A DNA stretch of 64,000 nucleotides, taken from NCBI GenBank assembly GCA_022616555.1, contig JAKEEG010000095.1:1-64000 (forward strand), read 5' to 3'. Of this stretch, positions 1 through 64,000 are shown piece by piece. Under the pieces are notes generated by a model that did not search any database, had not been told where the DNA came from, and saw only the letters and a program-made list of their open reading frames with translations. Made by a program: the position numbers and the translations under genes. Origin of the DNA: Ignavibacteriota bacterium (GTDB lineage: Bacteria > Bacteroidota > Ignavibacteria > UBA10030). Each line of letters begins with the position of its first letter. Within the stretch, counting starts at the first letter, position 1.

Positions 1-2
1 AC

Positions 3-2567
3 AGAGCACGTGAGCGCGAAACGCCAGTTGCCTTTACGACAGCAGATAAAGAAGAAATCGAGCAGCGGATGCATGGCCAAGATGCTCCCTTGTTGTTAAA
101 GGGTGCACCGGGTCTTTATTCGTTCTCAAGTGATGGTACCGGGAATGGCGAAGCCAGACTCTTTGTCCGCGGGTTCAATCAAAACTATGTGCAGGTGATG
201 ATCAACGGCATCCCAACAAACGACCCGGAGTCTAACTCCGTCTATTGGTCAAACTGGGGTTCTGTTTCTTCAGCAGCTGCCTCCATTCAGTTACAGCGCG
301 GTGCTGGTTCGTCATTGTATGGTGCAGGCGCGTTCGGGGGCGCATTCAACATTGTCACGGGCAATGCAAGGCCCCGAAGCTTGTATGGTGTTAACCTTTC
401 GCTCGGCGACCCGACGAACACCATGTATGGTGTCGATTTAAACACCGGTTTAATCAACGATGCGTTTGCTGTATCTGTTCGACTCGACCGTAAAATTGCC
501 GAGGGCAATCGACGCGGCTCACGTTACGAGGGGTTTAACTACTACTTCTCTGGCTCTTGGTATATGGACCAACAGCAATCGTTGAAGCTTATCCTTCATG
601 GCGCGCCGCAGAAGCACGGCTATTCATTTTCAAACGATATCAGCTACTTCAAGTATTTCGATTACAAAGCTAACTCTGCTCCGTGGCTGCCGCGAAGTGT
701 TGTCGACCAGCTGCCAGCAAACGCAAATGACGGTAAAGCGAATTATGGCCTGACGGATGGTCGTAGGGAATTGGTCACCTCCGACCTCGTTGCCCTTGCG
801 CATAACCACTTCCACAAACCGCAGCTCGAGTTGCATTACAGCTACGACATTGATGCAGTTTCCTCACTCCGTGCCACCGCATTTTACTCACGCGGACGCG
901 GCGGCGGATCGAGCCTGAACAGCGGCGGATTTATTCCCAACTCTGCCCGCGGACCGAACGGCGAGATTGCTGACCTTGCAAGCGCAACAACTTATCTTGC
1001 CAACGCGTATCAGCGGGACAGTTATTCATTGCACCAACAGGGTGGAATACTTGCCAACTATGAAACTCGGTTGAATGATGCGCTCAAAATCACTGCTGGA
1101 GGCGAGTTCCGCTCCTGGACAGCTGACCACCCTGGGCACTATGTCAACCTCTACGGAAAGCCATGGATTAGTACAAGCGCACAACAGTATGGTGTTCAAG
1201 ATTCAACTGGAACACCGACAGGCACGTTTAGGCGCCGAGTGTATCAAGGCGATTTAGCTCAGGAAAGCGACACCGATATATTCGGGTGGGAACTGGCGAC
1301 AGATGACCCGACGTACCGCACACAATACAGGAACTATCGCGGTGAAACGCCGCAGTTCACGCTCTTTGCGAACGCCATCTGGGAAGTGATTCCTGCGTTG
1401 AACATTACTGCGACATTGCAATATCAATGGTATCAGTACAAGCTTACCGAGAACATGCCAAGCGAGAATGCGATTGGGCGCCGCCTGACGTTTGCAGAAA
1501 AAGCGAGCCGCGGCCTTGCCCAGGATGCCAACAAAGAAGGTCCCGCCGGCAATGGTAAATTCTATATGGCGGAGTATGTCGGCGCAACTAACACCATTCT
1601 TAACTGGTATGAGTTTGATCTTGTAAACGCAACCAGGAGCCGGGGCTTCGTACAACCGAAGTTTGGGTTTAACTACAACGCAACTGAGAATATCAACGTC
1701 TTCGGTAACTTTGCTCACGTCGAGCGGTTTGTTGACCTGAGCATCTATTATAACTCCGGCCGTGTTAACCCTGCGGCTGAGGATGAAAAATCCAATCAGT
1801 TCGAAGCAGGAATTGGCTGGACATCACGAGATATCAATGCAAAATTGAATGGTTACACGATGACCTGGGATAACAAGTCGGCTCGCATCCAGGATGTCAG
1901 CAAAGCCGGACTGCCAGGATATGACCGAAACGGCTTCCGTTCAATTTTGGTCGGCGCATCGTCAAACCGAGGATTGGAGTTCGAGTTCACAACACGGCTC
2001 GCGGCACTCACATCGATGCTGAACGGCTTTGGGCTTCGCGGCTCGCTAACCGTCTCCCAAAACAAATGGGAAGAAGTACTTGAATCCGTAAAGACCGATC
2101 CGTCAAATGGTGCCCGCCAAGTCTTTAACGCAAGCGGACGCAATGCAGCTGGTGCAATCGACACCGTATTTATGGACGAGCTTGCCGGCACACGGGTAGG
2201 CGGTTCCCCGCAAACGATGGCTTCTCTTGGCCTTGTCTATCAATGGGAAGGTTTCTTTGCCGGTATCGACATGAATTACTATGCTGATCATTACGGCCTC
2301 GATGGCGACACTTATAGCCGTGTCGACGGAGAATGGGATGCTACCAAGACAACATTTACCTACGTGTACGACCAAAAGCTCCCGGACAGAACAATCTTCG
2401 ACGCCCAAGCGGGTTACAGGTTTGAAACTCCGTTTGGTATCAAGGCAGCAGTCTCTGCCCAAGTTCTTAATTTGTTCGACAAGAAGTATTTGGCTGACAT
2501 TGATAACTTTGGAGTCCAACCGGGTTATCTGCGCAGCTTTAGGGTAAATGTCAATTTGGGCTTCTAA
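3..2567 (+). CDS. TonB-dependent outer-membrane receptor, 5'-truncated by the window edge
   Basis: The reading frame is open from base 3, upstream of the first ATG at 69, so the gene begins before the window; 854 residues are visible. The first ~130 residues form a plug domain: 'LFVRGFNQNYV' matches the 'iRG' plug segment, followed by 'INGIPTND' and 'QRGAGSSLYGAGAFGGAFNIVT'-like strands that precede the barrel. The rest is rich in aromatic-ended beta strands and ends in 'RVNVNLGF', a C-terminal Phe typical of BAM-recognised porins. Members of this family import chelated metals, glycans or other large ligands across the outer membrane with TonB-ExbBD energy. The substrate cannot be read from the sequence. 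Any carboxypeptidase-like N-terminal domain or signal peptide lies outside the window. A strong terminator follows directly. Confidence 0.9.
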   Translation, partial: RARERETPVAFTTADKEEIEQRMHGQDAPLLLKGAPGLYSFSSDGTGNGEARLFVRGFNQNYVQVMINGIPTNDPESNSVYWSNWGSVSSAAASIQLQRGAGSSLYGAGAFGGAFNIVTGNARPRSLYGVNLSLGDPTNTMYGVDLNTGLINDAFAVSVRLDRKIAEGNRRGSRYEGFNYYFSGSWYMDQQQSLKLILHGAPQKHGYSFSNDISYFKYFDYKANSAPWLPRSVVDQLPANANDGKANYGLTDGRRELVTSDLVALAHNHFHKPQLELHYSYDIDAVSSLRATAFYSRGRGGGSSLNSGGFIPNSARGPNGEIADLASATTYLANAYQRDSYSLHQQGGILANYETRLNDALKITAGGEFRSWTADHPGHYVNLYGKPWISTSAQQYGVQDSTGTPTGTFRRRVYQGDLAQESDTDIFGWELATDDPTYRTQYRNYRGETPQFTLFANAIWEVIPALNITATLQYQWYQYKLTENMPSENAIGRRLTFAEKASRGLAQDANKEGPAGNGKFYMAEYVGATNTILNWYEFDLVNATRSRGFVQPKFGFNYNATENINVFGNFAHVERFVDLSIYYNSGRVNPAAEDEKSNQFEAGIGWTSRDINAKLNGYTMTWDNKSARIQDVSKAGLPGYDRNGFRSILVGASSNRGLEFEFTTRLAALTSMLNGFGLRGSLTVSQNKWEEVLESVKTDPSNGARQVFNASGRNAAGAIDTVFMDELAGTRVGGSPQTMASLGLVYQWEGFFAGIDMNYYADHYGLDGDTYSRVDGEWDATKTTFTYVYDQKLPDRTIFDAQAGYRFETPFGIKAAVSAQVLNLFDKKYLADIDNFGVQPGYLRSFRVNVNLGF

Positions 2568-2594
2568 TTCTTTAATAGCTTTATCGGTTTACAC

Positions 2595-2636
2595 AAGCCG
2601 CCTCCTATTTGAAGTTACAAGGGGGCGGCTTTTTTG
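2595..2636 (+). terminator. Rho-independent terminator of the TonB receptor gene
   Basis: An 11-bp stem (AAGCCGCCTCC at 2595-2605 with GGGGGCGGCTT at 2621-2631, one G-U pair) is followed at once by a T run. It lies 27 bp after the receptor stop codon. Confidence 0.85.
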
Positions 2637-2654
2637 TTGGGGCTTGTTTAAAGA

Positions 2655-2739
2655 AAGCCACGAAGACACAAAGAACACTAAGTAGAACAAAAGGGATGAA
2701 TTAACCCATTTCTTCGTGCCCTTTGTGCCTTTGTGGTTT
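2655..2739. repeat. Imperfect inverted repeat with CACGAAGRCACAAAG arms
   Basis: The left arm (2655-2682, core CCACGAAGACACAAAG) and right arm (2710-2739, core CTTTGTGCCTTTGTGG) are imperfect reverse complements around an AT-rich centre. A related 'CCACTAAGACACTAA...GACACAAAGG' unit recurs at 3753-3798. This points to a dispersed non-coding repeat family, not a gene. Confidence 0.6.
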
Positions 2740-2872
2740 GTTCTTCTTTTGAATCAATTTAGATGTACCACTCCCCTGCGGCTAGTATCAATTTTTTGAG
2801 TGTCGCTTCGGCGGGCGATTTTTCAGTATCGTGCGGTCAACTTATTGTAGTGTAAGATTTCCTTGTATAAAA

Positions 2873-3243
2873 CCTAAGGAGAGAAGGCGTCCCCATCCGC
2901 CAGATGGGGCTTGCCTGCCTTGCTTCACTCTCTGCAAGAGAGAATCCGCCGTTCGCCCTTCTAAAAACCGGAGGGCTTTTGCGGAACGGACGGCTGTTAG
3001 GGTCCGGTGAAGGATGGACGATCCATGACGTTGAATCGTCGCACGACAGGCAAGAGGCCGAGCGGGTGTTTTCGTTTTGGCTTCTTGAACAGCTTTGGTG
3101 CTCGGCTGTCACCTTGAGGACATTCGACGCGGTGCGCTTTCCGCGGATTTGCCCCGGTTGCCCGGGGTGTCGTCCCAGCACAAGACTATCGCCCGGTGCT
3201 GGTTGGCTACTGCCAAAAGGTCACACGCCTTCTACAGCTTAGG
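2873..3243 (-). ncRNA. Candidate ~370-nt structured non-coding RNA
   Basis: The element is closed by a long-range terminal stem: CCTAAG (2873-2878) with CTTAGG (3238-3243), then AGAAGGCG (2882-2889) with CGCCTTCT (3226-3233). Internal stems include CCCCATC/GATGGGG (2891-2909), CTCTCT/AGAGAG (2928-2942), CCGTTC/GAACGG enclosing GCCCT/AGGGC (2949-2989), GACGAT/ATCGTC (3017-3040), GACAG+CCGAGC/GCTCGG+CTGTC (3045-3110), CCCCGG/CCGGGG (3152-3167), CCAGCAC/GTGCTGG (3175-3202) and TTGGC/GCCAA (3203-3216). Read on the minus strand, the 3152-3167 hairpin has a GCAA (GNRA) loop. Three sigma70-like promoters upstream on that strand also point left, so minus is the likely sense. No convincing protein is encoded on either strand. 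It resembles RNase P, tmRNA or SRP RNA in no way I can see. An ORF-less HEARO/IscB omega-RNA-like element is possible but unverified. Confidence 0.5.
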
Positions 3244-3282
3244 AATAATGCGGATTTCACGGATTCACGCGGATGAGCACGC

Positions 3283-3326
3283 CCCGCCGAAAAACGGCGG
3301 GACATCCCGCTACAAGACAGCGGGAT
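3283..3326. repeat. Two adjacent perfect hairpins
   Basis: CCCGCCG/CGGCGGG (3283-3301) is followed by ATCCCGC/GCGGGAT (3304-3326). Both are 7-bp perfect stems. They sit between the structured-RNA candidate and its putative promoters, and may be part of the leader or independent palindromic repeats. Confidence 0.5.
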
Positions 3327-3444
3327 TTCGCATAAAACGCTCAACAAAAAACGTGGATTCGGAAATTCTGAATGATGCCTAAAACTCGATATCGTGTATA
3401 TAATAATATACACAATAAATAATTTAATGAAATTAATGCTACCG

Positions 3445-3473
3445 AAGATACTTAGGAAAATAAAATTTGTCAA
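3445..3473 (-). promoter_or_regulatory. Sigma70-like promoter reading toward the structured RNA
   Basis: On the minus strand TTGACA (3473-3468), a 17-bp spacer and TATCTT (3450-3445). It is the nearest of three same-direction promoters to the RNA candidate, about 200 bp upstream of its terminal stem. Confidence 0.5.
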
Positions 3474-3520
3474 CTTATGTTTTATAGTTTTTGGGCTTAT
3501 TTTTTATAATTTCTTTTGCC

Positions 3521-3549
3521 AATATACAGTAGCGAATTAGACTTGTCAA
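3521..3549 (-). promoter_or_regulatory. Consensus sigma70-like promoter (TTGACA-N17-TATATT)
   Basis: On the minus strand TTGACA (3549-3544), a 17-bp spacer and TATATT (3526-3521). Both boxes match the pattern at other gene starts in this window. It points toward the structured-RNA candidate. Confidence 0.55.
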
Positions 3550-3653
3550 CTCGAATTTTAGAAAATCGTTACTCGAAATTTAGAATATGTTGAGGGCGTT
3601 CAGTTTCCGGTAGGCATTTCTACGAAAGAACGACCCTACAAACAACATAACGC

Positions 3654-3683
3654 AATATACACAACGACCCAGTCGCTTGTCAA
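3654..3683 (-). promoter_or_regulatory. Sigma70-like promoter (TTGACA-N18-TATATT)
   Basis: On the minus strand TTGACA (3683-3678), an 18-bp spacer and TATATT (3659-3654). It is the most distal of three tandem leftward promoters in the AT-rich 3.4-3.7 kb stretch, which carries no credible ORF. Confidence 0.5.
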
Positions 3684-3752
3684 TACAAGATTTGTAATTT
3701 GTTTGTACAATTTTGGTAAAAAGATTGTACCAATTTTGTAATAAAAAACTTT

Positions 3753-3798
3753 GCCACTAAGACACTAACCTGCCTGCCGGCAGGCAGGGACACAAAGG
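3753..3798. repeat. Perfect 20-bp palindrome nested inside a CACNAAG-type repeat
   Basis: A perfect palindrome with half-sites CCTGCCTGCC/GGCAGGCAGG (3769-3788) interrupts a 'CCACTAAGACACTAA' / 'GACACAAAGG' repeat like that at 2655-2739. It looks like one repeat inserted into another. Confidence 0.6.
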
Positions 3799-3842
3799 AA
3801 AATGCAATGATACAGAACTTACGGTTACTCAATGATAAATAC

Positions 3843-5156
3843 ATGTCATGCCCGCGGATTTTAAGCGGGCATCCACAGAATGGATTCCCGACTAAAGCAT
3901 TCGGGAATGACAGGAGCCTTTTTTTTGCCGCTAAGCACAAACATTTTGAAACAAGCATTTTGTTTGTACTTTTGTTTATATTTTCCCTCACCAGCTGTGC
4001 GCCGCGGGGTGAGCGCACTCCCCTACTTCTTATCTCGATCGACGGGTTTAAGCCGGAGTATTTGGAACAACATCCCACTCCGAACTTACACCGGCTGATG
4101 CAGGATGGCGTGCTGGCGGAAGGGATGACTCCGGTGTTTCCAAGTAAGACATTTCCAAATCACTACTCGTTGGTAACCGGACTGTACACGGAAAACACGG
4201 GAGTCATTGCCAACAATATGTACGATCCGAAAAGCAAGGAGTGGTTCTCGCTGGGCAATCGCGAGGCCGTAATGAACGCTAACTGGTACGGCGGCGAGCC
4301 GATCTGGGTGACGGCGGAGAAGCAAGGCGTGAAAGCGGCGACAATGTTTTGGCCCGGCTCGGAAGCGCCTATCAAAGCCGTGTACGCAACTCGATGGATG
4401 CCGTATGACGGCAATTTACCGTATAGTGCGCGGGTAGATTCCGTCATCGCATGGCTTTCAGTTCAAGACACCACGCGCCCTGACTTTCTTACGCTGTATT
4501 TCAGTGGGGTTGACGATTACGGTCACAGGTATGGACCTGAGAACAAGGATTCGATGGCTGTGGCTGTTGGGCTTGTGGATTCGATGATTGGGTATTTGCT
4601 GAGCGAGCTGGAGCGCGTTGGATGGCTTGGCAACATTAACATTCTTGTTACATCAGACCACGGGATGGCGCAGCTTTCCAACGAGCGCGTGATTTTACTG
4701 GATTCGATCATCGACATGGACGATGTACGGATGGTGGATTGGAATCCCGTTGCGATGATGTATGCCAAAGAAGGAAAGCTCGACGCCGTGTATAACGCGC
4801 TCAAGAAATCTGAGTCGCATTACACGGTCTATAAAAAAGAAGAGATACCGGAAATCTACCACGTGAAGAACAACGACCGCGTGCCGGACATCATGATGGT
4901 TGCCGATGTGGGGTATGCGATTACGACGAAAAAAATGTTCGACGAACGCGGCGTAGGCGGCGGGACGCACGGGTATGATAATCGTTCAAAGGAAATGCAG
5001 GCGCTCTTTCTCGCTTACGGCCCGGCGTTTAAGCAGGGCGAGCGGATTCCGACGTTTCAGAATATTCACGTGTACGAGTTGATGTGCAGCCTGTTGGGTT
5101 TGAAGCCCGCCCCAAACGACGGGCACCCGGATAGTTTGAGGCATGTGCTGAGGTAA
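3843..5156 (+). CDS. Ectonucleotide pyrophosphatase/phosphodiesterase (NPP, alkaline phosphatase superfamily) lipoprotein
   Basis: The protein is a two-metal phosphodiesterase of the NPP family. The signs are a metal-binding Asp in 'LISIDGF', the Thr nucleophile in 'PSKTFPNHYS', then 'GVDDYGHRYG', 'TSDHGM' and 'GGTHGY', which supply the remaining Asp/His ligands. A hydrophobic stretch ending in 'FSLTSC' is a lipobox, so the mature enzyme is a periplasmic or outer-membrane lipoprotein. It probably hydrolyses nucleotide or lipid phosphodiesters; the substrate is unknown. The start is uncertain. The in-frame ATGs at 3807 and 3843 would translate the dispersed repeat. No ATG lies between the repeat and the hydrophobic segment. 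An out-of-frame ATG at 3907 precedes a T8 run (3919-3926), and a one-base slip there would produce a compact signal peptide. The catalytic part is certain, the N-terminus is not. Confidence 0.88.
   Translation: MSCPRILSGHPQNGFPTKAFGNDRSLFFAAKHKHFETSILFVLLFIFSLTSCAPRGERTPLLLISIDGFKPEYLEQHPTPNLHRLMQDGVLAEGMTPVFPSKTFPNHYSLVTGLYTENTGVIANNMYDPKSKEWFSLGNREAVMNANWYGGEPIWVTAEKQGVKAATMFWPGSEAPIKAVYATRWMPYDGNLPYSARVDSVIAWLSVQDTTRPDFLTLYFSGVDDYGHRYGPENKDSMAVAVGLVDSMIGYLLSELERVGWLGNINILVTSDHGMAQLSNERVILLDSIIDMDDVRMVDWNPVAMMYAKEGKLDAVYNALKKSESHYTVYKKEEIPEIYHVKNNDRVPDIMMVADVGYAITTKKMFDERGVGGGTHGYDNRSKEMQALFLAYGPAFKQGERIPTFQNIHVYELMCSLLGLKPAPNDGHPDSLRHVLR
3844..3912. repeat. Dispersed hairpin repeat, copy 1 (TGTCATGCCCGC...GGGAATGACA)
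   Basis: This is a 69-bp element: TGTCAT, a GCCCGC...GCGGGC hairpin, then ATTCCCGA...TCGGGAAT and TGACA. A second copy at 5530-5597 shares 'GGATTCCCGAC' and 'AAAGCATTCGGGAATGACA'. Copy 1 overlaps the apparent 5' end of the phosphodiesterase gene. Confidence 0.7.
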
Positions 5157-5212
5157 GCACCACCACACGCAGGCGACGTGGCGTCACGCCGCCTTCACTA
5201 ATTTTTGGAGTA

Positions 5213-5286
5213 TGTCAGACATTTGCCAAAGGCATCCCTTCGGGACTTGTCTGACATTTACAATGGACAGGAAGAAATGCCTGTCC
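5213..5286. repeat. Pair of palindromic repeats (TGTCAGACA / GGACAGG types)
   Basis: TGTCAGACA (5213-5221) pairs with TGTCTGACA (5248-5256), and GGACAGG (5265-5271) with CCTGTCC (5280-5286). The same two palindrome types reappear in the opposite order at 5686-5737, so they flank tRNA-Asp. Confidence 0.65.
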
Positions 5287-5308
5287 TACCCCTGTGCATT
5301 TTTCCTTG

Positions 5309-5337
5309 TTGCAAAACGGTCATTTTTTGGCTATATT
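5309..5337 (+). promoter_or_regulatory. Promoter of tRNA-Asp
   Basis: TTGCAA (5309-5314), 17-bp spacer, TATATT (5332-5337). It lies about 60 bp upstream of the mature tRNA 5' end. Confidence 0.6.
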
Positions 5338-5396
5338 GTTAGTCCGGTTGTCGAATGCCATTCAGAAATCCGCATTCTACATTCCGAATTTGGTTT

Positions 5397-5471
5397 GGGG
5401 TCGTAGTTCAGCTTGGTTAGAACGCCTGCCTGTCACGCAGGAGGTCGCGGGTTCGAGTCCCGTCGGCCCCG
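5397..5471 (+). tRNA. tRNA-Asp (anticodon GTC)
   Basis: A complete cloverleaf is visible: acceptor GGGGTCG (5397-5403) with CGGCCCC (5464-5470, one G-U pair), D-arm with 'AGCTTGGTTAGA', anticodon stem GCCTG/CGCAG around loop CTGTCAC-type giving anticodon GTC, and T-arm GCGGG-TTCGAGT-CCCGT. The discriminator base is G and CCA is not encoded. Confidence 0.96.
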
Positions 5472-5529
5472 CTCTCTTAAGTTTCAAGTCTAAAGTTTCG
5501 AGTTTAAAGTTTAGATGCTGAAATAATTC

Positions 5530-5597
5530 TGCATGCCTGCAGGCTTTTAGCATGCATCCACCTACTGGATTCCCGACAAAAGCATTCGGGAATGACA
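5530..5597. repeat. Dispersed hairpin repeat, copy 2
   Basis: A GCATGC...GCATGC outer hairpin around CCTGCAGG, followed by 'GGATTCCCGACAAAAGCATTC' and 'GGGAATGACA', which is nearly identical to the 3' half of copy 1 (3844-3912). Confidence 0.7.
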
Positions 5598-5603
5598 TAC
5601 TGG

Positions 5604-5639
5604 AAAAACAGAAGCCTCCGCGAATACGGAGGCTTCTGT
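5604..5639 (-). terminator. Strong intrinsic terminator of the TonB/Oar-like receptor gene
   Basis: A perfect 13-bp stem, ACAGAAGCCTCCG (5608-5620) with CGGAGGCTTCTGT (5627-5639). On the minus strand it is followed by a T5 run (A5 at 5604-5608 on plus), consistent with ending the leftward receptor transcript. It may also block tRNA-Asp read-through. Confidence 0.8.
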
Positions 5640-5685
5640 CGTTTTAGGCAAGTTATTAGAATGTCATTCAGTCTTCTTTCGGGTA

Positions 5686-5737
5686 GGACAGGCATTCCTG
5701 CCTGTCCCCCGAAAAGGTCAGACAAGAATGTCTGACC
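5686..5737. repeat. Second pair of GGACAGG / GGTCAGACA palindromes
   Basis: GGACAGG (5686-5692)/CCTGTCC (5701-5707) and GGTCAGACA (5716-5724)/TGTCTGACC (5729-5737). Related to the pair at 5213-5286. Confidence 0.65.
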
Positions 5738-5760
5738 TACTCAAACCACGCTGTGAGAGC

Positions 5761-8700
5761 CTAATTGAAGATGTAGCGGATACCGAATTGCGCCTGCCAC
5801 CGTGAGAACAAGCCCGGATCATTGATGAACGTCTGGCTTACTCCGGTAAAGTAGAACCGCGGCGCCTGACCGGGTCCGCCAAAGTCGTTCAGCCGTAACG
5901 GAGCAAGAGCCGAAGTCGTCGCCACCTGCCGCACACCCCAATCCGAATTGATCAAATTGGCAACATTCAGGATATCCAGGTTTAACTGGACTGTCTGCTT
6001 GCTGCCAAACGCCTCGAATGAAATATCTTGCAGGATTTTCAGGTCGATATTGCTGAACCATGCATTCACTGCACCAAAGCGCTCGGCGATCTCGCCCTTG
6101 TGTTCACTCAAGTATTCGTCCTGATTGATAAAGGCGAACAACTGAGCGTAAGCCGGATCTGACTTGGGTAACTCAGTGCCGCCAGTCGCAGCACTCATGA
6201 GAATGATATCATTCGCATCGCGCGGGATGTAGATCAGGTCGTTCCCCGCCATGCCATCGCCGTTCACGTCTCCCGAGTACACATAGGAGTAGCGGTTCCC
6301 TCCTGCTCCAGCAAACCTGTTGCCTTCCGCCACCTCAAAGAAAACGCCGAAATTTGTCGCAAGCGCATCCGACCACGTGTGGCGGTATGTGAACACGCCA
6401 GTGATGCGGTGCCTGTTGCCGAACTCCGAGAAGTTTAAGCCGGGTTGGTTTGGGTTTCCTTGCACGGGGTTCTCAGCCCAGAGCACGCTGGCGATCTCAG
6501 TGGACTTCAGTTGGTTCTTCGCCTCGAGATTTGTGTATGCGACTGAGGCATTCAAGCCGAAGTCGAATTGTTTTCGCAATTGAGCGGTGATGGTGTAGTT
6601 GTAACCCTCGTCGGTGTTGTCAAGAATATAGATACCTGCACCGAAATCGGGATTGAGCTCGCTCGCCCCCGCTCCACCATAGTACGGCCTGCCGTCGGGT
6701 AACGTGCGAACAGGCGCGACGAGGTCTGCGTTTCGGACGTACACGGCGTTGACGTCCTTGCTATAGAGAACCTCAAGAGTGCCGAGCACATCCCATGGCA
6801 ATTTGTGGTCGATTGCGGCATTGGTCGTCCAAACTTGCGGCCATTTGAAATCCTTCACCGTCGAATTTACGTCGAATGAACGAAGGTGCGCCGGCAAATT
6901 CGGATTTTGTCCCGGATTGGAAATCTGATTACCCAGCCAGACGAACGGCAAGCGTCCTGTGAAGAGCCCCGTGCCGCCGCGAACTTGCGTTGAGCGGTCA
7001 CCTGTGACGTTCCAGTTAAATCCCACGCGCGGTGAAAAGAGCGGCGTGGCATCGGGGAACTTGCTCTGGTCAACGACTTCGGTTTGCCCGTTTTCATCCA
7101 ATGCGTTCAGCCCTTTTGAAAACGGATTATCAACCGGTTCGGTAATATAAATCGGGAAATCGACGCGCAAGCCGAGTGTTACGTTAAACGTCGGCGAGAT
7201 GAGATATTCATCTTGCGCGTAGATGCCAAGCTGGCCGACATCGAGGTCCTCGCCCTTGAAGGGACCGGTTCCGATCATTCCGCGGAAATCGATCTGGCTT
7301 GGGTTGAGGGGGTCAGTTGCTGCCATGAAGTCAGCTATTGACGCAAACGTCGTTGCAGCAAACGGCAGACCAAACAAGCCGTGTCGGAAAATGTTAAACG
7401 AGTTGAAGAAGTGGAACTGCTCGTAGTTCACGCCTACGGTAATGACGTGGCTGCCTGAGAAATAGCTCAGGTTATTGGTAAACTGCCACACATCCTGGTC
7501 GAGAACGTTATGGATTGAAAACGGCTCATGCCCAATTGTCGTGTAGGTAACGCCGCCCTCTCCTATTTCGATAGTCGGGAAGTCTTCGCTGAAAGGTTCA
7601 CGGAAATCGCGGAACCGGTTGTAACTGGCGAAGAACCTGTTGGCAAAACCTTCGAACCTGCTGTTAACTTCGAGCGCATACGAACTTAACTGGTTATTGA
7701 TACGATAGCCTGCCTTGTAGAATGGCAGACTGTTCTCGTTCGGTCCTCTGCCTGTGCCACCGAAGCTGAGCACGAATGGATGCGGTGGGAGTTCTCGCCG
7801 TGCATCAAGCAAATTATAGCGGAACGTTAAATTGTGATTATCGTCGATGTTCCAATCCAGTTTGGCGAGAAGTTTTTCGTTGTTGGTCTCGTGAACGTAT
7901 CCCTCATACGTGCCCGGGTCATATTGATACTCTTGAATCATACGCTGCCGGATGGCATCCATCGTTGCAGCATCGACGCGGGAAATGCCGAATCCCGAAC
8001 TGCCATTGCGGCTCGCGACGAAATTCGTCCCCGGGTCATCTCTGCGTTCAAGCTCGCCGTTGATGAAGAGGAAGAGCTTGTTCTCCATAATTGGCCCGCT
8101 CACGGTAAATCCGGACTGGTTGAACGAGAGGCTCGGGTTGGCGATAACATCTTTGCCGGCGACCGTGTTGCCGACAAAATCCTCGCTACGGATAAAGCTA
8201 TAGAGCGACGCGCGGTACTGGTTTGTTCCGCTCTTGGTAACGGTGTTGATGCCCGCTCCACTGAAACCTCCCTGTCGCACATCGAACGGCGCGACGGAAA
8301 TCTGTACCTGGTCGACTGCGTCGAACGGAACAGGCTCTGCGTTGGCTTGACCGCCCGGCGCTGGGTCGTCCAGCCCATACGGATTGTTGAAGTACGAGCC
8401 ATCCAGCGAGATGTTGTTGTAGAGCCAGTTTCTTCCTCCGAAGCTGAAGTTTCCGTCGCTGCGCGGGTCGAGGCGTGTCAAGTCGCGCGTGCTGCGCTTA
8501 ATAGAAGGCAGGCTAGTAACTTGGTCGCGGCCCACGTAGGTTTCCGCTCCGGTTCTGCCACTGTTGAGAACTTCATCGCGTTCGGCAGTGACGACAACCT
8601 CTTTGCCGGTAATCGTCTCCTCCACAAGGTCAAAATTGATTGAGGCTTCCTGGCCCAGGCTGAGATAAATATCACTCTGGCTCTGAGTCTTGTAGCCCAC

Positions 8701-8982
8701 ATAGGAGATCGTGATGGTATACGGCCCGCCGATTCTCATGTTGGGGATATTATATTGGCCGGTCACTCTGGTCGAGGCGCCGTACCTCGTGCCGCTCGGC
8801 TCGTGCGTTGCAATGACGTTGGCGCCAACAAGCGCTTCGCCATTATCGGATCGCACCATGCCGGTCAGGCTGGCCGTCGTCACTCCCTGCGCCTGAGCCT
8901 CGCTGCCAAGTATCAGAGCGAAGACAATCGCGCCGATAACGCTGGTCAACCTCAGAGCAAACAGCGATCTGGTTAATTGCAT
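5761..8982 (-). CDS. Large TonB-dependent receptor with N-terminal carboxypeptidase-like domain (Oar-like)
   Basis: A protein of about 1,073 residues. It has a signal peptide ending 'SEAQAQ', a carboxypeptidase-regulatory-like Ig domain ('SLTGMVRSDNGEALVGANV', 'ISYVGYKTQ'), a plug with 'FSFGGRNWLYNNISLDG' and 'GGFSGAGINTVTKSGTN', and a long beta barrel ending 'GIRYIF N'. This layout matches Oar/SusC-relative receptors used for large ligands or protease-related cargo. Longer starts to 9078 are possible. I prefer ATG 8982 because GGGAGG on the minus strand lies 6 nt before it; ATG 8988 would abut the SD. A promoter (9128-9158) and a strong terminator (5604-5639) make it a single-gene transcript. 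The ligand is unknown. Confidence 0.9.
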   Translation of the reverse strand: MQLTRSLFALRLTSVIGAIVFALILGSEAQAQGVTTASLTGMVRSDNGEALVGANVIATHEPSGTRYGASTRVTGQYNIPNMRIGGPYTITISYVGYKTQSQSDIYLSLGQEASINFDLVEETITGKEVVVTAERDEVLNSGRTGAETYVGRDQVTSLPSIKRSTRDLTRLDPRSDGNFSFGGRNWLYNNISLDGSYFNNPYGLDDPAPGGQANAEPVPFDAVDQVQISVAPFDVRQGGFSGAGINTVTKSGTNQYRASLYSFIRSEDFVGNTVAGKDVIANPSLSFNQSGFTVSGPIMENKLFLFINGELERRDDPGTNFVASRNGSSGFGISRVDAATMDAIRQRMIQEYQYDPGTYEGYVHETNNEKLLAKLDWNIDDNHNLTFRYNLLDARRELPPHPFVLSFGGTGRGPNENSLPFYKAGYRINNQLSSYALEVNSRFEGFANRFFASYNRFRDFREPFSEDFPTIEIGEGGVTYTTIGHEPFSIHNVLDQDVWQFTNNLSYFSGSHVITVGVNYEQFHFFNSFNIFRHGLFGLPFAATTFASIADFMAATDPLNPSQIDFRGMIGTGPFKGEDLDVGQLGIYAQDEYLISPTFNVTLGLRVDFPIYITEPVDNPFSKGLNALDENGQTEVVDQSKFPDATPLFSPRVGFNWNVTGDRSTQVRGGTGLFTGRLPFVWLGNQISNPGQNPNLPAHLRSFDVNSTVKDFKWPQVWTTNAAIDHKLPWDVLGTLEVLYSKDVNAVYVRNADLVAPVRTLPDGRPYYGGAGASELNPDFGAGIYILDNTDEGYNYTITAQLRKQFDFGLNASVAYTNLEAKNQLKSTEIASVLWAENPVQGNPNQPGLNFSEFGNRHRITGVFTYRHTWSDALATNFGVFFEVAEGNRFAGAGGNRYSYVYSGDVNGDGMAGNDLIYIPRDANDIILMSAATGGTELPKSDPAYAQLFAFINQDEYLSEHKGEIAERFGAVNAWFSNIDLKILQDISFEAFGSKQTVQLNLDILNVANLINSDWGVRQVATTSALAPLRLNDFGGPGQAPRFYFTGVSQTFINDPGLFSRWQAQFGIRYIFN

Positions 8983-9127
8983 AGACATCCTCCCATACTG
9001 TAAGTTAAAAAATGATGCTGGTGAGTATTGATGTGTAACGGGGAACCTAGTTGCGTGAACTGTCGTATTGACGTTCATAGAGTAAAAACGCTCTACACTA
9101 CAGCGTGGTGGGTTTGTGAACTTGACT

Positions 9128-9158
9128 AATATAGCAAATAAATTGAGTATTTTGTCAA
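9128..9158 (-). promoter_or_regulatory. Promoter of the Oar-like receptor gene
   Basis: On the minus strand TTGACA (9158-9153) and TATATT (9133-9128), separated by 19 bp, about 145 bp upstream of the start codon. Confidence 0.5.
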
Positions 9159-9262
9159 GTTATTTTTAGACCTTTTCGGCACACGGGACCATAGGTATTC
9201 CGGGTTAGTCCTCGGGAGAAGAAGTGGACAAATTTACATATTTATTTATTGGGGATGGAAGC

Positions 9263-9329
9263 ACACACCCCTAAATCCCCTCTCTCTTTCCCACCAGCGT
9301 ACGCTACAGAGGGGACGACAGGGGTGTGT
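9263..9329. repeat. Palindromic repeat ACACACCCCT...AGGGGTGTGT
   Basis: ACACACCCCT (9263-9272) pairs with AGGGGTGTGT (9320-9329), and CCCCTCT (9277-9283) with AGAGGGG (9308-9314). It sits alone in the divergent spacer between the receptor and pdhA; the rest of 9159-9366 shows nothing recognisable. Confidence 0.6.
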
Positions 9330-9366
9330 TATCTAGTCAAAGCGCAAACCTGGCGTCTAAACCCTT

Positions 9367-9394
9367 TTGATTTTTAGCAAGTTCTTCTTATATT
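9367..9394 (+). promoter_or_regulatory. Promoter of the pyruvate dehydrogenase operon
   Basis: TTGATT (9367-9372), 16-bp spacer, TATATT (9389-9394), about 50 bp upstream of the pdhA ATG. Confidence 0.5.
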
Positions 9395-9448
9395 TGACAC
9401 GATTTGAGAAAGACTACAACGAAATCCAGACGAAAACGAAGAACAACA

Positions 9449-10468
9449 ATGACAGATAGCGCGACCGTAGTAGCACCCAAGAAACAAAGCTCCCGTTTGA
9501 TGGGGCTTTCCCGTGAGACTTTGCTAAAGTGGTACGAGGAAATGCTCTTGATGCGGCGCTTTGAAGAAAAAGCCGCTGAACTTTATCGAAACGGTAAGAT
9601 TGGCGGTTTTTGCCATTTATACAACGGACAAGAGGCAGTCTCAACCGGTTCGGTTGGAGCACTCACGCCAGATGATTACGTAATTACAGCTTACCGCGAC
9701 CACGGACTTGCGATTTCCAAAGGCGTGGAACCGAAAGCGATCATGGCGGAGTTGCTCGGCAAAGTTACCGGTACAACCAAGGGTAAAGGCGGCTCGATGC
9801 ACATCTTCGACCGCGAGAAAAATTTCCTGGGCGGGCACGCCATTGTCGGATCGCACATACCGCTCGCGACAGGCGCGGCGTTCGCCAGCAAGTATCGCGG
9901 CGAGAAACGAGTCTGTCTCTGTTACATGGGCGACGGAGCGACGAACATCGGTGCGTTCCATGAGGGATTGAACTTAGCCGCGCTGTGGAAGCTGCCGGTT
10001 ATTTATATCATCGAAAACAACCAATACAGCATGGGAACGTCGGTAGAACGCTCATCTGCCGTCGATGATCTTTCTAAGAAGGCGCTCGCTTACGACATGC
10101 GCCGCGGCGTCGTGAACGGCAGTGATGTGCTGGAAGTATACAAAGCTGTAAAAGCCGCAGTCGAACACGCTCGTCAAACCTATGAGCCGACGCTCTTGGA
10201 TATCCGGACATTTCGGTACCGCGGGCACTCGATGTCCGATCCCACTCACGGCCACTACCGCACGAAAGAAGAAGTCGAAGCTTACAAGAGTCACGACCCG
10301 ATCGACCTCTTCGCAGCCATCTTAAAAACTGAAGGCATCATCGACGACACCTATCTGGAAAAGGTTGAGAAGAAGATTAAGGAGATCGTAACCGAGTGTG
10401 TCGAGTTCGCGGAAACCAGTCCTGAACCGCCTCCTGACGATCTGTGGACAGATGTGTACTACGAATAA
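9449..10468 (+). CDS. pdhA: Pyruvate dehydrogenase E1 component, alpha subunit
   Basis: This is the thiamine-diphosphate-binding half of the E1 heterotetramer that decarboxylates pyruvate and reductively acetylates the E2 lipoyl group. The TPP motif 'GDGATNIGAFHEGLN' leads to 'IENNQYSMGT', and the typical 'KGKGGSMH' and 'GGHAIVGSHIPLATG' segments precede it. 'RYRGHSMSDP' is the conserved phosphorylation-loop region. The length of 339 residues is normal. ATG 9449 is preferred over an in-frame TTG at 9404, because the extra residues are only basic low-complexity sequence. It is the first gene of pdhA-pdhB-pdhC with short gaps (19 and 19 bp). Confidence 0.95.
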   Translation: MTDSATVVAPKKQSSRLMGLSRETLLKWYEEMLLMRRFEEKAAELYRNGKIGGFCHLYNGQEAVSTGSVGALTPDDYVITAYRDHGLAISKGVEPKAIMAELLGKVTGTTKGKGGSMHIFDREKNFLGGHAIVGSHIPLATGAAFASKYRGEKRVCLCYMGDGATNIGAFHEGLNLAALWKLPVIYIIENNQYSMGTSVERSSAVDDLSKKALAYDMRRGVVNGSDVLEVYKAVKAAVEHARQTYEPTLLDIRTFRYRGHSMSDPTHGHYRTKEEVEAYKSHDPIDLFAAILKTEGIIDDTYLEKVEKKIKEIVTECVEFAETSPEPPPDDLWTDVYYE

Positions 10469-10487
10469 CGTTTATGTGGAGCACTGA

Positions 10488-11471
10488 ATGGCAATAGTCA
10501 GTTTACGTGAAGCACTCAACCAGGCGATGGATGAAGAGATGGCGCGTGATGAGCGCGTCTTCTTGATGGGCGAGGAAGTCGCCCAGTATAACGGCGCATA
10601 TAAAGTCAGCCAAGGGTTGCTGCAAAAATACGGCGCCAAACGCATACTCGATACGCCGATTGCCGAGGCTGGATTTGCGGGAGTGGGTATCGGTGCGGCG
10701 ATGGTGGGATTGCGTCCCATCGTGGAATTCATGACGTGGAATTTTTCTCTCGTTGCGTACGACCAGCTCGTGAACAACGCTGCGAAGATGTACTCGATGT
10801 CGGGCGGGCATTTCCATGTTCCCATTGTTTTCCGCGGACCGGGCGGCGCTGCGCACAACCTTGCAGCAACGCACTCGCAAGCGCTTGAATCCATCTACGC
10901 GCACATTGCGGGCTTGAAGGTTATCGCGCCTTCAACTCAGAAGGACGCGAAAGGGCTGCTAAAATCTGCGATTCGTGATGAAAACCCCGTGATCTTCATC
11001 GAGAGTGAAGTAATGTACGGCGAGAAAGGCGAGATCCCTGAGGGCGAATACACGATACCCATCGGAGTCGGCGAGGTAAAGAAAGAAGGCACCGACGTAA
11101 CGATTGTCTCTTGGTCGAAAGCGCTTCAACACTTTGTGATGAAATCCGTTCCGGAATTGGAGAGATTGGGCATCAATGCGGAGATCGTGGATCCGCGCAC
11201 CATAAAGCCAATGGATTACGACCTGATTGTCGATTCCGTCAAGAAGACCAACCGGCTCGTTGTCGTGGAAGAGAGCTACCCGTTTGCGGGCGTTGGCGCG
11301 CAGATTTCACACGAAATTTCGCGCCGGGCGTTCGATTACCTCGACGCACCTGTTGAGAGGGTTACGCAGGAAGATGTGCCCCTCCCCTACAACTCGAAGC
11401 TTGAAAAAGCCTCACTGCCCAACGTCGAAAAAATTGTGCGGGCGGTGCGAAAAGTCATGTACATGGATTGA
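10488..11471 (+). CDS. pdhB: Pyruvate dehydrogenase E1 component, beta subunit
   Basis: A 327-residue transketolase-like E1 beta chain. It has the N-terminal 'REALNQAMDEEMARDERVFLMGEEV' region with the catalytic Glu that activates TPP, 'TPIAEAGFAGVGIGAAM', and the C-terminal 'RVTQEDVPLPYNSKLEKA' signature of pyruvate/branched-chain E1 beta. GGAG lies upstream of the ATG. It pairs with the adjacent alpha subunit. Branched-chain oxoacid specificity cannot be excluded from sequence alone, but the operon layout favours pyruvate. Confidence 0.95.
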   Translation: MAIVSLREALNQAMDEEMARDERVFLMGEEVAQYNGAYKVSQGLLQKYGAKRILDTPIAEAGFAGVGIGAAMVGLRPIVEFMTWNFSLVAYDQLVNNAAKMYSMSGGHFHVPIVFRGPGGAAHNLAATHSQALESIYAHIAGLKVIAPSTQKDAKGLLKSAIRDENPVIFIESEVMYGEKGEIPEGEYTIPIGVGEVKKEGTDVTIVSWSKALQHFVMKSVPELERLGINAEIVDPRTIKPMDYDLIVDSVKKTNRLVVVEESYPFAGVGAQISHEISRRAFDYLDAPVERVTQEDVPLPYNSKLEKASLPNVEKIVRAVRKVMYMD

Positions 11472-11490
11472 TTGTTACCTAAGGAACCCG

Positions 11491-12720
11491 ATGGCAACTA
11501 AAGTCTTAATGCCGAAACTTAGCGACACGATGGAGGAAGGGACGATTCTGAAGTGGGTGCGGAAGGAAGGCGAAAAAGTGAAGCAAGGTGAGACTATCGT
11601 GGAGATTGAGTCGGATAAAGCGGATATGGAGCTCGAGGCATATGACTCGGGTGTTCTGCGGAAGATTTTGATTCCCGAAGGCGGGAAAGCGCCCATCGGT
11701 GCTTTGATTGCCGTTATCGGAGAAGCAAACGAAGACATCGCTGCATTACTGGCAGATGCGCCCTCGCCGCAACCGGCGAAAAAGGAAGAGAAAAAGGAAA
11801 CGACGGTCCCTATTCCGTCACAATCCGCAGCGCCGATGTCCACCGCTCCTCAACATGCTCAACCGGGAGATGGCAAGGTGAAAGCCTCTCCGCTTGCGAA
11901 GCGGCTAGCTAAAGAGCACAGCTTGAGTCTCGGTTCCATTCCGGGTACTGGACCACAGGGCCGCGTTGTCAAGCGTGACATTGAGAGCGCGCTCTCGGGC
12001 AAGATGCCTGTCTCCCGCGCCGCCGCAACGATTGTCCCGGGTACAGCGCAGGAAGTACCACTTTCCCCCATCCGCAAGACTATCGCCAAACGGATGACGG
12101 AAAGTAAAAATACCGCGCCGCATTTCTATGTCACGGTAGAAATCGACATGGAGCCGGCGATGGCGTTCCGCGAGCAAATCAACAATGCGACGGATGTGAA
12201 GCTGAGCTTCACAGATATTATCATCAAGGCGTCCGCCGCAGCATTGATGAAACATCCGATGGTCAATGCAACTTACTTGGGAGATAAAGCTCGGCAGTAT
12301 CACTATGTGCACATAGGGGTGGCTGTGGCACTTGAAGAGGGATTGGTAACTCCGGTGGTGCGAAACTGCGAACAGAAGCGCATTGACCAAATCAACCATG
12401 AATTACGTGATCTCGTCGAACGGGCGCGCAACAGAAAGCTGAAGCCGGACGAGTATACAGGAGCGACATTCACAATCAGCAATTTAGGGATGTTCGGCGT
12501 TGAGGATTTTGTTGCCATTATCAATCCGCCGGAGGGCGCCATCCTTGCGGTAGGTTCGATTGTTGAAACGCCGGTAGTGAAGGACGGCGCGATTGTCATC
12601 GGGCACACTATGAAGGTGACGATTTCCGCCGACCATCGGATTATCGATGGTGCGGTCGCCGCGAGGTTCCTGCAAGATCTGAAGAAATTCATGGAAAGCC
12701 CGGCTGCGCTGACGCTGTAA
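11491..12720 (+). CDS. pdhC: Dihydrolipoamide acetyltransferase (E2) of pyruvate dehydrogenase
   Basis: This 409-residue E2 has one lipoyl domain (residues 1-80, lipoyl Lys43 in 'ESDKADME'), a Pro/Ala/Lys linker and a peripheral-subunit binding domain (~130-168, 'ASPLAKRLAKE', 'GTGPQGRVVKRDI'). The catalytic acetyltransferase domain contains 'SADHRIIDGA' with the active-site His. The start at 11491 has AAGGA 6 nt upstream; an upstream in-frame extension overlaps pdhB and is spurious. The complex transfers acetyl groups to CoA. No dihydrolipoamide dehydrogenase (E3) gene is in this operon or elsewhere in the window, so E3 must be supplied from another locus. Confidence 0.95.
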   Translation: MATKVLMPKLSDTMEEGTILKWVRKEGEKVKQGETIVEIESDKADMELEAYDSGVLRKILIPEGGKAPIGALIAVIGEANEDIAALLADAPSPQPAKKEEKKETTVPIPSQSAAPMSTAPQHAQPGDGKVKASPLAKRLAKEHSLSLGSIPGTGPQGRVVKRDIESALSGKMPVSRAAATIVPGTAQEVPLSPIRKTIAKRMTESKNTAPHFYVTVEIDMEPAMAFREQINNATDVKLSFTDIIIKASAAALMKHPMVNATYLGDKARQYHYVHIGVAVALEEGLVTPVVRNCEQKRIDQINHELRDLVERARNRKLKPDEYTGATFTISNLGMFGVEDFVAIINPPEGAILAVGSIVETPVVKDGAIVIGHTMKVTISADHRIIDGAVAARFLQDLKKFMESPAALTL

Positions 12721-12750
12721 CTGCCATTTGTGTGAAATCTCTACCTCTTG

Positions 12751-12778
12751 AACCCGACCCGAGGTCGGGTTCTTTTTT
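12751..12778 (+). terminator. Intrinsic terminator of the pdh operon
   Basis: AACCCGACC (12751-12759) pairs with GGTCGGGTT (12763-12771) around a 3-nt loop and runs into CTTTTTT. It lies 30 bp after the pdhC stop codon. Confidence 0.9.
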
Positions 12779-12801
12779 ATCCAATTTACGAGATACGACT
12801 C

Positions 12802-13428
12802 ATGAGTAAGCGTATTTCAGAAGAATTCTCGGGGCCGATGCTTCCCTTCATCGCGCTGTGTGTGGCGCTAAACCTAACGGTGGGGCAAGTCGCGGCAGCA
12901 CTAAAGCTCCCTCTCTATCTCGATTCGCTCGGCACTGTGTTGCTTGCGGTGCTCGCCGGCCCAGTTTCCGCGATTGTAGCCGGGAGTTTTGCCAATCTTC
13001 TTGCTTCAGCAATGGGCAATCCGCCGATGATGTTTTTTATTCCCGTCGTTATCGTTATTGGGGGCGTCACCGGCATGTTTGCGAGATTCGGCTGGTTTCG
13101 CCGCTGGTATTTGGTCGTCTTGGGGGGTATATTACTGGGAATACCCACAGCTGGGCTTTCTTCGGTTATCTCCGCTTACGTGTTTGGCGGGGTCACGATG
13201 GGCGCAGCGGATTTTATCGTGCTGTTTTTCCGTTCACAAGGATTTTCGCTTCACCAAAGCACGCTTATACAAGCCTTCATCATGGACCCGTTCGATAAGG
13301 TCGTAACGTATTTGATAGTATTCATTCTGCTCAGAAATTTACCGGAGCGGTTACTCAATCGTTTCCCGGGCGTATTAAACATCAAACCGAAGCAATCGGA
13401 TCGCGGTCTCAATTCCAATGCGCCTTGA
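12802..13428 (+). CDS. ECF transporter substrate-binding (S) component
   Basis: A 208-residue integral membrane protein with about six hydrophobic segments. The first half, 'LYLDSLGTVLLAVLAGP' and 'AIVAGSFANLL', is typical of ECF S-components of the ECF_trnsprt type. The start at ATG 12802 is chosen because the longer frame from 12748 would run through the pdh terminator. It overlaps the T-component gene by 11 bp and is followed by two ATPase genes, which makes a dedicated (group I) vitamin or metal uptake system. No riboswitch is recognisable upstream, so the substrate is not identified. Confidence 0.8.
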   Translation: MSKRISEEFSGPMLPFIALCVALNLTVGQVAAALKLPLYLDSLGTVLLAVLAGPVSAIVAGSFANLLASAMGNPPMMFFIPVVIVIGGVTGMFARFGWFRRWYLVVLGGILLGIPTAGLSSVISAYVFGGVTMGAADFIVLFFRSQGFSLHQSTLIQAFIMDPFDKVVTYLIVFILLRNLPERLLNRFPGVLNIKPKQSDRGLNSNAP

Positions 13429-14155
13429 GACGCTCACCAAAACGTCGCTCGTCTTCTTCTTCATTGTGCTGTCCTTTCTGGCCGACTGGCAGACCAACCT
13501 CCTTCTCTTTGCCGGTTTCAGCCTGCTTGGCGCACTTCAGATTTTCCTTCAAACGGAATTTATTTCAATCAGACGGGCTTACAGCCGTTTCCTGCTTTAC
13601 GCCATCGCCGCCTCGGCGCTTATTACTGTCCTGAATGGCTTTTTTTTGCGCGACGGCGACGTTGCCGCCGAGGTTCTGGGTATTACGTTCTATGACGCAG
13701 GGCTTCAGTTCGGCATAACGACGGGCGCGAGGCTTGCCGTTATCTCCGTTTCGCTGTTTTTATTCTTTGTCACGACTCCACTACGCAGGCTCATTCAATT
13801 TTTTCAGCAAGCAGGATTGCCAGGCCAGCTCACCGTGATTTTGTTTCTTGCGCTGCATTTCATCGGGCAGGTCCCTGCGCGCATCAGCCAAATATACACT
13901 GCGCAGGAGGCTCGCGGCGCACCAGTGCGAGGGCATGCAATAGCTCGATTAAAGGCGTTCCTTGCTATTTTGTTTCCGCTCCTGTTGTCATCAATCTCCG
14001 AGACCCTCGAGCGGGGTGCTGCATTGGAGGCAAGAGGGTTCCGAGGCGAACTCACCGCTGTGTCTACAACACCATTCCCTCTCGTTTCGAAAGTCATAGC
14101 CACGGCTGTTTTTCTTGCAACGCTCTCTTTGCTGGCATATTCCCTTTTGCCATGA
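13418..14155 (+). CDS. ecfT: ECF transporter transmembrane (T) component, EcfT/CbiQ family
   Basis: A 245-residue membrane protein with several N-terminal hydrophobic helices and a C-terminal cytoplasmic coupling region. Two Ala-Arg-Gly motifs, 'QEARGAPVRG' and 'LEARGFRGE', are the signature EcfT helices that dock into the two ATPases. Its gene overlaps the S-component gene upstream by 11 bp and the first ATPase gene downstream by 4 bp (ATGA), implying translational coupling. Confidence 0.88.
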   Translation: MRLETLTKTSLVFFFIVLSFLADWQTNLLLFAGFSLLGALQIFLQTEFISIRRAYSRFLLYAIAASALITVLNGFFLRDGDVAAEVLGITFYDAGLQFGITTGARLAVISVSLFLFFVTTPLRRLIQFFQQAGLPGQLTVILFLALHFIGQVPARISQIYTAQEARGAPVRGHAIARLKAFLAILFPLLLSSISETLERGAALEARGFRGELTAVSTTPFPLVSKVIATAVFLATLSLLAYSLLP

Positions 14156-14994
14156 ACCCAGAAATTTCTCTTCAGGGTTTTTCTTTGAGGTATTCGCCGT
14201 CGGCAGACTGGGCGTTAGCCGGTTTAACGCTCTCCATTCCGTCTGGCGCCTGCTGTGCCATTTTGGGCCCGACGTCCTCGGGTAAAACAACCTTACTCCA
14301 AACGCTTTCAGGCTTGCTTGGAAAGCACCATCCCGCTGCCGAAGCTCGCGGGGCTTTGTCATTCAAAGACCGCGAGCAAACGACCATCCCGCGCGAAATG
14401 CTTTTTCCAGCGGTAGGAATGGTACTCCAAGATCCGTACGTTATGATTTCAGGAATACACGAGACGGTTGAAGAAGAGATTGCGTTCACGCTCCAAAACT
14501 TAGGAATTCCGCAAGCTGAAATACGGAGCCGGGTGCGAGAAACGCTTTCGATGCTCCACCTTGAAGAGTTCGCAAGAAGACATCCGCTGCGGCTTTCAGG
14601 AGGAGAGCTGCAACGAGTGGCACTGGCAAGTATTCTTGTCGCCAAGCCAAGTGTGTTGTTACTCGACGAGCCGAGAAACTCGCTCGATAGCGCGGGGCAA
14701 GATATGCTCGCTCGCTTGTTAAGAGCTCTACGAGGGACAACAACAGTTTTGTTTACTGATTACGATATCGATCTCGCGATGGCGGCAGCAGATTATGTTG
14801 TTGTGTTCGATAAAGGCATCTGCACGTATCATGGAGACAAACAGGGATTTCTTGAAAATTTTGAGAAGTTTTCGTCCATACTGTTATCCGATTCATGGAC
14901 ACGCTCACTTCCCCTTCTTGCTAACACTCAGGCCGGAACCTCAAAAATTTCACGGATTCGAAAAATATTTGGACTGAGCAATGCTAACACTTGA
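14152..14994 (+). CDS. ECF transporter ATPase subunit 1 (intact signature, altered H-loop)
   Basis: A 280-residue ABC ATPase with Walker A 'GPTSSGKTT', Q-loop 'LQDPYVM', an intact ABC signature 'LSGGELQR', Walker B plus catalytic Glu 'LLLDEP', and D-loop 'NSLD'. The switch (H-loop) position reads 'FTDYDIDL', where a His is expected: the His appears replaced by Tyr. Its neighbour has the opposite defects (intact His, broken signature), so the pair should form one canonical and one degenerate ATP site. It is part of a four-gene ECF transporter. Confidence 0.88.
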   Translation: MNPEISLQGFSLRYSPSADWALAGLTLSIPSGACCAILGPTSSGKTTLLQTLSGLLGKHHPAAEARGALSFKDREQTTIPREMLFPAVGMVLQDPYVMISGIHETVEEEIAFTLQNLGIPQAEIRSRVRETLSMLHLEEFARRHPLRLSGGELQRVALASILVAKPSVLLLDEPRNSLDSAGQDMLARLLRALRGTTTVLFTDYDIDLAMAAADYVVVFDKGICTYHGDKQGFLENFEKFSSILLSDSWTRSLPLLANTQAGTSKISRIRKIFGLSNANT

Positions 14995-15739
14995 GGACGT
15001 GACATACGCGTATCCAGGCGGCGAGCCTGTGCTTCGAAATGTCTCGCTAGAAGGTTCGCAGGGTGAGGTTCTGCTTATTCTTGGGCATAACGGCGCCGGG
15101 AAAAGCACACTGCTAAAACTGCTGAACGGCATTTTGACGCCGACAAATGGGAGGGTGCTCGTGGAGGGCAAAGACACCAAAACAGTTTCCACGGCAATTC
15201 TTGCGAAGGATGTTGCGGTGACGTTCCAAAATCCGCGAGACCAAATTTTTGCGTCGACCATTAACAATGAGGTCGAATTTGGGCCTCGCATTCTCGATCG
15301 ACCGAACACAAGCGAGTTGGTCAAGGAAGCTTTGAGGCTATTCGGGTTTGCGCAAGAAGGAACGCGACACCCGTACGACCTCCCGCTCTCGCGGCAAAAA
15401 CTACTGACGGCTGCGAGTGCCGCGGCTTCGGGCGCGTCGATTCTAGCGTTCGATGAACCTAGTGCCGGGCTTTCTATTCCTGAGCGGAGAATACTTATTG
15501 AGGGATTGCAGCAAATTCGCGAGAACAAACTAGTGCTCATCGTCTCGCACGACTTGGATGTCTTTCTACCGCTTGCTACGCGGGTCCTTGTTTTTCATCA
15601 TGGTAAATTAAGTTCAGATGCCGCTCCGAGCATGATTTATCGCGATGAAAAAATATTACGTACGGTTTCCTTGAAACTTCCACTGGCATTGCGACTGCAG
15701 AAGTTCCTCAGCTCCGCTCAACAGAAATTTGTGGTGTAA
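14981..15739 (+). CDS. ECF transporter ATPase subunit 2 (degenerate signature motif)
   Basis: A 252-residue ABC ATPase with Walker A 'GHNGAGKST', Q-loop 'FQNPRDQ', Walker B/Glu 'LAFDEP' and H-loop 'IVSHDLD'. The expected LSGGQ signature is instead 'LPLSRQKLL', lacking both glycines, and the D-loop Asp is Ser ('AGLS'). It overlaps the preceding ATPase gene by 14 bp and ends 14 bp from the convergent lytic transglycosylase gene. Together with subunit 1 it powers the adjacent T and S components. Confidence 0.88.
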   Translation: MLTLEDVTYAYPGGEPVLRNVSLEGSQGEVLLILGHNGAGKSTLLKLLNGILTPTNGRVLVEGKDTKTVSTAILAKDVAVTFQNPRDQIFASTINNEVEFGPRILDRPNTSELVKEALRLFGFAQEGTRHPYDLPLSRQKLLTAASAAASGASILAFDEPSAGLSIPERRILIEGLQQIRENKLVLIVSHDLDVFLPLATRVLVFHHGKLSSDAAPSMIYRDEKILRTVSLKLPLALRLQKFLSSAQQKFVV

Positions 15740-15753
15740 GGTTAGTGGAGGGG

Positions 15754-18105
15754 TTATTTCTTTGGGATGGCGATGCGGTCGCCGGCTTTCAAGCCATCGG
15801 CGATGTCGTTAAGTTCCTTCAGGTCCTGCACTGTAACGCCGTACTTTTTTGCAATCTCCCACAGCGTATCCCCCCTCTTCACCTGATGATAAAACACTTC
15901 GTTGGCTGCAGCAGGTGTTAGTGGCTCGGAAGTGCTTGCGATAGAACCATTCGTGCCGGGGGTTTCAATGAGCTTGACCCGCTCGTCCGGCACACTATAA
16001 ATCGCAAGCTCCTGCCCCGCATAGATGCGCGAGGAACGCAGGGAGTTCCACCTCCGAAGCTCAGAGATACTCACGCCATGTTGTTCCGCGATTTTTTCCA
16101 ACGTATCTCCGCTACGGACTTTGTACCGGGTCCACTCGGCATTCGAATCCGTACCGTTCGAACCTGTAATGCCGCCGAAGATGCTCGCTTGAACCGGTTT
16201 TTCCATGCTGAACGTCTGTTTTTCGTCAAACGACATTTGGTTGACCTTCCTGAACGCTTCGGCCTTCGATTTATCCACCCAGATGACGAGTTCACGATTG
16301 ATGCTCAGGACGCTGCCGTAGGCAATGCCGTTCCAGTTGCGGATGTCGCTCGCGCGGACATTATACCATTCAGCAATATGACCGATTGTGTCGCCACGTT
16401 TGACGCGGTACACAAGCTGCTCCTTGCCAGCAGGCGGCGGTGCTTTTTTCGTCGTGCGCGTTTTACGCGATGTTTCTCGCTTCGCAACGTATGCCTTCAT
16501 CGCGTCGAAATTCATTCCCGTCACCTTCCCTCCTTCTCCGAAGGGTACCTTTGTTCCGTTCGGCATAATACCCTTTGGCAACGGGATCGCCAGCCGCGTT
16601 CCTATCGCTAGCTTTCTACTATTCTTGATGTTATTAGCGTCCTGCAATAACGAAGCAGTCAGCCCATAGCGTCGAGCGATTGTGGAAAGCGTCTCGCCCT
16701 TTTTGACTTGATGAAAAGACCAATCGCGTTTCTCGTCTTCCGGAACTTTTGCATAATTCTCGGCGAACAGCTCAGATGTACCTTGCGGAATTCGGAAGGG
16801 ATAGCCGGTGACACCGGGAGGTGTGCACCATTGCAACAGCTCCGGGTTAAGCTCCTTGAGCGTCTTGACATCAGTTTGAGCACACTTCGCCAGCACACTT
16901 AAATCGACGCAATCATCTATCGTTACAACATCGTAGGCCAAAGAATCTAAGGGTTCGATGCCGACGAAACCGTATTTCTCAGGATTGCGAAACATGCGAA
17001 CGACCGCAATGTATTCAGGCACGTAGTTACGTGTTTGACGGGGAAGGAAAGGCCGCATCGTCCAATAATCCGTTGAGCCGCTGCGCCGAATGGCTTTATA
17101 CACATTGCCGGCGCCTGAATTATACGCTGCGAGCACCACGTGCCAGTCGCCGAACTCGGAGTGTAAATCTTTCATGTGTCGCGCGGCAGCCCGAGTGGCC
17201 TTCTCAAAATCGCGCCGCTCATCAAACCACCAATTGCCTCGCAAACCATAGAGCCTGCCTGTGCCAACCATAAACTGCCAAAGCCCAACGGCTTTCGCCC
17301 ACGAGCGCGCGTCAGGGCGCAAGCCGCTTTCGATCATCGACAAATAAATAAGCTCTTCTGGGACATTCTCTTCCCTAAAGATGCGTTTCATCATTGGGAA
17401 ATATTTACCCGATAGCTGTATCCATTTTGTAAAGTGTTGCCTGCCGCGCTCACCCATAAAGAAGGCGATATTCCGCTCTACATAATCGTTGACCGGCAAC
17501 GCCACTGCGGTTTCCGTAATAACTTCCTCCGGAATAGCGACGGCATCGCTGATATCGACTTTTTCAATAATCTGATTAAGCTGTTCCCGCAAGGCAAAGA
17601 CTGAGGCTTCGGGGCTAAGGTCATCGATGGTTGCGATGTATTTTTCGTAATCGTCGATAACATTCTGGCTGAGGTCGGTAAATTCCGTGTTTGCTTCGAT
17701 TCCGGGGAGATAGCTCAGCTCGTTGAGGGCTTGAATGGCATTTTCAAATTCCTGGGCACAGAGCGTAGAATCGCCAACTTCCTGCGCCGTGAGTGCGGCA
17801 AGATAAAATTGACGGGCATCTTCGAGCTTCTCGGAGATATAAATCTCTTGGTCGGCAGTGGAATCGCTTTCCGCGTCGAGCGAATCGCTCTTCACTATAA
17901 GCGTGTCACCGCGTAATTGTGCGTGAGTAAGTTCAGAAAGTTGAGAAGCAGAATCTCTCGTGCTAGAGGATGTTACTGCCGAAGCGGAATCATTCTTCTC
18001 CGATGAATCGACCTCGGAAGCCGTTGAAGCGTCAGAGCGAATCGCATCTTGAGTTGAACAACTGAGTAACAAGCTTCCGATAAGGAGGAGCGATAATCGA
18101 TTCAT
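15754..18105 (-). CDS. mltD: Membrane-bound lytic murein transglycosylase D-like lipoprotein with four LysM domains
   Basis: A 783-residue lipoprotein (lipobox 'SLLLSC') with an acidic/Ser-rich N-terminal region. The SLT catalytic domain carries the catalytic Glu in 'SMIESGLRP' and 'AVGLWQFM', then 'LAAYNSGAGNV' and 'ETRNY'-like 'QTRNYVPEY'. Four LysM repeats follow ('HQVKKGETLSTIA', 'YRVKRGDTIGHIA', 'YKVRSGDTLEKIA', 'HQVKRGDTLWEIA'), the last at the extreme C-terminus. It cleaves the MurNAc-GlcNAc bond of peptidoglycan with 1,6-anhydro formation. Four LysM units and the long acidic N-terminus make it larger than E. coli MltD (~450 residues). It has its own promoter. Confidence 0.93.
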   Translation of the reverse strand: MNRLSLLLIGSLLLSCSTQDAIRSDASTASEVDSSEKNDSASAVTSSSTRDSASQLSELTHAQLRGDTLIVKSDSLDAESDSTADQEIYISEKLEDARQFYLAALTAQEVGDSTLCAQEFENAIQALNELSYLPGIEANTEFTDLSQNVIDDYEKYIATIDDLSPEASVFALREQLNQIIEKVDISDAVAIPEEVITETAVALPVNDYVERNIAFFMGERGRQHFTKWIQLSGKYFPMMKRIFREENVPEELIYLSMIESGLRPDARSWAKAVGLWQFMVGTGRLYGLRGNWWFDERRDFEKATRAAARHMKDLHSEFGDWHVVLAAYNSGAGNVYKAIRRSGSTDYWTMRPFLPRQTRNYVPEYIAVVRMFRNPEKYGFVGIEPLDSLAYDVVTIDDCVDLSVLAKCAQTDVKTLKELNPELLQWCTPPGVTGYPFRIPQGTSELFAENYAKVPEDEKRDWSFHQVKKGETLSTIARRYGLTASLLQDANNIKNSRKLAIGTRLAIPLPKGIMPNGTKVPFGEGGKVTGMNFDAMKAYVAKRETSRKTRTTKKAPPPAGKEQLVYRVKRGDTIGHIAEWYNVRASDIRNWNGIAYGSVLSINRELVIWVDKSKAEAFRKVNQMSFDEKQTFSMEKPVQASIFGGITGSNGTDSNAEWTRYKVRSGDTLEKIAEQHGVSISELRRWNSLRSSRIYAGQELAIYSVPDERVKLIETPGTNGSIASTSEPLTPAAANEVFYHQVKRGDTLWEIAKKYGVTVQDLKELNDIADGLKAGDRIAIPKK

Positions 18106-18146
18106 CAGTGCCTATATGGTTGCGACATGAAATTTTTTGCTGGTAT

Positions 18147-18175
18147 AAGATACGGCATCCAACAAAAAAACGCAA
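18147..18175 (-). promoter_or_regulatory. Probable promoter of the lytic transglycosylase gene
   Basis: On the minus strand TTGCGT (18175-18170), 17-bp spacer, TATCTT (18152-18147), about 40 bp before the start codon. Confidence 0.45.
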
Positions 18176-18262
18176 GCGAATTTGAATCTTGTTATAGGCA
18201 ACGACCGACAAGGATGATGTGCATCACCCAGCGCGCGGTGTCGGCTAAGCCCTACAGTAGCT

Positions 18263-19810
18263 CTACAGCGGAATGTTCCCGTGCTTCTTTTTGGGGTTCG
18301 CGTCGACTTTGTTTTCCAGAAAGTAGAGCGCCTTGATGAGCCTGGGCCTTGTCTCGCTCGGCATGATCACCTCGTCGATGTACCCCCGCTCCGCAGCAAT
18401 GTACGGATTGGCAAATTTCTCGCGATACTCTTGAATTTTTTGCTCGAGCGCCTTCTCTTTATCTGCGGCGTGCTCGATGTCTTTCTTGAAGATAATTTCC
18501 ACGGCGCCTTTCGGTCCCATCACAGCTATCTCCGCCGTCGGCCAGGCAAAGTTCATATCCCCGCGTATGTGCTTGGAGTTCATCACATCATACGCTCCGC
18601 CGTACGCTTTTCTGGTGATGACGGTTATGCGCGGAACGGTCGCCTCACAGAACGCATAGAGGAGCTTGGCTCCGTGTTTGATAATCCCCCGCCACTCCTG
18701 CTCTGTGCCCGGCAAGAAGCCAGGCACATCTTCAAACACAACGAGCGGGATATTGAACGCGTCGCAGAAGCGCACAAAGCGAGCCGCCTTGAGCGAGGAG
18801 TCGATATCCAACACACCAGCAAGGACTGCGGGCTGGTTTGCAACGATACCGATGGACCTCCCCCCTAATCGGGCAAAACCGACAATGATGTTCTGCGCGT
18901 ACTGCTCGTGAACTTCCATAAATTCAGCATTATCAATAACTTTTTTCAGCACATCGTGCATATCGTAAGGCTTGTTGGGATTTTCCGGTACAACAGTATT
19001 AAGCGTCTCGTCCATTCTGTTCGGGTCATCGCCGGATTCAAAAACAGGGGCATCATCTACATTATTTGAAGGCAAATACGACAGCAACTTTTTTATCGAC
19101 TCAATACACTGGACTTCGTTTTCGGCTGCAAATTGCGCTACGCCGCTTTTCGTTGCATGGGTAGTGGCTCCGCCAAGGTCTTCAAAACTCACATCTTCAT
19201 GAGTTACGGTCTTCACTACGTTGGGGCCAGTCACAAACATGTAGCTTGTGCTCTTCACCATGAAGACAAAATCGGTCATAGCGGGCGAGTAAACAGCTCC
19301 TCCGGCACACGGCCCCATCACTGCTGAGATTTGTGGAACGACTCCTGAAGCGAGGACATTACGCAAGAAAATATCTGCATAACCACCGAGGCTCACTACG
19401 CCTTCTTGGATGCGCGCGCCGCCGGAATCGTTCAAACCGACGACCGGGATACCCAGTTTGAGTGCCGTATCCATAATCCTACAGATTTTTTCGGCGTGCG
19501 CTTCTGAAAGCGAGCCTCCAAACACGGTAAAATCCTGACTGAACACTACCACCGGTCTGCCATTGATACGCCCAAGACCAGTCACGACTCCGTCGCCAAG
19601 GTACTTTTGCTTATCGAGCCCAAAATCTGAGCTGCGGTGCTGGACGAACATACCGATTTCCTCAAAGCTGCCGGGGTCGAGCAATAGGTCGAGTCGTTCG
19701 CGAGCGGTAAGCTTACCCTTTTTATGCTGGTCTTCAATGCGTTTTTCACCGCCACCGAGCAGAGCTTTGTCGCGCAACTCATTAAGCTTTTTTATATTGT
19801 CACGTTCCAT
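18263..19810 (-). CDS. pccB: Acyl-CoA carboxylase, carboxyltransferase (beta) subunit
   Basis: A 515-residue biotin-dependent carboxyltransferase of the PccB/MmdA family, with two crotonase-like halves. The first has '[12 protein letters not shown]' and '[12 protein letters not shown]', the second '[11 protein letters not shown]' and '[12 protein letters not shown]'; the glycine-rich turns form oxyanion holes. It moves a carboxyl group between carboxybiotin and an acyl-CoA, most likely propionyl-/methylmalonyl-CoA. No biotin carboxylase, biotin carrier or decarboxylase membrane subunit is nearby, so carboxylase versus sodium-pump decarboxylase function is not settled. It has its own promoter at 19858-19886. 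Confidence 0.92.
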
Positions 19811-19857
19811 AGGTGTATGCGTTAGGTTGATGTGTTCATAAAGGCAGGAATAGCGTC

Positions 19858-19886
19858 AATATAGGAAAGCCGGTGGGAGAAAGCAA
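19858..19886 (-). promoter_or_regulatory. Promoter of the carboxyltransferase gene
   Basis: On the minus strand TTGCTT (19886-19881), 17-bp spacer, TATATT (19863-19858), about 50 bp upstream of the ATG. Confidence 0.55.
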
Positions 19887-19891
19887 CCATG

Positions 19892-19933
19892 AATAAAAAA
19901 GCCGCAGTGAGTTTAAATGCTCACTGCGGCTTT
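19892..19933 (-). terminator. Intrinsic terminator of the efflux operon
   Basis: A perfect 14-bp stem, AAAGCCGCAGTGAG (19898-19911) with CTCACTGCGGCTTT (19920-19933). On the minus strand a T6 run follows. It lies 16 bp after the RND pump stop codon. Confidence 0.92.
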
Positions 19934-19949
19934 ATAGTTTCTCATCGCA

Positions 19950-22900
19950 CTATGCGCGTTTGACTTTACTGCGCTTTCGAATTCGTGCGGTGATCGCCCG
20001 CTCGCCGCCGTTGCCACCGTTTCCACCATAGGCAAGAGCCACCTCCGGCTTGAACTCTTCGCGAACCTCTTCCGGCGCGAGGGCAGATTCAGTCGAAACA
20101 TGTTGCTTCGAGAAGAACGAATACATTGCGGGAATGACAAAGAGCGTCAGTCCACCCGAAAAAACAAGACCGCCGATGACAGCTAAACCCATCGAGACAC
20201 GGCTTTCGGCTCCTGCACCCAATGCAAGTGCAACCGGAAGGAACCCGCATACCGTAGAAAGGCTCGTCATCACAATCGGTCGTAGGCGTGCTACCGCCGC
20301 ACCCTGCACAGCTTCAAGGATGGATAAGCCAGCCTCTTTTCGCTGGTTGGCAAATTCTACAATGAGAATACCATTCTTGGTCACAAGGCCTATCAGCATG
20401 ATGATGCCGATTTGGCTAAAGATATTCAGCGATTGGTCGAAATACCATAGCGAGAACAATGCTCCCGCCAGCGCTAACGGGACTGTCAGGAGAATAACAA
20501 ATGGGTCAATAAAACTCTCGAACTGAGCCGAGAGGACTAAATAAATCAGCACTAACGCCAGAACAAAAGCAAACACCATACTCGATGAACTTTCCACAAG
20601 GTCACGGGAGGCGCCGTCGAGAGCGGTGGTAAACGTCTCATCCAAGACTTTTTTGGAAATCTCGTCCATCGCTTTAATCCCATCGCCCAACGTGTAACCC
20701 GGGGCGAGTCCTGCTGAAACCGTTGCAGAGGAATACCGGTTAAATCTGTACAGTTGCGGAGGCCTACTGTCTTCGGACAGGGTCACGAGATTATCGAGCT
20801 GGATGAGCTTTCCTTCCCGATTACGGACAAACAGGGAGCGGAGATGCAGAGGCTCGTTCCTATCCTCACGGGTCAATTGGCCGATAACCTGATATTGTTT
20901 TCCATTCATCACAAAATACCCGAACCGTTGTCCGCTGAGCGCGAGCTGGATTGTCTGCGCGATATCCATCACCGATACGCCGAGCGTACGAGCCTTTTCA
21001 CGGTTGATGCTGACGCGAAGTTCCGGTTTGTTAAATTTCAAATTGAAATCCACAACTGTAAAGGCTGGGTGGCTGTTGGCTTCATCTAAAAATTTCGGGA
21101 GCGCCTCTTTGAGTTTCTCCAGACTTGTCGTTTGTAGCACATACTGCACTGGCAAGCCTCCCCGCATTCCGCCGACTGAAATCGTCTGATCCTGGGAAAC
21201 AAATGCCCGCGCTCCGGTGTATGTCCGAACCTCGCGCGCGAGTTCGTCTGCAATCTCTTGCTGTGTGCGCTCACGTTGGTCTTTCGATTTCAACGCGAGA
21301 TTCACAAAGCCGGTGTTCACTGAACCGGTTCCGAAACCCGGCGAGGTCATGGCGTACATCGTCTCGCGTTCTGGTACCTTTTCCATTAAATCATTTGCCA
21401 CCTGCACCATATAGTTATCCATATACTCGAACGTCACTCCCTCTGGAGCCGTTGCCCGCACGCGTACTGTGGAACGGTCTTCGAGGGGAGCCAATTCTGC
21501 CGGGATCAGCGTTCCAAACACGACGATCATCACGATAGCCACAGCCATAATCGCAACAGCTACCCATCGCTTACCTAAAAATTGCGCAAGGCTTCTCTGG
21601 TACCAGTCGTTAAAGCGGAGGAAAAATGGTTCCGTAAGGTGATAAAACCGGCTGTGGCCTTTTTTGCTTGCCAACACGCGCGAGCTCATCATTGGAGTCA
21701 ATGAGAGCGATACGAACGCGGAGATGATGACAGAACCAGCAATGACAATGCCAAACTCTCGGAACAGGCTTCCAGTTAATCCGCCGAGGAAGACAATCGG
21801 GAAAAAGATAATGACAAGCGCAACTGTTGTGGAGATAATGGCGAGATAGATTTCAGAAGAGCCTTTGAAGGCGGCTTCCGAGGCGCTCATACCGCGTTCA
21901 AGCTTTGAATAGATATTCTCCAGCACTACGATTGCATCATCTACGACAATCCCAATTGCCAACACTAATCCCAGGAGCGTGAGGACATTAATTGAGAAGT
22001 TAGCGGCGTACATGACAAAGAACGCGCCGATAATCGAAATCGGAATCGCCACTACGGGAATGAGCGTCGTGCGCCAATCGCGCAGGAAAAGGAAAATCAC
22101 TAATATGACGAGCAGAAACGCAATCAGCAACGTTTCCTCTACCTCTGAGATTGACCTCCGAATATATTTCGTAACGTCGAACCCTATCGCCAGTTGTATA
22201 TCAGGTGGCAGGTCCTTCTGTATTTGGTCTACTCGCTTATAAAATTCATCTGCAATTGCGACGTGATTAGCGCCCGGCTGGGGGGAAACTGCCACAGCGA
22301 CCATGGGAATTCCATCCCGGCGAAAAATCGTACGTTGGTTTTCAGCCCCCAACTCAACAGAGCCGACATCCCGGAAACGAACAACATTTCCTCCAGTTTC
22401 CTTTACAATCAGATTGCCGAATTCGTCCGGGCTCGTCAACCTGCCCATCGTGCGGACCGTAAGCTCGGTGTTGAGTCCCTCCACTCTGCCGGTCGGCAAC
22501 TCGACGTTTTCAGAAGAAAGCGCTGTGAGCACATCGCGAGGAGTTAGCGCATACGCGGCAAGCTTCGAAGGAGAAATCCACAGCCGCATGGAGTATCGTT
22601 TTTCGCCCCAGATACGCACCTCACTCACGCCCGGAATCGTCTGCATCCGCTCTTTGATCATATCGTTGGCGATGCCGCTCAGCTCAAGTTGGTCTCTTTT
22701 ATCGCTCCACACCGCAACGCTGACGATGGGGCTTGCGTCGGCATCGGATTTCGATACAATGGGCGGTTCAGCATCCGGAGGAAGGTTTCGCATGGCACGC
22801 GAAACACGGTCGCGCACGTCGTTGGCTGCCGCTTCGAGGTCAACACCAAGTTGAAATTCAGCGCGGATATTACTGCTGCCTTCGCTGCTCGACGAAGTCA

Positions 22901-23138
22901 GCGTACGAATGCCGGCGACGCCGTTGAGCGATTCCTCAAGCGGCTCCGTGATTTGCGATTCAATGACTTCCGCGTTTGCTCCAACGTATCTCGTCGATAC
23001 GGTAATAATCGGCGGGTCGATAGCGGGATATTCGCGCACGCCCAAAAACGTAAAGGCGATCAATCCGAATAAGACGATCCCCACCGACATGACAATCGTA
23101 AGGACAGGACGCCGGATGCTTGTCGCGGAAAGGCTCAT
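19950..23138 (-). CDS. RND-family efflux transporter, inner-membrane pump (AcrB/MexF-like)
   Basis: A 1,062-residue proton-driven RND pump. It has an N-terminal TM1 ('RPVLTIVMSVGIVLFGLIAF'), a large porter domain, a TM bundle with 'GLVLAIGIVVDDAIVVLENI' carrying the paired Asp residues of TM4, a second porter domain and TM8-12 ('IGLVTKNGILIVEFANQ' with the TM10 Lys). The size is typical. The last ~40 residues form an unusual Gly- and Arg-rich tail. An SD 'AAGGA' precedes the start, 32 bp after the adaptor gene. It would pair with the adjacent adaptor; no TolC-type channel gene is present. Substrates are unknown: HAE1-type multidrug export is likely. Confidence 0.95.
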   Translation of the reverse strand: MSLSATSIRRPVLTIVMSVGIVLFGLIAFTFLGVREYPAIDPPIITVSTRYVGANAEVIESQITEPLEESLNGVAGIRTLTSSSSEGSSNIRAEFQLGVDLEAAANDVRDRVSRAMRNLPPDAEPPIVSKSDADASPIVSVAVWSDKRDQLELSGIANDMIKERMQTIPGVSEVRIWGEKRYSMRLWISPSKLAAYALTPRDVLTALSSENVELPTGRVEGLNTELTVRTMGRLTSPDEFGNLIVKETGGNVVRFRDVGSVELGAENQRTIFRRDGIPMVAVAVSPQPGANHVAIADEFYKRVDQIQKDLPPDIQLAIGFDVTKYIRRSISEVEETLLIAFLLVILVIFLFLRDWRTTLIPVVAIPISIIGAFFVMYAANFSINVLTLLGLVLAIGIVVDDAIVVLENIYSKLERGMSASEAAFKGSSEIYLAIISTTVALVIIFFPIVFLGGLTGSLFREFGIVIAGSVIISAFVSLSLTPMMSSRVLASKKGHSRFYHLTEPFFLRFNDWYQRSLAQFLGKRWVAVAIMAVAIVMIVVFGTLIPAELAPLEDRSTVRVRATAPEGVTFEYMDNYMVQVANDLMEKVPERETMYAMTSPGFGTGSVNTGFVNLALKSKDQRERTQQEIADELAREVRTYTGARAFVSQDQTISVGGMRGGLPVQYVLQTTSLEKLKEALPKFLDEANSHPAFTVVDFNLKFNKPELRVSINREKARTLGVSVMDIAQTIQLALSGQRFGYFVMNGKQYQVIGQLTREDRNEPLHLRSLFVRNREGKLIQLDNLVTLSEDSRPPQLYRFNRYSSATVSAGLAPGYTLGDGIKAMDEISKKVLDETFTTALDGASRDLVESSSSMVFAFVLALVLIYLVLSAQFESFIDPFVILLTVPLALAGALFSLWYFDQSLNIFSQIGIIMLIGLVTKNGILIVEFANQRKEAGLSILEAVQGAAVARLRPIVMTSLSTVCGFLPVALALGAGAESRVSMGLAVIGGLVFSGGLTLFVIPAMYSFFSKQHVSTESALAPEEVREEFKPEVALAYGGNGGNGGERAITARIRKRSKVKRA

Positions 23139-23170
23139 ACGTTTTGTTCCTTAAAATCGCTTAACGAGTA

Positions 23171-24238
23171 CTATTGAATTACAGAGATTTGCACCGGTGA
23201 CCCGGAGCGTACTTGCAGAATGCCCGTCGTGATGACTGTATCGCCGGGGGTAATCCCTTTCGTGACCTGAACAGTCGTTGAAGTACGAATGCCGGTCTCC
23301 ACTTGTTGAGATTCGGCCTGACCATTTTTGAAGAGAAATACCCTCTGTCCTGAGATATCAGGAATCAGAGCTTCACTCGGAATCGTGATGGCTTCCTCAA
23401 TACGTTGAATGATTAGCTCCACTTCTGCGAACGCGCCCGGAAAGAGTGACCCGTCAGGATTAGGGCTCATCGCGCGCAGCAGGATAGTTCTGGTAGCCTG
23501 GTCGATTTTGGGTTCGATGGCATACACCGTACCGTTAAAAGTTTGACTCAGTCCCTGCACGCGGAAGGTAATGGGCATGTTTTTCTTCAACTGTGTGCTG
23601 TACTTTTCGGGTATTGAAAAATCGATTTTCATTGGGGAAGTATCCTGCAGAGTCGCAATACGCGTCGTTGGAGCTATATAGCTCCCTTCACTCACATATT
23701 TAAGTCCGATTGTGCCATCAAACGGGGCATAGATTTCCGTTTTTGCGATTTGCGCCCCGATCAATTGAATGCTGGCGTTGACGCTGTTAAGCTCGTTCTT
23801 TGCAGCATCGTATGCCTCCTGGCTGATGAGGCTACGCTCAATCAACTGACGCTGCCGCTCTTCCGCTTTCACGGCAAGGTCCTTGCGTGAAATCTCACGC
23901 TGCAACTGCGCCTGCATCTCCGCGTCGTTGATTTTTACCAGCAGGTCGCCCTTTTGCACTCTGCCGCCTTCAGCAAAATGTATTTTCACAATTTTGCCGG
24001 ACAATTCGCTGCGGAGCTCGATCTCTTCATTGGCGACCAGGGTTCCTGTCGTAAGTATTTTGTCGTCGAGTGTCTCAGGTTTCACAATGTGCACTGTCAC
24101 AGGAGTCCGAGAAACGCCGCCCGAAGAGCCGGTTGAATCAGCGCTCTCGAAAGCGGGTTTGAGCTTTGGAAATGCCGCAATCAAAAGCACAACTACAATA
24201 GCCAGCCCTAAGAAAATTCGTTTGCGAGAAAGAGCCAT
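23171..24238 (-). CDS. RND efflux periplasmic adaptor (membrane fusion protein)
   Basis: A 355-residue adaptor starting 'MALSRKRIF' with one N-terminal TM anchor. Next come a biotinyl-lipoyl half-domain ('EIELRSELSGKIVKIHFAEGG'-type), an alpha-helical hairpin, 'IYAPFDGTIGLKYVSEGSYI' and a beta-barrel/membrane-proximal domain. It bridges the RND pump at 19950-23138 to an outer-membrane channel. A longer frame to 24316 exists, but it would overlap the upstream permease gene and adds a basic, non-family N-terminus. Confidence 0.92.
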   Translation of the reverse strand: MALSRKRIFLGLAIVVVLLIAAFPKLKPAFESADSTGSSGGVSRTPVTVHIVKPETLDDKILTTGTLVANEEIELRSELSGKIVKIHFAEGGRVQKGDLLVKINDAEMQAQLQREISRKDLAVKAEERQRQLIERSLISQEAYDAAKNELNSVNASIQLIGAQIAKTEIYAPFDGTIGLKYVSEGSYIAPTTRIATLQDTSPMKIDFSIPEKYSTQLKKNMPITFRVQGLSQTFNGTVYAIEPKIDQATRTILLRAMSPNPDGSLFPGAFAEVELIIQRIEEAITIPSEALIPDISGQRVFLFKNGQAESQQVETGIRTSTTVQVTKGITPGDTVITTGILQVRSGSPVQISVIQ

Positions 24239-24267
24239 AATGGTAGGTCGTAGTCCTGTATGAGAGA

Positions 24268-25485
24268 TTATTCGTACCGTAACGCTTCGATCACGTCGGC
24301 GATAGCCGCCTTCCAAGCCGGGTACAAGCCGAACACGATTCCTACAATCGAAGCAAAACTAAAACTGACAACAATAGATGAAATAGAAATCAGCGGCGTT
24401 AAGTTCCCGTAGGTTGTAATGATATAGGACGCCAAAATGCCCAGGCCGATACCCAAACCTCCTCCGGTAATGCTCATGGTAACGGATTCAATGAGAAATT
24501 GCCACATGATATCCCGTTTGCGAGCGCCGATGGCTTTACGTATGCCGATTTCTTTAGTCCGCTCCGTGACTGAGACGATCATGATATTCATTATCCCAAT
24601 CCCACCGACGACAAGCGACACCGCGGCAATTCCTGCAAGCAGGAATGTAAATGTTTGCTGTGTCTCCTGAAATGTCGTGATGATATCCGCCTGGTTTTGG
24701 ATGCGAAAATCGTTGTCCTGGTCTTCGCGCAATCTGTGTTCGCGGCGTAGGATGCGCTCGATGTCCAAAAATGCCTCGTCCATTTTCAGCTCGTTGAGGA
24801 CTTTGACTGTGATTTGGCTGAGATAATCCACGCCGAAAATTCGCCGTTGGGCTGTGGAGAGCGGAACGATAATCTGGTCGTCGGGGTTTTGCCAACCGCT
24901 CTGGCCCTTCGACTCCAGCACACCAATAACGTTGAACGACTGTCCTGCAATACGGATGGTCTGCCCGATGGGCTCCATATTTGGGAACAAATTATCGACC
25001 ACAACTTGCCCGATCACACAAACTTTGGCGGCGGCCTTTTCTTCTGAATTGGTAAAATACCTGCCCTCGACAGCGCGAAAATTCCTTACCCATTCGTATT
25101 CAGGCATTGTGCCGACAATGCGGGAGTTCCAGTTTCTATTTTCAAACTTAACCTGAGCGTTCCGTGAAAACTCAGGCACAACAGCCTCGATGGCTGTCGA
25201 GCGACTCGAGACAGCGTCGGCGTCTTTGTTCTGCAGACGCATGCTGCTGCCAAACTGAATTACCACCACTCCCCCGCCACGCTGTGCACCGGGGTTAATG
25301 AATAGTAAATTCGAGCCAAGCGATTGTATACGGTCTACAACCGCTTTTTGAGCGCCCTCGCCAATAGCGATCATTGTAATCACTGCCGCCACACCGATGA
25401 TAATGCCCAGCATGGTGAGCAAGGCGCGAAGCTTGTTGGAAAGCAACGCCATAAGGGCGGTGAGGATACTTTCGCGGAAATTCAT
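24268..25485 (-). CDS. MacB/FtsX-type ABC transporter permease, without fused ATPase
   Basis: A 405-residue permease with a TM helix after 'SNKLRALLTMLGIIIGVAAVI', a periplasmic MacB_PCD domain and three C-terminal TM helices with 'IGIMNIMIVSVTERTKEIGIRKAIGA', the FtsX-family signature. MacB-type permeases act as mechanotransmitters that drive export through MacA and TolC. In E. coli MacB the ATPase is fused at the N-terminus. Here it is absent, and no separate ABC ATPase gene is adjacent. The gene begins 2 bp after the MacA-like adaptor. Confidence 0.92.
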   Translation of the reverse strand: MNFRESILTALMALLSNKLRALLTMLGIIIGVAAVITMIAIGEGAQKAVVDRIQSLGSNLLFINPGAQRGGGVVVIQFGSSMRLQNKDADAVSSRSTAIEAVVPEFSRNAQVKFENRNWNSRIVGTMPEYEWVRNFRAVEGRYFTNSEEKAAAKVCVIGQVVVDNLFPNMEPIGQTIRIAGQSFNVIGVLESKGQSGWQNPDDQIIVPLSTAQRRIFGVDYLSQITVKVLNELKMDEAFLDIERILRREHRLREDQDNDFRIQNQADIITTFQETQQTFTFLLAGIAAVSLVVGGIGIMNIMIVSVTERTKEIGIRKAIGARKRDIMWQFLIESVTMSITGGGLGIGLGILASYIITTYGNLTPLISISSIVVSFSFASIVGIVFGLYPAWKAAIADVIEALRYE

Positions 25486-25487
25486 TC

Positions 25488-27035
25488 TTACCTTCTCCCG
25501 CCGCCGAGCGGATTGCTGTTGGCACGGATGCGGTCTGTGAATTGCTGGCTGGCGAGCTTCGCGCGGGAAATGGAGGTGATTTGAATCGAATCGCCCTCTT
25601 GCAGTCCGCTGACAACTTCGGCATAGTCAAAATTGCTTGCACCCACCTTGATCATCCTGGGAACGAATTCCTCACCATTCTTCACCATCACGACCTTTTC
25701 TTTGACCTCATCAGTGTTTCCTACCTGAGACTGTTTGCGCTGGCGCGGACCCGAGCCCGGCTCGCCGAAGAAAAACATTCCGCCACCTCCGCCGAAATTA
25801 CCACCGCCACCACCGCTCTGAATTCGATTATTGCCTCCGCCTTGACCGCCTCGCTGTGCTCCCATCTGTGCGCGTGCCTTCTCTCGCTCTTCCGGAGACA
25901 TGTTCTCGAGCAGTCCGCGCAGCTTTGGAAACTCATTCCTTCTCTCCTCTTGAGGCAACTTCCTGATATGCTCAAGCATCGCCTGAAATTCTTCTAGCGC
26001 TCCACCACCAGATTTCTTGGCAGTATCCGCTTCAACTTCGGTATGTGCCGTATCCGGCACTTTCAAGGATGCAAGCATCACGCGTCCTTGCTCACTCTGC
26101 GGGTCTTTCACGGCTTCCGTGGGCACCAACAGAACGTTTCGTCTGTTGAAAATTTCGATATCGACCGACGTGCTCATTCCTGCTTTCAAACGCAAACCGA
26201 TGTTTCGTACAAGCACTACGACTTTAAACGTCGTTACGTTTTGCTGCGTTGTTCCGAGCGGGGCGATGCGCACCACTTCGCCCGTGAAACTCTCGTCTGG
26301 AAACGCATCCGCAACGACCTTTGCAGATTGTCCCACTCGTACTTTACCGATGTCCACTTCATCAACGTTCGTTTCGACGTAAACTTGTTCCATATCTGCA
26401 ATCGTTGCCAAGAGTGTTCCGCCCCCTACATTCGAAACGGCGGATGCGATTATTTGCCCCACATCAACCGCTTTCGACAGGATAACGCCATCGATAGGAG
26501 CAAGGATGCGCGTGTCACGAAGCCGCTCACCCGCTGACGAGAGAGCCGCCTTCGCTTTCACAAGCTGTGATTGCGTGCGAACATAATCCGTCTGCGTTTG
26601 GTCTAATTCCTGTTGGGAAACAAGATTCTTTTCAAACAACTCCTTGTAGCGGGTATGATTGTTGCTGGATTGCTGAAACGCCGCTTCGGCGAGCGCCAAA
26701 TCGGCTTTCGCCTGCTCGTAGTCGTTCTTGGTCGTTGTCTGGTCGAGAGCGATGAGGAGGTCTCCCCTCTTCGCGGACTGGCCTTCTTCAAAGCGAAGCT
26801 CCAGGATCTGTCCGCTCGCCTTCGAACGAATATCGACTTTGTTGATCGGCTGAACGACGCCGTTTGCCGACACGACGAGGTTCAAGTCGCCGCGAGTCAC
26901 ATCCACCACTCGCTGCACTTGGCCGCTGACAGTTTCCACGGCTTCCGTGGTGCCATTTCCCAGGAAATAATACCCGACGCCAAAGACGACCACAACCACA
27001 ATGCCGGCGTACAGGAATTTTCTAATGCGCTTCAT
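25488..27035 (-). CDS. MacA/HlyD-like efflux adaptor with a large C-terminal insertion
   Basis: A 515-residue membrane-fusion protein with one N-terminal TM anchor, a lipoyl-like half ('KVDIRSKASGQILELRFEEGQ'), a helical hairpin, 'RILAPIDGVILSKAVDVGQI' and a beta-barrel domain. The membrane-proximal C-terminal domain is split by roughly 110 residues. These comprise a predicted helical part with 'LPQEERRNEF' and 'MSPEEREKAR', reminiscent of Spy/CpxP LTxxQ helices, followed by a Gly-rich stretch (about residues 395-432). Typical MacA proteins are ~370-400 residues. An SD 'AAGGAG' lies upstream. It is directly upstream of the MacB-like permease. Confidence 0.9.
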   Translation of the reverse strand: MKRIRKFLYAGIVVVVVFGVGYYFLGNGTTEAVETVSGQVQRVVDVTRGDLNLVVSANGVVQPINKVDIRSKASGQILELRFEEGQSAKRGDLLIALDQTTTKNDYEQAKADLALAEAAFQQSSNNHTRYKELFEKNLVSQQELDQTQTDYVRTQSQLVKAKAALSSAGERLRDTRILAPIDGVILSKAVDVGQIIASAVSNVGGGTLLATIADMEQVYVETNVDEVDIGKVRVGQSAKVVADAFPDESFTGEVVRIAPLGTTQQNVTTFKVVVLVRNIGLRLKAGMSTSVDIEIFNRRNVLLVPTEAVKDPQSEQGRVMLASLKVPDTAHTEVEADTAKKSGGGALEEFQAMLEHIRKLPQEERRNEFPKLRGLLENMSPEEREKARAQMGAQRGGQGGGNNRIQSGGGGGNFGGGGGMFFFGEPGSGPRQRKQSQVGNTDEVKEKVVMVKNGEEFVPRMIKVGASNFDYAEVVSGLQEGDSIQITSISRAKLASQQFTDRIRANSNPLGGGRR

Positions 27036-27093
27036 AACAACTTTTCTCCTTAAAGTATCACGTGCATAAATAAATCTGGATTACCGAAACAAA

Positions 27094-27474
27094 CTACATC
27101 GGGTTCTGCCGTTTCTTTTGGTCACGCTCATCAATTTCTTTGATGAACTCATCGTAGCGCGTGTTTTGCTCGGGCGTCAGCAGTTTTCTGATTTCTTGCC
27201 GGAGTGTATCTCGCTGCAATTTGAACCTTTGTGAATACTGCTGCGAAATCGTGTCGATTTTCGAGCGGTGCACTTCGACGATTGAATCGACAGTTGCCTG
27301 CTGCCTCTGGTCGAGCTGGAGCTTCTCAGCAAAATGCTTACGTATTTCAGATCGCTCCGGCTTTTTGTGCGACCGTCCCCTATTGAAATAATCCTTTCCC
27401 ACAAACCCGCCTCCAACACCGCCCAGGAGAAACGCTACAATAATAAACAAAAACGTTTTAGTCCTTGCGCTCAT
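27094..27474 (-). CDS. Spy/CpxP-like periplasmic protein
   Basis: A 126-residue protein with an N-terminal membrane or signal segment ('TFLFIIVAFLLGG') and a highly charged helical body containing 'QLDQRQQATVDS' and 'LLTPEQNTRYDEF', the LTxxQ-type motif of Spy/CpxP and related heavy-metal sensor proteins. Such proteins act as periplasmic chaperones or stress sensors. Its place between the anti-sigma factor and the efflux genes suggests an accessory sensing or buffering role in the same regulon (inference). Confidence 0.75.
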   Translation of the reverse strand: MSARTKTFLFIIVAFLLGGVGGGFVGKDYFNRGRSHKKPERSEIRKHFAEKLQLDQRQQATVDSIVEVHRSKIDTISQQYSQRFKLQRDTLRQEIRKLLTPEQNTRYDEFIKEIDERDQKKRQNPM

Positions 27475-27500
27475 TCGGTCTTCCTTTTTAGTAGTCTTCT

Positions 27501-27953
27501 TTAGCGCTCCATCATCGCAAGGATCATGTCTTCTTTAGACACTTCTCCCCGCAATAAGGTTTGCTGAACCGTTGAATCGACTGAGACCCCGGAAAATCCG
27601 GGCTCAATTGTCATTTGTTGTTCGGAACTGTTCAGGCTGTCGACACTCACAACAAGAAACACGACAAGCATAAGTGCAATAACCAACCTGCGTGCAAAAA
27701 TTTCCACGCCACCCCACATAACCTGAGGGTCGACAAGTAGTCGGGCAGCCCGCGTTACATCAGATGCGAAGCTCGCTGCCAGGTTTTGCGCTGCCGCAGC
27801 ACGGATACTAGCGCGGAGCAGCCGGTATTCCTCAGCAGCCCTGCGACATTCCGGACAGTTCGAGATATGGCTTTTTATTTCCGCCTCATCGAGTTTGTTG
27901 AGCTCACCGTCAACAAACGCCGAAAGTTTTTCTTGTAGTAACGTATGGTTCAT
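27501..27953 (-). CDS. Anti-sigma factor with zinc-finger (ZAS) domain
   Basis: A 150-residue protein. The N-terminal half has the ZAS motif His-X3-Cys-X2-Cys in 'HISNCPECRR', and a TM segment ('LVIALMLVVFLVVSV') follows about two-thirds along. The short C-terminal part would be periplasmic. It overlaps the sigma-factor gene by 4 bp, so it almost certainly sequesters that sigma factor at the membrane until released by an envelope signal. Confidence 0.88.
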   Translation of the reverse strand: MNHTLLQEKLSAFVDGELNKLDEAEIKSHISNCPECRRAAEEYRLLRASIRAAAAQNLAASFASDVTRAARLLVDPQVMWGGVEIFARRLVIALMLVVFLVVSVDSLNSSEQQMTIEPGFSGVSVDSTVQQTLLRGEVSKEDMILAMMER

Positions 27954-28531
27954 AACCGCTCATGGAAATACTCCTTGAGGAATTCGCGCAACTCAGTCCG
28001 CGCCCGAAAAATTCTCGACTTCACCGCCTGAGGCGTGATGCCCAAGACTTTCGCGATCTCATCGTATGACATGTCATTGTACTCGCGCAAGACTAGCACG
28101 GTTTTGTGTTCCTGCGAAAGCTTCTCTAACGCCATCAACACCGTATCTTTTTTCTCTTTGCCGAGAACATCCTCGAGCCCCGTTTTCGGTTCAATCGACT
28201 TGGTTTCTTTTTCAAGCCGGTCTTCAGTAAAAAAATCGAGCGAGAGCGCCCGTCGTATTTTTCGGCGCCGGATTTCGTCTATACACAAATTGACGACAAT
28301 CCGGTAGAGCCACGAATAGAATGACGAATCGAATTCAAATCTTCCGAGCGACTTATACACCCGGAGGAATGCTTCCTGCGCCAAGTCTTCGATGTCCGCC
28401 CGGTCGCCCATCGTCAAATAGATGATGTTCGCGACCTGACGTTGATAGCGACGGACTAATGTCTCAAACGCTTTCTCATCGCCCGCTTGAAACGAGCGAA
28501 CGAGCTGCAGGTCATCGTGAGCCTGATTCAC
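27950..28531 (-). CDS. ECF-type RNA polymerase sigma factor (RpoE-like)
   Basis: A sigma70-family regulator with region 2 ('FETLVRRYQRQV', 'DLAQEAFLRVYKSL', 'SWLYRIVVNLCIDEIRRRK') and region 4 ('VLREYNDMSYDEIAKVLGI', 'AVKSRIFRARTELRE'); no region 1 or 3, as expected for an ECF factor. The start is uncertain: GTG 28531 gives a normal N-terminus, and a longer frame begins at TTG 28600. Between them lies a perfect 14-bp palindrome (28572-28585) abutting a GGGAGGA sequence. It probably controls the downstream anti-sigma and efflux genes and itself. Confidence 0.9.
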   Translation of the reverse strand: MNQAHDDLQLVRSFQAGDEKAFETLVRRYQRQVANIIYLTMGDRADIEDLAQEAFLRVYKSLGRFEFDSSFYSWLYRIVVNLCIDEIRRRKIRRALSLDFFTEDRLEKETKSIEPKTGLEDVLGKEKKDTVLMALEKLSQEHKTVLVLREYNDMSYDEIAKVLGITPQAVKSRIFRARTELREFLKEYFHERL

Positions 28532-28638
28532 AGTCGCAAGAGTTAGACGGGATTGTGAGTGAAAAGTTTCCTCCCGGAATTCCGGGACTCGGCGATGCAA
28601 CTACCCCTAAACAGCACGGGTCGAGGTATCGTAGAGTT

Positions 28639-29757
28639 TTACGGGGAATTCGTTTTCGCTATGCGGTCGATAACGCCGCCTCCGAGAACATCGCTTCCTT
28701 CATAAAAAACAACCGACTGTCCCGGTGTAATAGCCTTTTTAGGCTCATCGAAAACGACCCGAACCGCACCCCCATGAAGCGGGTATAACGTGGCGGGAGA
28801 ATGGACATCCTTGTACCGTACAGCGGCATCGACACGCAGGGGGTTTTCGAGGCGTTCAATGCCGATAAAATTTACGTTCTCTGCTACAAGCTCGCGCTGC
28901 AAGAGATCTTCTTCTCTTCCGATATGAACCGTATTGGTTTCACTTTCAATCTGCGTCACATAAACCGGCTCGCCGTACGCTCCAATGCCTTTGCGCTGAC
29001 CGACTGTGTAAAACGGATAACCACGGTGCCTGCCGACAACCTTACCTTCCCAGACGATATCGCCATTGACAACCTCAGTCTCTAGTTGCGGAACGCGTTC
29101 TTTCAAGAAGCGCTCATACTTGTTATCGGGAACAAAGCAAATCTCGTAGCTTTCCCGCTTAGACGCAGTCCGGAGGCCGAATTGTTCCGCAAGACGACGA
29201 GTTTCTTTTTTCAACTGGGCTCCCAATGGGAACATCGTTCTGCTGAGCGCTTGTTGCGAAAGAGCCCACAACGCATACGATTGGTCCTTGCGAAGGTCAA
29301 GGGACTGAGAAACGACATACCGCTTGCGCTCCGAATTGAAACGCACCTGCGCGTAATGGCCTGTGGCGATAAAGTCGGCGCCGAGCGCATCGGCTTTCCG
29401 CAGAAGCTCTCCCCACTTGATCTCACGATTGCAGATGATACAGGGATTGGGCGTTCGGCCGCGGAGATACTCGGCAACGAAATTGTCGATGACTTCCTTG
29501 CCGAAAGCTTTGCGGAAATCGACGACGTAATGCGGAATGCCAAGCTGGCTTGCCACCATGCGCGCGTCATTCATCGCACCGAGGCCGCAGCAACTCGTTT
29601 CGTTCGCCACGTTGCCGCCGACATCATCGAACTCGTACGTCTTCATCGTCACGCCGATAACCTTGTAGCCTTGCTCGAGAAGCAATGCCGCTGCGACGGA
29701 CGAATCGACTCCCCCGCTCATAGCAACGACAACTGTATGGTTCTTGTTGTTCTGCAT
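28639..29757 (-). CDS. mnmA: tRNA-specific 2-thiouridylase MnmA
   Basis: A 372-residue enzyme that 2-thiolates U34 in tRNA-Lys, -Glu and -Gln using persulfide sulfur. It has the ATP PP-loop 'AMSGGVDSSVAA', the catalytic Cys in 'TPNPCIICNREIKW', a second family Cys in the 'YEICFVPD' region, and the C-terminal OB-like domain. A start at 29757 ('MQNNKN') is chosen, because a longer frame to 29814 would run through the terminator at 29801-29830. The sigma gene follows closely (38-107 bp depending on its start). Confidence 0.95.
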   Translation of the reverse strand: MQNNKNHTVVVAMSGGVDSSVAAALLLEQGYKVIGVTMKTYEFDDVGGNVANETSCCGLGAMNDARMVASQLGIPHYVVDFRKAFGKEVIDNFVAEYLRGRTPNPCIICNREIKWGELLRKADALGADFIATGHYAQVRFNSERKRYVVSQSLDLRKDQSYALWALSQQALSRTMFPLGAQLKKETRRLAEQFGLRTASKRESYEICFVPDNKYERFLKERVPQLETEVVNGDIVWEGKVVGRHRGYPFYTVGQRKGIGAYGEPVYVTQIESETNTVHIGREEDLLQRELVAENVNFIGIERLENPLRVDAAVRYKDVHSPATLYPLHGGAVRVVFDEPKKAITPGQSVVFYEGSDVLGGGVIDRIAKTNSP

Positions 29758-29800
29758 TGGTAAATGTAAAAATACGAAAAATTCCCTTGATTCGCAAAAC

Positions 29801-29830
29801 AGAAAAGGCGACATATCTGCCGCCTTTTCT
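29801..29830 (-). terminator. Intrinsic terminator after the TlpA-like gene
   Basis: AGAAAAGGCG (29801-29810) pairs perfectly with CGCCTTTTCT (29821-29830). It lies 26 bp beyond the stop codon of the minus-strand thioredoxin gene. Confidence 0.7.
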
Positions 29831-29855
29831 ATTTAACAGCACTACTGAGGCCTGT

Positions 29856-30404
29856 TTAACTTGCCGACTGCGCTTTTTCCAATTCCTTCTTGAATTGCTC
29901 GTAGCTTCGCTGACCAACAAGGAACGACCGGCGTTTTCCCGAAGCATCAAAAATGAGGGTGGTTGGTAGCGCACCGCTCCACTTCGGGTCGATGGCATTG
30001 ATCAAAGCGTCCGGGTCATTTTCCGCAACGAGGACACGAAAAGCTACCTTGTGTTCCTGGAGAAATGGCAGGATTTTCGAATCCACTTCGTCCGGATAGT
30101 CGAAACTAATTGCCACAAACTCGACCTCGCCTGGCATCTCGTCTGCTAGTCGAACGATATCCGGGAACTCCTCAACGCATGGAGCGCACCATGTTGCCCA
30201 AAGGTTAAGGAAAAGCACCTTGCCATTCCGCTCGTTGACTAGCTGTTTGACGCTTTGTGCATCTATGACTTCAACGGTTTGTGTTTGGAGTCCCGCTGCC
30301 GAGCTTAATGCCACTTTCGCCGAATCTCCCGATTGCTCTTTCGCGTCGCAACCAAGCAATAAGCCAAGCACTGTGCCTACGAGAAATACTCGAAACAGAC
30401 TCAC
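29856..30404 (-). CDS. TlpA/ResA-like thiol-disulfide lipoprotein
   Basis: A 182-residue protein with lipobox 'LGLLLGC' and a thioredoxin fold with active site 'WATWCAPC' (CxxC) and the cis-Pro region 'GALPTTLIFD'. It is likely a periplasm-facing reductant for cytochrome maturation, metal insertion or disulfide repair. Its ATG overlaps the stop of the upstream redoxin gene (ATGA), so the two are co-translated. Confidence 0.88.
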   Translation of the reverse strand: MSLFRVFLVGTVLGLLLGCDAKEQSGDSAKVALSSAAGLQTQTVEVIDAQSVKQLVNERNGKVLFLNLWATWCAPCVEEFPDIVRLADEMPGEVEFVAISFDYPDEVDSKILPFLQEHKVAFRVLVAENDPDALINAIDPKWSGALPTTLIFDASGKRRSFLVGQRSYEQFKKELEKAQSAS

Positions 30405-30976
30405 TGGCTCACACTCACGCGTTTAATCGTACATCCAAACGCTTTCGTCTCAGCAATGCTCACCGGCTTACCGGCAAGGATTTCATCCAGCGTGCGGCGG
30501 AGGTCTTTTTCTTTCACTTCCTCAAGACGACGGGAATTATCGATGCGACCATGATACAAAAGTTCAAAGTCCGAGTTCAACACATAAATCTCAGGCGTGA
30601 AGGAGGCTTGGAACTTGTCGGCGATGACGTTATTCCAATCCTTCAAAATGGTGAACTCCAGCTTGTTGTCTTTAGCGTGTCCTTTAATCTCTTCAACGCT
30701 CTCCTGTTTGTTGGAATTGATTCCGACAAAAGCTACATCCTTGCCTTTGTAGTCTTTGTACAGCTCCGCCATACGCTCATTGTATGCGTTGGAGATTGGG
30801 CACTGTGTAGCGATAAACATCACCACAATTGCCTTGGAGTCTTTGAAATCAGCTAACGAATGCTTGGTGCCGTTATAGTCGTCTAGTGTAAAGTTCTCAA
30901 ACTTCTTCGGGTCATTTGCAAATGCCAGCCCTGACACGAAGAGTGCCAACAGCACGAGTGAAAGAATCCTTTTCAT
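30401..30976 (-). CDS. Secreted peroxiredoxin-like redoxin
   Basis: A 191-residue protein with a signal peptide ('LVLLALFVSGLAFA') and an AhpC/TSA-like thioredoxin fold. The single active-site Cys lies in 'ATQCPISNAYNERM', so a CxxC pair is absent. 'FTPEIYVLN' holds the cis-Pro and the C-terminal 'KAFGCTIKRV' supplies another Cys. This pattern is seen in a family of exported redoxins of unknown substrate. A strong SD (AGGAGG) and a promoter (31025-31053) precede it. Confidence 0.8.
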   Translation of the reverse strand: MKRILSLVLLALFVSGLAFANDPKKFENFTLDDYNGTKHSLADFKDSKAIVVMFIATQCPISNAYNERMAELYKDYKGKDVAFVGINSNKQESVEEIKGHAKDNKLEFTILKDWNNVIADKFQASFTPEIYVLNSDFELLYHGRIDNSRRLEEVKEKDLRRTLDEILAGKPVSIAETKAFGCTIKRVSVSQ

Positions 30977-31024
30977 CGCATGCCTCCTGAATTAATGATG
31001 AGAGATAGTAATGCTTTTAAAGGC

Positions 31025-31053
31025 TATTTATGATATATGATAACAACGCTCAA
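31025..31053 (-). promoter_or_regulatory. Promoter of the redoxin-TlpA operon
   Basis: On the minus strand TTGAGC (31053-31048), 17-bp spacer, TAAATA (31030-31025), about 50 bp upstream of the ATG. Confidence 0.45.
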
Positions 31054-31077
31054 ACGAATAAAAAGTTTCCGAATATA

Positions 31078-33483
31078 TTATTTCATGCCCGCCTGCATCT
31101 TTCGGTTTTTGGCGTATTTATCTGCCCACTCGAGCATCTCTGCAAGAACATGTAATACGGATTCGCGAGCGGCATAACCGTGGCTTTCATAAGGCAACAT
31201 CACGAGCCTTGCTGTGCCGCCATTACCTTTAATGGCTTGGTACATACGCTCGGATTGGATTGGGTATGTGCCAGAGTTATTATCCGCCTCGCCGTGAATG
31301 AGCAAGATCGGCTCGTTAACCTTATGCGCGTAGGTGAAAGGCGAGACTTTCATATACGTATCAGTTGCCTCCCAGAATGAACGACGTTCACTCTGGAATC
31401 CAAAAGGCGTCAGCGTACGGTTGTATGCCCCGCTGCGGGCAATGCCTGTAGCAAACAAATCTGAATGAGCGAGTAAGTTCGCGGTCATGAACGCGCCATA
31501 ACTGTGTCCTGAAACAAGCACGCGGCTTTTATCGGCAATCCCCATTTCGTCCATTTTGTCGATTGCGGCTTTCGCGGCGGAAACAATTTGTTCTACGTAT
31601 GTGTTGTTCATCGTCTCAGGATCACCAACGACCGGCATTGTTGCATCCATCAGAACTGCATAACCCTGAGTTACAAAAAACAATGGTGATGTCCCCCGCA
31701 AAAATGTAAACGAGTTCGGCGAGCCGCGCACTTGTCCCGCGGTGCTTGCGTCCGTGTATTCCAAAGGATACGCCCAGACCAACAATGGCAACCGTTCCCC
31801 CTTCTTATAACCAGGAGGCAAATAGAGCGTTCCGGAAAGCGGCACCCCATCCATACGGGAATACTTGACCAGCTCTTTGTGCATTCCTGTTAACTGCGGC
31901 GCTGGGTCTTTGAAATCCGTTAGGGCTTCACGTTTGTCCGACCCTATTGCTCGTCGATACCAATTCGGCGGGACAGTTTTCGTCTCGTATCGCGTAACTA
32001 TTGATGTCCGTGAATTCCCCACAAACGCGACGAACGATTCCAGGCTTGTCTCATCGCAATGGAACAATCGTTCTTTTGCGAGAGTATTGATGTTGAGTTT
32101 ATCGAGGAACGGTCTATCGCCCTGCTCAGTCGCCCCTCGTCCCGTGAAATAAATCCAATCGCCGTCTTGCGCAAGAACCCATTCTCCATCCTTTGTTATC
32201 GAGTACACCGGATTGCCCGGATCCTTATATGAATCCTGCACACTTAGGTCAAAAATAGTTCTTTTTGATTTTTCCGGCTTGGAGAGATTAATGAGGTGCG
32301 TAGTACGCCAGCGGCGGTCACGGTTGTATTCCGTCAATAATGCGACGTCTTTTTCCGACATCCACTCAAACCCGGCATACCTGTGCTCGAGTTTTGTGAT
32401 TGCGCGAACGCTACCATTAAAGGGCGCGGAGAGCGTCATCAATTGGTCGCGATGCGAGACCTTCGCCTTCGGGTCGCCGCCGTCGAGCGCCTCTACCCAC
32501 ACCAACGTTGCATCATGAAGCGGCTGCCAATTGACGTTACGCGGCCCGGTGACGACGCCTTGAGTGGGGATAGCATCTGAAACGCTAAACTCCGCAACAG
32601 TCTTTACTACACCACCTTTCATGTCCATTACGTCAATTGAGCGCGCAAAGTAGAAGTACGGCACACGATAAGAAAAAGGCCGTTTAAGCTTGATCGCAAG
32701 AATGAACTCGCCGTCCGGAGAAACGTCAACCGACGAAAACATGCCGGGACTGCCAAACTCACTGACAACTCCTGTGTTTGAATTAACAAGAGTAAGCTGA
32801 TTTGTTGCAAAATACTCAAACAGGTCTTCGTCGTGGGGGTTTTTAAGTAAGTCTTGGTACGTGTATACACCCGCCTGTTTGCCTGAAGTTTCTTCGATAA
32901 CGGGTCCGGAGGGAGCTTTTGGAGCTTCAGGCGCTTTTCCTCTCCCTTCGGGAACCGCCTTAACCAACAGATGTATGTTATCATTCATCCATTGAATCGG
33001 CGAGCCAAGGACATCGTTTACGCGAAGAGTACCAATGGATTTCGCCTCTCCCGTTGTCGCGTCCGCGACCCATAATTCCACACCATCTTCGAGGTCCCGG
33101 GTGAAGGCAATTTTCTTCCCGTCGTTTGACCACGAAGGGACGCTAATGATTGCCCCTGCAGGAATATTAATCCGAACTTCCTTGTCATCAGAAATCCATT
33201 TTATGGCAACTCCGGTGAATTGCGTGATGCGCTGTCTCGCATTCAACATGGGATTGATCCGTAACCCGCCAATACGATAATACGGCTGGGCGAGGAACGC
33301 AATCGAAGGGTGTGCCTTATATTCAACCAGCATAATCGCGTCGCGTGTCGGATTAACATTCACTATGGGAGTCGGTGGAGCGTCGAGAATATCAACTATC
33401 TCCTTCGGCGGATTTTTATATCGCTCTTGCGCAAAGGCAAGACTAAGAAATGAACAGAGCAGGACAACGATAGATTTTTTCAT
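31078..33483 (-). CDS. Secreted S9-family prolyl oligopeptidase-like peptidase
   Basis: An 801-residue protein with a signal peptide ('VLLCSFLSLAFA'), a WD/PD40-like beta-propeller N-terminal part and a C-terminal alpha/beta-hydrolase domain. The catalytic triad is Ser in 'VSGHSYGAFMTA', Asp in 'IHGEADNNSGT' and His in 'YESHGYAAR'. Relatives include dipeptidyl aminopeptidases and glutamyl endopeptidases that degrade peptides in the periplasm or outside the cell. An AGGAGAT SD lies upstream. Confidence 0.92.
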   Translation of the reverse strand: MKKSIVVLLCSFLSLAFAQERYKNPPKEIVDILDAPPTPIVNVNPTRDAIMLVEYKAHPSIAFLAQPYYRIGGLRINPMLNARQRITQFTGVAIKWISDDKEVRINIPAGAIISVPSWSNDGKKIAFTRDLEDGVELWVADATTGEAKSIGTLRVNDVLGSPIQWMNDNIHLLVKAVPEGRGKAPEAPKAPSGPVIEETSGKQAGVYTYQDLLKNPHDEDLFEYFATNQLTLVNSNTGVVSEFGSPGMFSSVDVSPDGEFILAIKLKRPFSYRVPYFYFARSIDVMDMKGGVVKTVAEFSVSDAIPTQGVVTGPRNVNWQPLHDATLVWVEALDGGDPKAKVSHRDQLMTLSAPFNGSVRAITKLEHRYAGFEWMSEKDVALLTEYNRDRRWRTTHLINLSKPEKSKRTIFDLSVQDSYKDPGNPVYSITKDGEWVLAQDGDWIYFTGRGATEQGDRPFLDKLNINTLAKERLFHCDETSLESFVAFVGNSRTSIVTRYETKTVPPNWYRRAIGSDKREALTDFKDPAPQLTGMHKELVKYSRMDGVPLSGTLYLPPGYKKGERLPLLVWAYPLEYTDASTAGQVRGSPNSFTFLRGTSPLFFVTQGYAVLMDATMPVVGDPETMNNTYVEQIVSAAKAAIDKMDEMGIADKSRVLVSGHSYGAFMTANLLAHSDLFATGIARSGAYNRTLTPFGFQSERRSFWEATDTYMKVSPFTYAHKVNEPILLIHGEADNNSGTYPIQSERMYQAIKGNGGTARLVMLPYESHGYAARESVLHVLAEMLEWADKYAKNRKMQAGMK

Positions 33484-33515
33484 GGGAGATCTCCTGAATA
33501 TTTTTCTTGCCCAGC

Positions 33516-33544
33516 AACTTACGAAGTCTGAAGAACAGAGTCAA
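33516..33544 (-). promoter_or_regulatory. Promoter of the S9 peptidase gene
   Basis: On the minus strand TTGACT (33544-33539), 17-bp spacer, TAAGTT (33521-33516), about 30 bp before the start. Confidence 0.45.
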
Positions 33545-33559
33545 AACTTAAATCAGAAC

Positions 33560-35062
33560 TTAAGCACTCCTCGGCGTACCAGAATGCTCTTGCAGCAATT
33601 CCCACGCTCTCTTGACGTGCCGCTCAGTAGTGCCTAGGTTACCGATGGCAATACGTAGGACAAAGCAATTTCTCAGCTTTGTGTGAGAAAGAAACACTTC
33701 GCCGGTCGAATTTACACGCTCCATTAATGTTTCGTTCAACTTATCAATCTCGGCAGGATGTAATTTCTTACCAGACGGGTTGTAGCGAAAACAAACGACG
33801 CTAAAAGGCGCTGGCGCGATAAGCTCAAAGTCGGGGCTCTCTTCGATCCATGACTTAAAATCCTGTGCAATCTGAATATGATACCGGAGTCGTTCCCTAA
33901 TGCCTTCTGCGCCGAACGTTCGGATGACAAACCAAAGTTTCAAGGCTCGAAATCGTCGTCCAAGTGTCACCCCGTAATCCATCGGATTTCGTACTTCCTC
34001 ATTGGTCTTGAGATATTCGGGGATCAAACTAAACGCCCGTCGCAAGATGTCAGGTTTGCGGCAATACAAAACGCTGCAATCGACCGGAACGAATAACCAT
34101 TTGTGGGGATTAACGACGATACTATCGGCCGTTTCACTGCCTTCAAAAATCCAGCGTTTCTCCGACAACACAGCCGCGCTGCCAGCATAGGCTGCGTCGA
34201 TGTGGAGCCAGATATTATAGCGTCGGCAAATTGCCGCGATCTCCTTCACCGGGTCAACCGCAGTCGAAGAAGTCGTGCCGACGGTAGCCACGACAGCCAT
34301 CGGCTTCACACCCTGTTTGAGGTCTATCTCTATCTTTCGCTCTAGTGCGTCGGGTATCATTCGGAATTCAGCGTCGCTTTCAATTTTCGTAATGCCGGAC
34401 TGACCAACGCCAAGAATGATCGCCGCTTTATCGATTGAAGAATGCGAATGCTCTGACGCATACACGCGGAGTTTCGGCAAGTCGGTTCTCCCGATCATCC
34501 CCTCTTCGCGAATGCGCAAGTTTAGCGACTCTCTCGCAGCGGCAAGAGCAACAAGACTTGCAAGAGAAGCACCCTCATGAATAAGCCCATAAAAATCAGC
34601 CGAAAGCCCAAGAAGTTGCCTGAGCCAATCGAGAACGACTTCTTCTAATTCTACGACAGCCGGACCAGTTCTCCAAAGCATCGCGTTGGGGTTGATTGCC
34701 GCGCTGACAAACTCTCCCAGTATTCCCGGTTTGCTAGCCGTGTTGCTAAAATACGCCATGAAGCCAGGATGGTTCCAATGCGTGAGCGCCGGCGCGATGA
34801 TAGAATCGAGGTCGCTGAAAATCGATTCCATCGACTCCGGTTGTTCTGGAGCTGATCCCGGAAGTTTTGCTTTGATATCGCCGGGGGCAACATCTGCGAG
34901 CACCTTGTAGCGCTCCGGATGTTCCAAATAGCGAATAATCCATTCGGTAAACTCAGCAGCGTGTTTGCGAAATTCACTAGGAGACATATCGCCAAGGCTA
35001 CCGTTTGCGAGGGGTGTTGTTTCAGTGTCGGTGCGAAGGGTTTTCGAGGGCATTTTTAGCAC
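33560..35062 (-). CDS. PLP-dependent amino-acid decarboxylase (group II, aromatic-L-amino-acid type)
   Basis: A 500-residue fold-type I PLP enzyme: 'HIDAAYAGSAAVL' contains the PLP-contacting Asp and 'VVNPHKWLFVPVDCS' the Schiff-base Lys. 'HWNHPGFMAYFSNTASKPGILGE' is characteristic of aromatic-amino-acid/tyrosine decarboxylases. It probably makes an aromatic amine from Trp, Tyr or Phe with CO2 release; the exact substrate is not readable. The start is either 35062 or 35053. It follows the small lipoprotein gene by 27 bp and may share its transcript. Confidence 0.92.
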   Translation of the reverse strand: MLKMPSKTLRTDTETTPLANGSLGDMSPSEFRKHAAEFTEWIIRYLEHPERYKVLADVAPGDIKAKLPGSAPEQPESMESIFSDLDSIIAPALTHWNHPGFMAYFSNTASKPGILGEFVSAAINPNAMLWRTGPAVVELEEVVLDWLRQLLGLSADFYGLIHEGASLASLVALAAARESLNLRIREEGMIGRTDLPKLRVYASEHSHSSIDKAAIILGVGQSGITKIESDAEFRMIPDALERKIEIDLKQGVKPMAVVATVGTTSSTAVDPVKEIAAICRRYNIWLHIDAAYAGSAAVLSEKRWIFEGSETADSIVVNPHKWLFVPVDCSVLYCRKPDILRRAFSLIPEYLKTNEEVRNPMDYGVTLGRRFRALKLWFVIRTFGAEGIRERLRYHIQIAQDFKSWIEESPDFELIAPAPFSVVCFRYNPSGKKLHPAEIDKLNETLMERVNSTGEVFLSHTKLRNCFVLRIAIGNLGTTERHVKRAWELLQEHSGTPRSA

Positions 35063-35089
35063 TGAGAGAAGAGGACGATTCGGTTCGGT

Positions 35090-35518
35090 CTATTCAATAT
35101 AAACGAGATCAAAGCGATTGGGTCCCACCCACTCACTTACTTGCGGGCCTTTTTGGGAACGCGCTCGCCAATAATACGTTCCAATCCCAAGGGGCGTTGT
35201 CCGAACAAACGTCGTATCGCTCTCGACGCTGAACACAGGATTAACGAACGACGTATCACTCGAGACCTGAGCGGTATAGCTTGTTGCGGACGGTATCCAA
35301 GACCAGCGGAGCGTCACAATCCCCTGTGATGTCGTCCCTAGTCGTACAGTGCCGCCGTTCTTAGGACGTATAAGATGTGGCGCATACAAGAAATCGGCAA
35401 GTAATACATCCACTTGAGCGTCTTCGTCGTAAAACTCGACGGGGCGTTCACACCCCAATATGCCGGCAAGCATTGCCGTAACACTTAGTAAAATCTTTGG
35501 GTAGTGTTTACACCGCAT
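35090..35518 (-). CDS. Small lipoprotein with a fibronectin III-like domain
   Basis: A 142-residue protein with lipobox 'MLAGILGC' followed by a single Ig/FnIII-like beta sandwich. 'VTLRWSWIPSATSYTAQVSSD' and 'GTYYWRARSQ' are the classical W/Y positions of FnIII repeats in cell-surface proteins. Function unknown; probably an outer-membrane surface or binding protein. It is divergent from the porD-like gene. Confidence 0.7.
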   Translation of the reverse strand: MRCKHYPKILLSVTAMLAGILGCERPVEFYDEDAQVDVLLADFLYAPHLIRPKNGGTVRLGTTSQGIVTLRWSWIPSATSYTAQVSSDTSFVNPVFSVESDTTFVRTTPLGIGTYYWRARSQKGPQVSEWVGPNRFDLVYIE

Positions 35519-35643
35519 GGGAATCCCTCGTACTCACCACTAATGTATCAAATCACAGGGACAATATCCATATCAGCTTGAACGACAGCTTGATTTTCTT
35601 TACCTTGTCAAAAGAGAACGAAAGGGATGGCAACTTGAGATAC

Positions 35644-36549
35644 ATGTTTTCGATACTTCTTATAGCAATTCTTTCACTTATCATTGTCCCGTTTTCAATG
35701 GGGCAAGAGCTGCTCTGCGAGGTAACGGTAAACTTCGACCGTCTTTCTTCCGCCCTCCAGGTGAACCTAACGGATTTTAAATCCGACGTGGAGCGCTACA
35801 TTAACGGCAACAAATGGACGACTGAAGACTTCGGCGACGAAAAAATCCGCTGCGCTATTAGCATTGTTTTTCAAACAGGAACCGAAGAAGGCAGGTACAC
35901 TGCACAAGTCTTTGTAGGCAGCCAGCGACCGTATTATATTGAAAACGACCCGACGGATAAGCTCAGCCCGATCGTTCGCATTATCGATGATAACTGGCAG
36001 TTTACGTATCTCCCAAACCAGCGAATGTTCCAAGACGATTTCCAGTTCGACCCCCTGACCGATTTTCTCGATTTCTACGCGTACCTTATCATCGGACTTG
36101 ATATGGAAACATACACCGAGCTTTCGGGTACAAACTATTTTCAGAAGGCATTGAACATTTGCTCTCAGGGCGGGGCTTCGTCCTTTGCTGCGGGCTGGAT
36201 ACAGGTCTCCGGGTCATACTCGCGCTTCAACATCATCGATGAGATTATGAACGCCCGATACCAACCGTTCCGGTATTCATTCCATTCGTATCATTTCAAC
36301 GGCATCGATCTGGTGTTCACCGAGAGAATTGACGGGTTGAATACGATGCTTCGCGAAATCGAGGCGATTGGGGAACTTCGAAAACGACAAGACCCGCGGA
36401 GCAATCTTGTCAAGGCGTTCTTCGACGCGAAGTATCAGGAAATCGCCGAGGCGTTTCTGCCTTACCCCGACCGGTCGGTCTATCAACGCCTTGCCACAGC
36501 CGACCCAAGTCATCAAAGTACATATCAAGAATACAGTGCCCGGCCGTAA
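35644..36549 (+). CDS. porD: PorD-like (DUF4835) type IX secretion accessory protein
   Basis: A 301-residue exported protein with signal peptide 'FSILLIAILSLIIVPFSMG'. The mature part begins 'QELLCEVTVNF', then 'YINGNKWTTEDF', 'RPYYIENDP', 'DDFQFDPLTDFLDFYAYLIIGLD' and 'NYFQKALNI', which match the DUF4835/PorD family by memory. PorD is needed for type IX secretion in Porphyromonas-type systems, so this suggests that the organism has a T9SS, although no other por genes are in the window. The start at 35644 removes a long upstream extension that overlaps the divergent lipoprotein gene. Confidence 0.82.
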   Translation: MFSILLIAILSLIIVPFSMGQELLCEVTVNFDRLSSALQVNLTDFKSDVERYINGNKWTTEDFGDEKIRCAISIVFQTGTEEGRYTAQVFVGSQRPYYIENDPTDKLSPIVRIIDDNWQFTYLPNQRMFQDDFQFDPLTDFLDFYAYLIIGLDMETYTELSGTNYFQKALNICSQGGASSFAAGWIQVSGSYSRFNIIDEIMNARYQPFRYSFHSYHFNGIDLVFTERIDGLNTMLREIEAIGELRKRQDPRSNLVKAFFDAKYQEIAEAFLPYPDRSVYQRLATADPSHQSTYQEYSARP

Positions 36550-36553
36550 GTAC

Positions 36554-38656
36554 TTAGTTTTTAACTTCCACCTTCAAAATGGTATCACCGACCTGCGTCT
36601 CATCGACAACGTCCATTCCTTCCAGAACCTTCGCGAAAATTGTATAACGCCCGTCGAGATGTGGTTGCGGTGAATGCACAACAAAAAACTGGCAACCTTC
36701 TGTATCTTTGCCAGCGCTGGCAATACCAGCCATTCCGCGCTCATAATTGATTAGGGAAAATTCAGAGCGAATTGCGTAGCCCGGACCTCCCCATCCATCG
36801 CCACGCGGGTCTCCGCCTTGTATCACAAAATTAGGTACCACGCGATGGAAATTCAATCCGTTATAAAATCCTTTGCGCGCAAGCTTGACGATATTCAGTA
36901 CCGTGAACGGAGCATGATCCTTTAACAGCTGTAAAGTCACAGTTCCTTTGGACGTTGTAATGACCAGTCTGCTGCTCAAGGATAACTCATCGAGTGTTTT
37001 CCAATCATAGTCGGTATACAGAGGCTTTGACGACTGCGGAACGCTCTTTGAATAATCCTTACCGGTGATTCGCTGCAGTGCAGCCGCGGCATAGAGCGCG
37101 ACCGTTCGGTCGGGGTCCTGTAGGGCTTTTTCCAGCAACGGTACCTGGGCTTGGCTGCCAATCCTTCCAAGTGCATCGAGTACAGCTTGCATTGCCTCAG
37201 TATCATCCGGCGATGAGAGCCGTCTGTATGAAGCAGTCAGCTCCCCCAGCACTTTATCTGCAAACTCTGTATCCTTGAACAACGCAAAGAATGCCGTGTC
37301 GCCGGCAGTGTTGGCAACCAAAGTTGTGATCGCCATATCACGGCGATTCAATGCCGATTGGATTTTGCGATGCAATTGCTCGCGGACGTTCTTCAGTGTC
37401 GTGTCTTGCTTCATGTATTCACTAATTGCAGACGGATTGGCAACGCGTCGAAAGAAATCCCATGCAGCCATCGAGACACGTACAGAATCGTGTTCAAGGT
37501 AGTGCGCGAGCAACTTAAAATTTTCCACTGACGGCGTATAACTCAGCGCCTCAATGACTTTCGATTTAAGACGTGAAGATACGCCGGCGTCTCTAAGCAG
37601 GTTTGCATTCACTTTCGTAGGAAACTGGCGTCCTAAGACAACCAATGCCTCTCCGCGCACCATATCAGCTCTGTTTACCGCATTTGTGAGCGCAACAAGA
37701 TCGGCTTCGAGCTTACTCTTTTCGGCATATCCGAAAATTAGTGCAGGTGATAGCGTTGCAGTGATTTGAAGCGTTGCAACGACAACGTGGTCATTCTTCG
37801 ATGCGAGATACGCGAGGAAATCGGGTAAGTGATCCGGCTCAGTCGGAACAAGCGCACCAAGAGCGCGGACAGTATTCACTTGCACGCGCCACTCGCTGCG
37901 CTTCCATTCTGCAGTCGAGAGCTGCTGGAGTAAATCGGTTGCTTCATCGACTTTTGCTTTTCCCAAGAGCGTAGCAAAGTGCATTCGCACATCGGGGCTT
38001 GAGTCGTTCACAAGTTTCTGCAGCTCCGCTGCTCGCTTGGCAATCTCAATGTCGATAACCCTAAGAGGCGCGGCACGCCATAATCCAACCAACGCGGACC
38101 AACGCACGGAGGCTTCCGGACTTGACAGTTGGTCAAAACAAAACCAGATAGCTCGTTCCGTCTTTATTTGCCGTAATGCGAAACGAGAGACTGCGAGCAC
38201 GAGTTTATTACGTTCGGATTCAACCGCTCGGCTGAGCTGAAGTCCGGCAAGCGTAACGAGCGCATCCTCGGTTCCGCACTTTCCCAAGGCTTCAGCTATT
38301 CTACCGAATGTCTCAGGATTCGTTTCTCGTTTTAACGATGAGAGGAGAGAATCTTCAGCCTTTGCCGAGCCGATCTGCCCCAGCGCAAACGCAGCGGCAG
38401 AGCGTACCATTGGAGATACATCACGAAGGCTTGGCAGCAACATTCCCACTGTTGCTGTATCCTGAATGTTCGCCAGCGCTATGGCTGCGCGGTAGCGCAG
38501 CAGTTCATCTGTATTAGACAAATACGCAATGAGCCTTCCATCTCCCAACGAGCGTTGGTCTTGCAGCATGAGGATTTCCTTCTCGCTCTCGGAGAGTTTC
38601 TGTGCAAATGCATTATGAGCAAAGATTACCAATACAACGAGGAAGAGTTTTTTCAT
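36554..38656 (-). CDS. Exported HEAT-repeat protein fused to a cyclophilin-type peptidyl-prolyl isomerase
   Basis: A 700-residue protein with a signal peptide ('VLVIFAHNAFA'). About 530 residues of HEAT/Armadillo-like helical repeats follow ('LRYRAAIALANIQDTATV', 'VRSAAAFALGQIG', 'PDRTVALYAAAALQRI'), then a C-terminal cyclophilin domain (~555-700). Cyclophilin active-site residues are retained in 'FHRVVPNFVIQGGDP' (Arg, Phe, Gln) and 'PHLDGRYTIF' (His). The fold probably holds a client with the HEAT array and isomerises prolines in the periplasm. It is convergent with porD, with only 4 bp between stops; a role in secretion or outer-membrane folding is inference. Confidence 0.9.
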   Translation of the reverse strand: MKKLFLVVLVIFAHNAFAQKLSESEKEILMLQDQRSLGDGRLIAYLSNTDELLRYRAAIALANIQDTATVGMLLPSLRDVSPMVRSAAAFALGQIGSAKAEDSLLSSLKRETNPETFGRIAEALGKCGTEDALVTLAGLQLSRAVESERNKLVLAVSRFALRQIKTERAIWFCFDQLSSPEASVRWSALVGLWRAAPLRVIDIEIAKRAAELQKLVNDSSPDVRMHFATLLGKAKVDEATDLLQQLSTAEWKRSEWRVQVNTVRALGALVPTEPDHLPDFLAYLASKNDHVVVATLQITATLSPALIFGYAEKSKLEADLVALTNAVNRADMVRGEALVVLGRQFPTKVNANLLRDAGVSSRLKSKVIEALSYTPSVENFKLLAHYLEHDSVRVSMAAWDFFRRVANPSAISEYMKQDTTLKNVREQLHRKIQSALNRRDMAITTLVANTAGDTAFFALFKDTEFADKVLGELTASYRRLSSPDDTEAMQAVLDALGRIGSQAQVPLLEKALQDPDRTVALYAAAALQRITGKDYSKSVPQSSKPLYTDYDWKTLDELSLSSRLVITTSKGTVTLQLLKDHAPFTVLNIVKLARKGFYNGLNFHRVVPNFVIQGGDPRGDGWGGPGYAIRSEFSLINYERGMAGIASAGKDTEGCQFFVVHSPQPHLDGRYTIFAKVLEGMDVVDETQVGDTILKVEVKN

Positions 38657-38714
38657 AATTGGCTGGAGAGAAATTGAGGGATCACAGTTTTCATTGCAAT
38701 GTTTTTGTTATTGA

Positions 38715-39587
38715 TTACTCCGCTGTTCTAAACACGCGTTTCTGGATATCCCTTCCCGTCTTCGTATTGGCAAGCCCTCCCTGTCCCGATTCCTTGAGGC
38801 GCGGGGACATGAGATCGCCAACTTCCTTCGTTGCGAAAATAACCTCGTCTACTGGAATGAGGCTTTTAATCCCTGCAAGCGCCATTTGAGCGGAGACAAA
38901 GGCATTAGCAACGCCGACGGCATTGCGCGTCGTGCACGGTTCCTCGACAAGCCCGCCAACGGGGTCACAAACAAGCCCCATTGAAGCTTTTAATGCGAAG
39001 CCGACCGCTTCAAGAATTTGGTCATTCGTTCCACCGAGCAAGTACACGATTGTCGCGGCAGCCATCGCCGCAGCACTGCCAGTCTCGCCCATACAACCCG
39101 CTTCTGAACCTGCAAAGGATGAATTTTTCGCAAAAATCAATCCTACGGCTGAACTGACCAACAGCCCATCCAACAATTTTTCTCTGGGGATATTATGTTC
39201 TTCAATCATGGTGACCAACACAGCTGGCATAATGCCCGCCGAACCCGCAGTAGGCGCTGCTGCGATTTTCCCCATACACGCGTTCACTTCTCCAACGGCA
39301 ATTGCTCGCGCGATAGCTTTTTTGAGACGTGGGCCGAGTGTTTCAGTCTTCGAATTGTACACTGTTTTTGCCCAGTTGTTGAGCATCCCGCTCGGGCTTA
39401 TCACCATTTGTGTTAAGCCCTGCTCGACCGAGTCTTCCATCGTCAGCAGCACGCGCTTTAGTCCGCTGTATACATCCTCGCGCGAAAGATGTTTGTTCTT
39501 CATCTCATAATCGAGCATTGCCTGCGCCATGTCTTTTTTCTCTCGCGCACAATACTCTGCAATGTCAGCTAATAGGTTAAATTCCAT
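38715..39587 (-). CDS. sdaAA: L-serine ammonia-lyase, iron-sulfur dependent, alpha subunit
   Basis: A 290-residue chain that converts L-serine to pyruvate and ammonia with a [4Fe-4S] cluster. Cluster and active-site cysteines are visible in 'NACMGKIAAAPTAGSAGI', 'GCMGETGSAAAM' and 'CDPVGGLVEEPC'. It lies 8 bp downstream of the beta-subunit gene. The pyruvate could feed the pyruvate dehydrogenase encoded at 9.4-12.7 kb. Confidence 0.95.
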   Translation of the reverse strand: MEFNLLADIAEYCAREKKDMAQAMLDYEMKNKHLSREDVYSGLKRVLLTMEDSVEQGLTQMVISPSGMLNNWAKTVYNSKTETLGPRLKKAIARAIAVGEVNACMGKIAAAPTAGSAGIMPAVLVTMIEEHNIPREKLLDGLLVSSAVGLIFAKNSSFAGSEAGCMGETGSAAAMAAATIVYLLGGTNDQILEAVGFALKASMGLVCDPVGGLVEEPCTTRNAVGVANAFVSAQMALAGIKSLIPVDEVIFATKEVGDLMSPRLKESGQGGLANTKTGRDIQKRVFRTAE

Positions 39588-39595
39588 ACGTCACC

Positions 39596-40291
39596 TTATT
39601 TTTCATACCGTGAACTGTGCTCCGTCATCGGCTCCACGTGCCGCACAAAGCGCACCCAGGAGAGCGATTCTATTTTTTGCAGTGTTTCTGCATTGACAGC
39701 CTGATCAAGCTCGATAACCATATTTGCTTTCGTTTCATTGCGCGAGACGAACATATTGGCGATGTTGACGCCATGCTCGGCTATTGCACCGGAAATGTTT
39801 TTGATACTACCGGGAATATCGTCAGCAATAATCACCAGCGTGTGGGCTTGCGCGGTAAAGTCAACTGGGAATCCTTCGATTTCCTGAATCCGTATTCTTC
39901 CGCCGCCGAGCGACGCGCCCACCACCTCAACCGCTCCTCCTTTCTTACCGAACAGTTTTACACGAGCAGTGTTTGAGTGGAATTTTGTTGCGTCGCCGCG
40001 AAATTGGAATTCCCATTCCAATCCTTGCTTTTTTGCAAGCTCATGCGATTCACGGATGCGTTCGTCATCAGGGCCAAACCCCAAAATCCCTCCTATGATT
40101 GCCTTATCCGTGCCATGCCCCTTGTGCGTCTTTGCGAATGAATTATACAGCGTGATGACCGCCTTTTTTGGTTCATCATGCAATAGCTGGCGCGCGATAT
40201 AACCGATGCGGCTCGCGCCTGCTGTGTGTGAGCTGGAAGGCCCGATCATGATCGGACCGAGGATATCAAAAATGCTGGGTTGTTGGGACAT
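39596..40291 (-). CDS. sdaAB: L-serine ammonia-lyase, iron-sulfur dependent, beta subunit
   Basis: A 231-residue chain. The N-terminal beta domain has 'DILGPIMIGPSSSHTAGA' and the 'KTHKGHGTDKAIIGGILG' segment. The C-terminal ACT domain (~150-225, 'LVIIADDIPGSIKNISGAIAEHGVNIANM') probably binds serine or another effector. The gene starts 1 bp after tatD ends, and sdaAA follows. The split alpha/beta form is like that of Bacillus; E. coli has a fused enzyme. Confidence 0.95.
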   Translation of the reverse strand: MSQQPSIFDILGPIMIGPSSSHTAGASRIGYIARQLLHDEPKKAVITLYNSFAKTHKGHGTDKAIIGGILGFGPDDERIRESHELAKKQGLEWEFQFRGDATKFHSNTARVKLFGKKGGAVEVVGASLGGGRIRIQEIEGFPVDFTAQAHTLVIIADDIPGSIKNISGAIAEHGVNIANMFVSRNETKANMVIELDQAVNAETLQKIESLSWVRFVRHVEPMTEHSSRYEK

Positions 40292-40292
40292 A

Positions 40293-41090
40293 TTAATTTC
40301 TGTCGATTCCGAAAAGTCTCCTCGTATTCTCTGATGTTATCTTGCCGACTTCAGAGGGTTGAAGAGAACAGATTTCTGCAACTTTATTAGCAATATGGCT
40401 AACGTTTCCCGGCTCGTTCCTTTTGCCTCGCAACGGAACTGGCGCAAGGTATGGAGAATCCGTCTCAAGCAACACGTTCTTTAATCCAATCGCTTTAAGG
40501 GTATCTACAACAGGCGAATTCTTAAACGTCACAATACCGGGATAAGAAACATAAAATCCGATTTGGAATAACTCTCTCGCTTCGTCCGTATTCCCTGTGA
40601 AGCAATGAAACACTCCCCGGCCAGCATTGTCATTCATTTTCCAGTCCGGATATTTCCGGGCAGCCGACTGTACTGTCTCGATTGCCTGAGACATAGATTC
40701 CCGCGTGTGCACCACGATGGGAAGGTTTCTACGTACTGCAATTTCTATCTGAGCTTGAAATACGGATTCTTGTTTGTTTCTGGGACTGAAATCGTAATGA
40801 AAATCCAACCCGATCTCACCAATGGCCACGACCTTTGGGTGTCTGCTCAATTCTTCGATTTCTTTTAAGCCTTCAGCATCTGCTTTCGAAGCGTCGTGCG
40901 GATGAAATCCTACGCAGGCGTAGATAAACGGATACTTCTCTGAAAGCTCGACCGCGTCACGGCTTGTTTCTCGCGTTGTTCCCGGCACCACGATCGTTTC
41001 GACGCCGGCATCCTGCGCGCGGCGAATCACGTCGGGAAGGTCGTTCCGGAAGTCCTCATAAAACAAATGCGCGTGCGAGTCGATGTACAT
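40293..41090 (-). CDS. tatD: TatD-family metal-dependent hydrolase
   Basis: A 265-residue TIM-barrel hydrolase with 'YIDSHAHL' (HxH metal ligands), 'AIGEIGLDFH' (Glu), 'VHTRES' (His), 'GVFHCFTGN' (His) and 'LLETDSPYLAP' (Asp). TatD enzymes are 3'-5' DNases/RNases or D-aminoacyl-tRNA deacylases. It is the first gene of tatD-sdaAB-sdaAA with its own promoter (41111-41139). Confidence 0.94.
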   Translation of the reverse strand: MYIDSHAHLFYEDFRNDLPDVIRRAQDAGVETIVVPGTTRETSRDAVELSEKYPFIYACVGFHPHDASKADAEGLKEIEELSRHPKVVAIGEIGLDFHYDFSPRNKQESVFQAQIEIAVRRNLPIVVHTRESMSQAIETVQSAARKYPDWKMNDNAGRGVFHCFTGNTDEARELFQIGFYVSYPGIVTFKNSPVVDTLKAIGLKNVLLETDSPYLAPVPLRGKRNEPGNVSHIANKVAEICSLQPSEVGKITSENTRRLFGIDRN

Positions 41091-41110
41091 GAATTATCAA
41101 TGAATAATCC

Positions 41111-41139
41111 AAAATACGCTTATCTTTACTCGTTTGCAA
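41111..41139 (-). promoter_or_regulatory. Promoter of the tatD-sdaAB-sdaAA operon
   Basis: On the minus strand TTGCAA (41139-41134), 17-bp spacer, TATTTT (41116-41111), about 20 bp upstream of the ATG, giving a very short leader. Confidence 0.5.
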
Positions 41140-41203
41140 GGAATGCGAAACAGCGAGGCGATGATTCACTAAACATGTGCACTTGGGGTGGGATCGAACC
41201 TTT

Positions 41204-43417
41204 TTAAAAAACCCCTTCAAGGATCAATGCGAAGCTACGGACTGGGGCAAGATTGCCAATCAGCTCAACATAGTGATAGTTGAGCACGTTATTGATGTTG
41301 AAGCCAACGCGCACGGGCAATCCGGAGCTTAGTAAATCGTACGATGCGCGAAGATCCACGATGTGGATTTCCGTCCGCTGGTCGCCATGGATAATAGGCG
41401 CCAGTTGCACAAGATTATCGTCGATGCGTTCGATACGGCTCATATATCGGTAGTCGGCTGATGCACGAAAATCGTCTTGCGTGAAACTTGCGCCACCAAA
41501 GAACAAGTGTCGCGGCCGAAACTTGAGGATGGCGCCGGTTGATACGTCTTCGGGATAGGTGTACGTATAACCAATATCCGTCGATAATACTTTTTTAACC
41601 AACTGGATATTCGCACCAAGCTCGCCACCCTGGATGCGAGCCTTCGTTACGTTTTCAAATTGTGCGTATGGCTCGCCGTTCTCAACAACAACACCGGCTT
41701 CAATCAGATTATCAAAATCGTTCCTGAATAAGGAGAGTTCGACTGAGGCGAAATCATCCCACACTTTCGATGCACCGACCTCGTACGTGTTACTGCGCTC
41801 GACCTGTAAATTCGTATTCACTTCAACCCTCAGCGGAATTGACCCGCCACCTCCGTATTGCGTGTACCACTCACCGATCGAAGGAAAACGGAAACCCGAG
41901 CCATACGCGGCTCGCAGCTTCGTTTCTGCGTCCGGATTATACACCACGCCGAGTTTAGGATTGAGCAATCCCTTTGACCCCCGTTCAGAAACTCGTTGAT
42001 AGTCGAAACGCACACCGGCTGTTACATTCCATCGTTCTGCGGGAGCGTACTCGTCCTGCACATAGATTGCAGCGCCGGCACCAAGCGGACTGCTGAAAAT
42101 ATCGGAGACAACCTGTGTGTAGCTGCCCATCATGCCGAATGTGAGGATGTGCTCGCTCGAGGCCTCGTAGTTGCCCTGAAATTCCGCCTGGAACAAATCC
42201 GACCGGGCGTGGAGGTTTGTTACATTCAAACTATCTTGTTCCCAATAATTCCCAAAGTACATCCCTTTAATGGTGTAGAAGAATTTGTCGGAAGCGAATT
42301 CTTTGTATGCCAGATTGATATTACCCCGCTGCGTGGGCACGCTCGTATTGAGCTGACTGTCAGCAGGGCGCGTGGCTTCATCGAGGCTCTTCCACCAGAT
42401 AAAATTATCGTGCTTGCGAGTAAGAAAATTCCCGAGAACAGTCACGTTTTGGTATGGGCTGAGGTCGTATTTTAACTTCGTGAAAAACGACCAACGATGG
42501 TACGTATCGTTGACTCGGTAGCTTTCGTCCATCGAGCGGTTGAGGCTGAGTTGGTACTGCAACTCTTCGTACCTTCCTGAATAATCAACCAGAGCGCCGC
42601 TGTTAAACCGCATCCCACTATACCAGCGCCATTCCTCGTGGCGCGGTTGGTCGTACACACTGGAAAACAACCTCACGCGTAACTGCGGCTGGTCGCTAAT
42701 GTCCTTCGTAATAATATTGATCACACCGCCCAAGGCACTCGAACCATACAAGGCAGATCCGGCTCCTTTAACAATCTCAACACGCTGGATGTGATGGATC
42801 GGAATTGTCTCCCAGCTTATTTCACCGGTATCGCCCGTGAGGTACGGTAGTCCGTCGAACAAAATCAGCACTCGACTCCCAACACTCCTGCTGTAACCGC
42901 TTGAGCCTCTAATATTGATCTGATCTTGTAGGACATTTACGCCCGGAACATAACGGAGCGCTTCATCAAGCGTGACATTATTTCGTTCGGCAATAGCTTG
43001 AGCAGTAACGGTTGCAACACTTACCGGAACTTCCTGTAAGCTTTGCTCCCGCCTACTCGCCGTCACGACAACCGGATCAGTTTGAATAACGATGGACTTC
43101 AGGCGTACATCCGCATGCTCGGTACTCCCTCCTATTATAGGGATATCCGTCAGCACAGCAGTCTCGTAACCAACCATCGAAATGGCAATCGTGTATCGCC
43201 CGGCTGGAAGATTGACAAAGTTAAACGTTCCATCAGCGTTTGTAACGCGTCCTAACACGGTACCGCGCAAGACGACGTTTGCGCCAACAAGAGGCTCACC
43301 GTTTTCAGCATCCATGACTTTGCCGGACAGCGAACCGGTAGGAACCTGTGCCGACGCTCGTGTCGCACAAACAGCACTCATGAGCAGTAAGATAATATAT
43401 AAATTGAGTCTCTTCAT
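41204..43417 (-). CDS. TonB-dependent receptor with carboxypeptidase-like N-terminal domain
   Basis: A 737-residue receptor with a signal peptide ending 'RASAQ', a carboxypeptidase-regulatory-like domain ('SLSGKVMDAENGEPLVGANVV', 'ISMVGYETA'), a plug with 'QVNIRG'-like 'DQINIRGSSGYSRS' and 'VEIVKGAGSALYGSSALGGVINIIT', and a barrel ending 'ALILEGVF'. The compact size and plug are typical of siderophore/cobalamin-type receptors. It is the second gene after a small lipoprotein gene (9 bp), likely its partner. Ligand unknown. Confidence 0.93.
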   Translation of the reverse strand: MKRLNLYIILLLMSAVCATRASAQVPTGSLSGKVMDAENGEPLVGANVVLRGTVLGRVTNADGTFNFVNLPAGRYTIAISMVGYETAVLTDIPIIGGSTEHADVRLKSIVIQTDPVVVTASRREQSLQEVPVSVATVTAQAIAERNNVTLDEALRYVPGVNVLQDQINIRGSSGYSRSVGSRVLILFDGLPYLTGDTGEISWETIPIHHIQRVEIVKGAGSALYGSSALGGVINIITKDISDQPQLRVRLFSSVYDQPRHEEWRWYSGMRFNSGALVDYSGRYEELQYQLSLNRSMDESYRVNDTYHRWSFFTKLKYDLSPYQNVTVLGNFLTRKHDNFIWWKSLDEATRPADSQLNTSVPTQRGNINLAYKEFASDKFFYTIKGMYFGNYWEQDSLNVTNLHARSDLFQAEFQGNYEASSEHILTFGMMGSYTQVVSDIFSSPLGAGAAIYVQDEYAPAERWNVTAGVRFDYQRVSERGSKGLLNPKLGVVYNPDAETKLRAAYGSGFRFPSIGEWYTQYGGGGSIPLRVEVNTNLQVERSNTYEVGASKVWDDFASVELSLFRNDFDNLIEAGVVVENGEPYAQFENVTKARIQGGELGANIQLVKKVLSTDIGYTYTYPEDVSTGAILKFRPRHLFFGGASFTQDDFRASADYRYMSRIERIDDNLVQLAPIIHGDQRTEIHIVDLRASYDLLSSGLPVRVGFNINNVLNYHYVELIGNLAPVRSFALILEGVF

Positions 43418-43426
43418 TGTCCGAAA

Positions 43427-43921
43427 TCAAAATGGCTGTGGGGGCAGTTGATAGAAATTAGCTGTAATGTCTATATTCCCGAAAAATTCGGATGCCGTAA
43501 CAGTAACAGAGCGCGGCTCGGAAGGATTTGTCGGCATTCCATATAAACCTATAATGCGTAAGGAGCTTGCGGCGTACTCCTGATTAATTCTCTGAACGAC
43601 TGCAATATATTTATACTCGGCTGGGGGAAGGAAAAACGAATACTGAACAGAGGCGACCGAGTCTTGAGTAAGATTTTCCGTTAGCGAAGGATATACATAG
43701 ATGCGAGGCGGGTTGGAAATAATACCAGAGATCACTGTCAACGAATCCAGTGGGTAATCTTGTGATGCAACAAGCCAGAGGCTCACCAAACTATCCTGCG
43801 GGGGCCACGCGCCTTCAAACGTAATCGTGCCGCCGAAGCCCGGTTCGATATCGATAGGTGCTAGTCCGCCATCACATGAGACGAGCGCTATTGTAAAAAG
43901 TATGAATCCAGCAATACGCAT
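43427..43921 (-). CDS. Hypothetical lipoprotein partnered with a TonB receptor
   Basis: A 164-residue protein with lipobox 'FTIALVSC' and a beta-rich body ('GGTITFEGAWPPQDSLVSLWLVA', 'PPAEYKYIAVVQRI') that resembles no family I can name. The start at 43921 is chosen for the signal peptide; a longer frame to 43993 adds non-hydrophobic sequence. It is immediately upstream of, and co-directional with, the TonB receptor at 41204-43417, so a surface ligand-capture role is plausible. Confidence 0.7.
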   Translation of the reverse strand: MRIAGFILFTIALVSCDGGLAPIDIEPGFGGTITFEGAWPPQDSLVSLWLVASQDYPLDSLTVISGIISNPPRIYVYPSLTENLTQDSVASVQYSFFLPPAEYKYIAVVQRINQEYAASSLRIIGLYGMPTNPSEPRSVTVTASEFFGNIDITANFYQLPPQPF

Positions 43922-44032
43922 GCTGCGCAAAAGTAATGAGAAGAGGACAGAAATACAACAACGAACATTGTCCGGACTGAAACATCTTACCACTTTGCGG
44001 CGCGGGAAAATATCTTTGGATGATTTTTCCCG

Positions 44033-44061
44033 TTGGAAATATAGGCACTCTTATGTATATT
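44033..44061 (+). promoter_or_regulatory. Promoter of menG, possibly giving a leaderless mRNA
   Basis: TTGGAA (44033-44038), 17-bp spacer, TATATT (44056-44061). The menG ATG is at 44070, only 8 nt after the -10 box, about where transcription would start. Confidence 0.45.
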
Positions 44062-44069
44062 GCTTCGTA

Positions 44070-44828
44070 ATGTCCAATCAGACCGCAGAATTGAGCCTTG
44101 ATGAGGCAATGATGCCAGATGCTCCACACAGAACAACGTACGAAAAAGCGTATGTCCGCTCGCTATTCGACCGCGTTGCGCACAGGTACGACTTGCTCAA
44201 TCACCTCCTCAGCTCGGGTATTGATGTCTACTGGCGTGCGAAAGCCGTACGCCTGCTGGGACAATATCAGCCCAAGGAAATTCTCGATGTAGCAACCGGG
44301 ACAGCCGACCTTTCAATCCGTTCAGTGCGATTGCAGCCGAAACGAATCGTCGGCATCGATATCTCCGAAGAAATGTTGAAACTCGGCAGAGAGAAAATCG
44401 CCAAGCGTCGCATGGGGCACATTATCTCGCTCCAAACGGGCGACGCGGAGCGTCTTCCATTTGCCGAGGGCGAGTTCGATGCCGTTACGGTTGCATTCGG
44501 AGTAAGGAATTTCTCCGACCTCACCCAGGGTCTTCGCGAAATGCACCGTGTCCTTCGCCCCCACGGTGTCGCTGTCATTCTTGAATTTTCACAACCGACG
44601 GTCTTCCCCGTCAAACAACTTCACGCGTTTTTTTTGAAGCGCGCTCTTCCGGCGATAGGCGGCTTTGTCTCAAAACAACGTGAGGCGTATGAGTATCTGC
44701 CGAAAACAATCAACGAATTTCCGGACGGCGGAGCAATGATCGAGGTGCTTCGGGAATCCGGATTTACCTCTGTAACACAGCACCGCATGACGTTCGGAAT
44801 AGCAACCGTTTACATCGCACAAAAATAG
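44070..44828 (+). CDS. menG: Demethylmenaquinone methyltransferase
   Basis: A 252-residue SAM-dependent methyltransferase of the MenG/UbiE family: 'FDRVAHRYDLLNHLLSSGID', SAM motif I 'ILDVATGTADLSI', 'VTVAFGVRNFSD', 'EMHRVLRPHG' and 'YEYLPKTINEFP' are family signatures. It performs the last step, methylating the naphthoquinone ring. ATG 44070 is preferred; an upstream extension would overlap the divergent lipoprotein gene. It is followed by mqnD after 30 bp. Confidence 0.93.
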   Translation: MSNQTAELSLDEAMMPDAPHRTTYEKAYVRSLFDRVAHRYDLLNHLLSSGIDVYWRAKAVRLLGQYQPKEILDVATGTADLSIRSVRLQPKRIVGIDISEEMLKLGREKIAKRRMGHIISLQTGDAERLPFAEGEFDAVTVAFGVRNFSDLTQGLREMHRVLRPHGVAVILEFSQPTVFPVKQLHAFFLKRALPAIGGFVSKQREAYEYLPKTINEFPDGGAMIEVLRESGFTSVTQHRMTFGIATVYIAQK

Positions 44829-44858
44829 GGTAATCGCATCAGGGGACTATTAGATTAA

Positions 44859-45695
44859 ATGACAGACCGAATTATACGCGTCGGGCATAGCCCAGACCCC
44901 GACGATGCATTTATGTTTTACGGGCTTTCAAGCGGAAAAGTTAAGTTAGAAGGCATTACTATCGAACACGTCTTGCAGGACATCCAAACGCTGAACCAAC
45001 GCGCGATGACGGCTGAACTCGAAGTCACCGCAATTTCCGCACATGCCTTTCCCTATGTCTCCCAACACTACTGGCTCATGAAAACCGGGGCTAGCATGGG
45101 TGAAGGGTATGGTCCTGTATTAGTTTCTAAGCGCTATTCGTCACTGGAACAACTGAAAGGCAAAGTCGTTGCCACTCCCGGCAAATTGACGACTGCCACT
45201 TTGCTGTTCAAGATTTTTACTGAGGGCATGATGAACCTCGATATCCCATTCGACCAGATCATGGACCGCGTGGAGAAGGGCGAATTCGATGCCGGTTTGC
45301 TCATACATGAAGGACAAATAACGTATCAGGAACAGGGATTTAACAAGATATTAGATTTCGGCGAGCTTTGGGCGCGGTTATACGATAAACTCCCCCTTCC
45401 GCTCGGCTTGGATGTCGTGCGCAAAGATTTGGGTGAGGAGACTGCGACATCGCTTTCGGAGGGGCTTCGGCAAAGCATACATTACGGCTACACACATCAG
45501 AGTGAGTCGATTCCTTACGCTCTTGGTTACGGCAGAGGGATCAACGAAGACCTCGGGAGCAAGTTTGTCAAGATGTATGTAAGTGAATTAACTGTGGACA
45601 TGGGCGAGCGTGGTAAGCAAGCGCTCGAATTGCTCTACAAGCTAGGGTCGGAACGTAACCTGGTGCCGTCCGTGCCAGAATTGCGGCTGCTCTAA
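44859..45695 (+). CDS. mqnD: 1,4-dihydroxy-6-naphthoate synthase MqnD
   Basis: A 278-residue periplasmic-binding-protein-like enzyme of the futalosine pathway, converting cyclic dehypoxanthine futalosine to 1,4-dihydroxy-6-naphthoate. Family features are 'VGHSPDPDDAFMFYGL' at the N-terminus, 'ISAHAFPYV', 'GYGPVLVSK', 'VATPGKLTTATLL' and 'AGLLIHEGQITY'. It sits between menG and an amidohydrolase gene (4 bp gap). Confidence 0.93.
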   Translation: MTDRIIRVGHSPDPDDAFMFYGLSSGKVKLEGITIEHVLQDIQTLNQRAMTAELEVTAISAHAFPYVSQHYWLMKTGASMGEGYGPVLVSKRYSSLEQLKGKVVATPGKLTTATLLFKIFTEGMMNLDIPFDQIMDRVEKGEFDAGLLIHEGQITYQEQGFNKILDFGELWARLYDKLPLPLGLDVVRKDLGEETATSLSEGLRQSIHYGYTHQSESIPYALGYGRGINEDLGSKFVKMYVSELTVDMGERGKQALELLYKLGSERNLVPSVPELRLL

Positions 45696-45699
45696 AAAA

Positions 45700-46626
45700 A
45701 TGATCGGCATTTTCAAAATATTCGATAGCCACGTTCACTTCTACTCGAACTCCTTCTTCCGATTCCTCGTGAAGCAGAAACCGAACCGCGCGGATATTAG
45801 CACTGAGCTGAAGAACATTGCCGCAAAAGGGCATATCGAGATTCCCGGCGACGACCCCGTACAACTTGCAAAGCGCTGGATTGAGATCATTGACAAGTGG
45901 AAAATTGAGCGCCTCACACTCATCGGCAGCATGCCGGGCGACGAAGACTCCGTTATAAAAGCAGTACAGGCATTTCCAACGCGCTTTACCGGATTTTTTA
46001 CCGTTGACCCGAACTCAAACGTACTGATGGATAATGCCTCCAAGCGACTCAAGGAGGATAAACTACGGGGTTTTTTTCTTTACCCCTCCCTCTTCCATAT
46101 CAGCGTGCAGGATGAGTGGCTTGACCCGCTCTTTACACTAGCACAAGAATGTAGTTCCATTGTGTTCGTACAGTTCGGCAAGCTCGTCATCCGCCCCCGC
46201 GATTATGCGGGTATTCCCACGGCAGTCAACGAGGCGTTCGCAAATCCAGCCGATTTAATCCCGGTAGCGAAAAAATACGGGAAGGTCAAATTCATCATTC
46301 CGAACTTCGGCGCAGGAAAATTCGATGAAGTGCTACAGGTCGGTAAAGAATGTCCCAACGTCTATGTGGATACAGCCGGCTCTAATTCGTGGATGGCTGA
46401 CCATCCGTCGAAGCCCGATTTAAAGACGGTATTCAAGAAAGCGCTTGATGTGTACGGAGCAGGCAGGATGTTGTTCGGGTCGGATTCGGGGATGTTCCCG
46501 CGCGGGTATCGCTACGACATCGTTGACAACCAGTTGAAGCTTTCGCAGGAGATGCGCATCCCCACGCCGGATATCAAAAAGATTTTCTATGAAAACATGG
46601 CAGGACTGATTGATGGAGCAGTATAA
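45700..46626 (+). CDS. Amidohydrolase-2-like TIM-barrel protein with altered metal ligands
   Basis: A 308-residue protein resembling Amidohydro_2 (ACMSD-like) hydrolases/decarboxylases. It keeps 'FDSHVHF' (HxH) and 'LFGSDSGMFPRG' (Asp). At two other expected His positions it has Gln ('FVQFGK') and Asn ('IIPNFGAG'). Either the metal centre is different or the enzyme is not a standard hydrolase. It is 4 bp downstream of mqnD and precedes a terminator, so a menaquinone-related role is suggested by context only. The aminofutalosine-cleaving step (MqnB) is otherwise unassigned in the window. Confidence 0.75.
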   Translation: MIGIFKIFDSHVHFYSNSFFRFLVKQKPNRADISTELKNIAAKGHIEIPGDDPVQLAKRWIEIIDKWKIERLTLIGSMPGDEDSVIKAVQAFPTRFTGFFTVDPNSNVLMDNASKRLKEDKLRGFFLYPSLFHISVQDEWLDPLFTLAQECSSIVFVQFGKLVIRPRDYAGIPTAVNEAFANPADLIPVAKKYGKVKFIIPNFGAGKFDEVLQVGKECPNVYVDTAGSNSWMADHPSKPDLKTVFKKALDVYGAGRMLFGSDSGMFPRGYRYDIVDNQLKLSQEMRIPTPDIKKIFYENMAGLIDGAV

Positions 46627-46650
46627 AACAGAATCCTAAGCTATCAACCA

Positions 46651-46680
46651 AAAAGCCCGCCGTAAGCGGGCTTTTGCATT
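46651..46680. terminator. Bidirectional terminator between the two menaquinone operons
   Basis: AAAAGCCCGC (46651-46660) pairs with GCGGGCTTTT (46666-46675) around CGTAA. There are T- and A-rich flanks on both sides, and convergent genes end at 46626 and 46682. Confidence 0.85.
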
Positions 46681-46681
46681 T

Positions 46682-47779
46682 TTAAGCGGCAGTAGAAACG
46701 CGCTCTCGCACGTTAAGAATCTCATACAATGTTGTACGCTGCGCCGCATCAAATCCGGACTCATGAACGAGTTGCACACATTCCTCTGTATTGGTCTTGT
46801 TTACAAAATTTGCTGCGGCATGGACGTTCTCTTCCAATAGCGTCCCCCCGAAATCATCTGCGCCGAAGTGCAGGGCGATTTGCCCGGCTTTCTTGCCTTC
46901 AGAAAACCACGATGCCTGAATATGCTGGAAGTTATCCAAATAAATGCGCGAGAAGGCAATAAGCTGCTGGTAGCGCGTCGACGTAGCGTAATGTGGAATA
47001 ATTTTCTCAAGCGGAGTATTGCCCGGTTTGAACGACCAAGGAACAAACGCAGTAAACCCGCCTGTTTCATCTTGCAACTTCCTGACATACTCCAAATGCG
47101 TGACAATGTCCTCGTCGTTCTCTAGATGCCCGTACATCATAGTGGCAGTTGAGCGGTAACCGATGCGGTGAGCCTCGCGCATTACGTTGAGCCAGTCTTT
47201 GGAAGTCCCCTTTTTGCTGCTAATTTTTTTCTTCACGCGGTCTGACAGGATTTCTGCCCCGCCGCCGGGGATTGACCTTAAGCCCGCGTTCCACAAACGC
47301 TGGAGAACATCTTTCAGGGAAAGGCCTGACACCTGTGCCATGCCGATGATTTCGGACGTGGAGAAAAAGTGAGGATAGATTTCAGGGACTTCCTTCACGG
47401 TACGTCGCACCATCTCTTCGTAGTACTCAAACGACAACGCGGGATTCACGCCGCCTTGCAACAACACGGTAGTTACTCCCTTCGTCGCGGACTCGCGAAA
47501 CTTCTGCAGCATGTGGTCTACCGTATAGGTGTACTCGCCTTCTTCGCCCGGATGGCGGTAGAACGCACAAAAGATACAATCGATATTGCAGATGTTGGTA
47601 TAGTTCGGGTTGGTGTCAACCACGTACGTCACCTGCGGCTTCGGGTTCTTTTTAAAGCGAATCTCGTTCGCAAGGTCGCCCAAATCCAGCAACTCGCCGT
47701 TTTGCAGCACGAATAACCCTTCGGCTTGAGTAAGCCTGTCTCCGGCTCGGATTTTTTTATACAGTTGTTCTAACGTCAT
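46682..47779 (-). CDS. mqnC: Cyclic dehypoxanthine futalosine synthase MqnC
   Basis: A 365-residue radical-SAM enzyme with the [4Fe-4S] motif CxxxCxxC at Cys64, Cys68 and Cys71 ('CNIDCIFC'). Other markers are 'TTVLLQGGVNP', 'SIPGGGAEIL', 'YGHLEND' and 'HFGADDFGGT'. It cyclises dehypoxanthine futalosine. It is the last gene of a six-gene minus-strand operon and follows the TIR-like gene by 7 bp. Confidence 0.94.
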   Translation of the reverse strand: MTLEQLYKKIRAGDRLTQAEGLFVLQNGELLDLGDLANEIRFKKNPKPQVTYVVDTNPNYTNICNIDCIFCAFYRHPGEEGEYTYTVDHMLQKFRESATKGVTTVLLQGGVNPALSFEYYEEMVRRTVKEVPEIYPHFFSTSEIIGMAQVSGLSLKDVLQRLWNAGLRSIPGGGAEILSDRVKKKISSKKGTSKDWLNVMREAHRIGYRSTATMMYGHLENDEDIVTHLEYVRKLQDETGGFTAFVPWSFKPGNTPLEKIIPHYATSTRYQQLIAFSRIYLDNFQHIQASWFSEGKKAGQIALHFGADDFGGTLLEENVHAAANFVNKTNTEECVQLVHESGFDAAQRTTLYEILNVRERVSTAA

Positions 47780-47786
47780 GGTAATG

Positions 47787-48620
47787 CTATATGCTTATTT
47801 TGATGCCTTGCGCTTTCAGTTCTTTCATAATACTCAAGCTTGCTTCTTCCAACTTCACGACAATAGGCTTGATCGTAACACCCGGAATTGTTTTCGGGAA
47901 TTCAACATCCGACATGTGCAGCACACACACGCGCCCCTTCCCCAACTTGCCGACAAAATGCCCAAGCTCAAACATCGCGTACGAAATATCGTCTGTGTTG
48001 CAGATGAAAAACGCATATTTGGCTTCTTTGTGGTCTGCCAAATCATCCAGTGCGATCATTTTTCCGTGCACACGGTTCACTGGGATTTCCTTCAGACCCA
48101 CATCGTCTAAAAACATTGCTAGCTGTTGCCGCAACGGGTCGGTTTCCTCGCCGATAACATAGACAACGTTAGACTCTGCTGCCGGCACTGCGGCGGGTGG
48201 GGCTGCGGTTGCTGTTTCAGCCGCCGGTTTCTTCGGGGGCGGCTTGATGATTCTACCTGCTGTTGAAGGAGTTGAAGTCGCTTGCGCGGGGGCGGCTGCC
48301 TGAGCTGCAGCCGTGGGAGCCTGTGCTGCAAGGTCGGGTGACGCTTTTACTTTCTCGTACAGCTCTTTAACTTGATTAACAATCAACTGTGCCGAAGCTT
48401 GAAAAAAATATCCACCGTTCGCATCGCCTAGTATTTTCGTTTTATACGGAAATCCAATTGGGCCTACCTGCTCCAAAGCCTCCAGGCAAGCTTTCCGCCA
48501 CTCCAGGTATTTATTCTGGAGCCGCGCATTGTAGCCTGAAAACTCAAACCCACCCAAGGGCGCTAACTGCTGCCCCTGTGTAAGGAGTTCTTCTAATTTT
48601 GTGATGATACCTTCAGCCAT
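47787..48620 (-). CDS. TIR-like (CAP12/COG4271-type) predicted nucleotide-binding protein in the menaquinone operon
   Basis: A 277-residue, three-part protein. Residues 1-95 are a predicted helical domain ('ITKLEELLTQGQQL', 'YLEWRKACLEALE'). Residues 96-150 form an Ala/Pro-rich linker. Residues 150-277 resemble the TIR-like nucleotide-binding domain of CAP12/Pycsar-type proteins: 'VVYVIGEETDPLRQQLAMFL', 'YAFFICNTDD', then 'FELGHFVGKLGKGRVCVL' with Glu218 at the position equivalent to the TIR catalytic Glu, and 'ELKAQGI'. The loop between 'TDD' and 'FELG' is shorter than I remember for the family. It is 5 bp from mqnE/mqnA and 7 bp from mqnC, so it is transcribed with them. NAD-related activity or sensing is inferred, not shown. 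Confidence 0.75.
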   Translation of the reverse strand: MAEGIITKLEELLTQGQQLAPLGGFEFSGYNARLQNKYLEWRKACLEALEQVGPIGFPYKTKILGDANGGYFFQASAQLIVNQVKELYEKVKASPDLAAQAPTAAAQAAAPAQATSTPSTAGRIIKPPPKKPAAETATAAPPAAVPAAESNVVYVIGEETDPLRQQLAMFLDDVGLKEIPVNRVHGKMIALDDLADHKEAKYAFFICNTDDISYAMFELGHFVGKLGKGRVCVLHMSDVEFPKTIPGVTIKPIVVKLEEASLSIMKELKAQGIKISI

Positions 48621-48625
48621 GTCGT

Positions 48626-50497
48626 TTACGCTTTTACAACTTCCAGTGAACTTAACAGCTTTTCAAATACCTCGATTGCCTGCTTCTCGCGCTCGCCCAA
48701 CCGGTAGTTAAAACCTTCAAGATACTCGACAGCTTCTCCCAACTTCAATCCGAGCCGTTTCGCCGGGAGACTCGAAATACTTGCAAAGTTATTCTCGCCT
48801 TTTTCAAGCGAGGTCGTGATGATTGATTTCAGCTCGGCCTTCTGCTGATCGGGCATCGACTGCTTGACTGCCCAGACGGCAAACACAAACGGTAATTGCT
48901 GCCATGCGTACCATTCTGATGCGAGGTCGTACGTCAATTCAAAACCGTGAAGCCCGACAGTGTTATAGCGCAGCGCCTCGTCACCAATGAGCAGCACTGC
49001 GTCAAACTCAGAAAAATTATTCACGCCGGAGTGCATCCGTTTAAGACTCGCTTTCACTCCGTATTTTTTCTCCAGTAGTACTCGAAGCAACTGCACCGAG
49101 GTCGCCGTTTCGTCTGAAATGCCTATGGTCTTGCCGTCGAGGTCTTTCCAGCCTTGGTTCGAGAAAAGCATCACACTCTTGACCTGATCACGAGTGGCAA
49201 TGCACATTGGGAGCATCTCGAGCCGGTCACGTTGCTTCAAATAATCTGCGAGCGAAAATAACCCGACGTCGATTTGCCCCTGCTCTGCAAGCACACCCAT
49301 CCGGCGCGGCGTAATGGGCATAATCTTAAACTGACGTTTCTCAAAGTGATGGTAAAACGGTACAGAATTCAAATACGGTATCTTGCCAATCACCTTGTCG
49401 CTCTGGAGACTAAGCGGATTGTAATACACATCGCGCTCAACAGGAATTTTTCCGGCGTCTTTAATAATTCTTATGATCTGGTCTTTGGCGAGCGTCATCG
49501 GGCTAATGGCTCCGGCATCGTGTGCGATTTTCTCACCACCGACTGTGCCATCCATGTCATCGGCGCCAAAATTCAGTGCAATAGAGGCAACTTCTTCTGT
49601 CAGCATGACCCAGTATGCTTTAATGTGTGGAAAATTGTCCAACATGAGTCGCGACACCGATATCATCTTGAGATCTTCAATCGCCGATGTGTACTGTCCC
49701 GGAGGCTTAATGCCTGTATCCCCAGGCTGAAAGGCTAACGGAATGAATGTCAGGAAACCGCCGGTCTCATCCTGCGCCTCGCGTAGTTTGAGCATGTGCG
49801 TGACACGCTCTTCAATCGTTTCGACATGACCGTACAGGATTGTGCTGTTTGTCGGGATACCCAGTTTGTGTGCTGCTTTATGGACATCAAACCACGTCTT
49901 CGCCCCGATTTTATTATTGAAGAGCAAGCGCCGCACGCGTTCGGAAAACACCTCCGCTCCTCCGCCGGGCATCGTCCGCAAGCCTGCTTCTTTCAATTGA
50001 ATAAGAACATCTTCAATCGAGAATTTAAATTTCTTCGCGAAGAAGTCTACTTCGACAGCGGTAAACGCTTTAATATCGATGTTCGGGAAATTCTTCTTAA
50101 TCTGCCGCAGCATCTCGAGATAATATTCCCACTCCCAATCCGGATGCAAGCCGCCGGTGATGTGCACTTCGTGGATGTCCGGCGTCAGTTTGTGCAGAAT
50201 TTCGTGGATTGTCATCTCGTACGCGTCAGGCCTGCCGGCTTTCGTCGCAAAATCGCAGAACTTGCACGCGAGAACGCAGATGTTCGTCGGCTCAATCTTT
50301 TGATTCAACACGTAATACACGGCGTCACCGCTACGTGCTTTCTGCACCGTGTGGGCCATTTTTCCGATCGAAAGAATATCCTGCGAGCCAAACAACGTAA
50401 CGCCGTCTTCCAGCGTGAGTCGTTCTCCCGACTGAACTTTTTCCCAAATGGGAATTAATGCCTTATCACGAAAATGTATGCTATCAGACATGCTCAA
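48626..50497 (-). CDS. mqnE: MqnE-MqnA fusion: aminofutalosine synthase plus chorismate dehydratase
   Basis: A 623-residue protein with two futalosine-pathway enzymes in one chain. Residues 1-~365 are radical-SAM MqnE: CxxxCxxC at Cys74/78/81 ('CVLACKFC'), 'HITGGLHPDWEWEYY', 'TMPGGGAEVFSERVR', 'LNFGADDMDGTVGGE'. Residues ~368-623 are MqnA: 'IGKIPYLNSVPFYHHF', 'VGLFSLADYL', 'GISDETATSVQLLR', 'LLIGDEALRY'. MqnA dehydrates chorismate to 3-enolpyruvylbenzoate, and MqnE joins this to SAM to make aminofutalosine, so the fusion couples consecutive steps. The order is reversed relative to the reaction sequence. Confidence 0.93.
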   Translation of the reverse strand: MSMSDSIHFRDKALIPIWEKVQSGERLTLEDGVTLFGSQDILSIGKMAHTVQKARSGDAVYYVLNQKIEPTNICVLACKFCDFATKAGRPDAYEMTIHEILHKLTPDIHEVHITGGLHPDWEWEYYLEMLRQIKKNFPNIDIKAFTAVEVDFFAKKFKFSIEDVLIQLKEAGLRTMPGGGAEVFSERVRRLLFNNKIGAKTWFDVHKAAHKLGIPTNSTILYGHVETIEERVTHMLKLREAQDETGGFLTFIPLAFQPGDTGIKPPGQYTSAIEDLKMISVSRLMLDNFPHIKAYWVMLTEEVASIALNFGADDMDGTVGGEKIAHDAGAISPMTLAKDQIIRIIKDAGKIPVERDVYYNPLSLQSDKVIGKIPYLNSVPFYHHFEKRQFKIMPITPRRMGVLAEQGQIDVGLFSLADYLKQRDRLEMLPMCIATRDQVKSVMLFSNQGWKDLDGKTIGISDETATSVQLLRVLLEKKYGVKASLKRMHSGVNNFSEFDAVLLIGDEALRYNTVGLHGFELTYDLASEWYAWQQLPFVFAVWAVKQSMPDQQKAELKSIITTSLEKGENNFASISSLPAKRLGLKLGEAVEYLEGFNYRLGEREKQAIEVFEKLLSSLEVVKA

Positions 50498-50503
50498 TTC
50501 TCG

Positions 50504-52291
50504 TTATGACTGCCAGTATTCATCCCAACGATTATCCACTAATTTCACAATCTTTTCGTCCATAACCAACGGGTCGGGGTAACCTTTTTTCCATGTAGCG
50601 TCGATGCCTAAAATTCCTTTGTAAATTGGGGAGATTCCAATCAGCTTTTGCTCCGAGAAGATAACATCACGCTCACAATCAAAGCGGCAGAAGATACCCC
50701 AAATATAATTTTCTTCATCCCAGATATCGACGTCCTCGCTTACGGCGGCAATCAGTTTTATACCTTCAAGCTCCTTTTTCCTCACGAGCTTTTGTATAAC
50801 CTGTCGCCCTCCGCTTTTTACTTTCACAATAAGCAGTGTATTTTCGACAAAATGCAGATCACTAATTCTCTTGTCAAACGACTTCAATCGCTCGATCTGC
50901 TGTTTTAGCTGCACTGAGCTCATTCTAACCGAACTCACATCTCCGTCGCGGCTTTTTTTCCGCGTCGCATCCAGAATCATTTTGCTGCCAAGTTCCATCT
51001 TGTAGCTCGTGAAATCGAGTGTATCGAGAGGCACTTTCGGTAATAGCACAAAATCAAAATGCGGGACGAAATTCTTCCGAATCTCCCGCAGGACGGCTTT
51101 CCAGTCGTGCGGATTCACGTCTGCTGAAACCAGCACCAAGCATTTCGTGAGCGAAAGCTGTCCCGTGCCCAGCAATCCGAGCGCGGTTTTCATTGCTTCT
51201 TTCCGATAGCGTTCCTCAACAGATACGACGAGTAGGTTATGAAAGCCTGCCTCGTAGTACGCCCAAAGGCTCTTCACTTCTTTGTGAATCAGCCGTGCGA
51301 GCGGTCCCAAAATTTGCTGCGTCGTGTCGCCGAGATACTTGTCCTCCATCGGCGGCACGCCGACAACTGTTGCGGGATACACTGGGTTATTCCTCTGCGT
51401 TACAGTGCGCACATGAAACACCGGAAAAGGTGCCGCTTTGGAATAATGCCCAAGATGGTCGCCGAACGGCCCCTCCATCCTCCTCTCTTTGGGTGGAATA
51501 TGTCCCTCGAGTATAAACTCTGCATTCGCCGGTACGTCAATCGAAATCCGCTTTCCTCTGGTCAGCGGAATAGCCTGCCCTCTGAGAAACGACGCAAACA
51601 TCACTTCGTCAATTCCTTCCGGCAACGCGGAAATTGTGGCGATAAGCAACGCAGGGTCGGTCCCCAACACAACGCCGGCTTCCAATTCTTTGGCTTGTTG
51701 CTCCGCATGGTGATAATGCACTCCCCCTCCGCGCTCAATCTGAATGTGCATCCCGGTCGTCTGCTTGTCATATACGTGCAGACGGTACATGCCAACGTTC
51801 CTCTTTATGTCACGCGGGTCATACGTGAATACTTGCCCCATTGTGACAAAGCGACCGCCGTCCTTGGGCCAGCAGACCTGAATCGGCAGCTCGTCAAGAT
51901 TCGGCGCTTGCACCACCTGTTGTGCGACTCCGGAGGAAGCCCTGCGCGCACGCGCACCAAATAACCGGCTTACAAATCGTCGCTCTTTCCACAACATCCC
52001 CGGCTTCGGCGGCGTAATTCGATCGAAGAAGGAAATCAATTCCTCTCCGAATTGCTGCGGGTGCTTTCCGAGAGCGTGCTCAATGCGCCGCTCGCTGGCG
52101 TACACGTTCATGGCCACGGGGTAGCGTGAGCCTCTCACATTTTCAAAGAGCAGTGCGGGCTTCTGTTCTTTCAACGCCCGCGTCGCAATTTCCGTCAATT
52201 CGAGCCGGGGGTCAACTTCGACTTTCACGCGGTGCAGCTCGCCGATGGATTCGAGGTAGCGAACGAATTCGCCTAGCGCGAGGAAGCTCAT
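50504..52291 (-). CDS. UbiD-family prenylated-FMN decarboxylase (menaquinone branch)
   Basis: A 595-residue UbiD-like protein: 'GMYRLHVYDKQTTGMHIQIERGGGVHYHHAE' carries prenyl-FMN contacts, 'EFILEGHIPPKERRMEGPFGDHLGHYS' is the classical Glu-rich active-site region, and 'TWKKGYPDPLVMD' the C-terminal part. In futalosine organisms a UbiD homologue (MqnL-type) decarboxylates the prenylated 6-naphthoate. Its cofactor partner UbiX lies 3 bp upstream. Confidence 0.9.
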   Translation of the reverse strand: MSFLALGEFVRYLESIGELHRVKVEVDPRLELTEIATRALKEQKPALLFENVRGSRYPVAMNVYASERRIEHALGKHPQQFGEELISFFDRITPPKPGMLWKERRFVSRLFGARARRASSGVAQQVVQAPNLDELPIQVCWPKDGGRFVTMGQVFTYDPRDIKRNVGMYRLHVYDKQTTGMHIQIERGGGVHYHHAEQQAKELEAGVVLGTDPALLIATISALPEGIDEVMFASFLRGQAIPLTRGKRISIDVPANAEFILEGHIPPKERRMEGPFGDHLGHYSKAAPFPVFHVRTVTQRNNPVYPATVVGVPPMEDKYLGDTTQQILGPLARLIHKEVKSLWAYYEAGFHNLLVVSVEERYRKEAMKTALGLLGTGQLSLTKCLVLVSADVNPHDWKAVLREIRKNFVPHFDFVLLPKVPLDTLDFTSYKMELGSKMILDATRKKSRDGDVSSVRMSSVQLKQQIERLKSFDKRISDLHFVENTLLIVKVKSGGRQVIQKLVRKKELEGIKLIAAVSEDVDIWDEENYIWGIFCRFDCERDVIFSEQKLIGISPIYKGILGIDATWKKGYPDPLVMDEKIVKLVDNRWDEYWQS

Positions 52292-52294
52292 CAG

Positions 52295-52846
52295 TTATTC
52301 GAGTTCCTCCGAGCGCCAACCTTTCGATGAGCGCAAACCGATGATCCCGAGCAGTTTATCCACAAACGCATTGATGTACTCATCGACAGTTTTGGGAACA
52401 AAATACAATGGCGGTGAAATAGGCATTATGATCGCCCCAGCCCTCGAAAGCGCCGCACATTGCTCGACAGTAATTGTCGAAAGCGGCGTCTCACGAATGC
52501 ACAAAATCAGCTTATATCGCTCTTTGAGAGCGACCTGAGCCGTCCGCGTGATAAGCGTGTCCCCGATACCGGATGCGATTTTACCCAGCGTCGAGGTTGA
52601 GCACGGCAAAATGACGCATGCATCAAAATGATTCGAGCCTGATGCGAGCGGAGCAGTCAGGTCTTCGTCCGAAAATTGCCGCTTTACAGACGGAAGTAAA
52701 TCCTTTTCGCTAATCCCCAGCTCTTCTTTCAGGAGAACTTTCCCCCACTTACTGACAACAAGATATTTATCTGCATCACACTGTTTGAGGAATTCCGCCG
52801 CATACACAGCGCCCGATGAGCCCGTAATGCCAAGGACAATCCTCAT
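52295..52846 (-). CDS. ubiX: UbiX-family flavin prenyltransferase
   Basis: A 183-residue flavoprotein with 'VLGITGSSGAVYAAEFL' (FMN phosphate loop), 'VILPCSTSTLGKIASGIGDTLITRTAQVALKE' and 'LILCIRETPLSTITVEQCAALSRAGAIIMP'. It makes prenylated FMN for the adjacent UbiD. It overlaps the ubiA gene by 4 bp. Confidence 0.94.
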   Translation of the reverse strand: MRIVLGITGSSGAVYAAEFLKQCDADKYLVVSKWGKVLLKEELGISEKDLLPSVKRQFSDEDLTAPLASGSNHFDACVILPCSTSTLGKIASGIGDTLITRTAQVALKERYKLILCIRETPLSTITVEQCAALSRAGAIIMPISPPLYFVPKTVDEYINAFVDKLLGIIGLRSSKGWRSEELE

Positions 52847-53685
52847 TCGAAATAAACTCCAGCCATAACCATGGCAAGAACGACAAAGCCGAGCACGGCG
52901 TTGATTCTAAAAAATGCCAGCTCAACATCGTCCGCCTTCTTTTGCTCAAGATATAGCAGAAAGCCAGATGCAAAGAGAAAAGGCAAGGCAGCAATAGCTT
53001 TGATATAGATGATAAACAGTGCCGCCAAAATGCCGAAGGCAATGATATGCAGCAAGGCGGAAATTTTTAGCGCCCGCGCTTTCCCAAATTTCGAGCTGAA
53101 CGAATGAAGATTTTCTTGTCGATCGAACAACTCATCCAACGTCGAATAAATAATGTCGAATCCAGAGACCCAGAATAATGTGAAGAGCGAAAGCAGCACG
53201 CCGGGCAAGATATTATCGAACGACTGCTGCACGGCAAACCAGCCACCGAGCGGCGCCATTGCAAGCCCCAGCCCAACTCCGAAGTGCGCCAGCGGCGTGA
53301 AGCGCTTCATGTACGGGTACACAGTGAAAATAAACAAAGGCAGCGGAGAAAGATATAGACAGAACGGTCCAATCAGCGCTGCGGAAACAAAATAGAGCAG
53401 TAGGCTAAGTCCTAGTATACCCCTTGCCTGTGCAAGAGTTAGTTTGCCGCTGGGAAGTTCGCGTACTGCGGTGCGAGGGTTACGCTTATCGATTTCGCGG
53501 TCAATAATTCGGTTGAGCGCCAACGCTGCTGTCCGCGCTCCGGTTGCGCCAGCTAGGATCAATCCCAAAAGCCATAACGAGGGAAATTCTTTCGCCGCGA
53601 GGAACGCTCCGCTATAAATCAGTGGGAGCGAAAACAAGGTGTGCTCGATCTTGACAAAATTGAGGAAACTCTTAACCTGACTCAA
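52843..53685 (-). CDS. UbiA-family polyprenyltransferase (MqnP-like)
   Basis: A 280-residue integral-membrane prenyltransferase. The first Asp-rich motif lies in 'NRIIDREIDKRNPRT' and the second in 'DIIYSTLDELFDRQENLHS'. About eight hydrophobic segments are visible. In this operon it most likely attaches the polyprenyl tail to 1,4-dihydroxy-6-naphthoate, as MqnP does; 4-hydroxybenzoate use is the alternative from family membership alone. It is first in the six-gene operon. Confidence 0.9.
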   Translation of the reverse strand: MSQVKSFLNFVKIEHTLFSLPLIYSGAFLAAKEFPSLWLLGLILAGATGARTAALALNRIIDREIDKRNPRTAVRELPSGKLTLAQARGILGLSLLLYFVSAALIGPFCLYLSPLPLFIFTVYPYMKRFTPLAHFGVGLGLAMAPLGGWFAVQQSFDNILPGVLLSLFTLFWVSGFDIIYSTLDELFDRQENLHSFSSKFGKARALKISALLHIIAFGILAALFIIYIKAIAALPFLFASGFLLYLEQKKADDVELAFFRINAVLGFVVLAMVMAGVYFE

Positions 53686-53720
53686 CTACGTGTCCCGGTG
53701 ATATGATGAGAAAAACGGCT

Positions 53721-53760
53721 CTGCTATACTAAATATAGCAGAAATTTCCACGTAGTGCAA
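53721..53760 (-). promoter_or_regulatory. Promoter of the menaquinone operon with an inverted repeat over the -10 box
   Basis: On the minus strand TTGCAC (53760-53755), 17-bp spacer, TATATT (53737-53732). A perfect inverted repeat CTGCTATA (53721-53728)/TATAGCAG (53734-53741) spans the -10 box and could be an operator. Confidence 0.5.
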
Positions 53761-53770
53761 GATAAACGAA

Positions 53771-53794
53771 ACGCCCGATTTTTCAATCGGGCGT
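53771..53794 (-). terminator. Terminator of the bamA-like/holB/metG transcript
   Basis: ACGCCCGATT (53771-53780) pairs with AATCGGGCGT (53785-53794), followed on the minus strand by TTCGTTT. It lies 44 bp beyond the metG stop codon. Confidence 0.7.
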
Positions 53795-53837
53795 AGCTGA
53801 GGAACACCGTATCGAATCAAGAAGCAAATTGTGAAGA

Positions 53838-55886
53838 TTACCGCACAACAGAACCAAGCGGAACATCTTCCAGAAGCGTTACCACGGAAAGCTCGCCCTG
53901 GTCGCCGTTCGCAGCTAGCAACATCCCGTGCGACTCTTGCCCCATAAGCTTCGCGGGTTGGAGATTCGCTACAACCACTATCGAGCGACCGATGAGCTTT
54001 TCTGGCTCATAATGCTTGGCAATACCGGCTACAACCTGGCGTGTTTCCGTACCGAGGTCAACTTGGATCTTTAATAGTTTTTCTGATTTGGGTACACGCT
54101 CAGCTTGGACAACGCGCCCAACGCGCAGGTCGAGTTTTTTAAAATCATCAATAGTAATCATCGGCTTTGAATTTCCTTTCGGTTGCCCACCGCCCTCGAG
54201 GAAGCGAACCATGTCATCTATTTGTTTATCTTCGATTTTTGCGACAAGAATTTCCGGTTTCCCAAGTGCGTGTCCTGCCTTGAGCATAGGCTCACCTGCG
54301 GATTCCCACTCGGCATCCCGCAAATGCGGTGCGATATTGAGAATCTTCCAAATGTTCCCGGCAATAGTCGGCACGACCGGCTCCAGTAAAATAGCCAGAG
54401 CACGGCATGTTTGCAGGCAGACATTCAGCGTGGTTGCGCATTGCTCCGGGTTGGATTTTATGGATTTCCAGGGCTCACTGTCGTTGAAATATTTATTCGC
54501 GGCGCGGGCCAGGTTCATGGCTTCAATGACCCCATCACGGAAGCGATAGTGCTCGTAAAGCTTTCCCACGGCAGCTGGGGTCTGCTTCAATGCGGCGAGC
54601 ATTTCTTTATCGAGCTTGCCAAGCTCACCCTGCTCAGGCACCTTGCCAGCAAAATTCTTTTCTGTGAACGCCAACGTGCGGTTTACAAAGTTGCCAAGGA
54701 TATCGGCAAGCTCATTATTCACCCGTGCTTGAAAATCTTTAAGATAAAAATCTGAATCGCGCGACTCAGGCAAATTAATCGCAAGCGCATAGCGTAGCAT
54801 GTCGGCGGGAAAAAATTTGAGGAAGTCCTGAAGGTCGATTCCCCATCCCCTGCTCTTAGAGAATTTTTGCCCTTCAAAATTCAAAAATTCGTTTGCCGGT
54901 ACGTTTTCCGGAAGCACATACTGGCTCTTGCCGCCATCATTCCATCCCATCAACATTGCAGGAAAAACTATGCAGTGAAATACGACATTATCTTTGCCGA
55001 TGAAGGCAACATACTTTGTCTCAGGACTCTGCCAGTATTCCTTCCATTTATCAGGTGAGCCTGAACGCTCTGCCCATTCTTTGGTCGATGAAATATAACC
55101 GAGCACGGCATCGAACCAGACGTACATAACCTTACTATCATAGCCTTTGATGGGGAGTTTAACGCCCCAGCTTAAATCTCGTGTAACTGCACGATCCTGT
55201 AAGCCTTCCTTGAACCAGCTTTGGCAATATCGGAGAACATTCTCCTTCCAACCATCGCGCTTTGATCGCTCAGCGATATACGCCTCTAGCCGTTTCTGGA
55301 AATCGCCCAGCGGAAAATACCAATGCTTCGTGCTCTTGACAACTGGCGTGTTCCCGCAAATTTTACAGTTAGGGTCGATGAGCTCAGTTTGGTTCAGCCA
55401 CGTTCCGCAATTTTCACATTGGTCGCCGCGAGCTTGCGTATATTTACAGTTCGGGCATGTGCCTTCCACGTAGCGGTCGGCAAGAAACATCTTATCCGTC
55501 TCACAGTACAACTGTTGCTCTTCTTTTTCTTTGAGTATTCCGCGCTGATGAAACTCGGCAAAAAAATCCTGTGCGGTTTTGTGATGGATCGGCAATGTCG
55601 TGCGAGAATAATTATCGAAGCTCATCCCAAACTTCTCAAATGCGGATTTGTTCTGTGGGTGATAGCGGTCGACGACTGCTTGCGGGGTGATTTTTTCTTT
55701 TTCTGCCGTGACAGTGATGGCAACACCGTGCTCGTCCGAACCGCAGATAAAGAGCACGGCACGCTTTTTCAAGCGTTGGTAGCGGACATAGATATCCGAA
55801 GGCAAATATGCCCCGGCACAGTGCCCTAAATGAAGTAGCCCGTTGGCATACGGGAGGGCGGCAGTAACAAGGATACGCTTGAACAT
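53838..55886 (-). CDS. metG: Methionyl-tRNA synthetase
   Basis: A 682-residue class I synthetase charging tRNA-Met: HIGH-type 'ANGLLHLGHCAG', a zinc knuckle with 'CPNC', 'CENCG' and 'CKICG' (Cys4 pairs), and KMSKS-type 'KFSKSRGWG'. The C-terminal ~110 residues form an EMAP-II/Trbp-like tRNA-binding domain ('IDDFKKLDLRVGRVVQAERV', 'GIAKHYEPEKLIG'). It is the last gene after bamA-like and holB, with 4-bp gaps. Confidence 0.97.
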   Translation of the reverse strand: MFKRILVTAALPYANGLLHLGHCAGAYLPSDIYVRYQRLKKRAVLFICGSDEHGVAITVTAEKEKITPQAVVDRYHPQNKSAFEKFGMSFDNYSRTTLPIHHKTAQDFFAEFHQRGILKEKEEQQLYCETDKMFLADRYVEGTCPNCKYTQARGDQCENCGTWLNQTELIDPNCKICGNTPVVKSTKHWYFPLGDFQKRLEAYIAERSKRDGWKENVLRYCQSWFKEGLQDRAVTRDLSWGVKLPIKGYDSKVMYVWFDAVLGYISSTKEWAERSGSPDKWKEYWQSPETKYVAFIGKDNVVFHCIVFPAMLMGWNDGGKSQYVLPENVPANEFLNFEGQKFSKSRGWGIDLQDFLKFFPADMLRYALAINLPESRDSDFYLKDFQARVNNELADILGNFVNRTLAFTEKNFAGKVPEQGELGKLDKEMLAALKQTPAAVGKLYEHYRFRDGVIEAMNLARAANKYFNDSEPWKSIKSNPEQCATTLNVCLQTCRALAILLEPVVPTIAGNIWKILNIAPHLRDAEWESAGEPMLKAGHALGKPEILVAKIEDKQIDDMVRFLEGGGQPKGNSKPMITIDDFKKLDLRVGRVVQAERVPKSEKLLKIQVDLGTETRQVVAGIAKHYEPEKLIGRSIVVVANLQPAKLMGQESHGMLLAANGDQGELSVVTLLEDVPLGSVVR

Positions 55887-55890
55887 TGAA

Positions 55891-57015
55891 TTAGGCGAGC
55901 TGTTCAGACACGCTGGACTTCTTTAACTCGTATGCGAGATTGGTTAAGATAAGAGGAATGTAAACGTTTTTGTTCAGAAGAGCAATGCTCGTTTCCACGC
56001 TCTCGAGCGCAGAGGGAAGATTTGCGTTCGGGAAACGGTCAATAAACCTGCGAGCGTCTTCGTACTCATGTCCGTTACCGGATTGCCCGCGTTCGCGTAG
56101 CACTAATGCTTCGCGAAGCCAGAGCTGTAGCATGCGTAACGCGCGTTCTAGTGCGGTGCGGTCGGTTCCAGCTCCGAGCTTTTCTATTTCTGTAAAAATC
56201 AGCGAGGGCTTAGAGCTTAACGCGGCGCGCATGAATTGGACTACCGATTCGCGTTCGGCTTTGATTTCGACGGAAAGTAAATCCATCGCTCGGTCGTAAC
56301 TGCCCTCGGCAAGCTTTGCAACGAGTGCGGCTTGTTCTGGCTCAATCCCCTCTCGTGCAATAAGATGCTCGCTCAAGTCTGCCTCATCAATCGGGTCAAA
56401 TTGAACAAGCTGGCAGCGTGAGAGAATCGTAGGGAGCAATTTATCGCGCTGGGACGTAGTTAAAATCAATACCGTATTCGATGCCGGCTCCTCCAATGTT
56501 TTCAGGAGCGAGTTGCTCGCCTCTGCGTTCATATCCTCGGCATTGGAAATGATAAAGACTTTCTTTCCGCCTTCAAACATCGAAAGCGACGACTGGCGCT
56601 TGATCTCCCGAATACTGTTTATTTTAATGAAGGTCGCCTTCGGTATCGAGATCCTGTGATAAGGGTTTTCCGCCTTCTGCCGGAGTTGTTCGTGAAAAGA
56701 TTCTATCTGTTCGTCGGTCAGCTTGCCGAGCGGGTCGTCTCCTTTCTCTTCACCCTTACCGACCAGCAGTGCACAGATAAATTGTATGTTTGGGTGATGC
56801 AGCGAATCTACCTTCTTGCAACTCGGACACTCGCCGCAGGCATCGTCTAATCCCTTTTCGCAATTCAGTGCGCGCGCGAACTCGATAGCCGCTGCATCTT
56901 TACCGATACCCGCGCTTCCGTAGAACAGATAAGCGTGAGCGACTTGTCTGCTCTTGAGAGCCCTACGGAGCAGCTCCTTTACACGTTCCTGACCTATGAT
57001 TCTTTTCCAGCTCAT
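55891..57015 (-). CDS. holB: DNA polymerase III subunit delta' (clamp loader)
   Basis: A 374-residue AAA+ clamp-loader protein: Walker A-like 'YGSAGIGKDAAA', a four-Cys zinc module in 'LNCEKGLDDACGECPSCKK', a sensor/arginine-finger segment 'SNSLLKTLEEPASNTVLIL' and 'LLPTILSRCQLVQF' (SRC motif). The C-terminal helical domain lacks known catalytic function. It is in an operon with bamA-like and metG. Confidence 0.93.
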   Translation of the reverse strand: MSWKRIIGQERVKELLRRALKSRQVAHAYLFYGSAGIGKDAAAIEFARALNCEKGLDDACGECPSCKKVDSLHHPNIQFICALLVGKGEEKGDDPLGKLTDEQIESFHEQLRQKAENPYHRISIPKATFIKINSIREIKRQSSLSMFEGGKKVFIISNAEDMNAEASNSLLKTLEEPASNTVLILTTSQRDKLLPTILSRCQLVQFDPIDEADLSEHLIAREGIEPEQAALVAKLAEGSYDRAMDLLSVEIKAERESVVQFMRAALSSKPSLIFTEIEKLGAGTDRTALERALRMLQLWLREALVLRERGQSGNGHEYEDARRFIDRFPNANLPSALESVETSIALLNKNVYIPLILTNLAYELKKSSVSEQLA

Positions 57016-57019
57016 AATC

Positions 57020-59089
57020 TTAGAATGAATGCCCTACGCCAAAGTGAAAGACTCCGCCCGAAAATGTTTCAGGGAAAAATCGTTTATCCACTATCCAGCG
57101 TTGTCCGACAGCGGCCCCTGGGTCATACGTGCGGAAGCCGTAATCAATTCGCAGAGGCCCTGCTATAGTATCGAACCGTATTCCAAATCCCGCCGCCATG
57201 GCAACTTCCCTGACACTCGTTTTACCGACATCCGACCAAACATTGCCTGCATCGTAGAAAAATACAAGCGACAGCTTAGGGAGCTCCAGGAACCACAATC
57301 TTCCAAAATTCTTGAAGAGATGCCAACGCGCCTCCAGGCTCGCCTCAAATAAAGCAGTTCCACCTTCGCTTGGCTCCTTAACAGATTCTGCGCCCAGCGC
57401 CCGCGCTTTCCAGCCGCGAACACTGCTGCTGCCGCCTGCGAAGAAGCGACGGTGAATCGGCACCGGTGCAGGAGAATTTCCGTACAGTTCTGCAAAACCT
57501 CCCCGCGCCCGGAACGCCCAGATCAAACTGCGGCTGCCTCCGGGATCCCAATACCACTGCCCAACTGCAGAAAATTTTACATACTGAGAATACGGCAAGT
57601 CGGTACCAAACAAACCGCCTGTAATGGCCGGAAGAAAACCTGATTCTTCAATAGAGCCCGAATGGAAGAATCCGTCAGAGGGTGAAAATAGATCGTTTCG
57701 CTTATCGCGCTGCATAGTTAGCGTCAGCACGGAGTTGAACTGGGGCCTGCGATCAAGTGTGAAACGCGAAGTGTCGAATGTAACGCCGGTAACAAGTGGC
57801 GAAAAGCTAATACGGTCAAGGTTCCAATCTATGAACACACGTGTATAGGTCGCCTGCTGCCAGTTGAAACCGATACGGTTTCGCAAAATAGGTACAAAAT
57901 AGACCTTCTCCTTCTCGATCGTAGCCGAAACTGTCCAAATAAGACTCACTTTATTGGTAATAAAATACGGCTGCACCATTTGTGTTGAAAGCTCGGCAGT
58001 CGAAATGAGCGATGTATCTTTGAGTCCGGTACTGCCGAAGACCCGGCTGAAATCAACGTCCTGAATCGATTGTAGGCTAACCCTTAGCCGGGTGGAGAGA
58101 TTTCTGGCACCGCCGAAGAAATTCCGATTGTTATAGCCGATTCCGAATTGGATGTTAAAGGCGTTCTTTTCGTCGTTGATACCCAACTCTGGGGAAAGCT
58201 CATGAAAAGACCGTGCCCTTACTGATACGCGCACCGGCAAATCGGTTGTGGTGTCAGGCAATTCGCTGAGCAAATGCTCAATCTGAACTCGCTCAAATAC
58301 CCCGAGTCGATTAAGGTTGCGCTCGCTATCAACTTTTTTTTCCTCGCTGTAGAAATCACCCTGAGTAAAATCCAAATGACGCAAGATCACTTCGGTTTCG
58401 ACGCGTTCCGTGATCGTTGAGTCTTGTTGAATATCAATTCGCCCGAAATGATACCTGTTCCCCGGCGTGAACGAAAACACAACGGTTATGTTATTGCTTG
58501 AAGTGTACCTACTCGCCTGCGGCCTATCTACTTGGACGTTGACGTACCCGAAATTGAGAAAAGCACTTAGTGTGCGGCGAACTTCATCCGAGATGCGTTG
58601 TTTAACGAACGGGTCGCCCACATTCAGCAGCCGTTTGGTTTGTATCTCCTCCAACAGCTCACTAGGAAGTCTTGTTAAACCTTCGTAGCGAAGCGTATCT
58701 ATTAGTGAGCGGGCGCCCTCTTGAATCGTTAATGTCAAGGTGACAAGCCGTTTGTCATCATCAAAGCGGATCGTCGTGTCAATCGTCGTGTGGAAAAACC
58801 CTTGGTCTTCATAATAACTCTTGAGCATTGCAAGATCAGTTTCGAAGGCAATGGGGTCAAAGTATTCAGCCTTCTCACCCAGGGTTTCGCTAATCGAGTA
58901 CAACGTTTGCCAAACCCAACCGGGCGTTTCGCGGGACTGCATGAGGTTTTTTAACTCGGAGTCGTCGAACGTGTTGTTACCGACTAACAGGATTTGTTCG
59001 ATTTCATACCTGTGCGCGGAATCTTGCGCAAAACATGTATGAGCGGTCCAGCAGCATACAGAAAGGAAAAAAAACGTAATCCGCTTCAT
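57020..59089 (-). CDS. Omp85-family outer-membrane assembly protein (BamA/TamA-like)
   Basis: A 689-residue protein with a signal peptide ('TCFAQ'), about three POTRA domains (~25-300; 'YEIEQILLVGNNTFDDSEL', 'RSLIDTLRYEGLTRLP', 'YHFGRIDIQQD') and an Omp85 beta barrel containing 'SSVRGWKARALG', the conserved VRG(F/Y/W) loop motif. It ends 'VFHFGVGHSF' with a C-terminal Phe. The short POTRA set suggests a TamA-like or accessory paralogue, since BamA normally has five POTRA domains. It inserts or exports outer-membrane proteins. Confidence 0.88.
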   Translation of the reverse strand: MKRITFFFLSVCCWTAHTCFAQDSAHRYEIEQILLVGNNTFDDSELKNLMQSRETPGWVWQTLYSISETLGEKAEYFDPIAFETDLAMLKSYYEDQGFFHTTIDTTIRFDDDKRLVTLTLTIQEGARSLIDTLRYEGLTRLPSELLEEIQTKRLLNVGDPFVKQRISDEVRRTLSAFLNFGYVNVQVDRPQASRYTSSNNITVVFSFTPGNRYHFGRIDIQQDSTITERVETEVILRHLDFTQGDFYSEEKKVDSERNLNRLGVFERVQIEHLLSELPDTTTDLPVRVSVRARSFHELSPELGINDEKNAFNIQFGIGYNNRNFFGGARNLSTRLRVSLQSIQDVDFSRVFGSTGLKDTSLISTAELSTQMVQPYFITNKVSLIWTVSATIEKEKVYFVPILRNRIGFNWQQATYTRVFIDWNLDRISFSPLVTGVTFDTSRFTLDRRPQFNSVLTLTMQRDKRNDLFSPSDGFFHSGSIEESGFLPAITGGLFGTDLPYSQYVKFSAVGQWYWDPGGSRSLIWAFRARGGFAELYGNSPAPVPIHRRFFAGGSSSVRGWKARALGAESVKEPSEGGTALFEASLEARWHLFKNFGRLWFLELPKLSLVFFYDAGNVWSDVGKTSVREVAMAAGFGIRFDTIAGPLRIDYGFRTYDPGAAVGQRWIVDKRFFPETFSGGVFHFGVGHSF

Positions 59090-59101
59090 GGGGAAGAATA
59101 A

Positions 59102-59126
59102 CAAAAATCCCGCCTTTGGGCGGGAT
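59102..59126 (-). terminator. Terminator after the DUF2795 gene
   Basis: ATCCCGCC (59107-59114) pairs with GGCGGGAT (59119-59126), followed on the minus strand by TTTTTG. It lies 45 bp past the stop codon and 13 bp before the bamA-like start. Confidence 0.8.
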
Positions 59127-59170
59127 ACAGAACATATCTCATAACAAATCCCTCGCAGGACAACGAATCA

Positions 59171-59395
59171 TCAGTATTCTTTTTCGTCTTCGAAAAAGAA
59201 GTCGTCGTCCGACGGATGGTCAGGCCAAATTTCTTCTAAACTTTCAAAGAGTTCTTCGCTCTCCTCAAGCTCCTCAAGGTTGTGAATAACCTGCATGGGA
59301 GCCCCAGTCCTCATCGCATAATCTATTAACTCCTCCTTCGTTGCAGGCCATGGCGCATCGTCCAAGTAAGATGCTAGTTCGAGAGTCCAAATCAT
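59171..59395 (-). CDS. DUF2795-family small acidic protein
   Basis: A 74-residue protein starting 'MIWTLELASYLDDAPWPATKEELIDYA', with 'GAPMQVIHNLEEL' and an acidic tail. This matches the DUF2795-type helical domain by memory. ATG 59395 has an excellent SD (GGAGGTG, 6-nt spacing), which rules out the longer in-frame start at 59434. Function unknown. It is 63 bp downstream of the M23 peptidase gene and likely shares its transcript. Confidence 0.8.
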   Translation of the reverse strand: MIWTLELASYLDDAPWPATKEELIDYAMRTGAPMQVIHNLEELEESEELFESLEEIWPDHPSDDDFFFEDEKEY

Positions 59396-59458
59396 GTTAC
59401 GCACCTCCGACAAACATCCCTCTTCACCTCGCATGGAATACTCGTTTGTGTCAGAGTG

Positions 59459-60412
59459 TTATTGTCGACTGCCTTCAACCTCGCTTGTCATGGCTTCGAC
59501 ATAGTTAAAATCGTCAAAGAAATAATCGATTGGGTTTTGTTGTACACCGTTTAAGCGCACTTCATAATGTAAGTGCGAGTTTGTCGCTAGTCCCGTTTTG
59601 CCGCAAGCGCCAATCAGGTCGCCGCGTTTCACACGCTGCCCAGAGTGAACATGCGACTTGCTCATATGACCGTAGAGCGTCGTATAGCCGTATCCATGGT
59701 CGATAATAACCATAATTCCGTAGCCGCCTTCACTGCGTCCCACAGACTTAACAACGCCATCTCCTGCTGCATAAATTGGCGAGCCAGACACATTAACAAT
59801 GTCCGTGCCCTCGTGCGGACGGTTAAACCGTAAAATAGGATGTAACCTCATCCCGAACTTACTCGAAATAAATCCCTGCATCGGCTTAATCGCCGGCAGA
59901 TGTGCAAAGCGAGTTTGGTTTGACTCGTACTTGTCCGTCACTTGTGTATAACTGCTATGCTGAAGCTGAAGTTCCCTCTCAGCACTCGAAAGCAACGTAG
60001 CAATATTTTGCAACTGTTCATCGACATCTGCCGCGCCGCCAAAGTAAACACGTTCTTCCGTACCGCCGATACCCGCGCGCCGTGTCTCTTCGTCGACGCC
60101 CGGCAAATCGACGAGCAACCGAAGCTCATTGTTGCGATCGTTCAACTCCGCCAATTGATTGTGCAACCGCTCAAGAGTTGTCGTCACCGTGCCGAGTTGT
60201 TTTTTCAACAACGTATTCTCGCGCGAGAGCGCACTCATTCTCATCACACCTAGCCCCAGCGCATCATCGAACTCTTCGTTGAACCAGAACAGGCTGACGG
60301 CAATAATCACCGTTAACAGTACGGCAATAGCCGAAGTCTTAAGCTTCGCAGTCTTCGCTTCAACGAAGCTGAGTCGCTCCGCCGAAAAATAATACAGTTT
60401 TAGTTTCCCCAT
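59459..60412 (-). CDS. M23-family (LytM) peptidoglycan endopeptidase, membrane anchored
   Basis: A 317-residue protein with an N-terminal TM helix ('SAIAVLLTVIIAVSLFWF'), a coiled-coil region (~60-160) and a C-terminal LytM domain. Zinc ligands are in 'RPHEGTDIVN' (HxxxD) and 'NSHLHYEVRL' (HxH), with 'LYGHMSKSHVHSGQRV' as the catalytic-His loop. All expected ligands are present, so it is probably an active D,D-endopeptidase facing the periplasm. A consensus promoter precedes it. Confidence 0.92.
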   Translation of the reverse strand: MGKLKLYYFSAERLSFVEAKTAKLKTSAIAVLLTVIIAVSLFWFNEEFDDALGLGVMRMSALSRENTLLKKQLGTVTTTLERLHNQLAELNDRNNELRLLVDLPGVDEETRRAGIGGTEERVYFGGAADVDEQLQNIATLLSSAERELQLQHSSYTQVTDKYESNQTRFAHLPAIKPMQGFISSKFGMRLHPILRFNRPHEGTDIVNVSGSPIYAAGDGVVKSVGRSEGGYGIMVIIDHGYGYTTLYGHMSKSHVHSGQRVKRGDLIGACGKTGLATNSHLHYEVRLNGVQQNPIDYFFDDFNYVEAMTSEVEGSRQ

Positions 60413-60524
60413 TAGCGCTCGGACTAAACCCTTTGGAATTGGTGCGTGTGTTTATTGCTAAAAGACGTAAAACCTCCCCGGATGTTCCGCCTCGAGCTCC
60501 GGGGAAACCGATAAAACGCAAACG

Positions 60525-60553
60525 AAAATAGGAAATATTTAAAGCTTTGTCAA
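60525..60553 (-). promoter_or_regulatory. Promoter of the M23 peptidase gene
   Basis: On the minus strand TTGACA (60553-60548), 17-bp spacer, TATTTT (60530-60525), about 110 bp upstream of the start. Confidence 0.6.
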
Positions 60554-60573
60554 GAATTTCCTTTCATTACCAG

Positions 60574-61581
60574 CTACTCAAAATCATGCTCAAAATAATC
60601 GATGGCTCGTTTTCCCTTCGTTTTTTCAGTGATTGCGGCGTCTAAACGCTTCGAAAACTCTTTCGCAGCGTCATATCCATAATGTTTTAGCAGATAATCG
60701 AGGGCGATCACCTCTGTGATGACGGTAACATTTTTGCCGGGGAAAATCGGCAGGCGGACGTGAGGAATATCAACACCCATAATTTTAATTGACTCGTGGT
60801 CTAGGCCTGTGCGGGTATATTCAGCATCCTGCTTCCACTCTTCAAGCTCGATAAGAATCTCCACCCTTTTCTGAAAGCGGATCGCCCTGATTCCAAAAAT
60901 CGAGCGGACGTCAATCAGTCCGAGGCCGCGAATTTCCATGAAATGTTTCACCACATCTGTGCCCGCGCCGATAAGTATCCCTTCGCCTTTCCGCGTCACC
61001 ATCACCACATCGTCCGAAACGAGCCGGTGCCCGCGCTCAACAAGATCAAGTGCGATCTCGCTCTTGCCAATTCCCGACCTGCCTACTAGCAGTACGCCGA
61101 CGCCGTACACATCGATAAACGAGCCGTGGATGACTGTCTGCGGAGCAAACTGGTCGTCTAAAAAATCGCTGAGAAAATAGACTACCTTCGTTGTTTCAAG
61201 GGGCGACTGGAAAATCGAAATATCCTTCTTCCTCGCCATCTCAACCATTTCCGCATCCAACTCGTTCTCATTAGTGACGATCATGCAGGGCATGGCAAAT
61301 TGTAAAATATTTTCAAACGCCTTGAGCCGTTCTTTCAACGAAAGATGTTTGAGATAGCGTATTTCCGTGTTGCCGAAAACCTGCACGCGGTCGTACGTAA
61401 ACAATTCCACATAACCCGCAAGCGCTAATCCGGGCCTGTGGATATTTTTGTCCCGTACTTCTTTTTCGAACCCCGATTCGCCGTTCAGCGGCTTTAGCTT
61501 CAGGCGCTCTTTATTTTTTTCGAATAAAAAGCCGACCGTGATACTGCGGCGTTGGGTTTCTTTGAGTTTTCCTAATGCCAT
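60574..61581 (-). CDS. hprK: HPr kinase/phosphorylase
   Basis: A 335-residue protein with an N-terminal MurF-like domain and a C-terminal kinase domain with P-loop 'GRSGIGKSE', 'RLVSDDVVMV' and 'IRGLGLIDVRSIFG', the K/P signature region. It phosphorylates and dephosphorylates HPr or HPr-like Ser, linking carbon status to regulation. It is last in topA-xerC-hpf-hprK. Confidence 0.95.
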   Translation of the reverse strand: MALGKLKETQRRSITVGFLFEKNKERLKLKPLNGESGFEKEVRDKNIHRPGLALAGYVELFTYDRVQVFGNTEIRYLKHLSLKERLKAFENILQFAMPCMIVTNENELDAEMVEMARKKDISIFQSPLETTKVVYFLSDFLDDQFAPQTVIHGSFIDVYGVGVLLVGRSGIGKSEIALDLVERGHRLVSDDVVMVTRKGEGILIGAGTDVVKHFMEIRGLGLIDVRSIFGIRAIRFQKRVEILIELEEWKQDAEYTRTGLDHESIKIMGVDIPHVRLPIFPGKNVTVITEVIALDYLLKHYGYDAAKEFSKRLDAAITEKTKGKRAIDYFEHDFE

Positions 61582-61596
61582 AGGGAGTCCAAGTGG

Positions 61597-61932
61597 TTAT
61601 ACTGCTTTCGCCCGTACACTGCGCACCGTCTTTTTATCTTTCTCGCGCAATTTTGCTTTGTATTTTTTTAGCTGAGCAGTAACTTTCTTGACAGCCGCAT
61701 CCACCGAGCCAAAGAAATCCGTGCTATGCGCTACTCCTGCAAGCCGTGCGTTGTACACGGAGACGATGATCTCGGCTATTTTATCGCTGTTGCGAGTCTT
61801 CTCATACTTTAAAATTATGTTACACTTGACAATGCCGTCATAATACCGTTGAAGCTTCTCAGCCTCTCGTTCCGCATAGTCCAACAATGTTTGGTGAGCT
61901 TTGAAATGCCGCGAAGTGACTGTCGTCTGCAT
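61597..61932 (-). CDS. hpf: Ribosome hibernation-promoting factor / RaiA
   Basis: A 111-residue protein of the HPF/RaiA (sigma54-modulation) fold: 'TSRHFKAHQTLLDYAEREAEKLQRYYDGI', 'IIVSVYNARLAG', 'DFFGSVDAAVKKVTAQLKKYK'. It binds the 30S decoding region in stationary phase. It is a short-type HPF, lacking the C-terminal dimerisation domain of long HPF. Confidence 0.92.
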   Translation of the reverse strand: MQTTVTSRHFKAHQTLLDYAEREAEKLQRYYDGIVKCNIILKYEKTRNSDKIAEIIVSVYNARLAGVAHSTDFFGSVDAAVKKVTAQLKKYKAKLREKDKKTVRSVRAKAV

Positions 61933-61956
61933 GGTTGACCATCCTTTCCTTCATCA

Positions 61957-62859
61957 TCACGCCTTCGGGTGTGCCTGACGATAAACCTTTTTCATTCGTT
62001 CCGTTGAAACATGAGTATAGATCTGCGTGGTGGAAAGACTTTCATGCCCAAGCAACTCTTTAACTGCTGCAAGGTCGGCTCCCCTGTTTAACAGATGGGT
62101 CGCAAAAGAATGCCGAATGACGTGCGGGCTTTTTTTCTCGGCTTCCGAAACACGATCCAAATACTTCCGCACTATTCTACCCACTGCCATCGGATAGATG
62201 CGATGTCCTTTTGCTGTACGGAAGACCGGTGCGCTGCGTCGCTTGATATCCTGCTTCGGCACGGATTCTTCTAAAGATACATAATACCGTTGCAAAGCTT
62301 CAAGCGCTTTATTGCCAATCGGGATAATTCTCTGTTTATTCCCCTTCCCGCGTACCTTCACAGTCTTGCGTTGGAAATCAATGTCGCCCACATTCATCCC
62401 GACAAGCTCGCTTAACCGAATACCGGTACTGTAAAAAACCTCCAAGATTGCCGTGTCGCGAAGTTCTTCTGAGCCGGGGTTTTTTGATATTCTCACCGCT
62501 TGCCCAATAGCCTTTTCGTCTAGAAACACCGGCAAACGACGTTCTACCTTCGGTGAAACAAGCGATAGCGTCGGATTTGTTTCAATAACTTTGCTACGAT
62601 ACAGGAATTTGAAAAACGAGCGTAAGCTTGCAGTACGGCGGGCAACACTTTTTCTCGTTAACCCCACATCGATCGACTCAGCCAGGAAATCTCTCAGCGT
62701 ATGCCGCGTTACCTCCGGGAGAGCAGATACGTTGCGCTTGGAAAGGAACTGCAAGAATTGTGCGAGGTCGTTCCGGTACGATTCAACCGTATGACTGGAA
62801 TACCCTCGTTCAAGCTCAAGATATTCAAGAAAAGAACGGAGTTGGTTCGTCACGGTCAT
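61957..62859 (-). CDS. xerC: Tyrosine recombinase XerC
   Basis: A 300-residue site-specific recombinase resolving chromosome dimers. It has a SAM-like N-terminal core-binding domain and catalytic residues in 'YSTGIRLSELVG' (Arg), 'HVIRHSFATHLL' (His-X-X-Arg), 'LLGHESLSTTQIYTHV' (His and the Tyr nucleophile). It lies between topA and hpf. Confidence 0.94.
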   Translation of the reverse strand: MTVTNQLRSFLEYLELERGYSSHTVESYRNDLAQFLQFLSKRNVSALPEVTRHTLRDFLAESIDVGLTRKSVARRTASLRSFFKFLYRSKVIETNPTLSLVSPKVERRLPVFLDEKAIGQAVRISKNPGSEELRDTAILEVFYSTGIRLSELVGMNVGDIDFQRKTVKVRGKGNKQRIIPIGNKALEALQRYYVSLEESVPKQDIKRRSAPVFRTAKGHRIYPMAVGRIVRKYLDRVSEAEKKSPHVIRHSFATHLLNRGADLAAVKELLGHESLSTTQIYTHVSTERMKKVYRQAHPKA

Positions 62860-62901
62860 TCCCTCTACAAAACAGAGGTTGTGTTGTGGATGAAACAGTG
62901 A

Positions 62902-63999
62902 TCAAGCGCTTGCGGCGACTTCTTCGCGGACAAATTCTTCTTTACACTCCGGGCATTTTAAGAATTCGCCCTTGGCTTGAGTATATTTCGCAAGTAAATA
63001 TGGGTTACCGCAACTCGTGCACACCTCGTTGACCAGCCTATCCCACGACGCAAAATCGCATTCCGGATAACGCGAGCAGCCGTAAAACGTTCGTTTTCCT
63101 TTTTTCGTTTTCCGCTCGATCAAATCACCAGTCTTGCACTTCGGACATTTTATACCCGTCGTAATCGGTTTTGTGTTCTTGCACGTTGGGTAATTCGAGC
63201 AGCCCAAAAATGTTCCAAACTTTCCCGCCTTCACGACCATATCGCCGCCGCACAGCTCGCACTTCATGCCAGCCATGTGCTGATGCTTCTCTTGGTCTTC
63301 TGCAAGAGGCTTGGTGTTCTTGCATGATGGGTAGCCCGTACACGCCATAAATCTGCCGTTCCGTCCCCACTTGATAATCATTGGCTTGCCACATACGTCG
63401 CACAGCTCTTTTGCATCCTCTTGCAACGATTTCTTTATACTCGAGGCTTTCTTATCAACTTTTTCTAGCGCACTGTGGAATGGAATATAGAAATCCTTCA
63501 TCACATCAATGTACTCTTCTTTTCCAGATGCAATCGTATCAAGTTCCGCTTCCATCTTTGCCGTGAAGGATACGTTGAAAATCTCGGGAAAATACTGCAC
63601 CAGCAGTTTGTTGACCTGCAACCCAAGGTCGGTCGCATAAAGCTTCCGGTCCTTCTGTTCAACATATGTTCTGCCAATAACTGTGCTGACAATAAGGGCG
63701 TAGGTGCTGGGTCGCCCAATACCCAACGACTCCAATTCTTTGACGAGCGTCGCTTCGGTATACCGCGGAGGTGGTTTTGTAAAATGCTGTCGCGGGATCA
63801 AATCGCTCAACTGCGCGGATTGCCCAACTGTCAACTGTTGAGGGAGCTTCGACGTCGGGTCGGCGTCTTCCTTCTCCGCTCCGTTCTCCTCCTCCATGTC
63901 GTCGAACACCTGCAAGAATCCTCGGAACACCGATACTTGGTCCGTTGCGCGGAATAAGTAATCGCCGCCCTTAACTTCGACAGTATACTGCTCAAACTG
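62902..63999 (-). CDS. topA: DNA topoisomerase I, C-terminal part (5' end beyond the window)
   Basis: The frame is open to the window edge, so the GTG at 63930 is internal. About 365 residues are visible: the end of the type IA core ('PRYTEATLVKELESLGIGRPSTYA', 'FSTVIGRTYV'-like, 'MEAELDTIASG') followed by four zinc ribbons with Cys pairs 'CDVCG', 'CELCG', 'CPKC' and 'CTSCG...CPEC'. The active-site Tyr lies outside the window. It relaxes negative supercoils. It is first of topA-xerC-hpf-hprK. Confidence 0.95.
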   Translation of the reverse strand, partial: QFEQYTVEVKGGDYLFRATDQVSVFRGFLQVFDDMEEENGAEKEDADPTSKLPQQLTVGQSAQLSDLIPRQHFTKPPPRYTEATLVKELESLGIGRPSTYALIVSTVIGRTYVEQKDRKLYATDLGLQVNKLLVQYFPEIFNVSFTAKMEAELDTIASGKEEYIDVMKDFYIPFHSALEKVDKKASSIKKSLQEDAKELCDVCGKPMIIKWGRNGRFMACTGYPSCKNTKPLAEDQEKHQHMAGMKCELCGGDMVVKAGKFGTFLGCSNYPTCKNTKPITTGIKCPKCKTGDLIERKTKKGKRTFYGCSRYPECDFASWDRLVNEVCTSCGNPYLLAKYTQAKGEFLKCPECKEEFVREEVAASA

Positions 64000-64000
64000 C

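Follow-up and report, generated by a model that had tools for sequence, protein, structure and literature searches.

A conserved, probably domesticated TIR-like protein encoded among the futalosine-menaquinone genes of Ignavibacteriales

The TIR gene and its neighbours

The minus strand of the window (the whole 64,000-nucleotide stretch of DNA analysed here) carries at 47787..48620 an open reading frame of 277 aa with an ATG start, which encodes a TIR-like protein. The gene lies within the futalosine-menaquinone run of this Ignavibacteriales genome, in the minus-strand order UbiA, UbiX, UbiD, MqnEA, TIR gene and MqnC. Profile matches identified the other five genes as a ubiA/mqnP-like prenyltransferase gene (52843..53685), ubiX (52295..52846), a ubiD-like menaquinone decarboxylase gene (50504..52291), an mqnE-mqnA fusion designated mqnEA (48626..50497) and mqnC (46682..47779), all on the minus strand. 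The UbiD product scored 482.9 bits against 495.9 for menaquinone decarboxylase, and MqnC matched TIGR03699 at 457.5 bits, over the cut-off. The ubiA and ubiX genes overlap by 4 bp and the following gaps are 3, 6, 5 and 7 bp, the last two separating the TIR gene from mqnEA and mqnC, respectively. The open reading frame call and the profiles therefore bear out what a sequence-only reading had described, namely a 277-aa frame between mqnEA and mqnC within a six-gene run whose gaps or overlaps stay below 10 bp.

Terminator-like hairpins after metG (53794-53771) and beyond mqnC (46651-46675) frame the six genes as a single unit. The single promoter proposed in the same reading was not established: scanning the locus returned 6 promoter-like matches, with 6.3 expected by chance. 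A convergent unit on the plus strand comprises mqnD (44859..45695; PF02621) and, beside it, an Amidohydro_2 gene (45700..46626; PF04909), which is also found near the TIR gene in several relatives devoid of mqn genes. The neighbours of the TIR gene are mqn and ubi genes, metG, a DNA polymerase III subunit gene, the amidohydrolase gene and ubiE; no nucleotide cyclase, CD-NTase or other partner gene adjoined it among the locus neighbours checked.

Domain architecture and NAD pocket

The protein consists of three parts. The N-terminal domain (residues 1-97; 48330..48620, minus strand), modelled alone, is predicted to form a four-helix bundle (pLDDT 89, pTM 0.82). It carries the motif GGxExSGYNAxxQxxYxxWRK, has 17 invariant columns across two families and matched no fold in the PDB (best E 0.67). 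An Ala/Pro-rich linker (residues 98-148; 48177..48329, minus strand) is predicted to be disordered, with pLDDT below 50 at residues 100-148. The C-terminal part (residues 149-277; 47790..48176, minus strand) is a PF10137-type TIR domain lacking the CC-loop segment. PF10137 (CAP12-PCTIR_TIR) matched residues 155-251 with an E value of 5.6e-9 (36.5 bits versus a gathering score of 24.7), and the same profile reached E 0.1 or better in 19 of the 20 orthologues aligned. The nearest PADLOC family was PDC-S35 (2.5e-16, residues 138-276), and a profile-profile comparison of our family with PDC-S35-type TIRs extended over the whole C-domain (hhalign 99.5%, E 7.8e-23), while the PycTIR profile gave a weak match (1e-5). 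In the AlphaFold model, the TIR domain had a pLDDT of about 80-90, and the best seven PDB matches found by Foldseek were all TIR-STING chains (E 3.7e-4 to 3.5e-3), with 9lmq at the top. Taken together, the profile searches and the structure model agree in placing residues 149-277 in the TIR fold. The helical N-terminal domain, the Ala/Pro linker and the CAP12-type TIR-like domain that had been read from the sequence alone were thus all supported, and the Glu within FELGHFVGKLG is indeed residue 218.

In Sf TIR-STING, R78 and N80 form the NAD pocket with the catalytic E84 and with D110 from the partner subunit, and a CC-loop beta-hairpin insertion lies at the dimer interface (PMC9402430). A 2026 preprint takes the CC-loop extension as a common feature of CAP12-type TIRs (PMC13142454). 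Ten aligned PDC-S35-type relatives share invariant HG, E of HEQ, DD, RARQNV, E and PSD elements. The stretch from DD to Glu is 15 residues shorter in the Ignavibacteriales family than in those TIRs, with RARQN deleted, and HGHD and HEQ, which like RARQN are invariant or nearly so in the relatives, are missing as well. The alpha-C Glu motif is retained (YAMFELGHFVGKLG): Glu218 (47967..47969, minus strand), the equivalent of E84, was found in 29 of 30 sequences, including all 25 from the taxonomic family of the window's genome (hereafter the home family). The R78 equivalent is mostly Leu or Ile, mainly Leu. Tyr214 (47979..47981, minus strand; Tyr in 24 of 25 home-family sequences) occupies the N80 position. 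The D110 equivalent is mainly Asn or Thr, PTD/PSD having become PKN/PKT in most members, and is Asp in none of the 30. The one sequence with Ala in place of Glu218, in genome G049 (LIALGYLAGK; L070:8000-9028, plus strand), has a longer linker and adjoins intact mqn genes.

Because RARQN is gone and the R78, N80 and D110 equivalents are replaced while the Glu is kept in 29 of 30 members, the site is remodelled and not randomly decayed. The loss of the CC-loop segment and of the other polar NAD-pocket residues implies that the protein most likely no longer cleaves NAD, and normal NADase activity is unlikely judging from these alignments. That Glu218 is strictly conserved throughout the home family could, in turn, mean that catalysis on some substrate persists.

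Distribution and retention after loss of mqn genes

An orthologue is present in 31 of the 32 home-family genomes, the exception being a genome that is 55% complete. The gene is single-copy in this family and occurs also in five genomes of one sister family; it was not found in the other families of the order, which have mqn genes. Across the 296 phylum genomes searched, the full-length architecture is confined to these two families, and the public relatives of the protein are Ignavibacteriales/Ignavibacteria MAGs. Almost every member comes from a MAG, and in a few (G015, G023 and G025) the reading frame appears shifted or interrupted by a stop, mostly within the linker or close to it. The TIR gene adjoins mqnEA and/or mqnC in all 29 genomes having both, a count in which a few loci lie at contig ends with only one side visible. 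Distance correlation of the TIR gene with its neighbours was noisy (r 0.27 to 0.83), and we draw no evidence from it.

Seven home-family genomes have lost or broken mqnC/mqnE, and all seven keep the TIR gene. In G010, G012, G014, G023 and G024, neither mqnC nor mqnE was found, and G026 and G028 have a broken mqnC. The TIR gene in the mqn-less genomes still lies next to its old position downstream of metG. In G010, G012, G014 and G023, the Amidohydro_2 gene has also stayed with ubiE and the TIR gene. Thus, the linkage that the sequence-only reading had called fixed is close and repeated, and conserved among relatives, but not fixed. A concatenated tree places the losses as four separate events, namely G010, G012 with G014 and G023, G024, and G026 with G028; it joins G010 to the mqn-bearing genus g10 (support 1.000) and G026 to G028 (0.998). 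At least three losses were independent, and probably four; three is the safer count, as a MenA-like gene that is 94-96% identical in G024, G026 and G028 may have spread laterally. In G023 the linker of the TIR gene seems to be frameshifted; the copies in the other six mqn-less genomes are open. Between G026 and G028, dN/dS is about 0.13 (0.089/0.66), and the gene is under purifying selection where this is measurable. Retention is not universal: G040 and G053 of family f5, which lack mqnC, also lack the TIR gene. A rule that the gene is present wherever the pathway is present and absent where it is not failed in both directions, since the gene is missing from sister families that have mqn and persists in seven genomes whose mqn genes are not intact. 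Separately, the metG beside the TIR gene of G012 (L042:9087-11012, minus strand) codes for a methionyl-tRNA synthetase other than the window's (31% identity) and was probably replaced in place.

The mqn-less genomes that were tested all have complex I, and all but G024 have a COX1-type (haem-copper) oxidase. A replacement of mqn by the classical Men pathway was considered but not shown, as neither MenD nor MenB was found over the cut-off; the MenD search covered the seven home-family mqn-less genomes. Instead, MenA-like prenyltransferases were found. In G024, G026 and G028, such a gene occupies the former mqn site between metG and the TIR gene, directly upstream of the latter (L060:4874-5764, plus strand; L053:7027-7917, plus strand; L049:9378-10268, minus strand). 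G010 and G012 encode a fusion with PAS and MenA-like parts, both confirmed by NCBIfam profiles, and G014 and G023 have an open reading frame with the same start sequence; these frames, each with a PAS-like N-terminus ahead of a UbiA-family prenyltransferase of MenA type, lie at L210:6416-7690 (plus), L211:6846-8117 (minus), L212:5643-6899 (minus) and L213:162-1535 (plus). The fusion could be a quinone prenyltransferase that senses redox state or light. G010 and G012 each carry a classified UbiE, and the mqn-less genomes may take up the quinone precursor dihydroxynaphthoate.

A further feature of the order concerns the pathway itself. Among 53 genomes of the order, none had a futalosine hydrolase (MqnB) over the cut-off, and weak matches were confined to four. 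PF01048 proteins occur in each of 42 genomes, usually two per genome; those classified from the window's genome (two) and from G033 proved to be purine nucleoside phosphorylases, and G025 has an additional PF01048 protein that is MTAN-like below the threshold. The whole order thus appears to be devoid of a recognisable MqnB/MTAN glycosidase, leaving the aminofutalosine glycosidase step without a candidate over the cut-off.

Origin, role and relation to known systems

In sister families, the mqnEA-mqnC junction holds other cargo: a ParE toxin with a DUF559 protein in G055, a ParE toxin with a RelB/Phd-like antitoxin in G054, and open reading frames without an assigned family in G048 (occupied junctions at L101:1389-2231, L102:1522-2668 and L103:1342-3013), whereas it is directly closed in others. 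These contents mark the junction as an insertion-prone site in the sister families, which fits the capture of a defence-type gene followed by its domestication; the direction of capture is read only from what fills the slot there.

Our preferred reading, which we consider about equally likely to prove right or wrong, is that this site took in a defence-type TIR, which through domestication became a housekeeping adaptor or sensor without NADase activity. A PDC-S35/CAP12-like TIR would have entered between mqnEA and mqnC in the common ancestor of the two Ignavibacteriales families and then become a constitutive housekeeping protein, keeping the fold and the alpha-C Glu motif while losing the CC-loop segment along with the rest of the polar residues in the NAD pocket. 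The family-specific four-helix domain may bind protein partners or assemble the protein, and the remodelled pocket with Glu218 and Tyr214 may bind a nucleotide-like ligand or serve as an assembly surface. The product would then be an adaptor or sensor co-expressed with respiratory quinone genes and not dedicated to futalosine synthesis. The protein family, its architecture, the linkage, the missing motifs, the retention and the purifying selection are observed, whereas we infer the order of events, the loss of NADase activity and the adaptor/sensor role. Domestication is supported by the near-universal single-copy presence, the retention in all seven genomes, the low dN/dS and the invariant N-domain motif; by the consistent adjacency to mqn genes and the PDC-S35-type homology of the whole C-domain with its 15-residue RARQN deletion; and by the replaced R78, N80 and D110 equivalents beside a kept E84 equivalent, together with the toxin/antitoxin cargo at the same junction. 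The TIR-like protein is real, conserved and probably domesticated, and its retention where the surrounding mqn genes were deleted, along with the loss of most NAD-destroying parts, suggests recruitment for an ordinary cell function.

Neither a dedicated menaquinone factor nor an active suicide effector is the best reading of these data. That the protein serves MqnE/MqnC specifically as a regulator, chaperone or guard, which we hold to be quite doubtful, would explain why the gene adjoins mqnEA and/or mqnC wherever both are present and why it is absent from the two mqnC-less f5 genomes. However, sister families run the futalosine pathway without it, and such a partner was rejected as our main reading: seven genomes with lost or broken mqnC/mqnE still have the gene, which is under purifying selection wherever that was measured. 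For the same reason, a guard or sensor of futalosine-pathway synthesis itself is unlikely. A general function in respiratory quinone or redox metabolism, whichever pathway makes the quinone, is unlikely as a full account but credible: complex I and the MenA-like genes of the mqn-less genomes, with copies directly upstream of the TIR gene in three of them, make a respiration-linked role possible. Positional inertia after deletion would nevertheless give the same pattern, and sister families with mqn lack the gene. The sequence-only reading had offered a housekeeping or respiratory-status sensor; its general form, a housekeeping or respiration-related role, fits best given the complex I and mostly retained haem-copper oxidases, but a futalosine-specific sensor does not.

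That reading's other proposal, a defence effector monitoring quinone synthesis, is weakened. An active, PDC-S35-like NADase effector of abortive infection fixed in the operon, perhaps triggered by a collapse of respiration under phage attack, would account for the PDC-S35 and PF10137 matches, the conserved Glu218 and the Foldseek match to TIR-STING, but we consider it distinctly unlikely: the gene is vertical and near-universal in its family and has no adjoining cyclase or partner gene, the residues of the NAD pocket listed above and the HGHD, HEQ and RARQN motifs are lost, and G049 lacks even the Glu. It is very improbable that the protein replaces MqnB/MTAN as an enzyme of TIR/nucleosidase-like fold that uses the conserved Glu218 for catalysis, even though the gene sits between mqnE and mqnC, where the missing step falls in the pathway, and the window's genome has only phosphorylases among its PF01048 proteins. 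The hole is real but is shared by sister families that have mqn without the TIR gene, so the protein is at most a speculative candidate for the step, and we rejected this as the main reading; in addition, mqn-less genomes keep the gene, and the residues contacting ribose in the TIR pocket are changed. The extended version, a TIR-fold N-ribosyl hydrolase that cleaves aminofutalosine (perhaps also 5'-deoxyadenosine or MTA) and was kept after mqn loss for a second substrate, is just as improbable. If true, a defence-type TIR would have turned into a biosynthetic enzyme, giving a futalosine pathway without MqnB/MTAN.

Studies of bacterial TIR proteins have dealt almost exclusively with defence effectors that are sporadic and mobile and destroy NAD. 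The present protein is lineage-fixed, has a dismantled NAD pocket and is encoded in a core metabolic locus, where natural deletions have already parted its gene from the other operon genes. As a suicide-type immune domain probably domesticated inside bacteria, it makes a tractable case for study. The survey also exposes a pathway hole, an order that uses the futalosine route without a recognisable MqnB/MTAN, and repeated swapping of quinone pathways. Our literature search found no paper naming PDC-S35 and none containing both 'TIR domain' and 'futalosine'.

Among known systems, MqnB/MTAN (futalosine hydrolase and MTA/SAH nucleosidase) has nothing in common with the TIR protein but its place in the pathway, between MqnE and MqnC; it belongs to an unrelated family (PF01048), with no sequence similarity found. 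The Pycsar effector PycTIR resembles it in the weak TIR-domain profile match but has a different N-domain, and no nucleotide cyclase lies near the Ignavibacteriales gene. The CBASS effector CAP12 TIR-STING (7un8, 9lmq) shares the TIR fold and the alpha-C FExG with Glu218 at the E84 position, whereas the Ignavibacteriales protein is without a STING domain, a cyclase partner, the CC-loop beta-hairpin insertion and R78/N80/D110. Closest is PDC-S35, a single-gene PADLOC defence candidate with a helical N-domain and a C-terminal PF10137 TIR, of similar size and domain order and homologous over the whole C-domain. The two N-domains look alike by eye (a Leu-rich helix and a Trp) but are not recognisably related (hhalign 2-3%), and the RARQN/CC loop, HGHD and HEQ are missing from the Ignavibacteriales protein. 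At 1e-15, PDC-S35 was matched in 21 of the 296 phylum genomes, a few of these matches being members of the Ignavibacteriales family and not typical PDC-S35. PDC-S35 is sporadic, whereas the Ignavibacteriales TIR gene is chromosomally fixed.
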